NCBI GenBank assembly: GCA_013306675.1
Contig: JABLUY010000117.1
Location: 46,704 to 110,703, forward strand
Origin: Thraustochytrium sp. TN22
Taxonomy: Eukaryota > Sar > Bigyra > Thraustochytrida > Thraustochytriidae
Direction: 5' to 3'
Length of the DNA stretch: 64,000 nt
In this document: positions 1 to 64,000 of the stretch, piece by piece
Layout: each line of letters opens with the position of its first letter
Numbering within the stretch: position 1 is the first letter of the stretch
Position numbers and translations under genes: made by a program
The notes under the pieces: model-generated
Database searches by the model: none
Told to the model about the DNA's origin: nothing
The model's input: only the letters and a program-made list of their open reading frames with translations

Positions 1-2672
1 GGCGCGGGCCTGCACGTGCGGCGCCCCGGGCATTCATCCATCCCATCCATCCCAGCGCGAATCACCGGCCGGGCCCTTGCGCGCTGCGCGCCGCGACCCG
101 TGGCCCGCGCTGCGCGGGGCGCGCGCTCGACCGCTCGCTCGCCCGCGGCCTCGCTCGCTCGCTCGCCCGCTCGCTCGCTCGCTCACGCGGTGGCAGAGGC
201 CGCGGCGGCGGTCGCGGCGGCGCGCCCGCACGCCCCAGGCCATCGCGGCAAACGGCGGCGAGCGGGGGCGAGGCTGGAGTTCGCTCTTGGCTGCCAGTGG
301 GCGGGCTCCTCTTTCCAAGTCGCGCGCCACGCCCAGCGCCGCGGCGCGCGAGCCGGGTCCTGTCGCGGCGTCCGCGCCGCCGCCGCCGCCAGCCGCGCCG
401 CGCGCCGCGCGCGACGCAGCTCGCGGCAAGCAGGCAACCCGCGAGCTCTCGAATTGGAGAGCAAGCAAGCGAGCGGGCAAGAAAAGCGAGCAGCGCGCTG
501 GGTCAGGTGGGGGGCGCGGCCGTGGCCGTGGAGCGGCGCTTCTCGTCTCGCGCGCGCCTTTCGGCGCCGCGCAAGCCGCGCAGGCCGCTGCTCGTGCGGC
601 CGCCGCCCAGGACAGCTCTCGAGCGAGCTCTCGAGCTCTCGAGCGAACTAGAGCCGCCGCGCGGCTCCAGCCGCGCGGACGCACGCAGGCGGGCAGGCAG
701 GCTACGCGGCAGGCGTCCGGGCCCTGCAGTGCTCTTCTCTCGCTCTGGTGAGTGGCCAGAGCCGGGCTGTGTGAGGAGGGGGTGAGGGGCGCTCGCTGGC
801 TGGCAGACAGACAGCCAGCCACCAGTGGTTACCGGGTCGCGGGCCAGCGCGCACGCGACGAGGAGGGCGCCGCGAGGCGCATCCAGGCTCCGCTCACGAA
901 CTCGCAAAGGAGCGTGCGGAGCGTGCTCCAACGCTCTGACCTTCTTTCGCTACTGCTCTGCTCTGCACCGGGGAGGACGGGAAGCTCCAAGCGGAGCGAA
1001 CTGGCGTCCCGCGGTTCGCCGAGGGAAATTTGTTTGCTCGTTCGGGAGCGTAGTCTTGGCGCAAGCCAACCGCGAGCTCCCCCATCGTCGAGCGGTGCAT
1101 CTACCCGACCGACCGCCGCTCCGAGCCTGAAGAGCGCAAGCAGCAGCATCGAAGAGCGCACGCTGCAGCCCTGACTGTGAGATCGCCAACAGACCGAACG
1201 ACGTGCAAGTGAGAACATAGTCGTCACGTTACGAAGCAGACCGCGCAGCCGGGCAGCGAGCGAGTGCGCAGCAAACCTTCATCGGCAAACCGACCCGACC
1301 GATCGGTCGATCCGAGCGATCGGACGAGCGCTCCCGCGCCACCTCGCCTGCGCAGCCTCACCTCTCACCTCTCGCACTTCAAACTCAAGACTTCCGCTCT
1401 TGCGCTGTGCCGCGCCGCCGCGCCGCCTCCGGTCGTGCACTGTCCGGTTGGTAGCCGCCGCGGGCGCCTCCAAACCCATCCTGCACAGTAGTAGCTAGAG
1501 CAGTGCTGCGCCGCGCGTCCTTCGTCGCGACCCGCCTGGAGCGGCAGAAACCTAGCCTAGCCCAAAGGCCGTGGCGCCCTTGGCTCGCGAGACAACTCGA
1601 GCGAGGCGGGAGAGACGAAGGAGACAAGAGAGAGAGAGGGAGCTCGGAACCGGCTCTTCGACGCGCCCCCCTCCCCCCTTTCCCCACTTTCCCGCCGCCG
1701 TCCCGCTGCGGGCCTGCTGCGGGCCGGCTGGCTGTCTTTCAACAAGGCACAGGTTGCCTGCTAGCTAGCAAGGCGAGCAAGCATCCCACGGACCCACGGG
1801 CAGTAGCCGAGAGTGGCTCGCGAGCGCGCCGCTGCCGCGTGCGAGCCGCACCTCTCCGTCGGTTTCGAACGCCAGCCCAGAGTCTGCTGGCCGCCGCACG
1901 CGCCCGGCACGGGCCGCGGCTTCCTTTGCTTCCCCCAATTACAGGCGCGCCGCGCCACGGAAAGGCCGCCACATCTCCAAGGCGCAGCGCCGCGCCGCAC
2001 GTCTCGACGCGGCCCGACGCGAAGCGACAAGGCAAGACAAGTCCAGACTGCAGCGAGCGCTACGCGCAGACCGCCGGCGTCCGTCCACGCGTCAGTGCAC
2101 CCACCCAACGCGCTTCAGTTGGCAAGCGCTCCGTCAGCTTCTCCTATTAGCAGCTGCAGGCAGCACCGACCGGTGAGCGGCCTTCGGTGTCGAACGCGTC
2201 CTCGGCCCGTGCGCGCAGCACGACAGGCAGGCAGACCCCTTCGCCCCGCGCCACCGCCACGCGTGCAGCACAGCGACAGCAACAGCGCGCCGCGCCGCGC
2301 CGCCGTGCCGTGCCGTGCCGTGCAGCAGCCGCTCGCCGCGCGCAGGAGCCACGCGCGCGGTTCGCGCTGCGCGCCAGCGGCACGTGTGTCGCCACATCAG
2401 CGCGGGCGTGCGATCCCCGAGCCAACTCGTTTACGCGGGACTTTCGAGTGCTGCGTGCAGTACCTGCACCTGCCTGTCTGCCTGCGAGCGCGGGACGTGA
2501 GTAGAGCTCGCGCGACTTCGCGCGCTTCGCGCGGGACCACGCGGACGTACCCGACCCAACAGCAACCATTCCAGCCCAGACGCTTCTACCGGTCATTGAC
2601 CTGCCCGGCTTGGGCAGCCTGCAGCGGCTGCTCCTGCACCGGCACCCCTACGTCCACGAGGGCGCGGTGGCC
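1..2672 (+). promoter_or_regulatory. Long ATG-free leader / upstream region of the polyQ gene
   Basis: I scanned this stretch line by line and found no ATG on the + strand before the one at 2673. CAT (ATG of the other strand) occurs many times, five of them in the first 60 bases. A strand-specific loss of ATG over 2.67 kb is what selection against upstream starts in a transcribed 5' leader would leave. A good intron candidate lies at 2497-2579 (GTGAGT donor, CAG acceptor); the sequence after it is open in frame with the polyQ protein but has no ATG of its own. GCTC-type short repeats occur at about 143-185. No coding gene is supported here. Confidence 0.5.
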
Positions 2673-2732
2673 ATGGACGGGAGCTCTCGAGAAGATCCCT
2701 ACGCGGGCCGACACTTGCACAGGCAGAACCGT

Positions 2733-2778
<46 letters not shown>

Positions 2779-4129
2779 TCCTGCAGACACCCAAAAGTGA
2801 GCCCGGCGAAGCGCCCAACCCGCCCAACCCGCCTGAGCAGGCGACGGCGAAGCGGCCAATATGGACGCAGGCCGCCGCCGCGACGGCCCCGGCCAGCGGC
2901 TTTGTGACGCAGCTCGGGCATCGCTACCAGCGCAACAACAAGGACACCGGCCAGAAGAACCTCCGCTGCTTCCCCTCCTGCGACGAGACACGCGGCCATG
3001 TCGAGCATGGCTTTTGCGGCTCTGTGGTTGAGATTTGGGTGAATGACCCTCTGCCGGACACCAACCTCCACGCCTGGGCCGTCTTCTCGCTCCAGGAAGA
3101 AGACCTGGAGGTCGACCTTGGCGGGCATGTGCTCCTCTCCGACGTCAGGGTCGCTAAAGAGCGCGCGCGTGGCCAGCCCAGCCTCCCGTGGATCCCTGGC
3201 GAGCGCACGGCCGCTGGCTTTCAGTTCAATCGCAGCCGTCAAGGCTGGCACTATGCATGGTCTTCTAGTGTTCACACGAGCACCTCCATGCACGTGCTCC
3301 GCGCCTACCTTTTTCGCGAGGTGCCCGACATCCCGGGCGCCCTCCAATGCGTCTCCATTGCCACATCTACGCCCTTTCAAATCTTCTGCAGCCGTCGGCG
3401 CCATCGGGCAATGGCACGCGTCGCTGCCGGCGCCAAGAAGACCAGCAGCGCAAGTAGCAGTTCGACCTCGGTATCTTCCTCCTCGAGCGCTGGGCCGCCG
3501 GCGCCGCCCGTCGTGGCTGCCAGCTCCAGCTCCAGTTCCTCGCTCGGTATGCTCCACCACAACCACCACAACCACAACGACGGCAGCGCGGAGGCGCGCC
3601 GCGACTCTACGCTCTCACTCTCCCAGTTCTCCACGTTTTCCTCTTCCTCTTCCTCCTCCTCACTGCCGCCCTCGCGGACCTCCTCGCCGAACATACCGGC
3701 CGGCCTTGACCCGGCCGCCGCGCTCTTCGCCAGCGCCTCGTCTTCTACTGGCGCCCACATATTCGCCAACCAGAGGCTTCCGCAGCAGCTTCCGCCGCCG
3801 CCGCCGCCGCCGCAGCTGCAGCACGCCACCTCGACACGCCGCGATAGCCTCCTCACCGACGGGGCGGCCATTGGCAGTCGCAACCTCAAGCGGAGCCGCT
3901 CTTCCATGCAGAGCGTCCATTCGGAGGGGTCTATCGGAAGCGCCTCTGACGCGGCCCCGCTGCTCCCAGCTCTGCCCTCGCGCAAGATGCCGCGCAGCGC
4001 CGACACTGCCGTCTGGTCGTCGTTGGCACCCTCGTTGCAGTCACTCTTTCAGCAACAGCAGGATGCAACAGCTCCTCCTCCGCTGCAAGGGTTCACCTCC
4101 GTGCAAGATCAGTTTCGCGCATTGCTGCA

Positions 4130-4184
<55 letters not shown>

Positions 4185-4460
4185 CTTCAGGAGCAGCAAC
4201 ACATTTTGCAGCAGCAGCAGCAACAGCAACAACAACAAATTCGGCAGCAACCACAGCAACAGCATCAGCGGTATCAGCACCATCATCAGCTCCTTCCACA
4301 GCGCCAGGACTATCAGCCGCAGCCGCCGCACCAGCGGTTTCTGCAGCCTGGGAGTGCGCAAGTCGCCATGTACTCGTCGCGATCACAAACGGTGGACGTT
4401 TGCAACCCGAACCACGGCATGTTCTTTGCCAGGACCATTTGCTCGCTGCAACCTTCGGCT

Positions 4461-4495
<35 letters not shown>

Positions 4496-4814
4496 GATTC
4501 CACAGCGACAGCAGCAGACGCTTCCGGTCCCGCCGCCTATGCAGGTGCCCAGACTGTACTCGGGAAGCGCCGCGGCTTCACCAAATCAAGAGGAGCCGCT
4601 CTTCGATAGCAAGCAGGAGCTTGCGCTCCAACTCAACCAAATCGGCTCGCCGACGGTCGCGCCGGTGCCGCAGGACGTCTCGACAGCGCCATCGCCCGCC
4701 GACTCGTTGCTTCCGGACCTCGGCTCGTATCGCCTCTACATGGAGCCCTCGGGGGGCATCAAGTCAGGCAACGCTGGCAACTCCAAGACAGAGTCCACTG
4801 AATATGAAAGATGA
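2673..4814 (+). CDS. PolyQ-rich protein with an unrecognised basic-ended domain
   Basis: The ORF gives 713 aa from an ATG in strong context (GCCATGG). The frame is open upstream to 2505 but has no earlier ATG. After a short polyQ tract (about residues 23-36) comes a compact, non-repetitive region at about residues 80-250, with conserved-looking Cys, Trp and His residues, that ends in the basic motif CSRRRH. The rest is low complexity: Ser-rich blocks, then four further Gln tracts encoded by mixed CAG/CAA between 4120 and 4520. A folded basic domain plus Gln/Ser-rich tails resembles a transcription factor or coregulator. I do not recognise the family, so that role is inference. The next gene may start only 80 bp downstream. 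Confidence 0.7.
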
Positions 4815-4894
4815 TGACATCATAGGAGCTTCGGCTCACCTTATTGGCAAGCGAACATGTTGAACAGATTCCAAGTAGAGGCTGTCAGGCTGTG

Positions 4895-6549
4895 ATGCCT
4901 TGGAGGCTTGACCCGACGCCCTTGCTCGAAGAGGAGGCTTCTGCTTCAAGGGCAATCGCCATCGCTGGTCCGATTCGTGACCCGGTGTCCGAATCCTTCG
5001 AGCCGCGTCGCAGGCGCCTCTCCGGGTCGCCGTGTGATAATCAAGGCCAGTGGCACTGGAATCTTGAGCTTCTTAAAAAAAAGGTAAGTCAGCCTGCATT
5101 TGCCGCGCGGCCTTCAACTTGCAGTGCCACGCGGCGCCGTGGCCCCCCTGGCCCAGGGTCACGATGGACTCGGGGACTCCGCCAGTTGCGTGCACTGCTG
5201 GTGGCACGGCACGCCTGGTCGTTATGCAGCAGGCTGCAGGCCGGCTGCAGCAGAAAGCCCCAACCTGCTGCCGCCGCGAGGGCGCGAGGCACGAGGCGAG
5301 GCGCGGGGCGCGGGCGACGGGGCGCAATCTGCCCCGGGAGCCCGTCAGGGAGCCCATGTCAAGCTGGCCGAGGTTGCTCGCCGAGGACGAGGCGGAGAAC
5401 GATGACTTCGCCGCCGAAGTCTTGGTCGTGGCGCAGCGGACGGGGCAGAGCGGCAGTGCGGAGCGCCGGGACGCCCTGGCCAGCCGACTACACCAGTGGA
5501 CAGCCTGCGGCGCGGCTCGCGCGGCGGATGAGCACGCATGGAAGACTGGGCCAGCGGCGCCGGTTGCTCTGCACCATTTCTTGAGGCTCGGAGCGCTGGA
5601 CCACAAGGTGGCGGCCATCTACGCGGCCGACCAGGTGAGCTGGCTCCAGGCTTGCGTGGGTGCCGTCATGAACGTGGCCGCCCCGCGCCGCGCCAGGCCC
5701 ATCAACCTCGCGCGTACTCTGGCGGTCTATCTGGTGGTGGACGAGGCAACCTCTGACGCCGTGCGCGCGACGCTCGCACCAGCGCTCGACGGCCTGGCGT
5801 CGCGCTTCGGGCTTCGCGCCGCCGTCCTTGACCTTGCCGCGAGCGAGCCGGCCGCTTGGCGCGGCGCGCTGCGGCTCCAAGCGCCCGAGCTCGCGGCAAG
5901 CTCGCCAAGTACTGGCACCGCGGGCCCAAGGCGCGCCCTGGCCGGCCTGCGGCTCCGCGGACAGCGGCCCGAGTCTGCTGCACGCTTCCGCAAGGAGGGC
6001 GCCTGGCTCGTAGCACGTGGGGTCGTGGACGCCCGCTCTTTCCGCGACGACCGCAAGCTGGCCGTCGCCCCGCACGACTCGTTCGTCCTCGAGGTGGAGC
6101 TCGAGCTGCCGCACGCCTCGACGGTGTTTTGCCAGTGGCGCGCCGTGCTCGCGTCGCCAAACGACGCGATCCTCTGCGTCTTCGAGCACTCGGGTCGGCA
6201 CGCACTCGTGATGGCGGGCGCCGACGAGGCAAGTTTTGCGGTATGGCTCCTGCGCCCGCCGCGCCAGCTTCAGGCGCTCGTCTCCGCGCAGATGCGCACG
6301 CGCAAGGCCGCCTCCCTCGCGCCCCGGAAGCGGCGCAAGCTCGTCTCCAAACCAGAGGAAACCGACGCCCACTCGGTACCTGAGCTTCCGAGGCTCGACG
6401 CGTCCTGGCTCGAGGCCGTGCGCCGCGCTCACCACGCCGTGGAGGATGTGGTCCGCGCGGAGCAGACCGACCCGTTGCCAGTGCCCGAGTACGCCGCGCT
6501 GCTGCGCCGCCACCGGCCAGCCCTGCCGGCCCTCCTGACACATACATAG
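4895..6549 (+). CDS. Unrecognised protein, two exons with a 41-nt intron
   Basis: Exon 1 (4895-5083) encodes 63 residues. It ends at a consensus donor (AAG|GTAAGT), and exon 2 resumes at 5125 after TTGCAG in the same frame, giving about 537 aa. If the intron is not real, the first ATG of the long exon is at 5164 (461 aa). I recognise no domain. About residues 140-460 are Ala/Arg-rich and partly hydrophobic and look globular; a basic cluster RKRRKL near the C-terminus could be a nuclear localisation signal. The stop is followed at once by a GAC/GAA repeat that leads into the MED31 gene on the same strand. The tight spacing to the polyQ gene leaves open that exon 1 is 3' UTR of that gene. Confidence 0.55.
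5084..5124 (+). other. Candidate 41-nt spliceosomal intron
   Basis: The donor is GTAAGT at 5084-5089 and the acceptor TTGCAG ends at 5124. Removal joins two ORFs in phase 0: exon 1 has exactly 63 codons. The 41-nt length is not a multiple of three, so retention would shift the frame. Short introns of this size are known in several protist groups. No transcript evidence is available here. Confidence 0.5.
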
Positions 6550-6557
6550 AACAAGAA

Positions 6558-6559
6558 GA

Positions 6560-6617
<58 letters not shown>

Positions 6618-6660
6618 CACCAAGATGAAGAAGAAGAAGAAGAAGAAGAAGAAGAAAAGG
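6558..6660 (+). repeat. GAC and GAA trinucleotide microsatellites
   Basis: About 19 GAC units run from about 6561 to 6616, then roughly 12 AAG/GAA units from about 6624 to 6660. The tract lies between the stop of the upstream gene and the MED31 start codon, so it is in the 3' UTR of one or the 5' UTR of the other. The frame through it is open into MED31, but it would give only polyThr/polyLys before the ATG used here. Confidence 0.9.
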
Positions 6661-6852
6661 AAAACGAAGTGTACTGCCTTTCCGGGCTGGGACCACCTGC
6701 GAGCTGACGCAGAATTTGAGCTCGTGCTCTCCGTGTTCGCCGTACCACCTCCATGTCGGCGCTGTGTTACGCGGCCCTGCTGCCGGCCCCCGAGTCAGGC
6801 TCGGCGAACGAGAGCAGACCCTTCAAACAACGACGCTTGGCGCGGGGCCGCC

Positions 6853-7500
6853 ATGGCGGAGGACGCTACAGCGGCAGGGGCGGCGGCGGCGGCGGCGACG
6901 GCGGCGGGCGCGCCCGCGCCCACGCCCACGCCAGACGGCGCTGCGGCCCCGGCGCCTACGGCGGGCCCGGCGGCGCCTGGGGGCGGGGAAACTGATGCCA
7001 TGGCGGTGGACGACGGCAACGACGCCGCCGCCGAGGCCGAGGCCAGCAAGGGCGCTGGCGACGGCGGCGACGGTGGCGACGGTGGCGACGGTGGCGATGG
7101 CGACCCGGAGGTGGACGAGAAGGAGCGGCTGCGCTTCGAGGTGGAGCTGGAGTTCGTCCAGTGCCTGGCCAACCCGAGCTACCTGAGCCACCTTGCACAG
7201 ACGCTTGTGCTGGAGGACGAGAACTTCTTGGCGTACCTGGAGTACCTTCGGTACTGGAAGGACCCAGACTACGCCAAGTTCGTCGTCTACCCACACTGTT
7301 TGTACATGCTGGACCTCTTGCAGGACAAGGCATTCCGTACGCGGCTCAAGGATCCTCAGGTCGCCGAGCTCATTCACTCACAGCAGTTCTTTCATTGGCA
7401 GTATCATCGGGCTGCTGCCTCCCAAGCGCCAGAGCCTAGCGTCTCGGCCGCAGAACCAGCAGCACCAGCAGCACCTGAGGCAATGGACACGAGTGCATGA
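6853..7500 (+). CDS. MED31: Mediator complex subunit 31 (SOH1 family)
   Basis: MED31 is a small, highly conserved subunit of the middle module of the Mediator complex, which links activators to RNA polymerase II in the nucleus. The product is 215 aa from an ATG in GCCATGG context. Residues about 90-175 are the SOH1 domain: FEVELEFVQCLANPSYL, then LEYLRYWKDPDYAKFVVYP and a C-terminal helix ending near HWQYHR. The domain is nearly intact relative to animal and fungal MED31. The N-terminal 85 residues are an Ala/Pro- and Gly/Asp-rich extension not found in typical MED31 (about 130 aa) and partly encoded by a GGCGAC repeat. The C-terminal tail is Ala/Pro-rich. The family assignment is firm; the exact start is less so, since the frame is open upstream. 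Confidence 0.95.
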   Translation: MAEDATAAGAAAAAATAAGAPAPTPTPDGAAAPAPTAGPAAPGGGETDAMAVDDGNDAAAEAEASKGAGDGGDGGDGGDGGDGDPEVDEKERLRFEVELEFVQCLANPSYLSHLAQTLVLEDENFLAYLEYLRYWKDPDYAKFVVYPHCLYMLDLLQDKAFRTRLKDPQVAELIHSQQFFHWQYHRAAASQAPEPSVSAAEPAAPAAPEAMDTSA

Positions 7501-7591
7501 TAAGGAATGATGATTGATTTTGACCAACAGAGCTGCTTCTGCGATGGGCGAGCATCACCATTTCGAGGCGAATGAAAACACTTCGATGAGA

Positions 7592-8130
7592 TCAAATCGC
7601 TCGGCGATCGTGAAGAGGCTTGAGCGCGGTGAGGTAGCGGCGCGCGGCCTCCATGTCGTTGCTGAGGTTGGAGTGGGAGCTGCCGAGGTTGATCCGGCCA
7701 TGGGAGTACTCGGGCTTGACAGTGCGCTCGAGCGCGCGATGCTAGACGGCAAAGGCCTCCCCCAGAGCGCTGGTTGTTGCTGAGAGTAGCACTGAGCCTA
7801 AATAAAACGAGGAAAGAAACCATCACCGATAGTCGCCAAGTGAAAGAGGACCCCAAGTCGAACCGCATCGTGGCGCTCTTCGGATGTGTGCCAGGCACGC
7901 AATTCAAGCAAGTCAGATGCATCAGGTCAGCTTTGGCGACTTCCAGCTCTGCTCCGTCGGGGCGCTTCCGGGCCCGTGTCCGTTGCCCTCCAAAGAGAGC
8001 GACCTCAAGCGCAACTGCGCGCTGAATGCAAACCGTGCCATGATAAGACAAAGCTGCATCGCCTGCCTCACGAATCGAGAACTGATTGGGCTTGAAGAGC
8101 AAGTCGTAGAGCCCTGGAATTTCTAAAATA
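7592..8130 (-). pseudogene. Degenerate PEX5 (peroxisomal import receptor) TPR remnant
   Basis: PEX5 is the cytosolic receptor for PTS1 peroxisomal proteins and binds cargo with C-terminal TPRs. On the minus strand 7592-7741 reads as a PEX5-like last TPR (KPEYSHGRINLGSSHSNL, then EAARRYLTAL) and ends at TGA. Directly upstream in the same frame is a TAG (7742-7744) at the place where the TPR helix has an aromatic residue, preceded by a PEX5-like LGEAFAV stretch. Further upstream, in a different frame, is RLGVLFHLATIGD, matching the preceding PEX5 repeat, with about 25-30 residues missing between. A weaker match (EAGDAALSY) lies in a third frame near 8060. Stops, frameshifts and a deletion point to a pseudogene. 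A multi-intron gene is the less likely alternative. Confidence 0.6.
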
Positions 8131-8218
8131 AAGAAGTGCTCGTATCAGATGTTCCGCTTTGACCACTTGCTCTACTTGCTCTAGAGAGCTACCAGGAGCT
8201 TCAGTGGCTCTTGGCTTC

Positions 8219-8290
8219 AAGAGCGAGCTTGAAGATGCCTCTCGCTTGCTGGTAAGTCAAGAGCGAGCTTGAAGATACCTCTCGCTGGCT
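8219..8290 (+). repeat. Direct repeat, 40-bp period
   Basis: Two adjacent copies start at 8219 and 8259. The first 18 bases are identical, then there are a few substitutions. The second copy is cut short. It lies in the noncoding interval downstream of the Mpv17-type gene. Confidence 0.75.
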
Positions 8291-8443
8291 AGCTCGTCAG
8301 CCACGCGAGCCACCAGTGCTCGCCTAGGCCTAGCTTCAAACGTTTTGAAGCGACTTGGCCGAATCGTAATCCTCGCGACTTTTGGGGTATAACGATGTCG
8401 GAATAAAGAGTAAGACAGATGCAGGTTTTTTTGTTCATCAGAT

Positions 8444-9130
8444 CTATGAGGACACAGCGAGCGCGGGGGCCGGGAGGGCCTCAACGACGGATTGAGCGAC
8501 GATTGGCTCGGAGACGATGGAGGAGGAAACGTTCACGGTGTTGTGGTGCGCGTTATCGTGGAGGAGGCTGTGGGACTGAAAGTCGAGGATACAGTTCCAC
8601 ATGAGGTTGCAGACACAGACGAAGAGAACGCGATGCGAGGCCGGGACGAGGGCAAAGTTGATGGCCTGGATCGGCACCCAAATGGAAATGAGCGAGGTCA
8701 TGATGGGCTTGAACTGCTCCTGGTAGGTCGCCAGGCTCTCGCGAATGCTCTCGCCGCGCCAGGCGCCCGTGTACATGTAAAAGCAGGGCAGGTAGGACAG
8801 CGGGCTGTGGATGAAGCCGTCCATGAGGCTGCACGCGATGCCGGACCGGAGCGGCGTCTTCAAGAGCGCCGCCGGCAGCACCCGCGGGTACATTTTGTAC
8901 AGGTTGAGCTTGAAGAGCGAGTAGCCCGCCGCGAACGAGCCGAGTCCCCAGAAGCGCGCCTGGTCGCAAGCCTCCCACGACTTGCCCTCCACGACGAACT
9001 GCGCCAAGCAGTCGCTCGCCAGGCCGAGCATGCCGCTCAGCACAAAGTTGGTCGTCAGTGGCCTCTCGCGCAGCATGCGCGACAGCAGGCCCGAGTCCAC
9101 CGCCACACGGCGAGCCGCAGCGGCCGCCAT
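8444..9130 (-). CDS. Mpv17/PMP22 family membrane protein
   Basis: The 228-aa product belongs to the Mpv17/PMP22/Sym1 family, small four-helix proteins of the inner mitochondrial or peroxisomal membrane linked to metabolite or channel function. It begins with a short arginine-containing stretch, then the characteristic RERPLTTNFVLSGMLG and GDxxAQ-like region (here DCLAQFV). The C-terminal family block, SLISIWVPIQAINFALVP followed by FVCVCNLMWNCILDFQ, is present at about residues 145-190. About 30 Ser/Ala/Val-rich residues follow it. The start ATG at 9128-9130 gives a normal family length. No minus-strand ATG occurs for about 1 kb upstream, so the start is well supported. The organelle cannot be read from the sequence. 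Confidence 0.9.
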   Translation of the reverse strand: MAAAAARRVAVDSGLLSRMLRERPLTTNFVLSGMLGLASDCLAQFVVEGKSWEACDQARFWGLGSFAAGYSLFKLNLYKMYPRVLPAALLKTPLRSGIACSLMDGFIHSPLSYLPCFYMYTGAWRGESIRESLATYQEQFKPIMTSLISIWVPIQAINFALVPASHRVLFVCVCNLMWNCILDFQSHSLLHDNAHHNTVNVSSSIVSEPIVAQSVVEALPAPALAVSS

Positions 9131-11866
9131 TCTTGCCGCCTGTCTGTTTCCCGGCGCTACAGCCGGTCGCCGCGCCTTTTGTGTGCTAGGCTTCCGCGCG
9201 CTCCTCGCTGCGCTCCGACCGCCGCGCGCCCGCGGCGGTCCCTCTTTGCGTCGCGCGCAGCGCTGCCTGGGCCGCTACTCCGAGCTCCGCCTGGTCGCCG
9301 CCGGCCGCCCGCAGAGACGAGACTTCGCAGCGCAGCAAATGCAACCTGTGCGCCAAAGACCCCGGGACGCGAGCTCGCTGCAGGCTCCAAGCACTTGCGG
9401 CCGCTGCTCGATCGATCGAGGACTGCTGCTGCCGGCCGCCGGAGGACGACTCTGGCCGGCCGCTGCGGCCGCAGGCGCACGGCGGCCTGCGCCGGAGGAG
9501 TCGCGCCGCCGCAGCTTTTTCTCGCCAGCAGTCAGCCGCCGCGCGCGCAGGCAGCCTGGCTGGCACCGCGGCAAACCCGCTTCGCGCTCTGCTTTTTCCC
9601 GCTCGCGTGCGCGCGCAGAACCGCGCCCCGGGCGGCGCGGCGCGGCCCGCGCGCGACTTGCGCGCCGCGGCGCCCACTTGCGCGGCCGCGGCGCCCACTT
9701 GCGCGCCGCGCGCGCAAGGGCCGCGCCCCACTTGCGCGCCGCTTTGCCGCCCGGAGTCGCCCTCGTGCGCGCGCCGCTGCGACTTCACGCGCCGCGCCCT
9801 GCTGCGCGCCCTCAGAGAACGGCCAGAACCCGAGTGGCGAGTGGCGCGCGAATCAGTGCGGGGCTGTGCGCGGCACGGCAGCGCCGCCGCCGCCGCCTGA
9901 CTTCAAAGCCGCGCGGTCACGTGGTGGTGGGTGGGTGAGAGGAGGAGGAGGAGGAGCGCGGGGAGGACTCGGAGGAGGCGAGCGCGATCGCGCGGGCCGG
10001 CGGCCAACTTTTGCTTCGTTGCACCACTAGCTCGCTAGTTGGCTATGTCACGCCGTAATGCCGGAGGCCGAGCGAACGCGGCAGTCGCGGCGGACCGGGG
10101 CGGCCGGAGTTGAACGACGCGATGAGGATGAGCCCGGCCATGATGGCAGGCGAGCTTCGGCTGTGTCTGCCCGCGTGCGTCACTTCAAAGTTCTCGCGGC
10201 GCGAGGCCCACTGACTGAGCGGTTCCAGCGACGGTTGCCAAGGCCGGCGGCTGGCTTAGCGGGAAGCGGAGCCTTCTTCAAGCCTTGCTTCAAGTTGCAG
10301 CTTGCACTGTCCTAAGGTTAGTACACTCCTACTACGCCTCGCCCCAGTCCGAGCAGTGGTGGGTGGGCTTGGCGCTGGCTGCGAGCGCGTGGCGCTGCCA
10401 AACCTTCAGCTTGCTTCTTGCTGCTTGCCAGAGTGAAGGTGCGGGTCAGAACCTCGAAGTTCGTGCCGGGCCCGAGACTGCGCCGGTGCTAGGTTCACAC
10501 AACTTGGAAAAAGATGCGCCATCCTCACCGTCCTGCTAGAGTGCTAGTAGCCTGCGCAGGCGAGTGCGTCGTCGCGTCGACAACGACTGTGAATGAACCC
10601 GGCCTCACCGTCTGGGCTCCGCCCAGGCCTACTACGGCCGCGCCCGCCCAGTGAGGGAGGGCCAAAACGCTCGCGGGTTGTCTGTCAACCGACGGCCATC
10701 GGTCTCGCAATGCCATGGCACAGGCCGCCGCGCTGCAGTGCCTTAGGACCGGCGGCCCACCACAACACGCGGCCAGCGAGGCACGGCCAGCCACCACTGC
10801 GCATGGCATCGCAACGTCCAGCGGGACGAGGCAGTAACCGTCCGCCGTGGCCGTGATCGCCATGATCAGCTCGACCAGCCACCCGCGGATGGGTCCGTAG
10901 AGTTCCGCAGCCACATTGTCCGGCCGGGTGCAATTTGGCGCGCGCTTCCCCTTTTTTTCCCACGCCTGCTTCGTGCAGCTAAATGAGAGCGGAGGCCGCG
11001 GAGCCTCCACCGAGGCTCCAAGAGCCTCCGTGCTGGAACCCGTTCCGGCTGGTCCCGTCAGGCGCGCGCTCCGAGCAGGTCGCTCGCTTTCTCACGCCTT
11101 GTCAGTGAACGGTGAACCGCGTGGCGCTGAAGTTGACGGGGAAGCCTCTCGGTAACTGGTACTATCTATCTATGGATGGCTGGCGGGCTGGGCCCGGCTG
11201 GCTGCAATGCGGCAGACGGCCTGGCGGGTGGCGACGAGCGGGTGGCGGCCGGGTGTCGAAGCGGCGCTGTCGGCCGGCCGGGACGGCGCCCCTCCTCGGC
11301 CCGGTTTGAAGAGACACCAGCCTCCGAGCGGGATGCCAATGCAAAACCAGAGACGATTCTGCATCGATCTGCATTGATGGCGAAGCGCGTGCCGAGCGAG
11401 CCTGCTAGCTAAGTATAGACCTTGCTTGCTTGCTGATGGGCTGGCTTGCTTGCTGGCTTGCTGACTGGCTGACTTGCTTGATGGCTTGCTTGATTGCTCC
11501 GTTGCCCTTTGAAAAGAACGGGCCGCCAGGGGCCGCTTGCCGCCGCTGGCTGCGCTACTACTAGTCGGGGTTGGGGTCGGTCGGGCCGCTTCCCGGCCTT
11601 GCGGCGCCAGCCGGCGCCTAGCTGACGCACAGTTCTATAATCTGGCCAAGGAGAGGCGCGCGCAGTGTATGGCGACAATTCGGAACCTTGCGCAGATGGC
11701 GCGCGCTCAACAATCAAGCCGCCACCGGCCGGGCAGGTAACTTCGCATTCACAGCCTGCGCAGGCAGGGCCTTCCTACTGGTCGTTCTATCATCACAAAG
11801 GCTTCTGGAGGCCTGGTCTCTCGCCGCCTCACCAGCCTCGGCCACGGACCCCTCACGATGATGATC
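9131..11866. other. 2.7 kb gene-free interval
   Basis: It lies upstream of the Mpv17-type gene and downstream of the phosphodiesterase gene. From 9131 to about 10030 it is extremely GC-rich with many CGCG/GCGC runs and short repeats of the type GCGCCCACTTGCGCG (9660-9740). An exact CTTCAAGTTG is at 10288-10297. A GCTTGCTT-type simple repeat lies at about 11420-11500. Many ORFs are open here only because stops are rare at this composition; none has a recognisable protein. Confidence 0.6.
11418..11500 (+). repeat. Degenerate CTTG/GGCT simple repeat
   Basis: Imperfect tetranucleotide units (GCTT, GGCT, GACT) run through this noncoding stretch. Similar CTTG arrays lie upstream of the phosphodiesterase gene (about 15136-15176) and upstream of GFAT (about 31314-31360). 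Confidence 0.75.
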
Positions 11867-14800
11867 TCAAATTATATACTTTCGGTCAATACACTGGAGC
11901 TTGACGCCGGGGAAACGGTCGAGAAAGTCGAGCATTGCGGACCGCGAGATCTCGTACACAATAGCGGACGACTTGCATGTGATGACATGGCGGGTTGCGA
12001 CGTCCTTGGTGAGCGCGTTGATGTCGCCGATGAGGGCGCCGGGGAAGAGGTCAATGTTCTCGGTCTCCTCAATCTGCTTAAAGTCGCCCGGGGGCGCCTT
12101 GTCAAAGAAGTTGAGCACGCCGTTCGCGAGCAGGTACATGTGCGTCTGCAGCTGGCCGCTGGCGCAAAGCGTCTCGTGGCGCGCCAGCTCGCGCGGCGCC
12201 GCCAGCAGCCGCTGGAACTCCTGCCGCTGCATCTGGTTCAACGCGCGGTCCAGCGTGTAGTTGAGCCGCACAAGGGCCCACGTTGGCAGATTGCGCGCCC
12301 TGGCGATCACGCGGATATTCTCCAGGATAGACACGCCCAGGTCAGTCTCCCGAAGGTACGAGAGGAAGTCCTCGCGCGGCAGCTCGATCGTGTACAGGTT
12401 CGTCAGCGCCACCACGTCCGCGTCCACCGTGCGCGAGACCTCGTTTTCTCCCAGGTGCGGCGCGTCGGCGTCCTCCAGCAAGCTCTGCTCGCCGAAGACG
12501 TCGCCCACAAAGTACCGCGACGGTTTGCGCGGCTGCTCCACCGACACCGAGTTTGCCTCCGTCATGCTTGCGTCGCTCCCGCGCGACTGGTCGCTAGCGT
12601 TGCTGCTGCGCTTCCGCAAGCGAGCGCCGCGGAATCTTTCCTCAGTGCGGGGTTCGCTCGTCGAGCTCGTCCTAGGGCCACCACCTGGCTGGACGTCATC
12701 GATCTCCATAAGCCTTTCCTCCGTGCTGCGCTCCTCTGTCTTGCCGTCGATGCCTTCGCCTTCCTCCTCGTCCTCCTCGTCCTCCTCGTCTTTGCTTGTC
12801 TCTGCGACCACGGCCGAGCGCGGGTGGTGCGAAAAGGACGACGGGATCGGAGCAAACTTGTGGCTGTAAGTCCCGCCGTCAAGGCTCGCTACGCTCGCGC
12901 TCATACTCCTCGCAGCCGTGCGCTTGCGGTGCTCTGAAAGCGTGTGCACCACCACCACTTCCTTGGACGCCTCAGACTCATGCTCGTCCGTGCTGCTGCT
13001 GCTGCGCTCCGGAAGCGAGGTTGACGAGGCCGCCGGGTGCGCGGGGAGTGACTCCGAGGACTCCATCTCCGAGCCAGCGATGGATACGGACCGGTGCGAA
13101 TACAGGGCGCCCTCAATCGCGACGCCCGCGCGCACAATGTAGAGCGACGACCACGAGTCCCCACGCCGGAGCAAGGTCGACCCCTTAGGGTAGAACTTGA
13201 CGTTCACCATTCCCAGCAGCTTGGCCATCTGTCGTCGGTCGGCGCGCAGGACCCGGAAATAAGGGACAGTGCCAAGCAGCGCCTCCAACGAGTGCGAGCT
13301 CTCGTCAACGTCCGGCTGGTAGCTTGCCACGTCAATGCGCAGCGTCGCCCACTGTGGCAGCGACTTGAGTCGCTTCGCGAACTTCGCATCCGACAGCTGC
13401 TTCGCGTCCACGTGCACCACGAAGAGCCGGCTGCGGACATTCTCCGGGAGTCGCGCCAGGGCCTCCATGGGCGTGTGAATTGGCGGCACGCCCGCCTCGT
13501 GCAAAATATGCGGCCGATACGCCGGCGAAAAGCTCCCGTCCGCCTGCCTGCGCGGCGCGCGGTGCCGCGACACTGGCGAGTTGCGCATCAGGTCCGCGAA
13601 GCGGCCCGCGCCGATCTTCATCTCCCGCCGCATGCGCTCGAAGAGCTTGAAGTTCGTGCATGTATCCCCCGAGTACACCAGGCCCTCGCCCATGAACTTG
13701 ACCTCAAAGCCAATCGTCGGGATCACGTGCACGCTGTAGTGAAAACTCCACGACCCGTCGTGGATCACCTTGGTCTCGCCGATCTTGACCGGTTCGAACA
13801 CGAAGAGCCCGCGCAGGAAACTTGCGCTCAGGTTGGAAATCGCCTCGTACTTGCGGATGAAAGAGTCCATGATGGTCCGAGTCGTATAGATCTTGATCGA
13901 GGTCTCCGCGAGGATCTTCTGGAAGGCGCCCGCATCATGGTCCGCGTGGCAGTGCGTCAAGATCATCCCATCGATCAAACCCACCGGGATGCCCATGTCG
14001 CGCAGCACATTTGCCGAGTCCGGCGGCGGGTCCACCATGATGCCGCGCCGGTTCACCCACACCACGAAGCCCGTCGTCGTGCCCTTGGGGTCGAACCCGT
14101 GTGAGGTCCCGAGCATGGTCACGCCGAAGAGCGGCACATCAAAGGGCTCGTATGTCACCCGCCGCCGGCTCGTGAACCGCGGCCGCAAGAACTCGTGGTC
14201 CACCTGCGCGATGGTGCGCTTGCCCTCACGCACCAGATACTTCTTCAGCATCGGATTGTACTTGACGTATGTTTTCGATTCCTCGTCCAAGACCACCTTG
14301 TGCAGGTCGCACAGTCGTGGGATGGTCTGTCGCCCCAGGCTCTCGCGGCTCTCCTGCCGCTCTGCTTCGTCGTTGCCTATCGAGTAAACAGGCTTGTCTA
14401 TGTTGCAGAAGTTCAGCAGTGCGTCTACAGTGATGGTCTCGCGCTGCTTGTCGAGTGCCAGGCCTTCCTGCACAAAATCCGGCCAGTGCGTGTCCAGGTT
14501 GTTCCTTGTCAGCGGCCCGCCAGGCAGCGCGTCCGCAAAGTCCTGGCTCAGGTCGTATGTCCCCGGCTCAGGCCCAAGCAAAGTCTCCTGGAAGATGATG
14601 CGCACACGCCGCTCCACGTCGCGGGTCGTGATGAGCGTCACGCGCTTGCCAAACACGAAGAAGTTGAAGTACGCCGGGAACTCGAACTCCGCGATATTGA
14701 TGCCCAGTTGCCGGTCGAACATCTCCTCGCCCAAGATGACGAAGTTCGTCGGCACGCTCAGGCCCCAATTCAACGAGTCCTTGATGGTTTCTGGTGGCAG

Positions 14801-15073
14801 TCCGAACTGCACCGTGCCTTTGCCGTAGTTCACCAGCACGCCTCCGCGCGGCAGGGCCACCACGGCGGCGTCCGTCTTCGACACCTCCACCTCTAATCCG
14901 AGGTCCTCGCACTTGGCGAGCTCCACCGCGTAGCTTCCATAGCCCCCGAGTGCGGTGCCCGCGCGGCTCCCCGCCAGTATCGTCGAGCTCGTCGAGCTCG
15001 TCTCCGTTTGGACACCATTCTCGCGGGACCGCCCGCTCCTCGACTGCGGCCGCGCCGACGCGCCCGCACCCAT
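11867..15073 (-). CDS. Metallo-beta-lactamase phosphodiesterase with cyclic-nucleotide-binding domains (GbpA/GbpB-like)
   Basis: The product is 1068 aa. It begins MGAGAS, a good N-myristoylation signal. The metallo-beta-lactamase fold occupies about residues 250-560. The metal motif is LTHCHADHDAG with H374, H376, D378 and H379; YSGDTCT supplies the bridging Asp and a late VVHVDAK the last His. Two cyclic-nucleotide-binding domains follow. The first (about 600-890) is split by an acidic, Ser-rich insert of about 190 residues before its FGEQSLL cassette; the second (about 930-1060) has a degenerate cassette (ALIGDINALT). This layout matches the Dictyostelium class II cyclic nucleotide phosphodiesterases GbpA/GbpB, which are regulated by cyclic nucleotide. 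Hydrolysis of cAMP or cGMP is therefore likely but inferred. The ORF stays open upstream of the chosen ATG without coding character. Confidence 0.85.
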   Translation of the reverse strand: MGAGASARPQSRSGRSRENGVQTETSSTSSTILAGSRAGTALGGYGSYAVELAKCEDLGLEVEVSKTDAAVVALPRGGVLVNYGKGTVQFGLPPETIKDSLNWGLSVPTNFVILGEEMFDRQLGINIAEFEFPAYFNFFVFGKRVTLITTRDVERRVRIIFQETLLGPEPGTYDLSQDFADALPGGPLTRNNLDTHWPDFVQEGLALDKQRETITVDALLNFCNIDKPVYSIGNDEAERQESRESLGRQTIPRLCDLHKVVLDEESKTYVKYNPMLKKYLVREGKRTIAQVDHEFLRPRFTSRRRVTYEPFDVPLFGVTMLGTSHGFDPKGTTTGFVVWVNRRGIMVDPPPDSANVLRDMGIPVGLIDGMILTHCHADHDAGAFQKILAETSIKIYTTRTIMDSFIRKYEAISNLSASFLRGLFVFEPVKIGETKVIHDGSWSFHYSVHVIPTIGFEVKFMGEGLVYSGDTCTNFKLFERMRREMKIGAGRFADLMRNSPVSRHRAPRRQADGSFSPAYRPHILHEAGVPPIHTPMEALARLPENVRSRLFVVHVDAKQLSDAKFAKRLKSLPQWATLRIDVASYQPDVDESSHSLEALLGTVPYFRVLRADRRQMAKLLGMVNVKFYPKGSTLLRRGDSWSSLYIVRAGVAIEGALYSHRSVSIAGSEMESSESLPAHPAASSTSLPERSSSSTDEHESEASKEVVVVHTLSEHRKRTAARSMSASVASLDGGTYSHKFAPIPSSFSHHPRSAVVAETSKDEEDEEDEEEGEGIDGKTEERSTEERLMEIDDVQPGGGPRTSSTSEPRTEERFRGARLRKRSSNASDQSRGSDASMTEANSVSVEQPRKPSRYFVGDVFGEQSLLEDADAPHLGENEVSRTVDADVVALTNLYTIELPREDFLSYLRETDLGVSILENIRVIARARNLPTWALVRLNYTLDRALNQMQRQEFQRLLAAPRELARHETLCASGQLQTHMYLLANGVLNFFDKAPPGDFKQIEETENIDLFPGALIGDINALTKDVATRHVITCKSSAIVYEISRSAMLDFLDRFPGVKLQCIDRKYII

Positions 15074-15644
15074 GTTGGCGCCGCGCGCCGCCTCCCGAGC
15101 GCGCGAGCGAGCGGCCTCGCCGCAGCGGACTCGTAGGCTTGCTTGCGTGCTTGCTTGCTTGCTCGCTTTCTTGCTTCGTGCCCACTGGGACGCTCTTTGT
15201 GCTGGGACGGGGACGCAGCGCCACCCAGCAGCGCGAACGGTCAAACGCAGCAACTGACAGCGCACCGTGATGGTGACTCGGACTGCAGTGGGGCTGTCTC
15301 GGCCCAGGCTGGCAGTGTCTGGCAGTGTTTGGCAGCGCCTGGCAGCGAGCCTGCACGCTCCCTCGATTCTGGCGTTGTACCAATTGCGTTGAACTGCATT
15401 TTGCGCCACAATGCATCGCTGGCGCCACGCCTGACGGCGCATCGCGGCGCGGTGCGTCTCGTTGTGCCAGTTACTTGCTGCGTTACTGCTGCGTAGTGGT
15501 GACCTGCGCGCGAGCGCTGTCACGAACAAAGCGCCTGGCCGGCCGGCCGCGACGCGCGCGCAGGCAGCCTGCGCGCACGTCGGAGCGCTCCTTTGACCGC
15601 TCGCGTGTGCGCAGGCCGACGACGCCGGGGTCTGCCCTGCAACC
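15074..15644. promoter_or_regulatory. Divergent promoter interval, phosphodiesterase / USP
   Basis: 571 bp separate two divergent start codons. It contains a CTTG-type simple repeat at about 15136-15176 and four tandem 10-bp units of the form YTGGCAGYGY at 15309-15348. No ATG occurs on the + strand in the last 230 bases before the USP start. Confidence 0.5.
15309..15348 (+). repeat. Four tandem 10-bp units (CTGGCAGTGT-like)
   Basis: Units at 15309, 15319, 15329 and 15339 each carry TGGCAG with small changes at the ends. One helical turn of spacing in a divergent promoter could be a clustered protein-binding site; that role is inference. Confidence 0.7.
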
Positions 15645-18600
15645 ATGAGGGCGCTGGGCGAGGAGGATGCCTCACATTCGTCCAGGTCGCTCGGGTCGTC
15701 GAGGTCCTCGTCGGCGTCCACCTTCGCAAGCGACGACCTGCGCGGTGCCGGTGACAACAACGAGGAGGACCTGTTCGATGATGGCTCCGAGTACGACTTC
15801 GCGCGGCACGAGCAGAGGCAGCGTGAGCTGGACGCCTTCGTGGCGGCCGAGGGCCGCCACGCGCTCGCAGCGTGCGACCGTCTCTCCACGGAGATGATTG
15901 GCCTGCACAATCAAGGTGCCACCTGCTACTTGAACTCCTTGCTTCAAGCGCTCTTCTTCAACAAGGCATTCCGAGAGCAGATTTACGCCTGGCAACCTGA
16001 AGAGGACACCGACGAGGCGAAGAGCATCCCGCTGCAGCTCCAGCGTCTCTTCGCCCGCCTACAGCTCGCCGAAGAGACTGCCGCCACCACCAAGGGGCTT
16101 ACGCGCAGCTTCGGCTGGTCTGATGCTGATGCTCTCGAACAACAGGACGTCCAGGAGCTCTCGCGCATCCTCTTCGACTCGCTCGAGCAAGTCCAGGACG
16201 GCAAGAAGTTCACCGCGCCCTTCACCGGCTCGCTCGTCGACTACCTCACCTGTCTGCGCTGCCGCCGCCGCCGTGCCCGCCGCGAGGAGTTCCAGGATCT
16301 CAGCCTCGTCGTCCAGAACGCCGAGTCTGTCGAGGATGCCCTGCATGGCTTTGTCGACGTCGAGCGCCTCGACGGTGACAACCAGTACATGTGCGAGCAC
16401 TGCAACGCCAAGACTGACGCCGTCAAGGGTCACCGCCTCGTACGCCTGCCCTCCACGCTTATCTTGCACCTGAAGCGTTTTCAGTTCGACTGGGAGTCTG
16501 GCCGTCGCAGCAAGATCGCGCATGGCGTCGCAATCCCGCTCCGCCTCGACGTCAGTGACCTGGTCGGCCTCGACGATGTGAGCCCCGCCGCCGGTCTCGA
16601 CAAGATGGACGATGACAATGAAGACAGCGGGGCAGGCCCGCTCAACAGCGTCGACGCGCAAAACTCGATCTCCGAGTCGCTCTGCGAAGACCTCGAGCAC
16701 TGCAAGGCACTCCGTGGGCGCGCAAGTCCGACCGAGGGCTCCATCGAGGCCTCCGAGGCGGCGCCCACGGAGTATCAGCTCACCTCCGTCATCGTACACC
16801 AGGGCAGCGCCAACTCGGGCCACTATTACGCCGTGGCGCGCACTGGCGACGGCGTCTGGCACGAGTTCAACGACACCTTCGTCTCCAAGATTGATGAGGA
16901 TGACGTTGCGCGCATGTGCGCCAGCGGTGGCTCGCTGGCCGAGGGCGGCGCCTACATGCTCCTCTACACGCGCGTCAGTGAGGCCGACGACTTCGCCAAG
17001 CGGATTCTCCCCACCCAGGACCTCATCGACTGGGTCCAGGAGCGCAACGAGCTGCGCAGCCAGCTGCGCCGTGTCCGTACCATGGACTCCCAACTCGCGC
17101 GCGTGCGCGTGCTCGCTTGCGCAGCGGTCCGCTCGGACCGCGCAGGCCTGGTGGACATGCCCCGCGAAGCCCTCGTCACGCTGCACGGCCGCAAGGCCAC
17201 GGCCGCAGACCTGAAAAGCCACGCCTACCGGCAACTTGTGCCGCAGGACGCCATGGAAGCTTTCCCTCTTGTTCGCTGCCGCCTCCGCCATGTTCGCGAG
17301 AACCTCAATCGCCTCGGCGCCGTCCTCGACGACCTCACTGACGACCGCGTGCTCGCAGACCTCGGTCTGGGAGGCCGCTCCACAGTGCTCCTGGAATTTG
17401 CGCAGCCCTGGCAGGACGCCCTCCTCGCCGATGCCCTCGGGACTGACCTGCAGCTGCGCCTTTTTGCATGGGACGCCTCCCTCTGTGGCGTGCTTCCCAT
17501 GCGAGCGACCTGGGACCCGAGCCAGCCCGTACAACCGCCTGACGCTGGCAACGACCTCAACGCCGACGCAGTCTACTCGTTTCATACTAGCATGCTTCCG
17601 GTTCTTCTGCAGAGCTCCGCTACAGTGCGGGAGGCCCGCGACGCAATTGCGCAGCGCGTGGGGGCCGAGGCAGCCAGTCTCGGCCTCGTGCGCGTTGGCG
17701 AGCTGCTAGCCAGCCGGGCGGCCGCCGGCCGCCCCGCCGGCGTGCAGGTCCTCGTGGACGACGATGAGACCCCACTGTGCGAGCTCTTCGCAAACGGAGA
17801 TGGCATCGTGGTCACGCTCGAGACGCGCAAGGCCGCGCAGGCGGTCGCCAACGAGTACGAGGAGGCGACGAGCTACCTCCAAATCTCCTTCAACGACCCA
17901 CGCCTCAACGCGCGCGGCGAGCCCGTCCAGTACTCTCACAGTGTCCGCGTCCGCGCGGACCTTCGCCTTGCGGACCTCAAGCGCAAGCTACTCGGTGCCC
18001 TCGGCGACGACCTGGACGAGGACGCCTTTCATCTGCGCAGCGCCGCCAAGGCGCCCCAGCTCAAGGACACCTCGCAGACTGTCGAGCAAGCCGGCTTGCG
18101 CAACCACGGCGTTATCCACCTCGGAAAGGGCCGTCCCATCCCGGCTGGCAAGGTTATGATGCGGGCCTTTCGCTGCGGCAGCGCGGAAGTCGCGGTACGC
18201 GTCCTCGTCCCGGAGCGCGCCGCTGTGCAAGACGTGCGCGCCGCGCTGAGTGCCGATCTTGGTCTGCCTTCCGTGCAGCTCTTTGACCGCTCCGTGCGCG
18301 GCGACCAGGGCGAAGAGCTCCTCGACGGTCGGCCCGTGCGCCGCCTAGCCGATGGCCGCGGCGTCTTCTTCCTTGAGCCCGAGGTCGAGCCGGGCAACGC
18401 TGGCGAGGACCAGCTCGCGGACGACGAGCACGAGCAAGAGGCACCTCCGCAGCGTGAGTCTCCGGAGGATCATGCCAAACCAGAGGCGCAGGAGCAGACG
18501 CGCGAGGAGCGGGATGAGCATCATGAAGGTGCTGCGGCGCCGTCAGACTTCTCGTCCTCTGCGGCTGCTCCTAGGTTGCACCGCGTCCCCTCGCTGGACC

Positions 18601-19580
18601 TGGCCAGCCTTCCACCGGCTGAGGAGCGTGTCACGTACCAGGATGAGTTTGACGCCAAAAAGGACGAAATGTCCGAGTCATGGCGCGCCGCTGACAACCG
18701 CGAAACCGAGGATGAGGGGGACAGTCTCCCAGCCGAAGCGGGCAGCCCGGTGGCTGCAGCACCTGCGCCGACAGGCAGCCCCATGGCTGCGGTACCTGGC
18801 CCCGCGAGCAGCCCCAATTCACTCGCCAGCGGGACACGCGTGCTGGCCAAGGCGGCGCACTGGAAGCGCTTCTTCCCGGGCACCGTCTTCTCCTACAACG
18901 CTGCTCAGGAGGTGTATGTTGTGGACTTTGACGATGGGGACCGCCTTGACGATGTCCCACGCGAACGAATCCGTGTCCAGCAGAATGTCCAGCAGACCCA
19001 GACGGCCGCGCTTGCGCCGGGACTTTCATCACTGGGCCAGACCGACGGCGAGGAGCTGTGCCCGTCCGATAAGAAGGCCCGCCGCAAGGACAAGGTCGAC
19101 GGCCGCGACTTTCGCCTGCAACTCTTGCACATGGATGCAGGCGCCGAGGCGGAGCCCGCGGTACCCGTCAAGCCGGCACGTGCGCAGTCCTCGCCCTCGC
19201 GCTCCCGCAGCAGACTCTATATGGGCGATGGGCTTGCGCGGCAGAACCGCACGCAGTCCTCCAAGCTTGCCCGGCCCAAGGCACTTGAGCCGCTCGCCGT
19301 GCGGCCCGAGTTGTCCCAGCAGCAGGTCAGTACGGCCGCCACCATTGCGCCTGGCCCGTCCACTACTGCGGCGATGGCTGCGCTCGACCCTCTGCACGCG
19401 GCGCCGCAGTCGCGCATCCCGCGCTTGACTGCACTGCGGCCCAAGCCAGACTCCAAGCAGCAGCATTTCAAGCACTCGGCCCGGGTTTTGCGCGACACGC
19501 GCCTGGAGGACCCGGACTCGTTGCTGACGCGCTCCTCCAAGCCCGGCTCCGACAGAGCCTCGCCCCTCCCACCGCTCTAG
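15645..19580 (+). CDS. USP47-like ubiquitin-specific protease with a C-terminal Tudor-like domain
   Basis: The 1311-aa protein is a C19 cysteine deubiquitinase. The catalytic triad is visible: C94 in NQGATCYLNSLLQ, H393 in SANSGHYYAV and N409 in WHEFNDTF. Between them, TRSFGW and QQDVQEL, the zinc-ribbon cysteines (CLRC, CEHC) and LILHLKRFQFDW are closest to animal USP47 and USP7-type enzymes. After the core come ubiquitin-like folds (for example LADLKRKLLGALGDDL near residue 770), as in USP47. Unusually, residues about 1060-1112 read as a Tudor/SGF29-type barrel (GTRVLAKAAHWKRFFPGTV, then VYVVDFDDGD), after which the tail is disordered. Animal USP47 has no such domain as far as I know. The start ATG follows ACC. 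Confidence 0.92.
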   Translation: MRALGEEDASHSSRSLGSSRSSSASTFASDDLRGAGDNNEEDLFDDGSEYDFARHEQRQRELDAFVAAEGRHALAACDRLSTEMIGLHNQGATCYLNSLLQALFFNKAFREQIYAWQPEEDTDEAKSIPLQLQRLFARLQLAEETAATTKGLTRSFGWSDADALEQQDVQELSRILFDSLEQVQDGKKFTAPFTGSLVDYLTCLRCRRRRARREEFQDLSLVVQNAESVEDALHGFVDVERLDGDNQYMCEHCNAKTDAVKGHRLVRLPSTLILHLKRFQFDWESGRRSKIAHGVAIPLRLDVSDLVGLDDVSPAAGLDKMDDDNEDSGAGPLNSVDAQNSISESLCEDLEHCKALRGRASPTEGSIEASEAAPTEYQLTSVIVHQGSANSGHYYAVARTGDGVWHEFNDTFVSKIDEDDVARMCASGGSLAEGGAYMLLYTRVSEADDFAKRILPTQDLIDWVQERNELRSQLRRVRTMDSQLARVRVLACAAVRSDRAGLVDMPREALVTLHGRKATAADLKSHAYRQLVPQDAMEAFPLVRCRLRHVRENLNRLGAVLDDLTDDRVLADLGLGGRSTVLLEFAQPWQDALLADALGTDLQLRLFAWDASLCGVLPMRATWDPSQPVQPPDAGNDLNADAVYSFHTSMLPVLLQSSATVREARDAIAQRVGAEAASLGLVRVGELLASRAAAGRPAGVQVLVDDDETPLCELFANGDGIVVTLETRKAAQAVANEYEEATSYLQISFNDPRLNARGEPVQYSHSVRVRADLRLADLKRKLLGALGDDLDEDAFHLRSAAKAPQLKDTSQTVEQAGLRNHGVIHLGKGRPIPAGKVMMRAFRCGSAEVAVRVLVPERAAVQDVRAALSADLGLPSVQLFDRSVRGDQGEELLDGRPVRRLADGRGVFFLEPEVEPGNAGEDQLADDEHEQEAPPQRESPEDHAKPEAQEQTREERDEHHEGAAAPSDFSSSAAAPRLHRVPSLDLASLPPAEERVTYQDEFDAKKDEMSESWRAADNRETEDEGDSLPAEAGSPVAAAPAPTGSPMAAVPGPASSPNSLASGTRVLAKAAHWKRFFPGTVFSYNAAQEVYVVDFDDGDRLDDVPRERIRVQQNVQQTQTAALAPGLSSLGQTDGEELCPSDKKARRKDKVDGRDFRLQLLHMDAGAEAEPAVPVKPARAQSSPSRSRSRLYMGDGLARQNRTQSSKLARPKALEPLAVRPELSQQQVSTAATIAPGPSTTAAMAALDPLHAAPQSRIPRLTALRPKPDSKQQHFKHSARVLRDTRLEDPDSLLTRSSKPGSDRASPLPPL

Positions 19581-19865
19581 CTCTCGCTAGCTAGCTAGCT
19601 CAGAGAGCCTGGTGGGCAGGACTGTTTGCTAGTTGATGTGGTTCCCGTGCTCGACTTGAGCATGTTGTTCAAAGCTCAGTTGTTCTCTGTCCTTGTCCTC
19701 ATCCTTTTCCTCGTCCTCCGAGTCGGCGTGCGGCGGCCGCTCGGCCGCCGGCCTGGTCCACAATGACCACCTTGACCTCAACTTGAAGTTCAACGTCTGA
19801 TCACCTCCGCGCGGCGCACTCGCAACGAAAAAAGGCGGCCAGTCCTGCTTTGTGCGCGCGCCACG
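19581..19865 (+). other. Short intergenic interval USP - PIG-W
   Basis: It begins with a CTAGCTAG run directly after the USP stop. An exact CAACTTGAAG at 19779-19788 lies about 80 bp upstream of the PIG-W start codon. I see no gene. Confidence 0.6.
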
Positions 19866-21290
19866 ATGGAGGAGCAGCGCGCGTACAGGGCGCGGCAGGA
19901 GGCCTTCGTGAGCGGGCTAAGCGGCACCTCGCTCGCGGAGGTGGCATCCGTGGTCTCGGTGCTGCCCGCCGGCATCTGGCTCGCGCAGCTGACGCTGGCG
20001 GCGCTGGGCGGCCAGGAGCGGGCATCCTGGCCGGCGCGGTTCGCGGCGGAGTTCGTGTGCATCGTGATGCCCGTGCTGCTGAGCATGACGCTGCTGTCCG
20101 ACGCGATACCTTCGCTAGCGCTCGCCATGGCCGGCGCCTGTTGCAGCGCGGCCTCGCTCGCGGTTGTGCGGCGCGAGAGCGGGCGGCGGCCCACGACGCC
20201 GAGGGAGAGGAAGCTCACCTCCGAGCACGCGGCCGGCCATGTGACGGCGCTGCGGTCCGGCCTGCTCCTCATGACCTGCACGGCCATCCTCGCTGTCGAC
20301 TTTCACGTCTATCCGCGGCGGTTCGCCAAGACGGAGACCTACGGCACCGGACTCATGGACGTCGGCGTGGGCGGCTTTGTGGTGTCGAATGCCATCGTCA
20401 TGGGCGTGGACAGGTCCTTTACCTCGCTGCAGGCGAGCCTCACACGGGCACTGTCCTCGACGGGCCTTCTGGTCATGATCGGTCTTTTGCGCGTGGCACT
20501 CGTCAAGGGCGTCGAGTACCAGGAGCACGTGACCGAATACGGCGTGCACTGGAACTTCTTCTTCACGCTAGCGGCTGTCTCTCTCATGCACAGTGTGCTG
20601 TTTGGCGTGCTGCTCCCGGACGCACTGCGCAGCCGGCCGGAGGTGGTTGGCGTGGCGCTGCTCGCGCTGCACCAGTGGCTTCTAGCCGGACCGTATGCGC
20701 TCGAGACCTGGGTCCTGGACGCCCCGCGCTTAGGCTGGCTTGCTCAGAACAAGGAGGGCCTGGCTAGCATTCTGGGATATCTGGCGTTATACGCCTTGGG
20801 CCTGTGGCTGGGAAAGTTTCATTTGCCGCGCGTCGCAGACGAGTACATGGCGGCGAGCCCGCTGCTGGCGCGGCACATCATCGCTGCGCTGGCCCTGTAT
20901 GCGCTGACCGTGCTGAGCGGGCTGTGGCTTGCACCGGTGTCGCGGCGGCTGGCGAACCCGTCGTACGTGGTGTGGACGCTGTCCGTAGCGCAGCAGCTTC
21001 TGACACAGGTCAAACTTTTGCAGGTTGCCTTGCCGCCGCCGCTGCGCCTCGGGCCGAGCCCGGGCCTCCTTATGGAGGCGCTCAACTTCAACCAGCTCTT
21101 TGTGTTTCTGCTGGCCAACCTCCTCACCGGGCTTTGCAACGTGTTGGTACGAACTCTGGACGCGACCGACGATGAGGCCATGGTATGCTTGTCCGTTTAC
21201 CTCGCGACCGTCTCTTGCGTCGCCGTGGGTCTCTTCGTTGCGGGAAAAAGGGTGCACCCGAGCAAGTTCGTGGGCTGGCTCCGGTCCTGA
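19866..21290 (+). CDS. PIGW: GPI inositol acyltransferase PIG-W / GWT1
   Basis: PIG-W/Gwt1 acylates the inositol ring of glucosaminyl-phosphatidylinositol in the ER membrane, an early step of GPI-anchor synthesis. The product is 474 aa, close to the usual length, and consists mainly of hydrophobic helices (about 12-13). Family marks include LTSEHAAGHVTALRSGLLLMT replaced-type N-terminal segments, ILAVDFHVYPRRFAKTETYG near residue 145, LMDVGVGGFVVSNAIV, and the C-terminal block LMEALNFNQLFVFLLANLLTG near residue 400. The start ATG in ACGATGG context is followed by a short cytosolic stretch. Its neighbour across the Ca2+-ATPase is PIG-F, another GPI-pathway gene. The assignment is firm. Confidence 0.95.
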   Translation: MEEQRAYRARQEAFVSGLSGTSLAEVASVVSVLPAGIWLAQLTLAALGGQERASWPARFAAEFVCIVMPVLLSMTLLSDAIPSLALAMAGACCSAASLAVVRRESGRRPTTPRERKLTSEHAAGHVTALRSGLLLMTCTAILAVDFHVYPRRFAKTETYGTGLMDVGVGGFVVSNAIVMGVDRSFTSLQASLTRALSSTGLLVMIGLLRVALVKGVEYQEHVTEYGVHWNFFFTLAAVSLMHSVLFGVLLPDALRSRPEVVGVALLALHQWLLAGPYALETWVLDAPRLGWLAQNKEGLASILGYLALYALGLWLGKFHLPRVADEYMAASPLLARHIIAALALYALTVLSGLWLAPVSRRLANPSYVVWTLSVAQQLLTQVKLLQVALPPPLRLGPSPGLLMEALNFNQLFVFLLANLLTGLCNVLVRTLDATDDEAMVCLSVYLATVSCVAVGLFVAGKRVHPSKFVGWLRS

Positions 21291-21423
21291 TGTCGACCGC
21301 GGACTCCACTGCCCTGCGCTGCAAACGAACAAATGACTACTTTTTAGCTGCCCATGGTACCTGTAGCCAGCTCCTCTCTCTTTTTCTCTCGCTCCCTGTC
21401 TTGCTCTCTCTCTCTCTCTCCTC
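21291..21423. other. Convergent 3' interval with CT repeat
   Basis: 133 bp between the stop codons of PIG-W (+) and the Ca2+-ATPase (-). A CT dinucleotide run covers about 21374-21422 with interruptions. The two 3' UTRs must be very short or overlap. Confidence 0.7.
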
Positions 21424-24400
21424 TCAGGAGGCCATATGAACCGAGAGCTGACGCGCGATCTGCTGGTAGCGCTCGCGCAACGATGCGGAGGACTTGCTGG
21501 TGCTGTAGAGGCGATGGTGACGCGCCTTGAGGCCATGGAGATTGACGCCCTTTTGGAGCGGCATGCTGAAGGCGCGCGCGTAGATGCGGCCGTAGCGCAT
21601 GTTGTGGCGGACCCTATCCCAGGCATCGACAGCGTCGCGGCGAATCTCCGAGGGCGAGCGATCGCTGCTCTTGAGGCGCTCGCGGTCCTCGGCCTTGGCG
21701 CGGCTGGCAGCGTCCTCGACAGACGAGGTGAGAACGAGCAGCGCGTTGATGAGGAGCTGCCAGACCAGGCTGCCAGCCCCGATGGCGACGCACACGAGCC
21801 ACTGCTGCCAGGAGAGGCCGCCAGAGGCAAGATTGACGGCGAGACCACCGAATTGGACAATGACGACCTGCGCGACGACCGTGGTAGCGACGATGCCGAT
21901 GAAGAGAGGGTTGCTGAAGATGCCGTTGAAGACGTTCCACTCCTGCCAGGATGAGCGCAGGCCCTCGACGGTCTGCAGGCGGCGCGCGTTGAGCTCGTTA
22001 AAGAAGGTGAGCATGACGAAGATGTTGAAGAAGACGGTCCAGTGCATGGAGGCGGCCTCGGGCTCGTACTCGAGAGGTGGGTCCAGCGGGAGCACCTGCG
22101 GGAAGTAGAGCACGGTAAGCTGCACGGCGATCTGGTAGATGCCCTGGCCGACGATGTTGAAGGCCATGACGCGCGAGATGACCCCACGGCCACGGCCATA
22201 GGGCGGGCGATCGAGGAGCTCCGGCGTGGGCAGCTCCGTGGCGAGTGCGAGCGAGGCAAGGCTGTCCATGATGAGGTTGATCCAGAGCATCTGGACGGCG
22301 CTGAGCGGGCTCTCGTTGTAGCTGAGCGCGCCAACCACGGCGAGCACAATAGCCGAGAGGTTGACGGTAAGCTGGAACTGGATAAACTTGGCGATCGAGT
22401 CGAACACATTGCGCCCCCAAGACACGGCCGCCACAATGGCGTTGAAGCTGGAGGAGAGCAGAATGATGTCGCAGGCCTGCTTGGCGGTCTCGGTGCCGAT
22501 GCCCATGGCGAAGCCGACGTCGGCGCTCTTGAGCGCCGGCGCGTCGTTGGTGCCGTCACCCGTGACGGCAACGACCTGGTAGTCCGGGAAGATGTGGATG
22601 TCGTGTTCGCGGCGCAGCTTCTTGCAGTACTCGTCATCAGCGAAAACGCGGCTGTTGCGCAGGCCACGCACGAGTGCGAGCTTGTCCTCCGGCTGGCAGC
22701 GCGCCAGGACGCGCAGCGTGGGCCAGAGCGCGTCAAACTTGTGCTGGATGAGGATCTTATTACCCTTCTTGTCAAGCTTGAAGGGCGCGGCCATGGCCTC
22801 TGAGGCCTCCATCTTGTCAAAGTCGAAGACGCGGCGACGCACCTTCTCCTTCGAGTTGTCCTTCTCGTGCACGCGCTCGTCGAACTCGGCGCCAGTCATG
22901 GCGAAGTTGGGCTTGGGCTTGCCGTTGGAGCCAAAGTCGCGATCGCGCAGGATGCCGCACTGGCGAGCGATGGCCACAGCCGTGGTGAGCGCGTCACCGG
23001 TGCACATGCGCACGTCGATGCCGGCCTTGCGGCAGGTGTCGATGGAGCGCGGCACGGACTCGCGCAGCGGGTCCTCGATGCCGACCAGGGCCACAAGCGT
23101 GAGGTCCTCCTCGAGGCCCTCGGACTTGCCCTCCCAGCCGCCCCGCGGCGCGTCCTTGAGGTCACGGTACGCGAGCGCCAGCGTGCGCATCCCGGCCTGC
23201 TGGTACTCGTCCATGGCCTTGTCGAGCTTTTGGCGCGCCGCGTCGTCGAGCGAGGACGATCCGAGGCCATCGTCGCTGGGCTCGGCCTGCGAAGAGCAGG
23301 CCGCGATGATCTGTGCGGGCGCACCCTTGCAAAAGAGGCGAAACTTGGCGCCGCTTGAGGTGGGCGACTTGAGCTGCACGACCCAGGACATCATCTTGCG
23401 CTCGGAGCTGAAGGGGATGGCGTAGACACCCCAGTCGAGGTCGGCGCCATCCTCAGCGTAGGACGAGCGCAGCGCGGCGGCTTCGTCGCCAAGCTGCGCC
23501 GCGAGCTTGAGCAGGGCGCACTCGGTCGGGTTGCCCTCGTACTCCCACTCGCCATTGCGGCACGTGGCGCGCGAGGTGGAGCCCGAGTCGAGGATGGAGA
23601 TCTCCGAGAGCGCCTGCAGCAGCGGCTTGGGCACGTTCTCGCGCTCAAGCACCTCGGCCAGGTTGGACACGTCGTCATCGCCGGCCTTGTACGCGTAGGA
23701 CTTACCGGCCAGGACGGTGCGCATGACGGTCATCTTGTTCTCCGTCAGCGTGCCGGTCTTGTCGGAGCAGATGGTGGTAGCGCTGCCCATGGTCTCGCAG
23801 CTGTCCATGTGCTTGACCTGGTTGTTGTCGCGCATCATGCGGCGCATGGAGATGGCGAGCGAGAGCGTGACGGCGAGCGGCAGGCCCTCCGGCACGGCCA
23901 CCACGAGAACGGTAATCCCCGTAATGAAGAAGCGCAGGATCGTGGCGAGGTCCGAGGGCTGCCAGGTGCGCTCGCACACGTCGCCGTCCCAGGAGCACGG
24001 GCTTGTGCAGGAGGCGGCGTCATGGATGGCGTCGCACCCGCCGCCCTGAATCCACTCCTCAATGACCCACTTGATGAGCATCACCGCAAAGACCAGGACG
24101 GCCACGATCATCCCGCCCTTGCCGATGTCCAGCGCAAGCTGGTCCAGTTTCTCCATGAGGTCGCCGCTGCCGTCGCCGCTGCCGCCAAAGGTGAAGAAGC
24201 CGCGGCACGCCATGAGGCATCGGCGCGCGGCGCCCGGCTTGTTCTCATCGCCGCTGTCGCTTTGCTCGCCTCCGCTATTGCCATGGCCGTTCTGCTGCTG
24301 GCCCGTCTCAATATCACCGTCTTCGCCATCCTGGTCGTTGCTAGTGGTGGGCATGTCGTCGCCCTGCTCGCGCAGGCGCGCCAGGATCTTGCCCTGCATC

Positions 24401-25290
24401 GAGAAGCGGCCAACGGCCACCACGAGCATGCGTCCCGAGCCGTGCATCACGTTCGTACCGGACACGATAAAGGGGTTGGAGGACTTCTTGCCGCCCGTCT
24501 CCTCCGCGTCGCCATCCCCGCCGTCATCGTCCTCGCCCCCCTTTGCGTCAGCGGCAAAGACACTCTTGTCCATGAGCGTCGTCTCTCCCGTAAGGGCGCT
24601 CTCATCCATGCGGACCTCACTGCCGTCGAGCAGGAGGCCGTCCGCTGGGACGATGTCGCCAACGGCGAGGCGCAGGACATCGCCCACAACGAGCTCGCGC
24701 GGGTGCACGGTCTGCGACTCGCCGTCGCGCACGATCTGCACCTGCTTGTTGCTGTCCAGCTCGATCTGCTGTGCGCGGAACTCGGCCTCCTTGGAGTAGT
24801 CCGTGATGGCCGCCACGTTGATGACAATGCAGACCGAGACCAAGATGCTCGTGCCCTCGATCCAGCCGTGCTGGAAGTCGCGCTCCACGCCGAGGCCCAG
24901 CACGAGCGAGACCACCGCCGAGGCGATGAGCATGATGATGGTCATGTCCTGCAGGCCTTCGTACAGCATCATGCAGAAGTTCGGCTTGGGAGGCAGGTCC
25001 ACGGCGTTCGAGCCGTAGCGCTCCTTCTGCGCCTCGAAGTCGAAGTCCTTGCTCAGCCCGCGCGACGGCTCGTCGCACCCGAGCGCCTTGGCCACGCCGC
25101 GCGCGCCGCCGAAGGCCTTGAGCAGGCCGATCTGCGCGTGCGCCACGCCCTCGCCCAGGCCTTCCGGCGAAAGCTCGTAGCCCTCCTTGCGCGGGTACCC
25201 GCCGCTGCTCTTGCCTCCATCCTGGCCGGCGCCGTACGAGCCGCGGCTGGCCTCCAGCAGCGGCTGCTCCTCGTCCCTCACCGGCGCCAT
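21424..25290 (-). CDS. Plasma-membrane-type Ca2+-transporting P-type ATPase (P2B)
   Basis: The 1288-aa protein is a P-type ATPase of the PMCA group, which exports cytosolic Ca2+ across the plasma membrane or into a vacuole. Visible are the actuator motif MDESALTGET, the phosphorylation site CSDKTGTLTENK (D510), the hinge TGDGTNDAPALKSADVGFAMG, and M4 with VAVPEGLPLAV, the PMCA-type PEGL signature. About ten membrane helices are evident. Between M3 and M4 the exported loop is long and contains five cysteines (CDAIHDAASCTSPCSWDGDVC), which is unusual. The C-terminal tail after M10 is basic and hydrophobic (RRDAVDAWDRVRHNMRYGRI), a plausible calmodulin-binding region. The start is the first ATG inside the ORF after an untranslated CCG repeat. 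Confidence 0.94.
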   Translation of the reverse strand: MAPVRDEEQPLLEASRGSYGAGQDGGKSSGGYPRKEGYELSPEGLGEGVAHAQIGLLKAFGGARGVAKALGCDEPSRGLSKDFDFEAQKERYGSNAVDLPPKPNFCMMLYEGLQDMTIIMLIASAVVSLVLGLGVERDFQHGWIEGTSILVSVCIVINVAAITDYSKEAEFRAQQIELDSNKQVQIVRDGESQTVHPRELVVGDVLRLAVGDIVPADGLLLDGSEVRMDESALTGETTLMDKSVFAADAKGGEDDDGGDGDAEETGGKKSSNPFIVSGTNVMHGSGRMLVVAVGRFSMQGKILARLREQGDDMPTTSNDQDGEDGDIETGQQQNGHGNSGGEQSDSGDENKPGAARRCLMACRGFFTFGGSGDGSGDLMEKLDQLALDIGKGGMIVAVLVFAVMLIKWVIEEWIQGGGCDAIHDAASCTSPCSWDGDVCERTWQPSDLATILRFFITGITVLVVAVPEGLPLAVTLSLAISMRRMMRDNNQVKHMDSCETMGSATTICSDKTGTLTENKMTVMRTVLAGKSYAYKAGDDDVSNLAEVLERENVPKPLLQALSEISILDSGSTSRATCRNGEWEYEGNPTECALLKLAAQLGDEAAALRSSYAEDGADLDWGVYAIPFSSERKMMSWVVQLKSPTSSGAKFRLFCKGAPAQIIAACSSQAEPSDDGLGSSSLDDAARQKLDKAMDEYQQAGMRTLALAYRDLKDAPRGGWEGKSEGLEEDLTLVALVGIEDPLRESVPRSIDTCRKAGIDVRMCTGDALTTAVAIARQCGILRDRDFGSNGKPKPNFAMTGAEFDERVHEKDNSKEKVRRRVFDFDKMEASEAMAAPFKLDKKGNKILIQHKFDALWPTLRVLARCQPEDKLALVRGLRNSRVFADDEYCKKLRREHDIHIFPDYQVVAVTGDGTNDAPALKSADVGFAMGIGTETAKQACDIILLSSSFNAIVAAVSWGRNVFDSIAKFIQFQLTVNLSAIVLAVVGALSYNESPLSAVQMLWINLIMDSLASLALATELPTPELLDRPPYGRGRGVISRVMAFNIVGQGIYQIAVQLTVLYFPQVLPLDPPLEYEPEAASMHWTVFFNIFVMLTFFNELNARRLQTVEGLRSSWQEWNVFNGIFSNPLFIGIVATTVVAQVVIVQFGGLAVNLASGGLSWQQWLVCVAIGAGSLVWQLLINALLVLTSSVEDAASRAKAEDRERLKSSDRSPSEIRRDAVDAWDRVRHNMRYGRIYARAFSMPLQKGVNLHGLKARHHRLYSTSKSSASLRERYQQIARQLSVHMAS

Positions 25291-25349
25291 CCTGCCTGCC
25301 GCCCTCGCCGCGTTGTGCCGCCGCCGCCGCCGCCGCCGCCGTCGCCGCC

Positions 25350-25381
<32 letters not shown>

Positions 25382-26304
25382 CGCTGCCGCCGCCGCCGCC
25401 GCACTGCCGCCCCGCCGCGCGCGCGCCGCCCTTCTTGATTCGATTCGCCCGATCTTGGCGCCCGCCTCGGACCCCGACTCGAACTCCACCTTGAAGACGA
25501 TGAAGATCCACAGCGGGGAGGCCGGCGCTCTGTCCCCTGGACATGGCGCAGGAAGCTAGCTCGTGAAGCGCAGGCTGGCTCAAGACCGGCAAGACGGCTT
25601 CAAGATGCCCGCCCTGCACGGTGGTGGAGTCGTGGCGGAGCCCGGCCTGCGCCTCACCGTTGCGGGCTCGTCACAGCACGCTGAGCACGGCGCAGCGCAG
25701 CACAGCGCAGCGCTCACTGGCTGGCGGCCGATGAGCCTCGCAAAGATGATGGGTTCCCGTGCGACGGAGGCCTTGTCACGCTGGCGGGCTTGCGAGGGCG
25801 GTCGCGTTGGTTGGGGCCAGCGGTGGCTATGTGACGCCCATGATGATCACTTGCGAGGTATGCCTAGCCAGGCGCTCGGTGATGCGGTAACGGAGAGCTT
25901 ACCTCTAGCTAGAGGCCTGGCCAGCGTGCTGCTGGGAACGTGCTCGCCAAAGGGTGGGAGGGAGAGGGAGGAGCCTCGAGGAGGCGCAAGCACGAAATCT
26001 CGACGCCTTTTTTCCTGCAGGTCTGACTGATACGTCGCTGCGAGAACCACAGCATCGACAAAGATTGTCCGCGTGGTGACCTGCCAACATGTACGTAATG
26101 CAGCACACAGCCTGCAGTGCAGCGCACCTTGTCCGAGTCCAAGTCGGAGCCCGACTTCAAGTTGAGATCTAACCGTGAGCGCACAGCGCACTGACAGTGA
26201 GCGCAGGTCGATTCAGACCTCGAGGACATAACGTCATGTGCGGCCGGCGCGGCCGGCGCCAGCAGAGCAGAGCATCTTCTCCAAGGACGGCGCCAAGCGC
26301 AGTG
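25291..26304. promoter_or_regulatory. Divergent interval Ca2+-ATPase / PIG-F
   Basis: About 1 kb. Directly upstream of the ATPase start is a CCG/GCC repeat (about 25318-25405), in the ATPase 5' leader. GCGCA-type repeats follow at about 25685-25720. An exact CTTCAAGTTG is at 26155-26164, about 140 bp before the PIG-F start, and CTAGCTAG is at 25905-25912. No gene is seen. Confidence 0.55.
25318..25405 (+). repeat. CCG/GCC trinucleotide repeat in the ATPase leader
   Basis: Nearly pure CCG units with occasional CTG or GTC interruptions, immediately 5' of the Ca2+-ATPase start on the minus strand. On the + strand it gives polyArg/polyPro ORFs that have no other coding character. Confidence 0.85.
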
Positions 26305-27052
26305 ATGGCGGCGCGCGCGGCGGTGGCGTGGGCGGCGGGCGACCTGGTATGGACGTCGACGTGCCTGGGCGTGGCGCCGCGCATGCTGCTGCGCGCCATG
26401 GTGGAGGAGGATCCGGTGGCCTATATCAAGGTGGCAACGCTCCTCGTGCTAGTGGGCCGCGTGGCGTGGTTCTACGCGCACTGGCCGCGGCACACGCGGT
26501 ACGCGCAGGTGCGGGACGCCGGCGACGCCTTCGTGGCGCAGACCATCGTCATGCAGGTGGCTGGCACGGTGCTGGTCTATGCGGTGCTGGTGCTCTTCGG
26601 TGCGCCGTTCGTGCAGTACGTGAGGGTGGAGAGTGACGCGCAGGCGAGCGTGGCGACGGCTGACGTTGGGTTGTTGAGCTGCGGCGCACAGGATGGCGGA
26701 TCGCACAATGTCGATTGCCGCTTTGCTGACTGCTCTCGCGGTGACGCCATTCGCATGGATCTCGTCGCGTGGCGGGGAGGCCAGAACGACGCGCGAAGAG
26801 GCGCTCAACTTTTACATACATTGGCGAACGGAGACGCCTGTAGATGCCATTTTGCTCGCGCAGGCGCTGGGGACGTGCGCTGGTGCGTGGCTCGGAGCGC
26901 TTCCCATCCCGCTCGACTGGGACCGGCCCTGGCAGGCGTGGCCCGTGACGCTCGTGTACGGTGGCGGGCTGGGCTTTCTCGTGGGCGGTTGCGCGGGCGT
27001 CGCCCTTGTCGCCTGGCGTCTTCGCGTCAAGGCGGGCGCCAAGGCAGACTGA
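26305..27052 (+). CDS. PIGF: GPI ethanolamine-phosphate transferase subunit PIG-F, probably spliced
   Basis: PIG-F stabilises the PIG-O and PIG-G enzymes that add ethanolamine phosphate to the GPI precursor in the ER. The 3' exon has the family signature CAGAWLGALPIPLDWDRPWQ followed by the last two helices. The 5' half lies in another frame (26305-about 26632) and gives helices around YIKVATLLVLVGRVAWFY and VAQTIVMQVAGTVLVYAV. The frames can be joined by a 46-nt intron at 26633-26678 (GTGACG...TTGAG, with CTGAC as possible branch point), giving 233 aa, close to family length. The more consensus-like donor at 26620 (GTGAGG) would not restore frame with the available AG sites. A frameshift is the alternative. 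An upstream in-frame ATG at 26236 is possible. Confidence 0.8.
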
Positions 27053-27120
27053 CATTCCCAATGCGAGCGCAAGAGAGCAAGCAGAATAGCGAAAAGACAG
27101 CGGGGAGAAGGCAGGAATGA

Positions 27121-27265
27121 CAGACGGACATGCAGACAGACAGACAAACACAGGCCGGCAAGCAGGCAGGCCGGCAAGCAGGCAGGCCGGCCGGCAAGCA
27201 GGCAGGCCGGCAAGCAGGCAGGACGGCAAACAAGCAGGCCGGCAAGCAGGCAGGCAGGCAAGCAG
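27121..27265 (+). repeat. AGGCCGGCAAGC minisatellite
   Basis: About ten imperfect copies of an 8-12 bp unit (AGGC, CGGCAAGC, AGGCAGGC) lie between the PIG-F stop and the clathrin light chain stop. It is in the convergent 3' interval and contains no gene. Confidence 0.85.
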
Positions 27266-27282
27266 TCGACGACGAATTTCAA

Positions 27283-28488
27283 TTAGACCTTCTCGTTCTT
27301 GAGCTGAAGAAGCAGGTTCTTCATGCGGTCGCGGTTGACGGAGCCCTCCTGAAAGGCGAAATCGACCAGCGTGGAGATGCGCGCCCAATTCGGGGGCTCG
27401 CCCGGACCGCCAGCGTCAGTAGCGGCCTCCTCGGTCTCCCGCAGGAAAGCAGACTCGTTCTCGCGGTTTGTGGTGTAGCGGACAGCGTTGGTGTTGGTGC
27501 GCTCGGCATAGAGCTCATCAAGCTCCTCCTCGGCCTTCTCCTGCATCTCCTGGCGGCGCTGTTCGGCGGCGCTGTCCAGGCCCTGCACCCTCTGGCTGAA
27601 CTGCGCTTCCCAGGCGACGCGTGCGTCGGGCTCGTCGTCGTCGAGGTCCGAGGTGGACGAGGCCGAGGGTGGCGCGGCGGGCGCGGCGGGCGGCGGCGCC
27701 TCGGCGAAGTAGTCAAAGGTCTGCGCTGCCTCCGCAGGCGGCGGCTCAAAGCGGGGCGCCTCCTCGATGGTCTCCGGCTCCTGCTGCGGCGGGGACTGCT
27801 GCGGCGCGTCGAACGCGGCGTGTGGGTCCGGGACGGCGTGCGGGCACGGCGGGGGCGACACCGGGTCAACCGTAAGGTTGATCGGGTTCTCAGGCGGGCC
27901 CTGCGCGCCCTGCAGCTCGATAGCCCACTGCTGCTCGGCCTCATCCGCCTGCGAGAGCATCTCGAAGTGCGGTTGCGGCAGGTTCGGGTCACGCGCGCTG
28001 AAGTCCTTCACTTGCACGCCGGCGCCCTGCGATGGGTCCAGGCCGGCCGCCTGGAAGTGCGCCGTGAGCCCCGAGTACGCGCCGTTGAAGTTGCCGATGC
28101 GGATGTTGCACGAGTCGTCCAGCTGTACCGGCATGGGCGTGAAGGCGCGCACCGTGCAGTCCGAGGACGAGTTGATGCGCAGGTCCTTGCAGGCCACGGT
28201 GAAGACGCAGTTCTTGCACTTGCGCAGCATGACGGACTCGCGCGAAGGGCCAAGAAAGACATGGCAGTTCGTCAGGTCGCTCACCACCACGCGATTCGTC
28301 ACGTCCAGCACCGTCACAGTGCAGTCGGTGAGGCCGTCCAGCTGGAACTCCTCGCCGTTCACCTCGCCGGGCACCTTGGACAGCGTCTCATCGCTGCGGT
28401 TGCGGAAGCTGAAGTAGTGCTCGAACAGGTACCGCCTGTACTCGCGCGGGTCCTCAAACTCGCGCCCGTCCGGGGTCGTGACGCCCAT
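27283..28488 (-). CDS. TBCC/RP2-like C-CAP domain fused to clathrin light chain
   Basis: The 401-aa protein joins two families. Residues about 1-175 are a C-CAP/TBCC domain closest to RP2: GEVNGEEFQLDGLTDC, then VSDLTNCHVFLGPSRESVML, CKNCVFTVACKDLRINSSSDC and a final IGNFNGAY; the arginine used as GAP finger in RP2/TBCC is present (KDLRI), though the usual Gln two residues before it is Asp. A Pro/Ala/Glu linker (about 190-290) follows. Residues about 290-401 are clathrin light chain: a charged helix (AEEELDELYAERTN) and the conserved end NWARISTLVDF...RMKNLLLQLKNE, which binds the clathrin heavy chain near the trimerisation region. Both parts lie in one uninterrupted frame. The start ATG is the only good one before the TBCC domain. 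Confidence 0.88.
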   Translation of the reverse strand: MGVTTPDGREFEDPREYRRYLFEHYFSFRNRSDETLSKVPGEVNGEEFQLDGLTDCTVTVLDVTNRVVVSDLTNCHVFLGPSRESVMLRKCKNCVFTVACKDLRINSSSDCTVRAFTPMPVQLDDSCNIRIGNFNGAYSGLTAHFQAAGLDPSQGAGVQVKDFSARDPNLPQPHFEMLSQADEAEQQWAIELQGAQGPPENPINLTVDPVSPPPCPHAVPDPHAAFDAPQQSPPQQEPETIEEAPRFEPPPAEAAQTFDYFAEAPPPAAPAAPPSASSTSDLDDDEPDARVAWEAQFSQRVQGLDSAAEQRRQEMQEKAEEELDELYAERTNTNAVRYTTNRENESAFLRETEEAATDAGGPGEPPNWARISTLVDFAFQEGSVNRDRMKNLLLQLKNEKV

Positions 28489-29204
28489 GGTGTCGGCGGC
28501 CGCAGGCAATCCAGTGCAGCGCAGCGCAGCGCAGCGCAGCGAGGTGCTGACGAGAGCGACAGAGGACGGGCGGCACTTGGCGCCAAACAAGCGCGTCCGG
28601 GCCGCGCCGCGCGCTCGCGATGCCGCGCGCCGCCGCCGCCGCGCCGCCTCCACGCCTCGCCGGACTGCCCGATGCTGGAGGCGGCCGCAATAGAGGAGTT
28701 GATCTTCGAGCGGAGGCCTTCCTTCTCTGCTTCGCAACGTCGATCAACCGGCCTATCAAAAGGCACATTCGCCTACGAGCGCGCCGCGGTCACGAGCGCG
28801 GCAAGCTGCAGGGCAGCTTTGCCTTGCAGACCGCATGAGCGAGCAGACCCATCAGTCAGCAGCCTCAGTCCGAGCAAGAGAAGCGCGCACAACTTGAAGC
28901 GACGAGCGACGATCGGAGGTAGGGCGGTAGTACTTTAGTAGATTCCAGACCGTCAGGCTGGCACGAAGGATGAGGGAGGTCTTGGGACGAGAACTTGCTC
29001 GCGCTTGGAGGGAGACACATGGTGAAAAAACTCTGCAAAAGTAAAACGGACGAAATTGGGATCGATTCGGATGGCTACATTCAAATGGGGGGTGGGGGTG
29101 AGAGGAAGGCAGAGGAAGGAGGAAAACGGAGGCGGCGCCTCGCGCTGCCGCAGAAGATGCAGCTGCTGCAGAGGCGGCCCCCTTGCGGTCACGGGGGGGC
29201 TGGT
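28489..29204. other. Interval upstream of the TBCC-clathrin gene, downstream of GFAT
   Basis: About 0.7 kb. It has a GCGCA pentamer run at about 28515-28540 and an exact CAACTTGAAG at 28890-28899. Many GGGG/AGAGG runs precede the GFAT stop. The ORFs here have no recognisable product. Confidence 0.55.
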
Positions 29205-31307
29205 TTACTCCACGGTGACGCTCTTGGCGAGGTTGCGGGGCGAGTCGATCTCGCAGCCACGGTAGTCAGCAATGTAGTAGGAAAGGAGCTGCAGGGGGAT
29301 GCAGGTGACGAGCGGGGAGAGCCACTCGGTGGTGGAAGGAACGACGATGACGTTCTCGGCGAGCTTGGCGAGGTCGGTGGCGCCCTCGGCGTCGGTGATG
29401 GCGAGGACGTTGCCGGAGCGGGCGACGACCTCCTGGATGTTGGAGCGCACCTTCTCGTAGTTGGCGTCGTGGTAGCGCTTGGGAGCGATGACGCAGACGG
29501 GCATCTGGTGGTCGATGAGGGAGATGGGGCCGTGCTTCATCTCGGCGGCCGGGTAGCCCTCAGCGTGGACGTAGGAGACCTCCTTGAGCTTGAGCGCGGA
29601 CTCGAGGGCGACTGGGAAGTTGAAGCCGCGGCCGAGGTAGAGGAAGTTCTTGGCGTAGCGCAGGGAGGCGGAGAGGCCCTTGAGCTCGGCGAGGGTGTCG
29701 GGCTTGAGGATCTCGGCAACCTTGTCCGGGATGTCCTGGAGCTCGCGAGAGTAGCGCAGACCCTCCTCGGCGGTGATGGTGCCGTTGCGCTGGCCGAGCA
29801 CAACGGCGAGCATGGAGAGGACGAGGACCTGGCCGGTGAAGGCCTTGGTGGAGGCGACACCAATCTCGGGGCCGACCTGGAGGTAAACGACGGCGTCGGT
29901 CTCGCGCGCGATGGAAGAGCCAACGACGTTGACGACGCCGAGGGTGAGGGCGCCGGCCTTGTTGGCGATGCGGATGGCCTCAAGGGTGTCGGCGGTCTCG
30001 CCGGACTGGGAGGTGACGATGACGACGTCGTCCTTGAAGAGGAGCGGGGAGCGGTAGCGGAACTCCGAGGCGTACTCGACCTCGACCGGGATGCGCGCCA
30101 TGCTCTCGAGCAGGTACTCGCCGACGAGGCCGGAGTGCCAGCTGGTGCCGCAGGCGCAGATGATGATGCGGCGCGCCTTGAGGATGCGCGGCATGACGTC
30201 GTCGAGCGAGGGCAGCTGGAGCATGCCGGTCTCCTCGTTGACGCGGCCGCGCAGGCACTCGCGCAGGACCTTGGGCTGCTCCATGATCTCCTTGAGCATG
30301 AAATGCTTGAAGCCGTTCTTCTGGATGGTCTCGAGCTTCATGGTGAGCTCCACGGAGCTGCGCTCGACGCGCGGCGTGGAGGAGGAGCGGCGGAAGAGCT
30401 TCTTCATGGACTGCGCGTGCGGCGTCATGGGGCGGCGGCCGAGCATGAAGTCGGTGCCGTCGCGGCAGTCGACCGCGACGGAGAGCGGGCCGGACCGCTT
30501 GGACTCCTCGGAGTTGCGCGAGGGGCTGGAGCTGACGGACTCCTCGGAGTCCGAGGTCGAGTCGGCGTAGTCCGAGAAGTGGGCCTCGGCCATGGACCCG
30601 ATCGAGTACGAGTAGTCGCCCGTGTGCGGGTTGCGCATGCAGGTGACGACGTCGTCCTCCTCCAGGTAGACGACCTTGTTGGCGATGCCGGCCACGGCCG
30701 TGGCGTCGGAGGCGAGCATGAGACCGTCCTCGCTCTGGCCCAGGATGAGCGGCGAGCCGCGGCGCGCGCCGACCAGCAGGTGCGGGTGGGCCTCGTCGAT
30801 GACGCAGACAGCCCAGGCGCCGTTGCACTCGGCGAGGGCCAGGCTCACGGCGGCCTCGAGCGGGAGCGAGGGGTCGACGATCTGCTGGTGGCGGATGAGG
30901 ACGGCCAGGATCTCGCTGTCCGTGTCGCTCACGAAGAAGTAGCCAAGCGCCGTCAGTTCATCCTTGAGCTGCTGGTAGTTCTCGATGATGCCATTGTGCA
31001 CGATGGCGATCTTGTTGTCGTTGGAGCAGTGCGGGTGCGAGTTGATGTCCGTGGGCGGGCCGTGCGTGGCCCAGCGCGTGTGGGCGACGGCGACGTGCGC
31101 GTCCTTGAAAGCCGGGCGGCCTGCCACGGCGCCCTCCAGGTTGATCACCTTGCCCTTCTTCTTCTCCACCTGCACACCGGCCTCGTGCGCATTAATGCAC
31201 GCCACACCGGCCGAGTCGTAGCCGCGGTACTCCATGCGGCGGAGCCCCTCCAGCGCCACCGGCACGGTCTGGCTGCCCACGAGCAGCGTCGCGATGATGC
31301 CGCACAT
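29205..31307 (-). CDS. GFAT: Glutamine-fructose-6-phosphate aminotransferase (isomerising)
   Basis: GFAT converts fructose-6-phosphate and glutamine to glucosamine-6-phosphate, the entry to UDP-GlcNAc, glycans and GPI anchors; it acts in the cytosol. The 700-aa product starts MCGIIA, so Cys2 becomes the N-terminal nucleophile of the glutaminase half. EYRGYDSAG, HTRWATHG and the HNGIIENY motif follow. A Ser-rich insert of about 50 residues (about 235-290) separates the halves, as in eukaryotic GFATs. The isomerase half has two SIS domains with CGTSWHSGLVGEYLLE and VTSQSGETADTLEA, and the protein ends in PRNLAKSVTVE, the family C-terminus. The start is fixed by Cys2. The adjacent GPI genes use the sugar made in this pathway, although clustering may be chance. 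Confidence 0.97.
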   Translation of the reverse strand: MCGIIATLLVGSQTVPVALEGLRRMEYRGYDSAGVACINAHEAGVQVEKKKGKVINLEGAVAGRPAFKDAHVAVAHTRWATHGPPTDINSHPHCSNDNKIAIVHNGIIENYQQLKDELTALGYFFVSDTDSEILAVLIRHQQIVDPSLPLEAAVSLALAECNGAWAVCVIDEAHPHLLVGARRGSPLILGQSEDGLMLASDATAVAGIANKVVYLEEDDVVTCMRNPHTGDYSYSIGSMAEAHFSDYADSTSDSEESVSSSPSRNSEESKRSGPLSVAVDCRDGTDFMLGRRPMTPHAQSMKKLFRRSSSTPRVERSSVELTMKLETIQKNGFKHFMLKEIMEQPKVLRECLRGRVNEETGMLQLPSLDDVMPRILKARRIIICACGTSWHSGLVGEYLLESMARIPVEVEYASEFRYRSPLLFKDDVVIVTSQSGETADTLEAIRIANKAGALTLGVVNVVGSSIARETDAVVYLQVGPEIGVASTKAFTGQVLVLSMLAVVLGQRNGTITAEEGLRYSRELQDIPDKVAEILKPDTLAELKGLSASLRYAKNFLYLGRGFNFPVALESALKLKEVSYVHAEGYPAAEMKHGPISLIDHQMPVCVIAPKRYHDANYEKVRSNIQEVVARSGNVLAITDAEGATDLAKLAENVIVVPSTTEWLSPLVTCIPLQLLSYYIADYRGCEIDSPRNLAKSVTVE

Positions 31308-31739
31308 CCTGCTTACTTGCTGCTTGCTTGCTTGCTCGCTTGCTCGCTCGCTTGCTTGCTCAGACGGAGGTGTCTGGCTAGCTCACAGCCTGTCCTGTCT
31401 GGCTGTCTAGGTGGTCCCAAACGAGGCTTGCGCCCGGTCGGGACGATCGAGGTTGGAGCACTGCTGCCTCTGCCTCTGCCTCCGCCCAGGCCTCTCCCCT
31501 CCCCTTCCTTTCCTCCGCCGCCGCTCCGCCTCGCGCTGGCCGCCACCGCGTGCGCGCGCGCGTCGCCGGGCGCAGCGCAGTGATTGGGTCGCGTGCGTGC
31601 CGGGGCGGGCTCGTGCTGATGCCTCTGCACGCGCCGCGCCAAGACTGCCTGCCGCACCTGCGAACTTCTTCAGCCTGCGCGTTTGCGCTCTGCTGCCGGC
31701 GCCCGCGCCCCGCGCGTCCGAGCCCGCGCAGCTGCCGAG

Positions 31740-31775
31740 ACGAGAAGAGACGAGACGAGACGAGACGAGACGAGC
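31740..31775 (+). repeat. GACGA pentanucleotide repeat
   Basis: About six GACGA units with one GAAGA variant. It lies in the GFAT upstream region. Confidence 0.85.
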
Positions 31776-32039
31776 GGCTGCGCGCGCGCGAGGGCCGTCG
31801 ATCGCCGCGCCGCGCGAGTCGCCGCTAGACTTTTGGCGGTTTGTTGTTTGTCTCGTCAGTCTGCCTGCCCGTGTGTCGAGGAGGCACCGCAGGAGCCGGG
31901 TGGACCGGCCGCGCCACGGCCACGAGGCCTCGGTCACGGCCTGCGGCGCCACGGGCAGCTCGCCTCACGGTCGTGAGGCCGTGGCCGTGGCCGGGGCGGC
32001 GGCACTGCCGGGCACTGCAGGCCTCGTCAGGGAAGCGAC

Positions 32040-32040
<1 letters not shown>

Positions 32041-32077
<37 letters not shown>

Positions 32078-32078
32078 C
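32041..32078 (+). repeat. CCTG tetranucleotide repeat
   Basis: About nine consecutive CCTG units. CCTG arrays are prone to expansion in other genomes. It is noncoding here. Confidence 0.9.
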
Positions 32079-35000
32079 GGATTGGTCGAAGAAAGCGTGA
32101 ATCAAGGGCTCGCGGCGAGCCGCTGCGCGCGCGGCCCGCGGCGTCCAGCCTCCCTGCGGCACGCAAACTGCCAGCCACGGGTTGCCGCAGCCGCCGCTCC
32201 CTGGCCGCCAGCGGAGCCGGCAGCCCGAGCCTGGCCGCGCGCCGCCAGCGCCGAGCAAGGAAGAAGTAGGAGGCCGCGCGCGCCCCTGCGGCGGCTGGCT
32301 CGCAGGAATCGCAGCTCAGCCTGAGCCAGGACAAGCACAGACGCGACGCACGGGACGCGGCTGCGCTGAGCGGCTGCCGCTCGCCGCTCGCCCTGCACCG
32401 TCGCTGCACGCACTGCAGCCGCACGCCGTGCCATGACCACGGCCCGTGGCCGGTGACGGCCGTGCCCTCACAGGCTAGGCTGGCCCGGTCCGAGCCCGAG
32501 TCGGGGGCTTCTTTCCGTCGGGTCGCCTTTCCCGTGCGTCTACGAGGTCCGTCGCAGCCCGTGCCGCCGACTCGACGAGCCTGGACGCGGCCGGCGGCTG
32601 CAGCAGCGCAGCGGCGGCTGGGGAGCGGAGCGGAGCCGAGCGAACCGGAGCGGATGAGAGAGAGTCCAAGGGTTATTTGAGAGAGAGAGAGAGTTGGCGT
32701 CGCTGCAATCCGCTGGCCGCCCAGCAGCCACGTCCCGCCAACCAACTACTTGAAACCTTGAAAGCCATCCCTGGTGGCTGCCACCACACACGCACACGCA
32801 CACGCACGCCTGGTGGTGGACGCTCACGCATTGCCACGCAAGCCAGTCAGTCACAAGCTTGCAACTCGAAGGCAAACTTGAACAAGCCACCTGAGCAGGC
32901 GCCTCCTTGACGGAGCCAACCAAGGTCGCCTGGGCGGAACTCTTCATCTTCACGCGCCAGCGGTCGCGCATCCGCCAGCGCGGCGCGCGCCGGAACTTGA
33001 AGCCGGCAGCGGCCAGCCCGCCCTACGGCCAGCTGCCACCGCTGCCGCCGCGGAGACTGACTGAAAGTGAGGCAGTGCCCGGATGATGATCGACGCACGC
33101 AACCGGCCACACACTGCACACCACCACGCACGCACGCGGCACGACTCGCCGGGCTGCCTGGCCGGCGCAAGTTGAGGGAAGAAGCTAGCTAGTAGTGGGA
33201 AGGCGTGGGGAGCGAGTGGCGGCGGGCGCGCCGTGACGGGAGAAGTGTCCAGGTCAGGCGGGCTGGGAGGGACTTGAGGCAATGGCGCTGTCAGACCAGT
33301 CAAGCCAACTTGAAGGCGGACTCGAACTCCGAGGCACTGCCGGCCCGTGCCGGGGAGAGCAAGCCAGGCTCCCGTAGTCAGCGCCGTTGCGGCGCCACTT
33401 GTGGCCGCCGCGTGGCGTGGCATCACGCGCCGGGAGCCCTTGTCATCACGGGCAGGGGAGGAAATGAGAGGCGCTGCGAAATCGTCATGGCCAACCAACC
33501 TGAGGAGGGGCTGCCTGGCAGATTTCCGCATGGCGACCGCGTCTCACGCTCCTACGACTCCAAATGCAGCAAAAGCGAGGTCGTCTTGCCAGTGGGGCGC
33601 CAACTTGAAGCGCCGCGGCCGCGCCGTGACCACATCATGTGCTTCCCCACAGGTCGCGCCAGCGCCTTCAGCACAAGCACCCGCAGCGCAGGTCCGGCCG
33701 GTCTCGCCCGCCTGGTTGGTCGACGAGTCAGTGGTGTGACGGAGCGCCTGCCGAGTACTACGCCCCCAGCCGCCAGCCGCCGCTGCAGGGCTCCGCCGCA
33801 CCTTGCACCGCGCCGCCAGGCGAGCAACCAAGCGAGCTCCGTCGCTCCGCGGCGCAAGCCTGCCTTCTCCGGCCGGTGGCGGCCGATCACTTGTCCCTTC
33901 CAGGTAGGCTCAGCGTTGCAAGCCAGGCCCCGCTGAAGCCGCTTCGGCGCGCGGCACGCGGCACGCGCTCGCAATCATGGAGACCCCGGCCGCTCGGCTC
34001 GCCGCCGAGCGGCCCGAGGCCCAACCAGGGCGCGAGCAAGCAACAGTCTAGCCTAGAAAAGGCCATGGCATGCGCACAAATTTGATTCTCCTGGCGGCAG
34101 CTGGCGGGCTGCGCCGAGCGTCCTGGCGTCAGTCAGAGAAGCCTGGCTTCTCTCTCTCTCTGACTCTGAGCCAGGCTGCACTGGCGCTCACCAGCCTCCT
34201 CCAATGACTTCCGTTACCATCACCACGACCACCACCGCCACCCGGGCTGCCTGCCGTCCGGGCCCAGACGAATGGTCGCTGGGTGGCAGCAAGCTCGATT
34301 CCTCGAATGACTTCGAAGCGAGCACAAGCACGAGGTCGCACGGCACACAACTTGACTCAAGGCGAGCTTGTGGTACGGGCCGCGAGCCACGCACGGCGCT
34401 CGTGCGAGGCCATCCAGCGGCGCGCGCCTGATTTTGCTAGGGCCGGCCGCGATCGAGAGCCGTGAAGTCCCCTCGTCAAGTCGCCATCAAGGCCGCCCAA
34501 CGCACTGCACGGGCCGCGCTGTTCTGATCTCGATCAAGGCGCGCGTCGGACTCCTGCAATCTCGCCTTGCCCCCTTGCCATGCCTTGCCTTGCGGTCGCT
34601 TGCTCCAATGCCGCCCGGCCCACTCCCCCGTGAGAATCGATCACGATCACGGCGGCCGCCGCCGTGCCGCGGTCCGGGCCGCGCTCGACCACCCGCCCGC
34701 AGCGGCCGTAAGGCCCAGGCCGCCCGCACCCGCAGCGCGCGGCGCAGCGAACTGGCCGCGGCCGTCAGCGGCCCGCCTGTCGACTACGGACCGCGAGATT
34801 GTGGTGAGGCGAGCATGTCGAGCCGAGCCGTGCCCGCGTGCCCCAGAGTCGAGCGCGTCGGGCAAGTCGCTGGAGGCCGGGTACGCGGCGAGCGCCAGTG
34901 CCAGCATCCCCAGCGCCAGCGCAGCGCTCACCGCTCACTGCACTGGCAGGTTGGCGAGTCGTTCGAGGCGGGCGCAGCCTCCCGCTAAAGAGGCGGCGAG

Positions 35001-35459
35001 GTCGCCGAGGCTACGTACTTGCTTGGTCATCGTGTGGCATGTGAGTCGATGAACGAAGAAGTAGGCCTGGAGGCTACACGCTGGCAAAGACAAGCGCCGA
35101 GGAAGACGCGCGCAGCAACCACGTTCAGGCTGCGCGACGAGATGTGCCGGCTCGCGCGAGGGTCCTCCAATCGCGTCGCGATGCAAGCCGGCGGAGGCAT
35201 ACGTAGGAAGACTTACTTGCACGACGAGCAGCGAGCACCGGGTAAACGCGCGTACGGGTCCGTTCAAGCTGCGCGACGAACGAAACGAATCGAGGCGAGG
35301 CGAGGCGAATCAAGGCGCCGGCTCGCGCCATTTTGCGTCATGCCGACACGCATTTCGACCACGGCTCGCGCCGCATGCATGTGCGTCGATGATCAACGGG
35401 AAGTGAAAATGATGCATGGCAAACAATGTACAACGGTGCATTGGCAGAGGCAAGTTCGA

Positions 35460-36309
35460 TCAGGCCTGGTCGCCCGGCTCGGGCTTGACGGAGCCAGATG
35501 CGCCAGCGCCGGCCCCCGGCGCGGGCGTCGGCATACCTCCGAGGCCAGGCGGCCCGCCCGTCTTGGGGTGGTTGATGATCACCTCCGCCAAAAAGTCGAA
35601 GATGTCCGTATGCTGCAGCACGTGCAGAATGTCTTCCTGTGCTCGACACACCGTGCGTCGCAAATGTCAGTCTACGATGAGCCAAGAGCCAGCCGAGCCG
35701 GCTACACGAGGTCAGCACGCCGAGCAAGAGTTCAAGGGCCGCACGTCGGCCTCCCAGCCAGGCAGCCAGGCAGCCAGGCAGCCAGGCAGCCAGGCGACTG
35801 GCCGGCCGGCCCTGGCCGGCCGGCCGGCTTCGAGCCGCACACCGAAACCTGGCCATCCATCCATATATCCATGCCGCCTTCCCTCTCTCAAAATACAAGT
35901 CGCGACTCCTTGCAATCTCTCGATGTCACCTTTCCCTTTCCTCCCCACTCTCGCCTTTCCTCCCCACTCCTTTCCAGCCCTCACGTACCTTCTCGAGGCC
36001 ATTGCGCTTGTGGAACTCTGAGAACGCAAAGGCGCGAATGGTGAGCTCGAGGATGAAGAGCTCAGACGCCTTGGCAAAGAGGATGGGCGCCTCGGCACTG
36101 ATCATGCGCACGTCCTCGTCAGACTTCATGATGCGCTTGATGCGCGCGAGCGGCAGGTCGTTGTGGTGCTTGAACTCCTGCTTCGACCCTGCGCCCAGCG
36201 CCTCCATCTCGTTCTGCTGCGACTTCCACAGCTCGTCCAGCTTGCCCACCATGTCGGCGAACTCCTGCGTCCGCGCCATGGGATGGTTGATGCTCATGTT
36301 GTAGTTCAT
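35460..36309 (-). CDS. NFYC: NF-YC / HAP5 CCAAT-binding factor subunit, two exons
   Basis: NF-YC pairs with NF-YB through a histone fold and, with NF-YA, binds CCAAT boxes in the nucleus. Exon 1 (35989-36309, 107 codons) carries the fold: [20 protein letters not shown], then [21 protein letters not shown]. It ends at a GTACGT donor. Exon 2 (35460-35636) resumes in phase 0 after ACAG with [20 protein letters not shown], completing the last helices, followed by a short Pro/Gly/Ala tail. The product is 165 aa, short for the family because it lacks a long Gln-rich activation tail. The 352-nt intron is the longest supported in the window. The gene is divergent from the TPR-Aha1 gene. Confidence 0.93.
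35637..35988 (-). other. 352-nt intron of NF-YC
   Basis: On the minus strand it runs from GTACGT at 35988 to ACAG ending at 35637. It contains a GGCAGCCA-type repeat (35752-35800) followed by CCGG-rich palindromic sequence (35801-35826). The splice restores the histone fold exactly, so it is well supported. Confidence 0.88.
35752..35826 (+). repeat. CAGCCAGG repeat and CCGGCC palindrome inside the NF-YC intron
   Basis: About five copies of an 8-bp unit (GGCAGCCA) are followed by GGCCGGCC-type inverted sequence able to fold on itself. It lies wholly in the intron. Confidence 0.8.
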
Positions 36310-36929
36310 CCTGCCCAGCTGGCCGCTCGCCGCCGCCCCTCCTTCCGCTCGCTCGCGCCCTCGCCCCTCGCCCTCGCCCGCGCCTGCGCCCGCCCGCGCT
36401 GCGCTGGCTGCGCTGGCAACCGACGCTCGCCGATGCTGGTCGTGTCCCCGCGAGAGCAGGTCTGCCGGCCGCCCAGCCGCGCAGCCTGCAGCGTCCGCCG
36501 GGAGAGCGCGCCGTCGCCGCCTGCCGAGCCGCGCGCCGCCGCCGCCGAGCCACCGCGTCCGCGTCCGCTCCGCGTCTGCCGCGCCGCGCCGCGCCGCGCC
36601 GCGCCGCGCCCTCGGCCGGCTCGAGCTCGCTGCTCTTCCTTCCTTCCAGCCAGCCAGTCGCCGCGTTGCGTTGCGCAGGTTCCAGCGGTGCCAAGGTGCG
36701 CGCGGCGGCGGGCGGGCCCGGGCCCGTGCGCGGCGCGCGGCCGCCCGGCTCCCCCGCTCGCTTCGCGAAGGCCGGCGGCGAGGTCTACGAGTCCGAGCCT
36801 GGCGTCGAGGCGAGGTCTCGCCGCGCAGAACCCGATCGCGGTGGACCGTCGGGCCGGTGCGCGTGTGCGCGTGTGCGCTGCTTGTGCGCGTGCGGCTCAG
36901 CCTGGATCGCTGGAGCGAGCGAGGGCGAC
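36310..36929. promoter_or_regulatory. Divergent promoter interval NF-YC / TPR-Aha1
   Basis: 620 bp between two start codons, very GC-rich, with a CGCGC run near 36585-36605. There is no minus-strand ATG in it and only one + strand ATG (36432), consistent with leaders cleared of upstream starts on both sides. Confidence 0.5.
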
Positions 36930-38210
36930 ATGGCGTCGGTGAACTCGTCGGCGGCGGCCTTCTACGCGAGCAACCAGCACAACGACGTGCTGAGCGCGAC
37001 GCCCGACTCGACCGAGGCGCGCGAGCGGCTGGTGGAGGAGCTGAAGAGACGCGGCAACGCGGCGTTCTCGGCCAAGTCGCTGCCCGAGGCCGAGGTGCTG
37101 TACAGCAAGGCCATCGAGCATGACAGCGAGACGCCCGCGCTCTTCGGCAACCGCTCCATGGCGCGCCTCATGATGGGCCGCTTCGACGAGGCGCTCGCCG
37201 ATGCCGAGGCCGCCATCGATCTGGACCAGTCGTGGGCCAAGGCCTGGTTCCGCGCTGGCAAGGCCGAGGTCGGCCTCGACAAGCTCGACGCTGCGCAGAA
37301 GCGCTTCGAAAAGGTGCTCGAGCTGGAGCCCGGCAACAAGGCCGCCCAGCAGGAGATTGACGCCATGCCGCAGCGCCGCATCAAGCTTGAGGAGCGCCGC
37401 AAGCTCGAGGCCGCGCGCGCCGAGGAGGCCGCGCAGCGCGCCGCCGAGCTCGCCAAGGACTCGCTCGTCAGCAAGCGCATCGTCAGCGTCGACGACAAGA
37501 AGGACACCTCTGCCAGCGCCTCCAAGAAGAAGACTGGCGACGAGGAGATCGACCTGAGCATGCGCGGCTACCGCACGCTGCCGGACGGCCGCAAGACCAC
37601 TTTTTTCAACCGCGAGCTCACCGAGGAGGAGAAGGAACTCCTCAAGGACAACAAGCCCAAGCAGGTCGCCGCGGACGACGACATCCGCGCCAAGGAGCAG
37701 GAGCTTGCCAGCAAGGGCGCGTCCGCCTGGAACCACGGCGGTACCTTTGAGGAGCGCCCCATGTCCAAGTGGGCCCAGCCCAAGCTCAAGGAGTACCTCG
37801 TTGGGCTCTCCTGCCCCGTGCAGCTCGTCGATAGCGACGGCGACGCCGACGCGGAGCGTATCAAGGTCACCGAGCTCAAGGCCGTGGAGGGCGACGCTTC
37901 CATCATGTTCTCGCGTGGCAAGAAGCGCCACATCTTTGACTACAGCATCGACGTGCAGTGGCAGGTCAGCTCCGCCGGCAACCTCATCACCGGCACCATC
38001 TTTCTCCCGGACGTCTCTGCGGACGAAGTCTCGGGCGACCCCAGTGATGGCGTCGTCGAGGCTGAGCTGCGCTGGGCCAACCGCGATAAGGCCGGCCCCA
38101 ACATGGAAGCCATCGCCAAGGCCGTGATGGACTCCTCCTCGTCCGGCCTCCTTGGCGCCATCAACGTAGCCATCAACAAGTGGGCGACCGAGTTCCGCGC
38201 CATCCAATAG
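36930..38210 (+). CDS. TPR co-chaperone fused to an Aha1-type Hsp90 activator domain
   Basis: The 426-aa protein has three TPRs at about residues 33-140 ([20 protein letters not shown], then [22 protein letters not shown] and [20 protein letters not shown]). The five positions of the dicarboxylate clamp that grips the Hsp70/Hsp90 EEVD tail are present (K and N of the first helix, N, then K and R of the third repeat). After a charged helical linker, residues about 260-426 match the Aha1 N-domain: [47 protein letters not shown] and [11 protein letters not shown]. Aha1 stimulates the Hsp90 ATPase by binding its middle domain. Carrying both contacts in one chain suggests a bivalent Hsp90 regulator; that is inference. 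Start: ACATGG context. Confidence 0.9.
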
Positions 38211-38640
38211 CCAAGCGAGGGGACTCGTTGCGCCTGCGCCTGCCATTGCCCATTTCCATTGACCCTTTGTTACGCTTGTGGTGCGCCGCCGCCTCCGCTG
38301 CTGCTGCTTCCGCCGCCCCTGCGCATGGCGACGCATAAACAAATCGACAAGCTGATTTCATACCTACCATGCTATGGTACGTACTTTGTCCTTGTTGCGT
38401 GCCGTGCTTTCCGAATGCGAAAAGGCCGTGGCAAGGAAGTTGCGGCTCTCCGCGCCGTGCATCACCGCGTTGGGGTTTGCCCTCCATCACAGAAAGCCGC
38501 GCTTGCTTCTTCTACGTAGACCGTGCCACTTCAAGCTTCTTACAACCACACACAAAAAAGAAGGGGCTGGGGCATCTTGTCCTCGTCCACGTCGGCGTCT
38601 TGCCCACGTCGCCATCGCCATCGTCATCGTTGACCGTTCG
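38211..38640. other. Convergent 3' interval TPR-Aha1 / OSCA
   Basis: 430 bp with lower GC. I see no gene or clear repeat. Short ORFs lack any recognisable product. Confidence 0.55.
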
Positions 38641-41600
38641 TCATGCCGCGTCGAGAGCGCCGTACCGCGAGGCGCGCGTGCGGCTCAGGCCAAAGGGCTT
38701 GACCACGAGCTGCTCCTGCAAAACAGGGTGGTCGAAACTGTAGACGTGGTGCGAAGCCGCCGGGTTGACGGACGGGCCGCTGTTGCTGCGGGCAGACAAG
38801 CGCAAGATGTTGTTGAACGCGTCCGGGCCCTCCGTCCCGGGAAAAGTCTTGGTGCCGTACTGCCAGAGCGCCGGGCGGACCTCCTGTGTGTTCATCGGCG
38901 CGATCTCGTCGAGCGTCGCGGCCAGGTGCATGGGCAGCGTGGACACGAGCGAGGCGTAGCGGGCCTCGAGCTTGTAGCCCATAAAGACCGTGGCGAAGAC
39001 GAGGACCCAGAGCGGGACCACCATGCCCAGCGCGTTCTTGACAAAGAGCACACCAATGAGCGTGAGCTGCGCCGTGACCAGGCCCGCCACGATGCAGCGG
39101 TATGCCGAGTTCCACCAAAATCGGCCACCGCTGTCGTACATTTGCTTCGTGGCGCTCGTGATGATTGTCGAGTAGCACACGTTGGCCAGCGCAAAGAAGG
39201 CGAAGGCCACAAGCACGATGAGCGGCTGGATCACCGCGTATACGATTGAGATGAAGTACACGAGAAGGACCTGCGAGAGCGAGGACGGGATGCTGAGCGG
39301 GCCCGGGTACGAGAGCTCAAAGCACCCGCAAAAAAGCGAAACGCGCTCGCGCTCCGTGCGCGGCAGGCCAGCCACCAGGCGCCGCAGCAGCGCCAGCAAC
39401 ACGTCCGACACGCGCAGCAGCTCAAAGCAGAGCATCCAGAAGAGCTTGACCACAATGAACTGGAGGTAAAAAGCGGCGTTGCGTGGCAAGCTCGATCCAA
39501 GCGTCTCCACGATCTGGCTCGGCTGCTGAATGATCTCCACGAGCGTCTTGAAGACCGTACCGGCGATACTGTAAAAGAGAAAGACCTGCACGACCAAGAA
39601 GACGAAGTAGCGCTCCATGGCACGCTTGTCCGCAGCGCTCTCGGAGATGCGGCCCTCGAAGCGCGCCAGGAGGCTCATGAGCGGGTTCACCACGCTCACT
39701 AGCGAGACTAGCGCCAGCGGCGCCAGCATGTCCAGGTACCGCTCCATGTTGGGGTTGTGCTTGAGCATCTTCGCCAGCGCCGGAAACTGCCGCGACAGCG
39801 CTGGCGTCGACGTGCTGGCACCCACCACCGAGGTGAGCACACCCCAGAAGACGACCAGGAGGTAGAAGGCTGTCTTGGTCAGCGCGCGCCGCACCGTGCG
39901 CTCATGCAGGCCCATGCCCAAGTTGTCCCATGCCACGTCCAGAGGCTCCGGTGCCGGCACCACGCGCAGCTGCGAGTGGTCGTCGATTTGCGTCTGCGAC
40001 GCCACCGTGCTCGCCTTGAGCGTGCGGAAGGTGACAAATGCGCTCGAAAACATGGCGTCCTCGTCCCGCGGCAGCAGGCGTGCCTCCACCGGCGGCACCG
40101 GCGGCTCCGCCACGAGGCCGCCGCCGCCGCCGCCGCCGCCGCCGTCGGTGCCCGCACCGCTGCCGTTGGGGACGGGGTAAGCGTCTCCCGCCGCTCCGTT
40201 CACCACGGCGTTTTTGAAAGAGCCTGCGCTCGACGACTTGGGCGAGGCCGCCGCGCTGCCCGCGGGCCGCTCTAATGCGGCGAGCGTGTCGTCGAGGCTA
40301 CTCGTGACCGTGCCAAAGGACTGAAAAGAGTCCAGGCGGCCCGCAGTCTCCGACAGCAGGCCCGAGCTCTTGCACAGCTGCTGATACTCGCGGCGCGTGC
40401 GCATAAAAGCAAGGTTGAGCTCCTCCAGGTCGTCCTCGAGGTTATCCAGCGTATCGCGCAGACGCGCGGCCTGGCGCTCCGGCGACGCCACGCAGCAGTC
40501 CGTACAGGCTGCAGGCAGGCAGCAGCAGCAGCTGAGGCAGAAGCAGCTCGAGTTGGCGGACGGCTCGCAGCTGCAAATGCCGCCCTGGGACTCGTGGCGA
40601 GCGCGCATGATGTCCTGCAGGCGGTAGTGCTCGACCGTGGCGCGCTCGATGCGCCAGAGCAGCGCGTTGCGCTGGGCGCCCACCTGGCACAGCTTGCGGA
40701 AGAGCGGCGTTCCAGTGTCCACCATGCTCACCGAGAAGACGCGGTCGGGGAAGACGCGGTCAAAGTACTCAAAGAGCCGGCGGCCCGAGCGGTCGCACAG
40801 GTGCGGCGGCAGGTGCTCCACAAGCACGGAGTACGCCTCGGGCGGCGCCGAGCTCCAGTAGCGGCGCTTGATGCGCACCATGGCGCGGTACTCCACGCTC
40901 GTCGCCCACAGCGTCGACAGCGTGAAGATGTACATGACCAGCACAGGCGTCCACAGCGCACTTGACCCGGCCGCGATGTTGGCCATGCTTGCGCGGTCAA
41001 TGTCGCTGCAGATGCACGTGGCCGCATCCCACGGGTCCGGCGCGTCCGCGGTGTCCGGCACGTCGCCGTCCTTGGTCGACGTTGTGAGCTCCGCGTACAT
41101 GGCGCAAACCGTACGACAGCGTGCCGGCACGGGCTGGCCCGTGTACACCGGGATGAGAAAGAGCAGCGCCACAAGCGCGTACCCGGTCATGACCGCCCAA
41201 CAGAAGCGCACCACGCGCAGGAAGATGTAGGCGTCCAGGCCTGCGATGCGCACCATGTCGCGCTCGCGCAGCGCCAGCGCCTTCCATGACCACGAGTGAT
41301 CCAGATTCGCCAAGCTGCAGCACCCGCTCCAGCGCGGCCAGCAACGCCAGCCCCCGTCCTCGCTTGCGCCCTCCGCCTCCGCCTCGGTCTCCTCGCGCAA
41401 GTCCGGCGGTACCTGCTGGCGCTGGCTGCGGCGCTGCTTGTGCAGTTTGTTGTCCACGAGCTTGAGCCTGACCCTGCGCGCGTCCTGCTGCGCCTTGTTG
41501 CCTGCGGCCGCGCCGAGACCGTCGCGCGCCGACGGCACGTCGCCCTGCGTGCGTGCCGGTGTCATGACGCGCGCGCATCGTCGCCGCAGCACCGAGTACA

Positions 41601-41739
41601 GCGCCAGCGAGACCGCCACCAGCACGGCGTACAGCAGCACGGACTCCTCCACCTGCGACTTGCCCGGCGGCGGCACCGTCGGCCGCGCCGTCTCGCCGCC
41701 CTTCACCGCGGCCGCCGCCGCCGCCGCCACCGACGACAT
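38641..41739 (-). CDS. OSCA/CSC1/TMEM63-type mechanosensitive cation channel
   Basis: The 1032-aa product belongs to the OSCA/TMEM63 family of osmo- and mechanosensitive, Ca2+-permeable channels. An N-terminal helix (about 25-47) is followed by a cytosolic stretch, then two helices and the long intracellular loop with the RRM-like fold: YSVLVEHLPPHLCD, AFVTFRTLKAS and VVPAPEPLDVAWDNL, the last being the family's PAPxDVxW signature. The conserved pore region (about 650-950) includes KLFWMLCFELLRVSDVLL and YSTIITSATKQMYDSGGRFW. The loop has insertions not usual in the family: a Cys-rich segment near residue 400 (CSCEPSANSSCFCLSCCCC) and a polyGly tract. It is therefore longer than the usual 700-800 aa. 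The start is the ATG beginning MSSVAAAA, before a polyAla stretch. Confidence 0.92.
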   Translation of the reverse strand: MSSVAAAAAAAVKGGETARPTVPPPGKSQVEESVLLYAVLVAVSLALYSVLRRRCARVMTPARTQGDVPSARDGLGAAAGNKAQQDARRVRLKLVDNKLHKQRRSQRQQVPPDLREETEAEAEGASEDGGWRCWPRWSGCCSLANLDHSWSWKALALRERDMVRIAGLDAYIFLRVVRFCWAVMTGYALVALLFLIPVYTGQPVPARCRTVCAMYAELTTSTKDGDVPDTADAPDPWDAATCICSDIDRASMANIAAGSSALWTPVLVMYIFTLSTLWATSVEYRAMVRIKRRYWSSAPPEAYSVLVEHLPPHLCDRSGRRLFEYFDRVFPDRVFSVSMVDTGTPLFRKLCQVGAQRNALLWRIERATVEHYRLQDIMRARHESQGGICSCEPSANSSCFCLSCCCCLPAACTDCCVASPERQAARLRDTLDNLEDDLEELNLAFMRTRREYQQLCKSSGLLSETAGRLDSFQSFGTVTSSLDDTLAALERPAGSAAASPKSSSAGSFKNAVVNGAAGDAYPVPNGSGAGTDGGGGGGGGGLVAEPPVPPVEARLLPRDEDAMFSSAFVTFRTLKASTVASQTQIDDHSQLRVVPAPEPLDVAWDNLGMGLHERTVRRALTKTAFYLLVVFWGVLTSVVGASTSTPALSRQFPALAKMLKHNPNMERYLDMLAPLALVSLVSVVNPLMSLLARFEGRISESAADKRAMERYFVFLVVQVFLFYSIAGTVFKTLVEIIQQPSQIVETLGSSLPRNAAFYLQFIVVKLFWMLCFELLRVSDVLLALLRRLVAGLPRTERERVSLFCGCFELSYPGPLSIPSSLSQVLLVYFISIVYAVIQPLIVLVAFAFFALANVCYSTIITSATKQMYDSGGRFWWNSAYRCIVAGLVTAQLTLIGVLFVKNALGMVVPLWVLVFATVFMGYKLEARYASLVSTLPMHLAATLDEIAPMNTQEVRPALWQYGTKTFPGTEGPDAFNNILRLSARSNSGPSVNPAASHHVYSFDHPVLQEQLVVKPFGLSRTRASRYGALDAA

Positions 41740-41762
41740 CGCGCCGCCGCCGCGCCGCCGCC

Positions 41763-41799
<37 letters not shown>

Positions 41800-42686
41800 G
41801 CCGCGCCTCGCGTTTTGCCGAGCCGGACTTGGCGGGACGGAGGCTGCGAGAGAGCTAGCTGACTCGGAGAGGAGTGGAGCCGCGACGACCGCCACGACTG
41901 CCTCGACGCGGAGGGCCACAACGACTCGGACACCAACGGTGCGCTGGCCGCAATGCGACGCGCTGCAATGCGCTGCAATGCAATGCAATTCAATGCAATG
42001 CAATGCAGCGCAGAGAGCTCGAGCCCGAGCGAGCTGGGATCTAGAGTTCCAAGCGCCGGCTGGGCCGGTTTCGAGCAGGGCAGTGACGCCACAGCGGCGC
42101 CGCAGAGAACGAGGGCCAACGTCGAGGCGCGAGAGGTGATCAGTGAACTAAGGTACCCGCCCCAATCGTGGCCTTTGTCCCGCCCTGCAAGGCTGCACCT
42201 CCGCGACGACTGTTAGCGCTTGGGTGTCGTTGCCCATTTTGACCCCCGGCCACTCCCAGTCAATGCCGGCCATCGCTCTGTGGCTAACCTAACGTTAGGC
42301 CTCTAGGCCTTGAGGCAGGCCTAAGGGAGAGAAGCACACTGGCAGGTGCTGTGCGGGCGGGCCTCGAGTGAAGGAGACGAAGTCGATCATGGCACTCTGG
42401 TGCAAGTGACAGACCGTGGTCTCGATGGCCTTGCTACGCTCGCGTGCACGAGCACGGGCTTGCGGATGGCAATCACGCATCGAGCGCCTTGAGTGCCAAG
42501 AGCTGAGAGCTCCTTGGGCCATTCCAAAGCTCCTTGGGCTGTTCTCAAGCTCCGAATCCTTCCTTGGGCTCTTCTCGTTCTTGCTCGCGCTGGCGAACCT
42601 CGACGTGACGGTGCTGGCTACGCAGAACCGTTTGACGGCGTGGCGCGCGCAGACCGGAGCGGCGCGGGGCGGGGCGCGGGGCGAGG
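41740..42686. promoter_or_regulatory. Divergent interval OSCA / RIC8
   Basis: The first 70 bases are CCG repeat (about 41745-41810), in the OSCA leader. At about 41945-42010 is an AATGC/GCAAT pentamer array, the complement of the GCATT array at the right end of the window. No gene is supported. Confidence 0.55.
41945..42010 (+). repeat. GCAAT/AATGC pentanucleotide array
   Basis: Imperfect pentamers (GCAAT, with GCGCTGCAAT and ATTCAATGC variants), reverse complement of the GCATT repeat at 63917-64000. Confidence 0.85.
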
Positions 42687-43894
42687 ATGGCGGGTGCGGG
42701 GCTGCGTCTGGAGGCGACGGCCGCGGCGCTGGAGGCGGCGTCGCGGCCGGGCGGCGGCGCACCCGCAGATGGCGGCGACCCCGTGAATCTGCGCGACGCA
42801 GGCGCCGTCGCAGAGCACTGCGCGGGCGTGGAGGCCGCGGCGCGCGCGCTGGTGGACCGCGAAGCGGCGCTGGACAAGGAGGAGCGCGCGGAGCTCTTCT
42901 CGCTACTGCGCGTGGCACGTCTGTACCTGCGCGTTCGGGTCAAGGGGTGCGAGCGGCTCGCGCAGCAGGCGGCGCTCGAGGTGTACCTGGCAGCGGGCGA
43001 GCGGCAGGCCACGGTGGGCCACGTGGCGAGCGTGGAGGGCGTCACCTGTCTGGTCAACGCCATTTACAACAACATCAAGGGCTTTGAGGAGCTGGAGCGC
43101 GCGGGCGGCGCGTCGCGCGTGCTGGACATCTTCCGTGGGGCGGGCTCCGCCGGCAAGCTGCAGCGATGCGCGCGCGTGATGAATCTATGCGTGCAGAATC
43201 AAGCAGTCTTGGCCGGAAAGAGCGGTGGCGGCGGCGACGCTCAGACCAAGCTGGAGCGCATGGTGGATGCGCAGGCGCGCGCGACGGTGGCATGCCTCGC
43301 GTATTGCGTGCGCAGCCGCACGCCCGAGCGCTTTCCCGGCACGGACCGCAGCCGCGTGGACCTGGTCCTGGAGATTCTCACGCTACAGATGCTCCTGGCG
43401 TCTCAGATGAAGCAGGACGACCTACGCAGCGATGACCCGTCCGCGGGGGAGGCGGACTTCCTCACACAGCTCGGTATCGTCCTCGTCGAACTCCTGCTCG
43501 TTCCGGCCGATCTGCCCTGGTCCATGGAGGTGCGCGCCAAGCTCGTCACTGTGCTCACCTTCATGCCGCCCGAGTACGCCAACTTTCTCACGGCAAACAA
43601 CGCACTGGAGCCCATCTTTGAGCTCTTGGAGCGCGAGCTGCACGCGACCTTGGTGCAGGGCAAGCCGGACTATGAGGCGCGCCTAACACCAGCCCTGCTG
43701 GTTCTCTCGCAGACAGCATCGAATTCGGCAATCGCCAAGGCTCAGATGCGTGAGATCCTATTTAGCGGCCAGGACGCGCTCGCCGCCGATGCAGCCGCCA
43801 AAGCTGCCTCTGCGGCGGAGGCCGAGAGTGCGGAGGCCAAGGATACAGAGGCAGGCAAGCAGCAGCAGCAGCAGGAGAAGCCGGCAACATCGGC

Positions 43895-43932
<38 letters not shown>

Positions 43933-44159
43933 CCAAAAACAAGAAGATGGAGGCTGAGCATGTCCCGCCAGGATCGCTACTCAGCTTTGTCATCAAGAGC
44001 ATGAACACGCCGTCGTCCAACACAGTGTCGCGCCTCCTTGGCGAGCTGATGTGGACGCTCTGCGACGGCAACAGCGACGAGCTGATTCGACGAGCGGGCA
44101 TTGGCAACGCCATGGGTTTTCTGCAGATCAAGGGTTTACTCAACATTCCCAATGCATGA
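42687..44159 (+). CDS. RIC8: RIC8/synembryn-like G-alpha chaperone and exchange factor
   Basis: RIC8 folds and activates heterotrimeric G-protein alpha subunits in the cytosol. The 490-aa product is an all-helical armadillo-type protein. Recognisable are GVTCLVNAIYNN, VRAKLVTVLTFMPPEYANFL, and the strongly conserved C-terminal part: SLLSFVIKSMNTPSSNTVSRLLGELMWTLCDGNSDELIRRAGIGNAMGFLQ, equivalent to the VAEFLFVLC...GYGNAAGLL block of animal RIC8. A short polyQ and charged insert (about 388-420, CAG repeats at 43857-43930) precedes it. The gene implies that G-alpha proteins exist in this organism. The last 66 coding bases belong to a tandem duplication that continues after the stop. The start ATG follows GAGG. 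Confidence 0.88.
43857..43930 (+). repeat. CAG repeats coding polyQ in RIC8
   Basis: Two CAG runs (about 5 and 12 units) separated by about 30 bases. They code Gln in a low-complexity loop of the RIC8 protein. Confidence 0.9.
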
Positions 44160-44312
44160 CCATTGACAGCATCTTTGTGGAAAGACGAACTTGACAGCCG
44201 CAGCGGGCATTGGCAACGCCATGGGTTTTCTGCAGCTCAAAGGTTTTCTCAACTTTCCCAATGCATGGCCCATTGACTGCATCTTTGTGGAAAGACGAAC
44301 TTGAGAACCGCA
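44094..44312 (+). repeat. 109-bp tandem duplication of the RIC8 3' end
   Basis: Copy 1 (44094-44202) holds the last codons, the TGA stop and the first 43 bases of 3' UTR. Copy 2 (44203-44311) follows without a gap. The copies differ by several substitutions and one inserted C. In copy 2 the TGA is TGG, so its frame would run on for about 14 residues (WPIDCIFVERRT) to another TGA. Divergence of roughly 10% shows that the event is not an assembly artefact of identical reads. Confidence 0.9.
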
Positions 44313-44544
44313 GGAGCCAAGGCCGCGTTGGTTGCCCATGCGGCCGGTGTACGAGAGCTAATATTTCATGCGCTTGCCTCCCGACCCTGCCTCACATTTG
44401 GTAGTGACCGTCGCACATGGCTCGAAAAAAAAAACAGCAATTGTGGTTGTGAATTGAATCAGCTACGACAAGGTCATGCCATGGCCAGCCAAACCGGTCC
44501 CTGCCCAGACAGACACAGAGGGAAAGGACGGGGGCGGTCCGTCA
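44313..44544. other. Convergent 3' interval RIC8 / myosin
   Basis: About 230 bp between the duplicated RIC8 tail and the myosin stop codon. It has an A9 run at about 44425. No gene is seen. Confidence 0.55.
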
Positions 44545-47500
44545 TTAGGCCTGGGGCTTGGCGGCCGCAGCGGCGTTGAGCTTGGCCAGGGCCTTCTGGC
44601 GAATGGCCTCGGTGGGGCCGGTGAAGGCGTCAATGGCGATGGAGAAGCGCGAGCCCTCCTCGCGCAGCTTGTCAAGCTCGGTGCGCAGGTCGGCAACCTT
44701 GGTGGGCGCCGAGGCAGCCTCGTCCTCCTCGCGGAACTGCAGCTGGTGCATGCCGGAGGTGATGGCGCGCCAGTTGCCGTCCGGGGGCGGGTGGTCCATG
44801 ACCCAGACGGTGAGGTAGTCGGCGAAGTTCTCGCTAGGGAGAAAGGCGGCGGCGCAGAGGCCGAGGAGCTCATAGCCCTTGACCTGGGACTCCTCGAGCG
44901 GGTTCTCGGTGAGCTGCTTGATGAGCTGCACGAAGACCTCGTTGCGCAGCGCCGGGTTCTGGAGGCCAAAGTCGATGACCTTTTGCGCAAACTTGTCGGG
45001 CTGCGAGGCCTTCTTGTCGCCCATGAACTTGAGAATGTTGAGAAAGTTGGCCTTGCAGGCCTTCTTGAGCTTGTTCATGTCCTTGTCCTTGTCGGTGAGC
45101 CCCGGAGACTCGCCCGGCATGAGCGTGAGCGGGCAGGGCAGCGGCTTGTTGGTCCAGCGCAGCATGGAAATGCGCGCGGCGGTGGCGCCGCACATGCCGG
45201 CGGACTTGGCGAAGTGGTTAACGTCGCGCACATGGCCCGAAGAGGCCCAGTCCACGAGGCTGTCGTGGCGCGCCTCGATCTGCAGCTCGCGCAGGCGGAT
45301 GCGGCGGTGCAGCTCGCGCGGCTTGTCGCCAAGACGGCGCGCGGCCTTGAGCTCCATCTGGACAAAGTCCATCTCGGGCAGCGCAAAGAGGCGCTCGATC
45401 TCGCGGACGTCGTCGTTGACGTGCTTATAAAGGCGGCACTCGTCGAGGGCCTCCTTCATGCGGACCGAGTCCAGCACGTCGAGGGACGCGGCGAGCTCCT
45501 CGTCCAGGTAGAGCAGGCGGCCGAGGATGTACTGAATGCGCTGCACGGTATCCGTCGGGTAGCCGATGGCGTCGGCGCGGTCGGAGATGTCCTGCATGCG
45601 CGCGCGGTCCAGCGACTCGAGCGCAGGGCCGGCGTCGGCGTCCAGCTGGCCCGGCGGCGAGTCCGTGATGAGCATCTGGCAGCGCTCGTAGAGGTCGACC
45701 TGCGCCGAAGTCCGCACGACGTCGCTGAGCTCGCCATCGGCGCGCGCGCAGAGGTCGATGAGGCGCTTGTAAAGCGCGACGTCCACGTCGTCCGGCTCGC
45801 TGTCGCCAGCGGCCTCGCGCATCTCGGCCTCGAGCTCCTCGAAGGCGACCAGGCGCGACTCGAGGTGGCGGCCCTTCTTGTAGAGCTGCATCGGGTAGGC
45901 CGGGAGGAAGCCGAGGTTGGGCTGCAGCCACTCCTTGCAGGCGTGCACGAGCTCAAAGCCCTCGCGCACGAGCGCGACGTCGTTGCCGAGCTTGAGCGCG
46001 CGCTCGAGCGTGTGCTCGGCGCGGGCCAGCTGCTTGGCGTAGACGCGGCCGACGGCGCCGCGCAGAAATGCCTGCACGCGCGGCAACGTGATCTCGATGG
46101 CCAGGTTGCGCATGAGCTCCAGCGGCTTGTGCACCTCGACGCGGTAGACGACCATGGAATTACCGAGCTGGGCGTTCTCAGCGACGGACTGGTCCGAGCA
46201 GTTGTTGAGGATCTCGGCGCAGCGGTTGCGCCACATGTTCGCGCCGTCGTAGGCCTCGTACTTGTGGCCGACGTTGATGCACGAGTAGCGAAAGGCGAAC
46301 TGCTTGTGCGTGAGGCGGAACGGATAGCCGCCCTTGCGGATCTCAATGGTCTCGAAGACGCCGCTGTACTGGAGCTGGCGCGCCACGAGGCGGGCGTCGA
46401 AGACACCGGCCTCCATGTCCTGGTTGGGCTTGATGCAGCGCACGAAGCGCACGTCCGTGGCCTGGATGAGCTTGAGCAGGCCGTTGACGTGGCCGCGGAA
46501 CTGCGCCGACACCGGCTTGGTGCTGGAGGTGCGCATCTCGCGCGGCGGGAACATGGCGTTCATGACGAGGTCGGCGGAGCTCGAGGCCGCCGCGTAGAGG
46601 TCGTTCCAGAGCGTGTCCTTGTTCTTCTCGACGAAGCCAGTGGCGTCGTACTTGACCGTGTCGGCATAGTGCTTGATCTCGAAGCTGAGCACAGACTCCC
46701 ACTTGCGGCGGAAGTCCGTCTCAAAGTGCGGGTTCTCGCCGAACTGCTTCTCGACCTTACCGAGCCAGCCTTGGTCCGAGGAGCTAGGCAGCGTGCACTC
46801 GTCGTCGAGCATGAGCAGAAGGCCCTTGGGCTTGCCCTCGAGCAGGTCAACCACCTCCTGGTTGTCGACGTACTTGAGGAAGTCGTGCTCGACGCCCTCG
46901 GCGCGATAAAAGGACTCCTCAACGTCGAAGGTGTGGAGGTTAAAGTACTGCTGCAGCTTCTCGTTGCAGTAGTTGATGAGAAGCTGCTCGAAGGAGTTCT
47001 TGTCGAGGATCTCAAAACCGAAAATGTCCAGGATGCCGATCTTGAAGCTCTCCTGCGGCGGCGCCATGGCCTCGTTCACGCTGCGCACGAGGTGGGAAAA
47101 GAGCTGGCCATAGATGGTCTTGGCCAGCGCGTTGGTCGCGTCCTGCGCGCCAGCCGCGTCGTGCACGCGGTGCATCTCCTCGCCGCGCGCCGCGACCGTG
47201 TGCTGCACCAGCACGCGGCGCAGCGTGTCCGGGTCCAGCATGAGCAGGTCGGCCGCCTTGGCCAGCCACTCCTCGCCGCCGTCCGTGACACAGCTGCCCA
47301 TGACGCCCGAGTCCTTCTCCTCGTCCTCGAACTCGATGTTGCCCAGGCAGAGGACGCCGGCCAGGATGCGGAAGATGGCTGCCTGCTCGTCGCGCGAGAA
47401 CTCCAGGAGCTCCAGCGCCTCCTTGACGGTGGCAAAGCGCTCCGCGTCGTTGAAGCCCGTAGTGAGCGGCCCGCGCGTGCTGGTGCTGCTGTGGGCCAGG

Positions 47501-48609
47501 TACCGGTAGGCGCCGGCCGACTCGAGCCCCAGCTCCGCCGCCAGCTCCTCGTCCTGGAGCATCTGGTAAAAGATGTGGAAGCTGCGCTCGCGCTCCTGGT
47601 GGCTGATGACGCGCGTCTTTTCCAGCATAAAGTTGGTGAACTTGGCGCCCGTGATCTGGCCCGACTCGCGCGAGAACGTCACCTCGACCCAGCGGCCGAA
47701 CCGGCTCGAGTTGTAGTTGCGGATCGTCACGGCGTTGCCGAAGGCCTCCAGCAGCGGGCTCGCGTACAGCAGCTTCTGCGACACGTCGTGGTCCACCGAC
47801 TCGCTGCCCACCTGCTTGGCGAAGAACTCCAGGCAGTGCCGCGTGCTCTCGGTCTTGCCCGCGCCCGAGTCGCCGCTGATGAGGATGGACTGGTCCTTGT
47901 CGTTCGCCACCAGCGCGTCGTACGCCTCGTTGGCGATCGCAAACACGTGCGGCGGGATCCACTTGTCCGGCTTGTTCTCCTGCGACTTGTGGAAGGCCAT
48001 GTTGCCCTCGTCGTAGCCCGCGATCTCCTTGTACGGGTTCACCGACAGCAGGACCGCGCGCCCGGCGCCCACCCACGTGTAAATCTCGTCGCGCGCGTAC
48101 CGCGCGCGAGTGTTGTGCAGGATCATCGCCTCGTTCACCGGGTCCAGCTGGATGACGTCATCCTCCAAGAAGTCGAGCGCCGTAAAGTGGATGGGCCACA
48201 GCGGCACCTCCTGCGCGCGGCCGCCCGTCTCCGTGCACGGCGGCACCACGCCGTTCGCCGGCACCGTCAGGCTCGCGCCGTTGTATGGCTGCACCACCGT
48301 GGACCCATCCCCGTTGCGCTTCACCACCTTGCCGGGCTGCCAGATGTCCGTCGGGTGCGGCATCCACACCCACTCGCCGCTCGTCTTGGCCTTCTCCTCG
48401 GGCGTCTTGAGCGCGTCCGGCTTCTCGAACTGCACGCTGTCGTCCACCGAGATGGCCGAGTGGTTGAAGTAGTACGGCTTGCCGTCCAGCGTCTCGCGCC
48501 GCACCCAGCCCTGCGGCTTCATCGGCCGCCCCGCCGACAGCGCCGCCAGCTTCGCCATCTCCTCCGGCGACGGCTCCTTCTTGCTCACGCGGATGCTGAA
48601 GAGCCCCAT
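44545..48609 (-). CDS. Unconventional myosin: WW domain, motor, IQ, MyTH4
   Basis: The 1354-aa protein starts with a WW-type domain (about 33-65: GWVRRETLDGKPYYFNH; the second Trp is Phe). An SH3-like stretch follows, and then the myosin motor (about 150-850). The nucleotide site is complete: P-loop GDSGAGKTEST, switch I NYNSSRFGRW and switch II LDIFGFE. Actin-binding loop and converter regions (FVRCIKPNQDMEAG, GVFETIEIRKGGYPFR) are intact. One IQ-like motif (VQAFLRGAVGRVYAKQL) follows. The tail lacks an extended coiled coil and ends with a MyTH4 domain (about 1175-1290: FLNILKFMGDKKASQPDKFA, LRNEVFVQLIKQL, SENFADYLTVWV). MyTH4 binds microtubules in other myosins; no FERM domain is present. 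Class cannot be assigned by eye. Confidence 0.93.
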   Translation of the reverse strand: MGLFSIRVSKKEPSPEEMAKLAALSAGRPMKPQGWVRRETLDGKPYYFNHSAISVDDSVQFEKPDALKTPEEKAKTSGEWVWMPHPTDIWQPGKVVKRNGDGSTVVQPYNGASLTVPANGVVPPCTETGGRAQEVPLWPIHFTALDFLEDDVIQLDPVNEAMILHNTRARYARDEIYTWVGAGRAVLLSVNPYKEIAGYDEGNMAFHKSQENKPDKWIPPHVFAIANEAYDALVANDKDQSILISGDSGAGKTESTRHCLEFFAKQVGSESVDHDVSQKLLYASPLLEAFGNAVTIRNYNSSRFGRWVEVTFSRESGQITGAKFTNFMLEKTRVISHQERERSFHIFYQMLQDEELAAELGLESAGAYRYLAHSSTSTRGPLTTGFNDAERFATVKEALELLEFSRDEQAAIFRILAGVLCLGNIEFEDEEKDSGVMGSCVTDGGEEWLAKAADLLMLDPDTLRRVLVQHTVAARGEEMHRVHDAAGAQDATNALAKTIYGQLFSHLVRSVNEAMAPPQESFKIGILDIFGFEILDKNSFEQLLINYCNEKLQQYFNLHTFDVEESFYRAEGVEHDFLKYVDNQEVVDLLEGKPKGLLLMLDDECTLPSSSDQGWLGKVEKQFGENPHFETDFRRKWESVLSFEIKHYADTVKYDATGFVEKNKDTLWNDLYAAASSSADLVMNAMFPPREMRTSSTKPVSAQFRGHVNGLLKLIQATDVRFVRCIKPNQDMEAGVFDARLVARQLQYSGVFETIEIRKGGYPFRLTHKQFAFRYSCINVGHKYEAYDGANMWRNRCAEILNNCSDQSVAENAQLGNSMVVYRVEVHKPLELMRNLAIEITLPRVQAFLRGAVGRVYAKQLARAEHTLERALKLGNDVALVREGFELVHACKEWLQPNLGFLPAYPMQLYKKGRHLESRLVAFEELEAEMREAAGDSEPDDVDVALYKRLIDLCARADGELSDVVRTSAQVDLYERCQMLITDSPPGQLDADAGPALESLDRARMQDISDRADAIGYPTDTVQRIQYILGRLLYLDEELAASLDVLDSVRMKEALDECRLYKHVNDDVREIERLFALPEMDFVQMELKAARRLGDKPRELHRRIRLRELQIEARHDSLVDWASSGHVRDVNHFAKSAGMCGATAARISMLRWTNKPLPCPLTLMPGESPGLTDKDKDMNKLKKACKANFLNILKFMGDKKASQPDKFAQKVIDFGLQNPALRNEVFVQLIKQLTENPLEESQVKGYELLGLCAAAFLPSENFADYLTVWVMDHPPPDGNWRAITSGMHQLQFREEDEAASAPTKVADLRTELDKLREEGSRFSIAIDAFTGPTEAIRQKALAKLNAAAAAKPQA

Positions 48610-50002
48610 CCTGCCCGCCTCCCTGCGCGCCCGCGCGTGCTCCCTCGCGCCCGCGGTCCAGCTCCCGTCGATCAATCAATCAATCCCTCCCTCCGTCGGC
48701 CAGCCCGCCGCCGCCGCGCCGCCGCGCCGCCGCCGCCGCCCGGGACGACCGGCCGCCCGCGCGCCGCCGCCGCCCGCCCGCCGCCGCCGACCGCCGCGCG
48801 CGCGAGCGCCCGAGCGAGTTTGAATTTGCGCGCGCGGCGGCGGCGCAGCAAGCAGGTGCACGCGCCGCCCGTGACCGCGGCCAGCCAGGCCGCCGGGCGG
48901 GATTCCGCACTTGCGGCGCGCGCGGCGGCCCTTGCGGCGCGCCGCCGCCACTGCCGCGGCGCCGGCCGCAAGTGGCGCGCCGCCGCCCGCAAGTGGCGCG
49001 GATTCGCCGCGGAAGTCAGCCCGCGCCGCGCGCGCGCGCCGCCGCGGGGGGCACGCGCCGCGCGACGCGCGCGCGACTACGCGCGCGACTACGCGCAGCC
49101 CGCGCCGGAGCAGGCGGCCGAGACCGCCGCGGGGGCGCCGCGCGAGTCGCGGGGAGGTAGCCCGGTGTGCGCGGAGTTACGGAAGTTACGGCTGCTCCGA
49201 GCCGGAGACGGCGTCGAGTTGTGCTTTGCGCTGCGACCACGACGCTCCGGCGGGCCGCGCGGCGCGCGACACACGGGCGGGCGTCGAGGGCGGATCGATT
49301 CGAGGAGGGCGAGCGACCGGCCACGGTGCGCACACTGGCAAGGCCCAGCCGTGGCTGCCGTCAGCTGGCCAGTCGGAGCTGGGCCAGGGCGTGCCTCAAG
49401 GCTCGGTCGGCGCGGAAGGTCGAGGCCAAGGGCTCGCTTTGAGAGGAGGTGCAGCGGAGGTTGTGCACCAAGGAGCGCGCCGCGCCGCGAGCGAGCCCTT
49501 TTGAGGTGCAGGCGGTGCAGTGAGTGGGAGAGGCCTGCAGCTGCAAGGACGTGCAAGGACGTGCAGTGCAAGCTGCCAGTGGAGTCGTGCGTGCGGCGTG
49601 TGGGTGTGTGCGATTAGCGGAGCTAGGCAACTTCAACTTGAAGGCACTTGAAGCACAGGAGGCCTTGTACCGAATGCGTGCCGATGTCAAGGACAGTAAC
49701 GTTAACTACGTCACCGCGGGCGGCGCCATGGCGCACTGCAGTGGACGGTCCTCGATGACATGGGAGGCGTGGCCTTCGAAGTTCAGCTGAGTCAGGCTCC
49801 AAGTCAGACGGATCAACGCTCAAAAGCTCGGCGGGGAGAGTGCCAACGGCCATTGCTCTAGCGCGGCTTCTCCGCGTTGACAGTGGCTTTGATTCACAAG
49901 GAGGTTGCCCAGGAAATCGTTATTAGCGAGTCACTGCTCCAATCAGCTGGATCTGCTCGCCTCACCAACAGAAATACATCCACCTCGCTTGCTATTTCGC
50001 AT
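48610..50002. other. 1.4 kb gene-free interval upstream of myosin
   Basis: From 48660 to 49170 it is extremely GC-rich (CCG repeats, CGCG runs). An exact CAACTTGAAG is at 49634-49643. GC content falls clearly after about 49850. I see no gene in the interval. Confidence 0.55.
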
Positions 50003-50527
50003 TTACGCTGTCCCCTGCATCCTTAAAATGTGAACCATCCCTGTCGCGTCGCCAACTACAACGCACCCACCAAGTCTTGACGTAGCAGTTATCTCTCCGT
50101 CGGTTGTGAAAGATGCGATACCGCTCTCGAGAACCAGGTGAAGACCATCAGATTCCAACGGAATCGCTCCAGACATATTGGACAGCTCGCGAAAAGAAAC
50201 TTCCGCGCCTGATGCCACACTCCCGGCCCGGACTTCCTTGTTGACGGTACTGAATGCAATGTGGTCCCCTTCCAAGGCCACACCTGTGACAGGAGCGGGA
50301 CTTTGAAGCATCTGTAGAGCTTCGCCGGTGCGAGCATCCCAGATCCGCACTCGGTCGGAGGACCCTGAAATAATCCGATCCTCATCCACTGCCACGCTAC
50401 CGACCATCCTGGTGTGGCCCTTGCAGACAGCGCTCAACGCCCCGTCTTCTGCGTTCCAGACTCGCACCAGTTTGTCCCAGCAGCCCGCGACGATGCGGTC
50501 ACATCCCATCGCCAAGCTATGAATCAT
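50003..50527 (-). CDS. WD40-repeat protein fragment
   Basis: The ORF gives 174 aa with two clear WD40 blades (DRIVAGCWDKLVRVWNAEDG and DRIISGSSDRVRIWDARTG) and weaker ones after. A full propeller needs about seven blades, so this is roughly half. Directly upstream of the ATG the frame reads GHFG, the GH that opens a WD blade, and is then closed by TGA. The sequence around GAG|GTCAT could be a splice acceptor of a lost or unrecognised upstream exon. Codon use is less GC-biased than in the neighbours. It may be a 5'-truncated relic, the last exon of a spliced gene, or a short real protein. The function is unknown. Confidence 0.5.
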   Translation of the reverse strand: MIHSLAMGCDRIVAGCWDKLVRVWNAEDGALSAVCKGHTRMVGSVAVDEDRIISGSSDRVRIWDARTGEALQMLQSPAPVTGVALEGDHIAFSTVNKEVRAGSVASGAEVSFRELSNMSGAIPLESDGLHLVLESGIASFTTDGEITATSRLGGCVVVGDATGMVHILRMQGTA

Positions 50528-50788
50528 GCCGAAATGACCTCACTCAACGAACCGCTGATGTAAAATTAAAAAACGAAGATCTATCTATCCGCGTAACCAC
50601 CTGCAGATGTTGCTACTGTCTCAAGGAATGCATGATACACGGGAATTTACTACTTCGAGAGTTCGCTCATCAGGAGCCAGGTTCTCACTGGGCACGAGGC
50701 TCTCCAGCAGCTAAAGTTAGAGCAAGCTCCAGCTAGAGATCTTGCTCTCTCTCTAGCTAGAGCTAGAGAGCAAAACTCGTGGAGCAAG

Positions 50789-53700
50789 CTAGGCGCCCAG
50801 GTCGACGTTGCGGCGCCGACGGGCGTGCGCGGCGCCGACGCGAATGTGCTTGACGCCGTTGTTGGCGTTGGGCGCGGCGGAGCGCTGGCGCGCGCTGTGC
50901 AAGCTGCGTGCGGAGCTGGTGGAGGCCACCGAGGCGGCCTGTGACTCGCGGCGGTCGTGCTCGTCCTGGAAGGTGTCGTCGTCGACAGCGTCGGAGAACT
51001 CGTCATCGTCGTCGTCGTCGTCATCGAGGCCGTCGTCGTCGTCCATCTCGGGCCAGGAGAGCGCCTCGTGGCAGGCATCACAGACGCGCACGGGATGGTC
51101 CTCGCCAAAGCGGGGGATGGGCAGCTTGCGGCCGGCGCAGGCGCTGCAGTGGATGGAATGGCAGTAGCGGCAGTGGTGCTTGCGGTTGGTGAAGGAGAAG
51201 GCCGACTTGCAGGACTCGCAGGCCGTGACCTCGTTGTCCTCCACCCAACGCGGCGCGGTGGGAAGCTGCTTGAGCAGGGCGTTCACCAGGAGCGGAAGCG
51301 GCCAGTGCTCGCGCGCCAGCGCGAGTGGCGTGGAGCCGGCGTCGTCGCGCGCATTGGGGTCGGCGCCGCCGCGCACCAGTACGGTGACGGCGCGGGCATG
51401 CCCGTAGCGTACGGCACAGTGCAGCGGGCTCACGCCGTCCTGGCCCACGGCCTTGACGGCCTCGTGGCCGCCCGGCACGCCAAGCAAAATGGTGAGCAGC
51501 CTCGTGGTGTTTTGGATGCGCATGCGCGCACCTGGGCTCGGGTCCTGCAGCTGCCGTAGCGAGGCGAAGTCGGCGCGCACGCGCAGCGCCTCCCGCCGCA
51601 CGGCCTCGTTTTTGGCGGTAGCGGCCTGGTGGCTACGCTGGCCTCCCAGCGCAAAGTGGAGCGGCACGTAGCCCAGCTTGGTGCGTGCCATCACGTCGGC
51701 CTTGGCGTCCAACAGCGTTTCGACCACCTTGCACGCGCGGCGGAACTGCTCTAGTTCTGGGAGCGGCTGCACTGCGACCTCGCCGCCGTCCTCGCCGCCG
51801 TCCTCGCCGCCGGTTGCCACACTAGCGCCACTGCCGTTCTGCACGCCCCTGCCGCTCACGCTCGCCCCACCAGCGCCGCCGGCTGCGCCGCGCCGCGCGC
51901 CCATGGCCTGCTCCGTGCGGACGATGGCATCGCACGCCGTCGCGCACGCGCAGTGCAGCGGCGTGCGCCCCACCATGTCCTTGGTGTTGGTGATGGTACG
52001 GCAGTGCAGGTAGCCGTCCAGCCGCGAGGCCACGGGTGTATGGGCCGTGCCGCTGCTGCTGCTGCTGCCGCCGACGTTGCCGCCGATCACGCTAGCGGTC
52101 TCGCCGCCAGCGAAAAAGGCGCCGCCACCAGGCGACGTGAGCCGGCTGCGCCGGCTGCGCCGACTGCTCACGCTGCGCTGGTCGTCCGCCGCCTTGGGCG
52201 TCGCGTTGCCCGCCTCGGTGACCGCCGGCGAGGTCGCCCCGGCGCTGCTCGGCGTCGCGGCCAGCGCGCTGGCCGCAACGCTGCGCTGCTCCTCCAGCAC
52301 TTCCTCGTCCAGCTCACGAGCCACGTCCAGGATGCCCAGCACCACACGGTAGTGCGCGTTGGCCGCCGCCAGGTGCAGCGCCGTGGAGCCCTGGTCGTAC
52401 TCGGTCGCCAAAATGAGCCCGACCGGGTCTTCGCACTCGCGTAGCACCCGGAGCGCAACCTCTGCGTGGCCCTTGCGCGCCGCGTGGTGCAGCGCGGTCC
52501 AGCCGAACCTGTCCGGGATCATCACGTTCACCGCGGCCTGCAGCAGCTCCACGACGGCAACATGACCGCGCCGGCAGGCCAGATGAAGCGCCGTGCAGCC
52601 GTTGTTGTCCTGCTGGTTGTGCACGACGCCGTTCGCTAGGAGCACACGCACCACGTCAGCGTGACCGCCCTCCGCAGCGCAGTGCAGCGCGCAACGGCCC
52701 GTGGCCGGGTCGCGCTCATTGATATCTGCACCGGCCGCAAAGAGCGCCTCGACGTGGCGTGCGTTGCCGAGGCGCGCCGCCAGGTTCAGCATCGAGTGGT
52801 GCTGCTGATTGTGGTCGCCGTGGTTGGCGCTTGCGCGCTTGGAGCCCAGGATCAGCGTCTCCACGATGCGGGTCATGTTCTCCTGTGTGGCCCACCGCGG
52901 CTCGAAGCCCAGCTCGGCGTCAAGGATGCGCGCAATGCGCGCCTCCGTCTCGGCGGCGCTCGGCGCCTTGCTGGCGGCCTTCTTCACTGCGAGGCCTTGC
53001 TGCCCGGCCGTGCCATTCTCGTGGCTCATGGCATCCGCCTGGCTCAGGCCATCGTCCACCGTGCCAGCGCGGCTGCCGGCGCCGGCCGCGCTGTAGCGGT
53101 CGTCCACGGAGTCCGCCACGCGCCGCAGGCCGCGCCGCTGGCCGACGCCAGCGCCGCCCTCGGCAGCCGAGAGCACCTTGGATAGCTGCAGCGCGATCTC
53201 TACCGGGAGGAGGCCCGAGAGCGAAGAGGGCGCGTCCGGGTCGATGCCGCGCGTGATGAGGTCCAGCACCACATCGGACCGCCCCGTCAGCACGGCCGAC
53301 TCCATCAGCATCGGGCTCTCCGCGGAACCGGCCACGCGCAGCAGAACGTCGCCACAGACGGCCGCGTCGCACGGCGCCACGCCGCCCTCTGCCAGGTTGG
53401 CCACGCGGCCGTGCATGGCGCGGAAGAGCGCCGCGCGCCGCGCCGGCGCCGCTCCATCAAGCTCCGCATGCACAAGGTCCAGGCACGCGCGCGCCAGCTT
53501 CGGGTCCCGACAGCCCTCCAGGCGGTCCTCCTCCTCCTCAAAGCTCAGTGCCGCGCGACCCTCCATGGCGAACTGCAGCACGGCCAGCGCCGTCACGAAC
53601 CAGTCCTCCGATTTGCGCGACTCGCTCACTACGCGCGCCAGCCACTCCCCGGCCGCCTCCTCCAGCAGGCCCACGCCAAAGACGCGCGCCGCGCCATGCA

Positions 53701-54133
53701 CACGAGCGCCCAGCCGCACATCACCGGCCGGCACCTCCAGCGCGTCCATGTACATGAAGCGCACCACTGCGCGCATCACCTCAAAGTCCGCCACTTCACA
53801 CTTGATGTCGCTGCGCCCGTACCACGGCCCGCCCACTTTGAACCGCTCGCGGAAGATGGGCGACCTCAGGCTCAGCACCAGCCTGTGCGCCGGGATCTGC
53901 TCGATCGTCGCGATGCCCTGCGCGTCCTCGAACCCGTGCAGCCGCACGTCCGCCAGCTCGTGCGAGTTGAACAGCTTGCGCAGGCCCAGCCTCACGTCAT
54001 GCTCCAGCGTGCCGCCGCCGCGCGCCGCGCCGCCGTTCGCGCCCGCGCCCGCGCCCGCGCCCGCCGCCGCGCCCGCCGCCGCGCCCGCGCCCGCGCCGCC
54101 GCGCCGCGCCTCGCGCCCATCACTCTCGCCCAT
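50789..54133 (-). CDS. BTB-ankyrin-FYVE protein, Rabankyrin-5 (ANKFY1)-like
   Basis: The 1114-aa product has an Ala/Gly-rich start, a BTB/POZ domain (about 45-165: FNSHELADVRLHGF, PAHRLVLSLRSPIFRE), a BACK-like helical part, then ankyrin repeats (about 425-600 clear: ATGRCALHCAAEGGHADVVRVLL, NGCTALHLACRRGHVAVVELL, GWTALHHAARKGHAEV; more at 720-960). The FYVE zinc finger is at about 975-1035: WVEDNEVTACESC, RKHHCRYCHSIHCSACAGRKLPIP and RVCDAC. All eight zinc ligands and the basic R(R/K)HHCR patch for PI3P are present. This is the order of Rabankyrin-5, a Rab5 effector on early endosomes and macropinosomes; the equivalent location is inferred. The acidic C-terminal tail is disordered. Confidence 0.92.
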   Translation of the reverse strand: MGESDGREARRGGAGAGAAAGAAAGAGAGAGANGGAARGGGTLEHDVRLGLRKLFNSHELADVRLHGFEDAQGIATIEQIPAHRLVLSLRSPIFRERFKVGGPWYGRSDIKCEVADFEVMRAVVRFMYMDALEVPAGDVRLGARVHGAARVFGVGLLEEAAGEWLARVVSESRKSEDWFVTALAVLQFAMEGRAALSFEEEEDRLEGCRDPKLARACLDLVHAELDGAAPARRAALFRAMHGRVANLAEGGVAPCDAAVCGDVLLRVAGSAESPMLMESAVLTGRSDVVLDLITRGIDPDAPSSLSGLLPVEIALQLSKVLSAAEGGAGVGQRRGLRRVADSVDDRYSAAGAGSRAGTVDDGLSQADAMSHENGTAGQQGLAVKKAASKAPSAAETEARIARILDAELGFEPRWATQENMTRIVETLILGSKRASANHGDHNQQHHSMLNLAARLGNARHVEALFAAGADINERDPATGRCALHCAAEGGHADVVRVLLANGVVHNQQDNNGCTALHLACRRGHVAVVELLQAAVNVMIPDRFGWTALHHAARKGHAEVALRVLRECEDPVGLILATEYDQGSTALHLAAANAHYRVVLGILDVARELDEEVLEEQRSVAASALAATPSSAGATSPAVTEAGNATPKAADDQRSVSSRRSRRSRLTSPGGGAFFAGGETASVIGGNVGGSSSSSGTAHTPVASRLDGYLHCRTITNTKDMVGRTPLHCACATACDAIVRTEQAMGARRGAAGGAGGASVSGRGVQNGSGASVATGGEDGGEDGGEVAVQPLPELEQFRRACKVVETLLDAKADVMARTKLGYVPLHFALGGQRSHQAATAKNEAVRREALRVRADFASLRQLQDPSPGARMRIQNTTRLLTILLGVPGGHEAVKAVGQDGVSPLHCAVRYGHARAVTVLVRGGADPNARDDAGSTPLALAREHWPLPLLVNALLKQLPTAPRWVEDNEVTACESCKSAFSFTNRKHHCRYCHSIHCSACAGRKLPIPRFGEDHPVRVCDACHEALSWPEMDDDDGLDDDDDDDDEFSDAVDDDTFQDEHDRRESQAASVASTSSARSLHSARQRSAAPNANNGVKHIRVGAAHARRRRNVDLGA

Positions 54134-54670
54134 GCCGGCTCGGCTCGGCTCGGCTCGGCGCGCGCAGCTGCGCCGGTGCGCCGCCGCCGCAGCGCCCTCT
54201 GCCCGCGCGCGCCGCGCCGCGCCGCGCCGCCGCCGCCGCCGCCTCGCTCGCGCGCGAGCCTCGGCTCTCCTCCGTCTTTCGGGCTCTGCGCGCCGTGATC
54301 AAGACGCCCATGGCCAAGACGACGGCCGAGTCGCCGCCCATGCCGCCGGCGACGACGACGACAGCCGGGCCAGCGGGGCGCTCACCGGGCCTCGCTGCGT
54401 CTGCGCAGCCCGGGCAGGGCGGCAGGACTGCGACGATGGCAGGGAGCCGAGCCCGCCCGTGGCCATGGCCATGGCCGCCTCGGATCAGGCGCACATGGGA
54501 GGGTGTGCGCCGCGGGCACCGGGGGCGCGCAGCGGAGCCGAGCGAGGGGCCGGGGTGGCCCCGAGTCGCAGTGGCAGTGGCCTCGGTCCACTGGCTGGCG
54601 GAGGAGGCGCGGCAGAACCGGAGGTCGCGCGGGAGGCGGCCGGCGTGCGCTGCGCTGGCGCGGCGGCGCG
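54134..54670. promoter_or_regulatory. Divergent interval ANKFY-like / WDR3
   Basis: 537 bp between two start codons. Unlike the long leader at the left of the window it contains several + strand ATGs (for example 54310, 54341, 54436), so the WDR3 transcript probably begins close to its start codon. No gene is seen. Confidence 0.5.
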
Positions 54671-57600
54671 ATGGCGTCGAGCAAGACGTACCTGCGGTAT
54701 GCGCAGGCGGACAGCTTCGGCGTGGTCGCTGCGCATGAGTGCAACGTGGTGGTGGACGCCAAGGGCCAGCACGTGCTGACGTCGGGCGTGCAGGACGTGC
54801 TCGTGTGGAGCCTGCAGAGCGGCGAGCTCGTGCACAAGCTGCGCGACGCGGACACGGCGGGCCGCGCAGACCCGTATGCGGTCTCGCGCGAGCTGACGGC
54901 GCTCGCGCTGGGCCCTGAGGACCGCTTCCTGGCGACGGGCGACGCCGCCGGCGTGGTCAAGGTCTGGGCCTACGGCGACCGCAGCTTTCTGGTGGCGCTC
55001 ACCGGCCACCGCTCGGCGGTGACGAGCCTGTGCTTCTCGCGCGACAATGCGCGCCTGGCGTCCGGCTCGCGCGACACGGACATCATCCTCTGGGACCTCG
55101 TGGCGCAGACCGGCCTCTTCCGGCTGCGCGGCCACAAGCAGGAGGTCACGGACGTGCGCTTCTTCAAGGACGGCCTGCAGTTGCTTTCCGCTTCGCGGGA
55201 CATGCTGCTCAAGGTCTGGGACCTCGACACGCAGCACTGCGTCGACACCTTTGTGGGTCACCGCAGCCCGGTCTGGAGCGCCGACCTCAACGCGGCGGAC
55301 GACCGCATCGTGACGGCCAGCTCTGACCAGCAGGTGCGCGGGCTGGCGCGCCTCTCGGACGCGCAGCGCGAGGCCAGCGCAGCGCGCACCGACACCGCGC
55401 TTTCCTCGGTCAAGGCCACTGCAGATGCGGACCGCCCCGCCTTTGACGCGCGCTCCCCCTGGCGCCTCATGGGCGGCGCCATCACGCGCGGGTCCGCGGA
55501 GCGCGCGCAGACCATTCGCTTCTCGGCGAACGGCCAGCTCATCGGCTGCCAGACAGCCGGCAAGACGCTTGAGATCTTCCGCGTGCGCTCCTCCGAGGAG
55601 GCCATCAAGAAGGCCAAGCGCCGTGCCAAGCGCGCGCGCGAGAAGGCCAAGGCACGCAAGGAGGCCGGTGACGACAAGGATGCTGCCGAGGACGGAGCCG
55701 ACGCGCAGGAGGACGAGGATGACGGCCTGCCCTTCTTCTCGGACGAGGTCGAGTCCCTCGCGCAGATCCGCACTGACTACCGCATGCGCTCGTTCGCCTT
55801 CGCGCGCGTCACGCCGCGCAAGGCAGAGATCGTCGTCTCCTACACCTCCAACAGCCTCGAGCTGTACACGCTCGAAATGTCCGAGCCCGAGGACGCGCAG
55901 CCAGAGCGTGCCGGCCAGAAGCGCAAGCGCCAGCTCAGCCTGCAGCGCACGCGCGAGATCGAGCTGCAGGGTCACCGCAACGACGTGCGCGCTCTGGCCA
56001 TTGCGGGCGACGACTCGCTTGTGCTCACGGCCGGCAGCGGCGCCGCCAAGCTCTGGAACGTCAACACGCGCGCCTGCATCCGAACTTTTCCCAGCGGCTA
56101 CTCGCTCTGCTGCACCTTCGTGCCGGGCGACATGCACGCACTCGTTGGCACGCGCTCTGGTCACCTGCTCCTCTTCAATCTGGCCTCGGGCGAGCTCATG
56201 AGCGACGTGGCCGCGCACGAGGATGCCATTTGGGCCATTGACATCCGCCCGGATGGCAAGGGCTTCGTGACGGGCTCTGCCGACAAGCAGGTCAAGTTCT
56301 GGGAGTTTGAGCTCATCAACGCCGACGGCGACCAGCAAGCCGAAGCCGATGAGGAGAGCGGCGAGGACAGTGACGACGGCGAGGAGGACGACGAGGACGA
56401 GGACGAAAACGAGGAGGAGGCCAAGGACGGCGCATCCTCCTCGTCTGGGTCGTCCGCCGCCTCCGAGCGCGCCTCGAAGCGCGCCAAGGGTGGCAAGAAG
56501 AAGGCCGAGGGCAGCGGGGGCGCCGTCGGTGAGGGCCGCCTCGAGTTCGTGCATACGCGCACGCTCAAAATGAACGAGGACGTCATGGGTGTCAAGTACA
56601 GCCACCACAAGAGCTCGGCGCGCCTGCTTCTGGCCGTCGCGCTCTTGGACAGCACCGTCAAGGTCTTCTTTGAGGACTCGCTCAAGTTCGCCCTCTCCCT
56701 GTATGGCCACAAGCTTCCGGTCCTCTCCATGGACATCTCGGACGATAATGCGCTCATTGCCACGGCCTCGGCTGACAAAAACGTCAAGGTATGGGGCCTC
56801 GACTTCGGCGACTGCCACAAGTCCTTCTTCGCGCACGACGCTTCCGTCATGTGCGTTCGCTTTCTGCCGCGCACGCACTACATGATCACCGCCGGCAAGG
56901 ACCAGCGCGTGCGTTACTGGGACGCTGACAAGTTCGAGATGATCCTCTCGCTCGAGGCGCACGTCGGCGAGGTGTGGAGCCTTGCCGTCGCGAGCGACGG
57001 CGCCTTCTTTGTCTCGAGCGGCCACGACAAGGCGCTGCGCCTGTGGAACCGCTCCAACGATATCGTCTTCCCCGATGAGGAGCGCGAGAAGCAGCTCGAG
57101 CAGCAGTTTGACGCCAAGCTCCTCACCGCGCGCCGCGCCGACGCCTCTACGATTGACGCCGTGCGCGAGGAGGGCGCCGACGCCGATGGGGACGAGGGCG
57201 ACGCCGCGGCCGCCGGCCCTGAGTCCGCGGCCGCCACGCGCCGCACCACCGAGTCGCTTCGTGTCGGCGAGCGCCTCACCGAGGCGCTCGATGTGGCCGA
57301 CGAGCGTCGCGAAGCGCTTCAGGCCTACCAGGCCGCGCTCAAGGTTGCGCAGAAGACCGCCACCGAGGCGGAGCGCAAGGACGCCGCCAAGCGCGGCGTT
57401 CCTCTCGTGCAGCCGCCGCCGCCCAACCCGCTCATGCTCGGCCGCGACCCGGTCGCCTACATCATGCACACGCTACGATCCATCAAGTCAAGCGAGCTCG
57501 ACGAGGCGCTCATGCTGCAGCCCTTCTCCTACGCCGTGCGCATCTTTCCCTACCTGCACGAGGTGCTGGTCGCTCCGCGCGTCGACGGCCACCTCACGCG

Positions 57601-57826
57601 CCACACCACTGACACGGAGGTTGCCGTCAAGGTCGCCGTGGCGCTCCTGCGCGTGCACTTCAAGCAGATTGTTGCCACGCAGACGCTGCGCGCCACGCTC
57701 GTGGAGCTGCGGGGCGCCATGCGCGATCAGCTCGCCCTGCTCCAGGACCAGGTCGGCACCAACATGGCCGCCATGCGAGCGCTGCACGCGCAAATTAAGG
57801 CCTCCACCACCCGCGGCTTTGCGTAA
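54671..57826 (+). CDS. WDR3: WDR3 / UTP12 small-subunit processome protein
   Basis: WDR3 (yeast Dip2/Utp12) is a UtpB component of the U3 snoRNP processome that assembles on pre-18S rRNA in the nucleolus. The 1051-aa product starts SKTYLRYAQADSFGVV, the family N-terminus, and has two WD40 propellers: about 15-500 (for example VLTGHRSAVTSLCFSRDNARLASGSRDTD-type blades, HKQEVTDVRFF) and about 430-800 (LQGHRNDVRALAIAGDD, YGHKLPVLSMDISDD, FLPRTHYMITAGKDQRVRYWD). Acidic inserts lie near 340-370 and 560-590. The C-terminal Utp12 domain (about 915-1040: DPVAYIMHTLRSIKSSELDE, FSYAVRIFPYLHE) is intact. The ATG used is the first before the conserved N-terminus. Confidence 0.95.
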   Translation: MASSKTYLRYAQADSFGVVAAHECNVVVDAKGQHVLTSGVQDVLVWSLQSGELVHKLRDADTAGRADPYAVSRELTALALGPEDRFLATGDAAGVVKVWAYGDRSFLVALTGHRSAVTSLCFSRDNARLASGSRDTDIILWDLVAQTGLFRLRGHKQEVTDVRFFKDGLQLLSASRDMLLKVWDLDTQHCVDTFVGHRSPVWSADLNAADDRIVTASSDQQVRGLARLSDAQREASAARTDTALSSVKATADADRPAFDARSPWRLMGGAITRGSAERAQTIRFSANGQLIGCQTAGKTLEIFRVRSSEEAIKKAKRRAKRAREKAKARKEAGDDKDAAEDGADAQEDEDDGLPFFSDEVESLAQIRTDYRMRSFAFARVTPRKAEIVVSYTSNSLELYTLEMSEPEDAQPERAGQKRKRQLSLQRTREIELQGHRNDVRALAIAGDDSLVLTAGSGAAKLWNVNTRACIRTFPSGYSLCCTFVPGDMHALVGTRSGHLLLFNLASGELMSDVAAHEDAIWAIDIRPDGKGFVTGSADKQVKFWEFELINADGDQQAEADEESGEDSDDGEEDDEDEDENEEEAKDGASSSSGSSAASERASKRAKGGKKKAEGSGGAVGEGRLEFVHTRTLKMNEDVMGVKYSHHKSSARLLLAVALLDSTVKVFFEDSLKFALSLYGHKLPVLSMDISDDNALIATASADKNVKVWGLDFGDCHKSFFAHDASVMCVRFLPRTHYMITAGKDQRVRYWDADKFEMILSLEAHVGEVWSLAVASDGAFFVSSGHDKALRLWNRSNDIVFPDEEREKQLEQQFDAKLLTARRADASTIDAVREEGADADGDEGDAAAAGPESAAATRRTTESLRVGERLTEALDVADERREALQAYQAALKVAQKTATEAERKDAAKRGVPLVQPPPPNPLMLGRDPVAYIMHTLRSIKSSELDEALMLQPFSYAVRIFPYLHEVLVAPRVDGHLTRHTTDTEVAVKVAVALLRVHFKQIVATQTLRATLVELRGAMRDQLALLQDQVGTNMAAMRALHAQIKASTTRGFA

Positions 57827-58102
57827 AAAGAGAAAACGGGGACCGGGGACCGGCGGGCCGAGCCTGAGATAAGGATTTTTAGAAAACGTGTAGCAGTGTA
57901 GCCGACGGCAAGTGGAACTTGGTCGATATCCGCGCAGAGCTCAGCGTGTCCAGGTTACCTCTCTGTCGTCGTCACGGTGTCAGCAGCTGGGAGGGCGGCA
58001 CGTCGTTGCAACAAGGGGCGCTGCGGCGGCGCTGAAGGCGCTGCACACCGTTTAGCACCGTTTGGCCGCGACCACCGTCTTCAGCACGCTAACTGTAAAG
58101 CT
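57827..58102. other. Convergent 3' interval WDR3 / UBA5-like
   Basis: 276 bp between two stop codons. No gene or marked repeat is seen. Confidence 0.6.
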
Positions 58103-59230
58103 TCAGTGCCCAGCTTGGAGCGCCGCGCACCGCTCATTGGTGCACTGCGCAAAAGGTTCTGCGCCAAAAGACTGGTACTCACGGCTCGCCTCCGTCTCGC
58201 CCACGGCTGCGAGCGCGTGCGGGGTCTCGGAAGCAAGCCCTTGGCCAACTTCGTGGGCATGATGCGTTGCGGGCGGGACTGCGGCGTCCGCGTCTAGCGT
58301 GAATTTAAAGGTGGGCAAGACGACGCCCGTGTCGCAGAGAAGCTTGACCGCGTTCTGAGCCACGAGACCAGCGAGCAGCATCGCGAGCCCGGGAAGGTCT
58401 TGCTTTGAAGTGCCACGCGAATCGTCAGTTGTCGCTGACTTGAACGACGAAGACAGCTGCGTGCGGCGCGTCTGCATCGTGCTGGCCGCCGTGCGCGCCT
58501 CGCGGCACGTGAGGCAGGCCGTGCGACCAGGGCGCACCACATTAATCATGGCGGAGGAGGCGTCCATGTCAAGGCGCGTGCTCATGAGCGGAACGTTGAG
58601 CTCCAGAGTGACGTCATTGATCGCCTGCCACGCGGTGCGCGAGTCCAAGCACGAGATGATGAGGTCCACCTTGCGAGGCTCGGCCAGCAAGTCGTCAACT
58701 AGGATGCGGCGTGCTGCAGGGTCCGAGACGTCCAAGGCCTCGGACCGGAGCTTAACGTCGGGCGCTACCTCGAGCACGGCAAGACGGGTGGCCTGCGTCT
58801 TGGGAAGGCCAATGTGGTCCCACTCATAGACGGATGCCTCCAGGTGCTCGCGGCCGACCTTTCCGGAGTCTACCAGCACGAGCGCACCCACGCCGCTCCG
58901 AGCGAGAAGCACGGCCACCTGCGCGCCCACTCGTCCGAGGCCGAGTACTGCCACCGTCCGCTGCCGCAGTTGGCGAGCACGCGACGCTGTGGCAGCACTC
59001 TGCGCCCTCGACGTCACGCACGTGCTGAGGTTGCTGCTGCGCGAGTCGCTGCTGGCGAGCGCCTGCTGGTGCGATGCCAGATGCTGCTGTCGCTGCTGTT
59101 GCTGCGTTGACTGCTGTTGCTGCGATAAAAGGTTCTCCTCGAGCAGCTTGACGTAGCGCCGGAGCTTGGACACGTAGCCCACGAGGTCCTCGCTCGTCAG
59201 GACAATGTCCGCATCCTCGGCGCTCGGCAT
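58103..59230 (-). CDS. UBA5-like E1 fold protein without the catalytic cysteine
   Basis: The 375-aa product has a ThiF/E1 fold closest to UBA5, the E1 for the ubiquitin-like protein UFM1. An N-terminal helix and Gln-rich stretch precede TVAVLGLGRVGAQVAVLLAR (nucleotide loop, G97-x-G-x-x-G102), D121, IGLPKTQATRL (K144) and DLIISCLDS (D196). The zinc site is complete: C239-x-x-C242 and C363-x4-C368, the same spacing as UBA5. But the segment aligned to the UBA5 active-site loop (CAASLPTTM) reads SKQDLPGLAML, with no Cys, and the N-x-x-x-R of the adenylation site is EHLEASV. The C-terminal UFM1-interacting tail is also missing. It is probably a pseudo-E1 or a very divergent activating enzyme. Confidence 0.8.
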   Translation of the reverse strand: MPSAEDADIVLTSEDLVGYVSKLRRYVKLLEENLLSQQQQSTQQQQRQQHLASHQQALASSDSRSSNLSTCVTSRAQSAATASRARQLRQRTVAVLGLGRVGAQVAVLLARSGVGALVLVDSGKVGREHLEASVYEWDHIGLPKTQATRLAVLEVAPDVKLRSEALDVSDPAARRILVDDLLAEPRKVDLIISCLDSRTAWQAINDVTLELNVPLMSTRLDMDASSAMINVVRPGRTACLTCREARTAASTMQTRRTQLSSSFKSATTDDSRGTSKQDLPGLAMLLAGLVAQNAVKLLCDTGVVLPTFKFTLDADAAVPPATHHAHEVGQGLASETPHALAAVGETEASREYQSFGAEPFAQCTNERCAALQAGH

Positions 59231-59661
59231 GAGCGCAAGCTACAAGGCGCACCTCGCCAGCCCAGCATCCCCAAGTCTGCGCAAGCACATGACAGCGCAG
59301 GCAGCCCGCGCGCCACTGGGGCGGGCCCTCGGAAGGACTCGCTCGAAGAGAGGCGTTGAATACGTTGGGTGGGGACCGGGGTGTGCGCCAAAAATGAGCT
59401 TGCAAAGAGACATGGGACAGGGACCCGCTATTGTAGGCCAGACGTGGGCGTCGGCGGCAGCTGCCAACGTTGGTAGCGCATCCTGGCTGACTGCAAATAC
59501 GACTCCGGAGCAGAAAAATCGCTCCGGAGTTCCTTTTTCCCAAGCAAGTCGTCCACGCATCACGCGGTGGACCAGACCGTGCAGAAGCAGAGCAGTCAAG
59601 CAGCAGTCAAAGCAGCAGTCAAAGTAGCAGCAGCAGCGGCAGCAGCAGCAGCAGCAGCAGG
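59231..59661. promoter_or_regulatory. Divergent interval UBA5-like / coiled-coil protein
   Basis: 431 bp. Directly before the + strand start is a GCA/CAG repeat (about 59596-59660) that would lie in the 5' leader. No gene is seen. Confidence 0.55.
59596..59660 (+). repeat. CAG-type repeat in a 5' leader
   Basis: Imperfect AGCAGTCAA units, then about 13 GCA units ending at the start codon of the coiled-coil gene. Confidence 0.85.
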
Positions 59662-60468
59662 ATGGCATCCGAAGCGCGTCAACCTTTTGCGCAACAGCTG
59701 CAACGCGAGTCTGCGGCGCTGCAGCGTAGCGCACAGCACCCGCTCAAGGCGCTGACGAGCGAGGAGCGCGCGCTGCAGGCGGTGGGCGAAAAGGACGCAC
59801 AGCTGGAGAATCTGCGCAAGGCGCTCGTGGTGCTGGAGCGCAAGCTGGCCCAGGAGCAGTTCGAACATGGGCAGACGCGCACTCGACTCCGGGATGTGGA
59901 AATGGCGTGCCGGCGCCTCCAGGTGCTGGACAAGGTGCAGCAAGAGATCGGTGCAGAGCAACTCCGCGTGGGGGCGACGGAGTGCGAAGGCGAGGCACCC
60001 GCTGCGAACCCGCACCTGCTGTCGCAGAAGCCGCGCGACATTCGCGTACACGGTGGGTCCGGTTCCCTGAACAAGTTCGCCTTCGGCAGCGACCAGCTGC
60101 AAACGTTGATCGAGCAGCACGCAGGCCACTCCGGCCAGCTAGGGTCCTTCGCGCGGAGGTCATCCTTTGACCATGCGGCGCGCGAAGAGGAGGCTGCCAT
60201 CTCGCGCGAGCGCGAGGCGCAGCGCAAGGAAAGCTGGCGCCGCATGGTGGCCCTCAAGAAGCAGCCGGAGGAGAAGGCTCGCTTCGACATTTTCGGCAAC
60301 GCCGTTGCGGAGCACGCGGCGCCCGTGGGCAACCAGGAGGCTCGCGAGGAACCTCCGATGGAGGGCCTTTTTGCAGGGTTGGGCACGAGCCGCTCGCGCT
60401 ACAACGAACGCGCCGGCACGGATCTGCAGTCCAACGCCTACCTCGCGTCGGCCTCGCTTTGGCGCTAG
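59662..60468 (+). CDS. Unrecognised coiled-coil protein
   Basis: The ORF gives 268 aa from an ATG in GGATGG context. Residues about 30-110 form a heptad-rich, charged helix (EERALQAVGEKDAQLENLRKAL, VVLERKLAQEQFEHGQ), followed by a loop and a second charged helix at about 175-210 (AAREEEAAISREREAQRKE). The C-terminal part is less ordered. I recognise no family. Reading-frame length, a single clean ATG and amino-acid composition support a real protein. A structural or scaffold role is only a guess. It converges with the two-TM gene 220 bp downstream. Confidence 0.65.
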   Translation: MASEARQPFAQQLQRESAALQRSAQHPLKALTSEERALQAVGEKDAQLENLRKALVVLERKLAQEQFEHGQTRTRLRDVEMACRRLQVLDKVQQEIGAEQLRVGATECEGEAPAANPHLLSQKPRDIRVHGGSGSLNKFAFGSDQLQTLIEQHAGHSGQLGSFARRSSFDHAAREEEAAISREREAQRKESWRRMVALKKQPEEKARFDIFGNAVAEHAAPVGNQEAREEPPMEGLFAGLGTSRSRYNERAGTDLQSNAYLASASLWR

Positions 60469-60689
60469 CTAGCTAGAGCTAGCTAGGCAAGCTGCGATAA
60501 GTCAGGCACCTGTAAGCGAATGAAAGAGGAACAAAAAATCAACAAAATGACACGCTTCTTGCAATATGATCAGATCAGTCCTGTTGTTTCTTTGGCACAG
60601 CAGCTCGAGTCGCTCCTTGTCGCAGTCTCTCTCAGGCAGGCTCTCTCTCGCCTTGTCCTTTTCACACTCCTCGGCTTGCTCAGACACTT
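60469..60689. other. Convergent 3' interval with CTAGCTAG cluster
   Basis: Three overlapping or adjacent CTAGCTAG octamers lie at 60465-60486, the first overlapping the TAG stop of the coiled-coil gene. The rest is AT-richer. No gene is seen. Confidence 0.6.
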
Positions 60690-61772
60690 TCACTCAGTCA
60701 GTTCGTTCATGCTGACCGTGAAGTCCGCAATCAAAACGCGAACAGGCTCCGTGTACTGTCGCGGCGCGTAGTGCACGAGCAACGGGGTGGGCGCGGCCAT
60801 GAGTAGGAAGAGCCCGAGCGAGGGCAAGAGCACGGAGACAGAGGCCCCCGTGAGAGCGCGGAGCGCGGAGATGAGGACAGCGATGATCAGGGAGGCCAGC
60901 GCCTCGACCGCGACGAGGAGCGCGACGATTTCGTTGTCCGTAAGCTCCCGCATGAAACGCTGGCGGCGCAGGTTGAAGACGGAGTCGCGGTGGCGCGTGA
61001 GGCTGCCGCGGCGCACGTTGGCAGGCGGGATATCGGGCGAGCTCTTGCGCGACTCAGAACCGCGCTTGGCGCTACTGCGCTTCTTCTTCTTCTTCTTGAC
61101 AACCGACACGCGGCGCTGGCGGAAGGCGCTCTTGGACGGCATGACCTCGGGCGGAGGCGGCAGGTGCATGGGGTGCAGAACCTCCGGGTCCTCGTCCTCG
61201 GCACTGTCCTCGAGCTCCTCGCGGATCTGGTCCAGGCCGTCGCTGTGGCTGTCAAAGTACTCCAGCGGGTCCTTGTAGCTGCCCTGCTCCGCGAGCATGC
61301 GGCGCGCGCGCGCCTTGTAGTTGGGGCGGCCGAAGAGGTTGACCAGGCTGGTGCCCTTCTTCTTGCGGCGCGCCTTGAGCACGTCCGCTAGCTCGTCGGC
61401 GTCCAGCTCGCGCTCGCGGAAGCAGCGCTCCTCGCCGTCCCAGAACGGATCGTCCTCCGGCGCCGACTCCCACAGGCCCCTGCGCGACTCCTCGGCGTCG
61501 CGCGCCTCCTTGTGCGGCAGCCGCTTGATGGTCACCAGTCCCGCCGACGACCGGAACCGCACGCGCTGCGGCGGGGCCTCCGCCGACGACATGGACGAGG
61601 ACGACGACCGCCGCGACGACGCGGAGCTCGCCGCCGACGACCGCCTGCTGCTGCTCCGCCGCGCCGACGTGCGCCGCGCTTCGCGGTCCGTCGCCGCCGC
61701 GCCGCCCGCTTCCCCGGCCGCCGGCCCGGCCGCCAGCGCGGCCGCCGCGCCGCCCCCCGACGCCTGCGCCAT
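60690..61772 (-). CDS. Unrecognised basic protein with two C-terminal membrane helices
   Basis: The 360-aa product has an Ala/Ser/Arg-rich N-terminus (1-65), a more structured middle (FRSSAGLVTIKRLPHKEARD near 75, RGLWESAPEDDPFWDGEERCF near 100, RPNYKARARRMLAEQ near 150), then Lys/Arg/Ser-rich sequence. Two hydrophobic helices lie at about 283-305 (IVALLVAVEALASLIIAVLI) and about 312-335 (VSVLLPSLGLFLLMAAPTPL). The tail is short. A large cytosolic basic part anchored by a C-terminal hairpin is likely. I do not recognise a family. The ATG follows GCC (minus strand) and is the first in frame. Confidence 0.65.
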   Translation of the reverse strand: MAQASGGGAAAALAAGPAAGEAGGAAATDREARRTSARRSSSRRSSAASSASSRRSSSSSMSSAEAPPQRVRFRSSAGLVTIKRLPHKEARDAEESRRGLWESAPEDDPFWDGEERCFRERELDADELADVLKARRKKKGTSLVNLFGRPNYKARARRMLAEQGSYKDPLEYFDSHSDGLDQIREELEDSAEDEDPEVLHPMHLPPPPEVMPSKSAFRQRRVSVVKKKKKKRSSAKRGSESRKSSPDIPPANVRRGSLTRHRDSVFNLRRQRFMRELTDNEIVALLVAVEALASLIIAVLISALRALTGASVSVLLPSLGLFLLMAAPTPLLVHYAPRQYTEPVRVLIADFTVSMNELTE

Positions 61773-62859
61773 CCCGCGCCGCCGCCGCCGCCGCGCCCGC
61801 GCCGCGCCGCCGCCCGCCGCGCGCCGCCGCCGCCGCCGCCGCGCTTGCGTGCCTGCCGCGCTGCCCGCGCCGCCGCGCGCCGGGCGCCGCCCGCCGGCAC
61901 GCGCGCCGCGTGCACGTGCCGTCCGAGTCCGCCTGTGCTGCGGCCTTCACGCACTGCCACCCGTGGCGATCAAAGTCGGCAGCCCGTGGCGATCAAAGTC
62001 GGAGCTCGCCTGGAGCCACTGCCGCTGGCCGCGTGCAGTGAGCTAACTTGCGGTTCCGGCCGGGGATCGTCTCGGCCGAGACGACTCGGAGGCGAGGCGA
62101 GACGACGCGAGGCGGGGCGCCGGGTCGAGTCGAGTCTAGTCGAGGCGAGGCGCGCGCAGGTGGTGCACGAGGTGAACTCGGACCTGGACTCGGACTCGGA
62201 CCCGGACTCGAGCTCAGAGTGGCGCCTGGGGAGGAGGACGGCGAGGATGTGGAGCAGCTCTTGCCAGAGGCTGGCTTGTGCGACCCGCCCAGATCGATGC
62301 CATGCCGGCTCAGAGCTGAGGTCGGAGCTGTGCTGATGGGCCGTGCCGATGGCGGCCGGCCATGCCGGCGACCTAAGTTACGTCGAGCTTGATGGTTGTT
62401 TCCTGTGTAGATGAAAGGACTACGAGGAGAAACCGAGGTCGGGGTTCGAGTTCGATTCAAGAGGCCAGGACTGGAGGAAGAACAGGAGGCAGCCACGCGC
62501 CGCGCGAACGCAGCACATCTGCGTGCTGCGCCTGGCTGCTCGAGGAAGCCGCCGTACCCCATGAACCTTCTTTCTCAGCACCTCGCGGCAGACGTGAAGC
62601 GTCGCGAGAGCTTTACAAGGAAGCGCGCGGCATGGCTCTGTCATTTGACTGCCTGTGCGACCGTGCCTGCCTGTGCGATCGTGCCTGCCTGTGCGATTGT
62701 GCGATCCTGCCTGCCTCCTTGATGACTGCTTCTTCATCTGCGAGTCGCCGTAACGCTCGAAAAGGCTCGTGCCGTACTACACACAAGACCGTGACGCAGC
62801 TGCTCTGCGCTCGCCCAACCGCGCGCACAGGGCGCGCGGCGGTGGCGGTGCGCGGCGGG
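61773..62859. promoter_or_regulatory. Divergent interval between two unrecognised genes
   Basis: About 1.1 kb. CCG repeats next to the 60690-61772 gene give way to direct repeats of GGCGATCAAAGTCGG (about 61963 and 61987). A GGACTC hexamer run lies at about 62179-62215 and a TGCGACCGTGCC-type repeat (about 62660-62705). The frame of the downstream ORF is open back to 62389, so part of this may be coding. Confidence 0.45.
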
Positions 62860-63720
62860 ATGCTGGCGACGGAGGCCGCGCTGGAGCAGGCGCGGCTGAC
62901 GGCGCAGCGGCTGCGCGCCATCCGGGAGTCGTCGCCGCTGCTGCGGCCCTACTGGCAGCGCGGCGAGACCAACTACGGCGTCTTCGAGCAGCCGTTCTTG
63001 CAGCTGCCGGTGCCGCGCGTGTGCTTGTGTGACTGCGACTGCGGCTGCCGCGCGCCAGCACATCGTGAGGCTGCCACGCAGACCTGGGTGGAGGAGGGCA
63101 CGCAGACGCAGCTGCCGCTGCCGGTGTGGAGCGACGGGGACCGCGAGGACGAGCACAAAACCGCCACCGGGGCCACTGCTGCCGTCGCGATTGACAACCG
63201 CAAAATCAAGAAGAGCGCTGCTGCGTCCGGCTCTCGCCCAGTGGCCAGCCACATGCGCGGGCTGCTGGTTGAGGAGCTGCGCGCCGATGTCGACGTCGAC
63301 GTCGACGTCGACGTCGCGGAGGTGGACGAGGACGCCTTTGCGCGCCGGTCTCGGCATGCCCGCCGCGTGGCGTCGTCTAGCGCGACCTCTCAGAGCGCCA
63401 ACGTGACCACGCTGCGGCTCTCGCCGACAGGCTCGCTAGATATCATCGTGCAGGCGGGCGACGAGGACCGCACGCTGGAGATCTCCGGCGCCTCTCCGCC
63501 GCGCGTCCGGACGTCCTCCAATCGAAGTCGGCCCAACGGGTCGCGCGGCTCCGCCCGCAAGCCGCAGCAGCCTCCGCCGCCGCTCCCACCAGGAGGGTCC
63601 GCCTCGATCTCGCTGCCGGACGAGGATCTCGGCGCCTTTATCAGCGACGAGGCGCTCCTCCAGCTCGAGGTCGAGGTCTTGCGCCGCCACGAGCGTCTTC
63701 GCAGTATCTTGGAGCGCTGA
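62860..63720 (+). CDS. Unrecognised acidic, low-complexity protein
   Basis: The ORF from this ATG gives 286 aa. An alternative in-frame ATG at 62392 would add 156 residues that look like leader rather than protein. A structured-looking N-terminus (LEQARLTAQRLRAIRESSPLL, then WQRGETNYGVFEQPFLQLPV) is followed by a short cysteine cluster (CLCDCDCGC). An Asp-Val dipeptide repeat is coded by GTCGAC units (63289-63318). The last part is Ser/Pro-rich and ends with a helix (LLQLEVEVLRRHERLRSIL). No family is recognised. It may be intrinsically disordered. Confidence that it is a gene is moderate. Confidence 0.5.
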   Translation: MLATEAALEQARLTAQRLRAIRESSPLLRPYWQRGETNYGVFEQPFLQLPVPRVCLCDCDCGCRAPAHREAATQTWVEEGTQTQLPLPVWSDGDREDEHKTATGATAAVAIDNRKIKKSAAASGSRPVASHMRGLLVEELRADVDVDVDVDVAEVDEDAFARRSRHARRVASSSATSQSANVTTLRLSPTGSLDIIVQAGDEDRTLEISGASPPRVRTSSNRSRPNGSRGSARKPQQPPPPLPPGGSASISLPDEDLGAFISDEALLQLEVEVLRRHERLRSILER

Positions 63721-64000
63721 CCCACCGCGAGCCACCTCCTCACATGCACGCGCGGGGGGCGCTGTGCATCCGAGTCCTGCGCATTCTAAGTCATTCCATT
63801 GCAGTCAACAACTTCCTATCTCTCTATGCATCTCACCGCGGCGCCACGATCATGGCGTCTCCCCACGGCCTCGCGGCGAGGTCGCCTCGTCACGATTCGC
63901 GCTCGTGTCAGCGGGGGCATTGCATTGCATTGCAGTGCATTGCCGTGCATTGCATTGCATTGCATTGCATTGCATTGCATTGCATTGCATTGCATTGCAT
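63721..64000 (+). repeat. 3' intergenic DNA ending in a GCATT pentamer array
   Basis: From 63917 to the window end the sequence is GCATT repeated about 16 times, with GCAGT and GCCGT variants near the left edge. It continues past the window. The complement array sits at about 41945-42010. Nothing else is seen between 63721 and 63916. Confidence 0.85.

Follow-up and report, generated by a model that had tools for sequence, protein, structure and literature searches.

A predicted protein joining a TBCC/RP2-type domain to a clathrin light chain in Thraustochytrium sp. TN22

RP2 and ARL3 control the delivery of lipidated proteins to cilia, and clathrin light chain tunes the assembly of clathrin coats. 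A sequence-only reading of a window of 64,000 nucleotides (the whole stretch of DNA analysed here) claimed a single open reading frame with a TBCC/RP2-type domain and a C-terminal light chain, and knew of no described protein with both. Among the matches listed from open-licence PubMed Central papers, we likewise found no description of such a joint protein; one paper from that search (PMC5390468) is, in the part of it that came up, a chicken and pig gene-expression study. The main text of an Aurantiochytrium limacinum proteome (PMC12221091), in the portion searched, contains neither RP2 nor TBCC, and clathrin appears there in the reference list only.

An open frame through both domains

The fusion frame runs uninterrupted on the minus strand, from the ATG at 28488-28486 to the stop at 27285-27283. 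Its parts are as follows.

27283 to 28488, minus strand: coding sequence of the fusion protein, 401 residues plus stop (translation, in-frame codon score)
28354 to 28479, minus strand: N-terminal segment, residues 4-45 (PDGxxFxD, then Y), common to the C66 and C409 paralogues (BLASTP with the C66 paralogue, alignment)
28000 to 28353, minus strand: TBCC (C-CAP) beta-helix domain, residues 46-163 (Pfam)
27880 to 27999, minus strand: tail, residues 164-203, common to the C66 paralogue, with PENP at 199-202 (BLASTP over residues 4-213)
27640 to 27879, minus strand: linker, residues 204-283, with a high content of Pro, Ala, Glu and Gln and mostly predicted to be disordered (pLDDT, codon score)
27292 to 27681, minus strand: clathrin light chain domain, residues 270-399 (PF01086, profile positions 89-215 of 222, E 8.8e-16)

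A Pfam scan of the product at E <= 10 reported two families, TBCC and Clathrin_lg_ch. TBCC (PF07986) scored 93.9 bits against a cut-off of 24.8 and covered profile positions 2-120 of 120 (E 7.9e-27), while Clathrin_lg_ch scored 58.9 bits against a cut-off of 22. Both domains exceed the curated Pfam cut-offs in one frame, so the claim of a single frame with two domains stands, with profile-HMM support on both sides. A stop in the linker, which had been named as an objection, was not found: the frame is open throughout and the window holds no N.

We scored synonymous codon use with a measure trained on two neighbouring genes. The fusion frame came out top of the six frames in the TBCC part (0.46), the linker (0.42) and the light-chain part (0.36). 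In the linker, the second-best score (0.21) belonged to an antisense frame. The opposite strand is likewise open across the whole fusion stretch and has lower codon scores. Third-position GC was 0.88-0.97 in the 40-codon blocks as far as codon 320, then 0.75 and 0.85 in the two remaining full blocks; overall GC in the window was 0.64-0.725 in 4-kb steps.

Could the two domains belong to separate genes? The genome apparently has introns, seen as inserts beginning GTACGT in interrupted Arf genes (C362, C223). The splice donor patterns GTRVGT, GTACG and GTRAG had no match in the linker, for which we rejected an intron; their single occurrence in the frame, at codon 69, falls in the TBCC part. In-frame ATGs stand at codons 1, 87, 119, 177, 315 and 389. 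A separate light-chain gene starting at an in-frame ATG would cut one of the domains, because the only ATGs after the TBCC domain are codon 177, inside a TBCC tail that can be aligned with human cofactor C as far as Trp188, codon 315, inside the heavy-chain-binding helix, and codon 389. Given the open frame, the native codon preference of the linker and the ATG positions, two separate genes were rejected as the main reading.

An assembly join, or a private, unexpressed and decaying fusion, would also produce such a frame. The fusion is known from a single genome, where the assembly (37.9 Mb, 453 contigs) holds one full-length copy. However, the join is in frame, the native codon preference continues through the linker with no N and no stop, both domains are intact, and the tail shared with a paralogue is kept through PENP ahead of the linker. 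We regard an artefact or a decaying gene as very unlikely. On the DNA evidence we are highly confident that the fusion is real at the sequence level, and it is presumably translated as one chain.

Pattern searches with the single protein as query, which reach close relatives only, gave 10 matches in viral contigs and 40 in bacterial and archaeal genome contigs, none of them confirmed. No viral or prokaryotic relative is expected because the gene is eukaryotic, and the result says nothing on how widely the fusion is spread.

Around the fusion gene, the window carries a convergent PIG-F gene (GPI-anchor synthesis) at 26338-27052 on the plus strand, in two open pieces with Pfam E-values of 5.9e-5 (narrowly below the cut-off) and 4.8e-24, apparently separated by an intron near 26620-26692. 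A tandem repeat at 27151-27265 (period 16, CAGGCCGGCAAGCAGG, 6.9 copies) lies between this gene and the fusion gene, and CAGCG is repeated six times at 28512-28541, just upstream of the fusion start codon. Two further minus-strand genes are single open frames: a glutamine-fructose-6-phosphate transaminase type with GATase and two SIS domains (29205-31307), and a P-type cation ATPase (21424-25404).

Elsewhere in the assembly, the mitochondrial contig C318 (cox1; 22,353 bases, GC 0.362) almost lacks TTA as a sense codon. TTA acting as a stop typifies the Thraustochytrium mitochondrial code (NCBI table 23). An AT-rich mitochondrial genome would be expected to use TTA often for leucine, but cox1 has 58 other Leu codons and not one TTA. 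On the minus strand there are 15 open frames of 180 codons or more, four of them free of TTA. Ten of the remaining eleven have TTA only within about 70 codons of an end of the stop-to-stop frame, mostly much closer; the last, a 200-codon frame that may be no gene, contains nine, with eight in its first 81 codons. This codon use makes the organism most likely a thraustochytrid or a close labyrinthulomycete.

Predicted fold of the two halves

AlphaFold modelled the fusion as an RP2/TBCC-like beta-helix, then a disordered linker, then a long helix with two further helices at the end. The beta-helix was predicted with pLDDT 83-96 per 10-residue block over residues 31-150, and the fold of the modelled TBCC part was closest to RP2 and TBCC (Foldseek, VIA-align). 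The structural-match lists span model residues 1-223, and the light-chain half is absent from them. Searched whole against the PDB at E <= 1, the fusion gave ten matches: two to XRP2 (best E 9.5e-21), three to tubulin cofactor C (best E 1e-16) and five, weak, to clathrin light chains (E 0.0081 to 0.14).

In the linker, pLDDT fell below 50 at residues 206-246, 248-265 and 274-283, and residues 187-272 alone matched no Pfam family at E <= 0.01. We place the join at about residues 204-283 because both the N-terminal segment and the tail that flank the TBCC domain are also common to a TBCC paralogue.

Two structural elements stand out in the light-chain half.

27418 to 27630, minus strand: long helix, residues 287-357, the equivalent of the heavy-chain-binding helix, with the conserved Trp293 (model and alignment)
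27295 to 27387, minus strand: two C-terminal helices, residues 368-380 and 386-398, the conserved light-chain end (model, alignments with the C252 light chain and 6wcj)

A chance coiled-coil match was considered and rejected. Residues 267-401 alone had Clathrin_lg_ch as their sole Pfam match at E <= 0.01 (E 3.2e-16), and all five distinct PDB sequences found at E <= 1 were clathrin light chains (best E 0.0026). Mammalian light chains align with the fusion from EPDARVAW, which pairs with EPESIRKW of clathrin light chain A (1xi4), to LLLQLK. The C-terminal helices read NWARISTLVDF ... RMKNLLLQLK and have pLDDT of about 66-80. Profile positions 1-88 of PF01086, the N-terminal region of light chains, were unmatched in the fusion. 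Taken together, the TBCC part and the light-chain part are both predicted to retain their structural core, and we infer from sequence that the light-chain half would dock on the clathrin heavy chain.

Relatives, candidate partners and the GAP site

Searching the genome at E <= 0.001 with Clathrin_lg_ch returned two matches, the fusion and C252:30132-30665. The latter is an ordinary light chain, read from MADQDPFGF onward (Pfam E 1.9e-19); against the PDB it had no match at E <= 0.1. It is identical to the fusion at 35 of 110 aligned core positions. The check for another light chain in the genome, proposed with the sequence-only reading, therefore found one. We rejected the fusion as the sole light chain and regard it as an extra one, because the genome has a separate ordinary copy. 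The heavy-chain repeat profile gave eight matches, seven of them in one 1707-residue frame on C76, which alone matched the heavy-chain linker profile; the eighth, on C244, was weaker (E 9.2e-8) and over the cut-off. The genome has one clear predicted heavy-chain gene.

The TBCC profile matched six times in the genome. By score, the nearest relatives of the whole fusion were on C66 (158 bits, residues 4-279) and C409 (127 bits, residues 5-203), followed by C47 (54.5 bits), C32 (54.2 bits) and C450 (26.1 bits). The BLASTP match with the C66 protein spans residues 4-213 and includes the PENP motif. Tudor-like matches are strong in C409, and C66 has one just over the cut-off (27.8 against 27.2 bits). 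The C409 gene (C409:206000-215000, minus strand) is a frame of 3096 residues whose TBCC domain is near that of the fusion. The C47 protein has TBCC_N and TBCC and is read as tubulin cofactor C itself because it carries TBCC_N; C450 has only TBCC in Pfam. On C32 (L017:1987-5934, minus strand), a frame of 1316 residues carries TBCC near its start and then an EF-hand pair. We group the TBCC part by scores and common flanks, and on this basis the fusion is best described as a C66-type protein minus the Tudor part, plus a linker and the putative heavy-chain-binding and C-terminal parts of a light chain.

Candidate partners are also encoded. An ARL3-like protein (C418) has ARL3 as its best PDB match (E 5.3e-74), an ARL2-like protein (C448) has ARL2 (E 1.9e-84), and the PDEdelta/UNC119 family has two matches. 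The predicted machinery for an ARL-linked clathrin subunit is present in this genome, which speaks to possibility and not to interaction.

We then compared the GAP site with that of RP2. In the sections of PMC4539340 and PMC8271468 that describe it, Arg118 is the arginine finger, Glu138 is important for the rate, Gln115 and Gln116 contact the nucleotide, and Ser99, Phe101 and Arg120 lie nearby. The fusion has R104 for Arg118, D124 for Glu138, K101 for Gln115, D102 for Gln116, S85 for Ser99, M87 for Phe101 and N106 for Arg120. Two of these residues lie at:

28177 to 28179, minus strand: Arg104, equivalent of the RP2 Arg118 finger (alignment to 2bx6)
28117 to 28119, minus strand: Asp124, replacing RP2 Glu138 (alignment to 2bx6)

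The earlier observation that the GAP arginine is kept was borne out by this alignment. Four paralogues were aligned at the same positions (C66, C409, C47 and C32; C450 was left out). The Gln115 equivalent is Lys or Arg in all four, and a passage of PMC4539340 gives His at this position in Leishmania TBCC; because of both, Gln115 is by these alignments a poor GAP criterion. C32 also has Met for Phe101, and of the four only C66 and C409 retain Arg120. At the Gln116, Arg118 and Glu138 positions all four match RP2. The fusion is distinctive in having Asp in place of both Gln116 and Glu138, because its other changes recur in paralogues. The previous caution that the neighbouring Gln has become Asp was right (D102) but somewhat too mild, since Glu138 has also become Asp and both residues are kept in every aligned paralogue. 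Asp at both sites beside the kept arginine may indicate a weakened GAP, a changed partner or a non-catalytic binding effector.

These residues bear directly on whether the fusion puts an active ARL2/ARL3 GAP on the coat, with Arg104 completing the GTPase site and ARL turned off at clathrin vesicles. The finger is kept, the change of Glu138 to Asp retains a similar charge, the Gln115 change need not matter given the paralogues and Leishmania TBCC, the fold is nearest RP2 and TBCC, and both ARL2 and ARL3 are in the genome. Yet Gln116 and Glu138 are both replaced where the paralogues hold them, and replacing RP2 Glu138 by Ala or Gly greatly reduces the rate, as stated in the relevant part of PMC8271468. 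The catalytic GAP strength of the fusion is probably below that of RP2, and we consider an active GAP unlikely. Of the proposal that an ARL-type GAP activity sits on the clathrin coat, the arginine finger survives, but with Gln116 and Glu138 changed the active-GAP reading is not favoured.

The changed Gln116 and Glu138 equivalents could also mean another partner for the TBCC part. It might be a tether that has ceased to act on ARL GTPases, contacting for example tubulin or the flagellar base and bringing clathrin to, for example, the membrane around the zoospore flagellum. Two altered GAP-site residues and the presence of a tubulin cofactor among TBCC-fold proteins fit such a role; sequence evidence of tubulin contact was not found, however, and the arginine finger is still present. 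A tether of this kind seems to us quite improbable.

A proposed second light chain and its known counterparts

We favour, with modest confidence, the view that the fusion is a second light chain bringing an ARL-binding TBCC module to clathrin coats. The C-terminal half would dock on the heavy chain, as a second, specialised light chain, and the flexible linker with its RP2/TBCC-type beta-helix would stand where the light-chain N-terminal region normally sits. Each triskelion taking up the fusion would display a TBCC-type domain on the coat. That domain would most likely bind an ARL2/ARL3-type GTPase or its lipidated-cargo complex, which would tie coat dynamics or cargo release to the ARL pathway. 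We infer the ARL binding of the TBCC part and the function of the fusion from the DNA sequence of one genome. No general connection between RP2 and clathrin is available as support, because RP2-bearing organelles in olfactory neurons are described, in the pertinent part of PMC9653401, as being without clathrin.

A more specific version of the second-light-chain reading can be offered only tentatively. A coat subunit carrying an ARL2/ARL3 regulator would make two kinds of triskelion, the ordinary kind and one displaying an RP2-like domain, and couple assembly or disassembly to a lipidated-cargo switch, perhaps at the zoospore flagellar base. If true, a covalent link between an RP2-type domain and a light chain would give a testable tie between ARL switching and clathrin coats, probably in a zoospore-forming stramenopile. 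The ordinary light chain is still in the genome and available for comparison.

How does the fusion compare with known systems? RP2 (XRP2) has a C-terminal domain after TBCC, whereas the fusion has a light-chain domain there; the RP2 C-terminal domain was not found in it by Pfam, and the phmmer alignment with XRP2 stops at residue 164. Gln115, Gln116, Glu138, Phe101 and Arg120 of RP2 are all changed. RP2 also carries an acylation pattern at its N-terminus. The fusion begins MGVTTPDG, and we set RP2-like acylation aside as unlikely because Pro, fifth after Met, misfits the usual myristoylation pattern. Tubulin cofactor C has TBCC_N, for which the fusion has no match. The Tudor-TBCC proteins on C66 and C409 are its top-scoring TBCC relatives and share the same flanking segments, but they have Tudor-like matches, lack Clathrin_lg_ch and keep the Gln116 and Glu138 equivalents.

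With clathrin light chains, the fusion shares the heavy-chain-binding helix with its conserved Trp293 and the C-terminal helices, whereas the region of profile positions 1-88 is replaced by the linker and the TBCC domain. This suggests that a light chain can exchange its N-terminal region for a GTPase-regulator-type domain and still retain its heavy-chain-binding part. Both halves belong to known families, and the novelty is the domain architecture.
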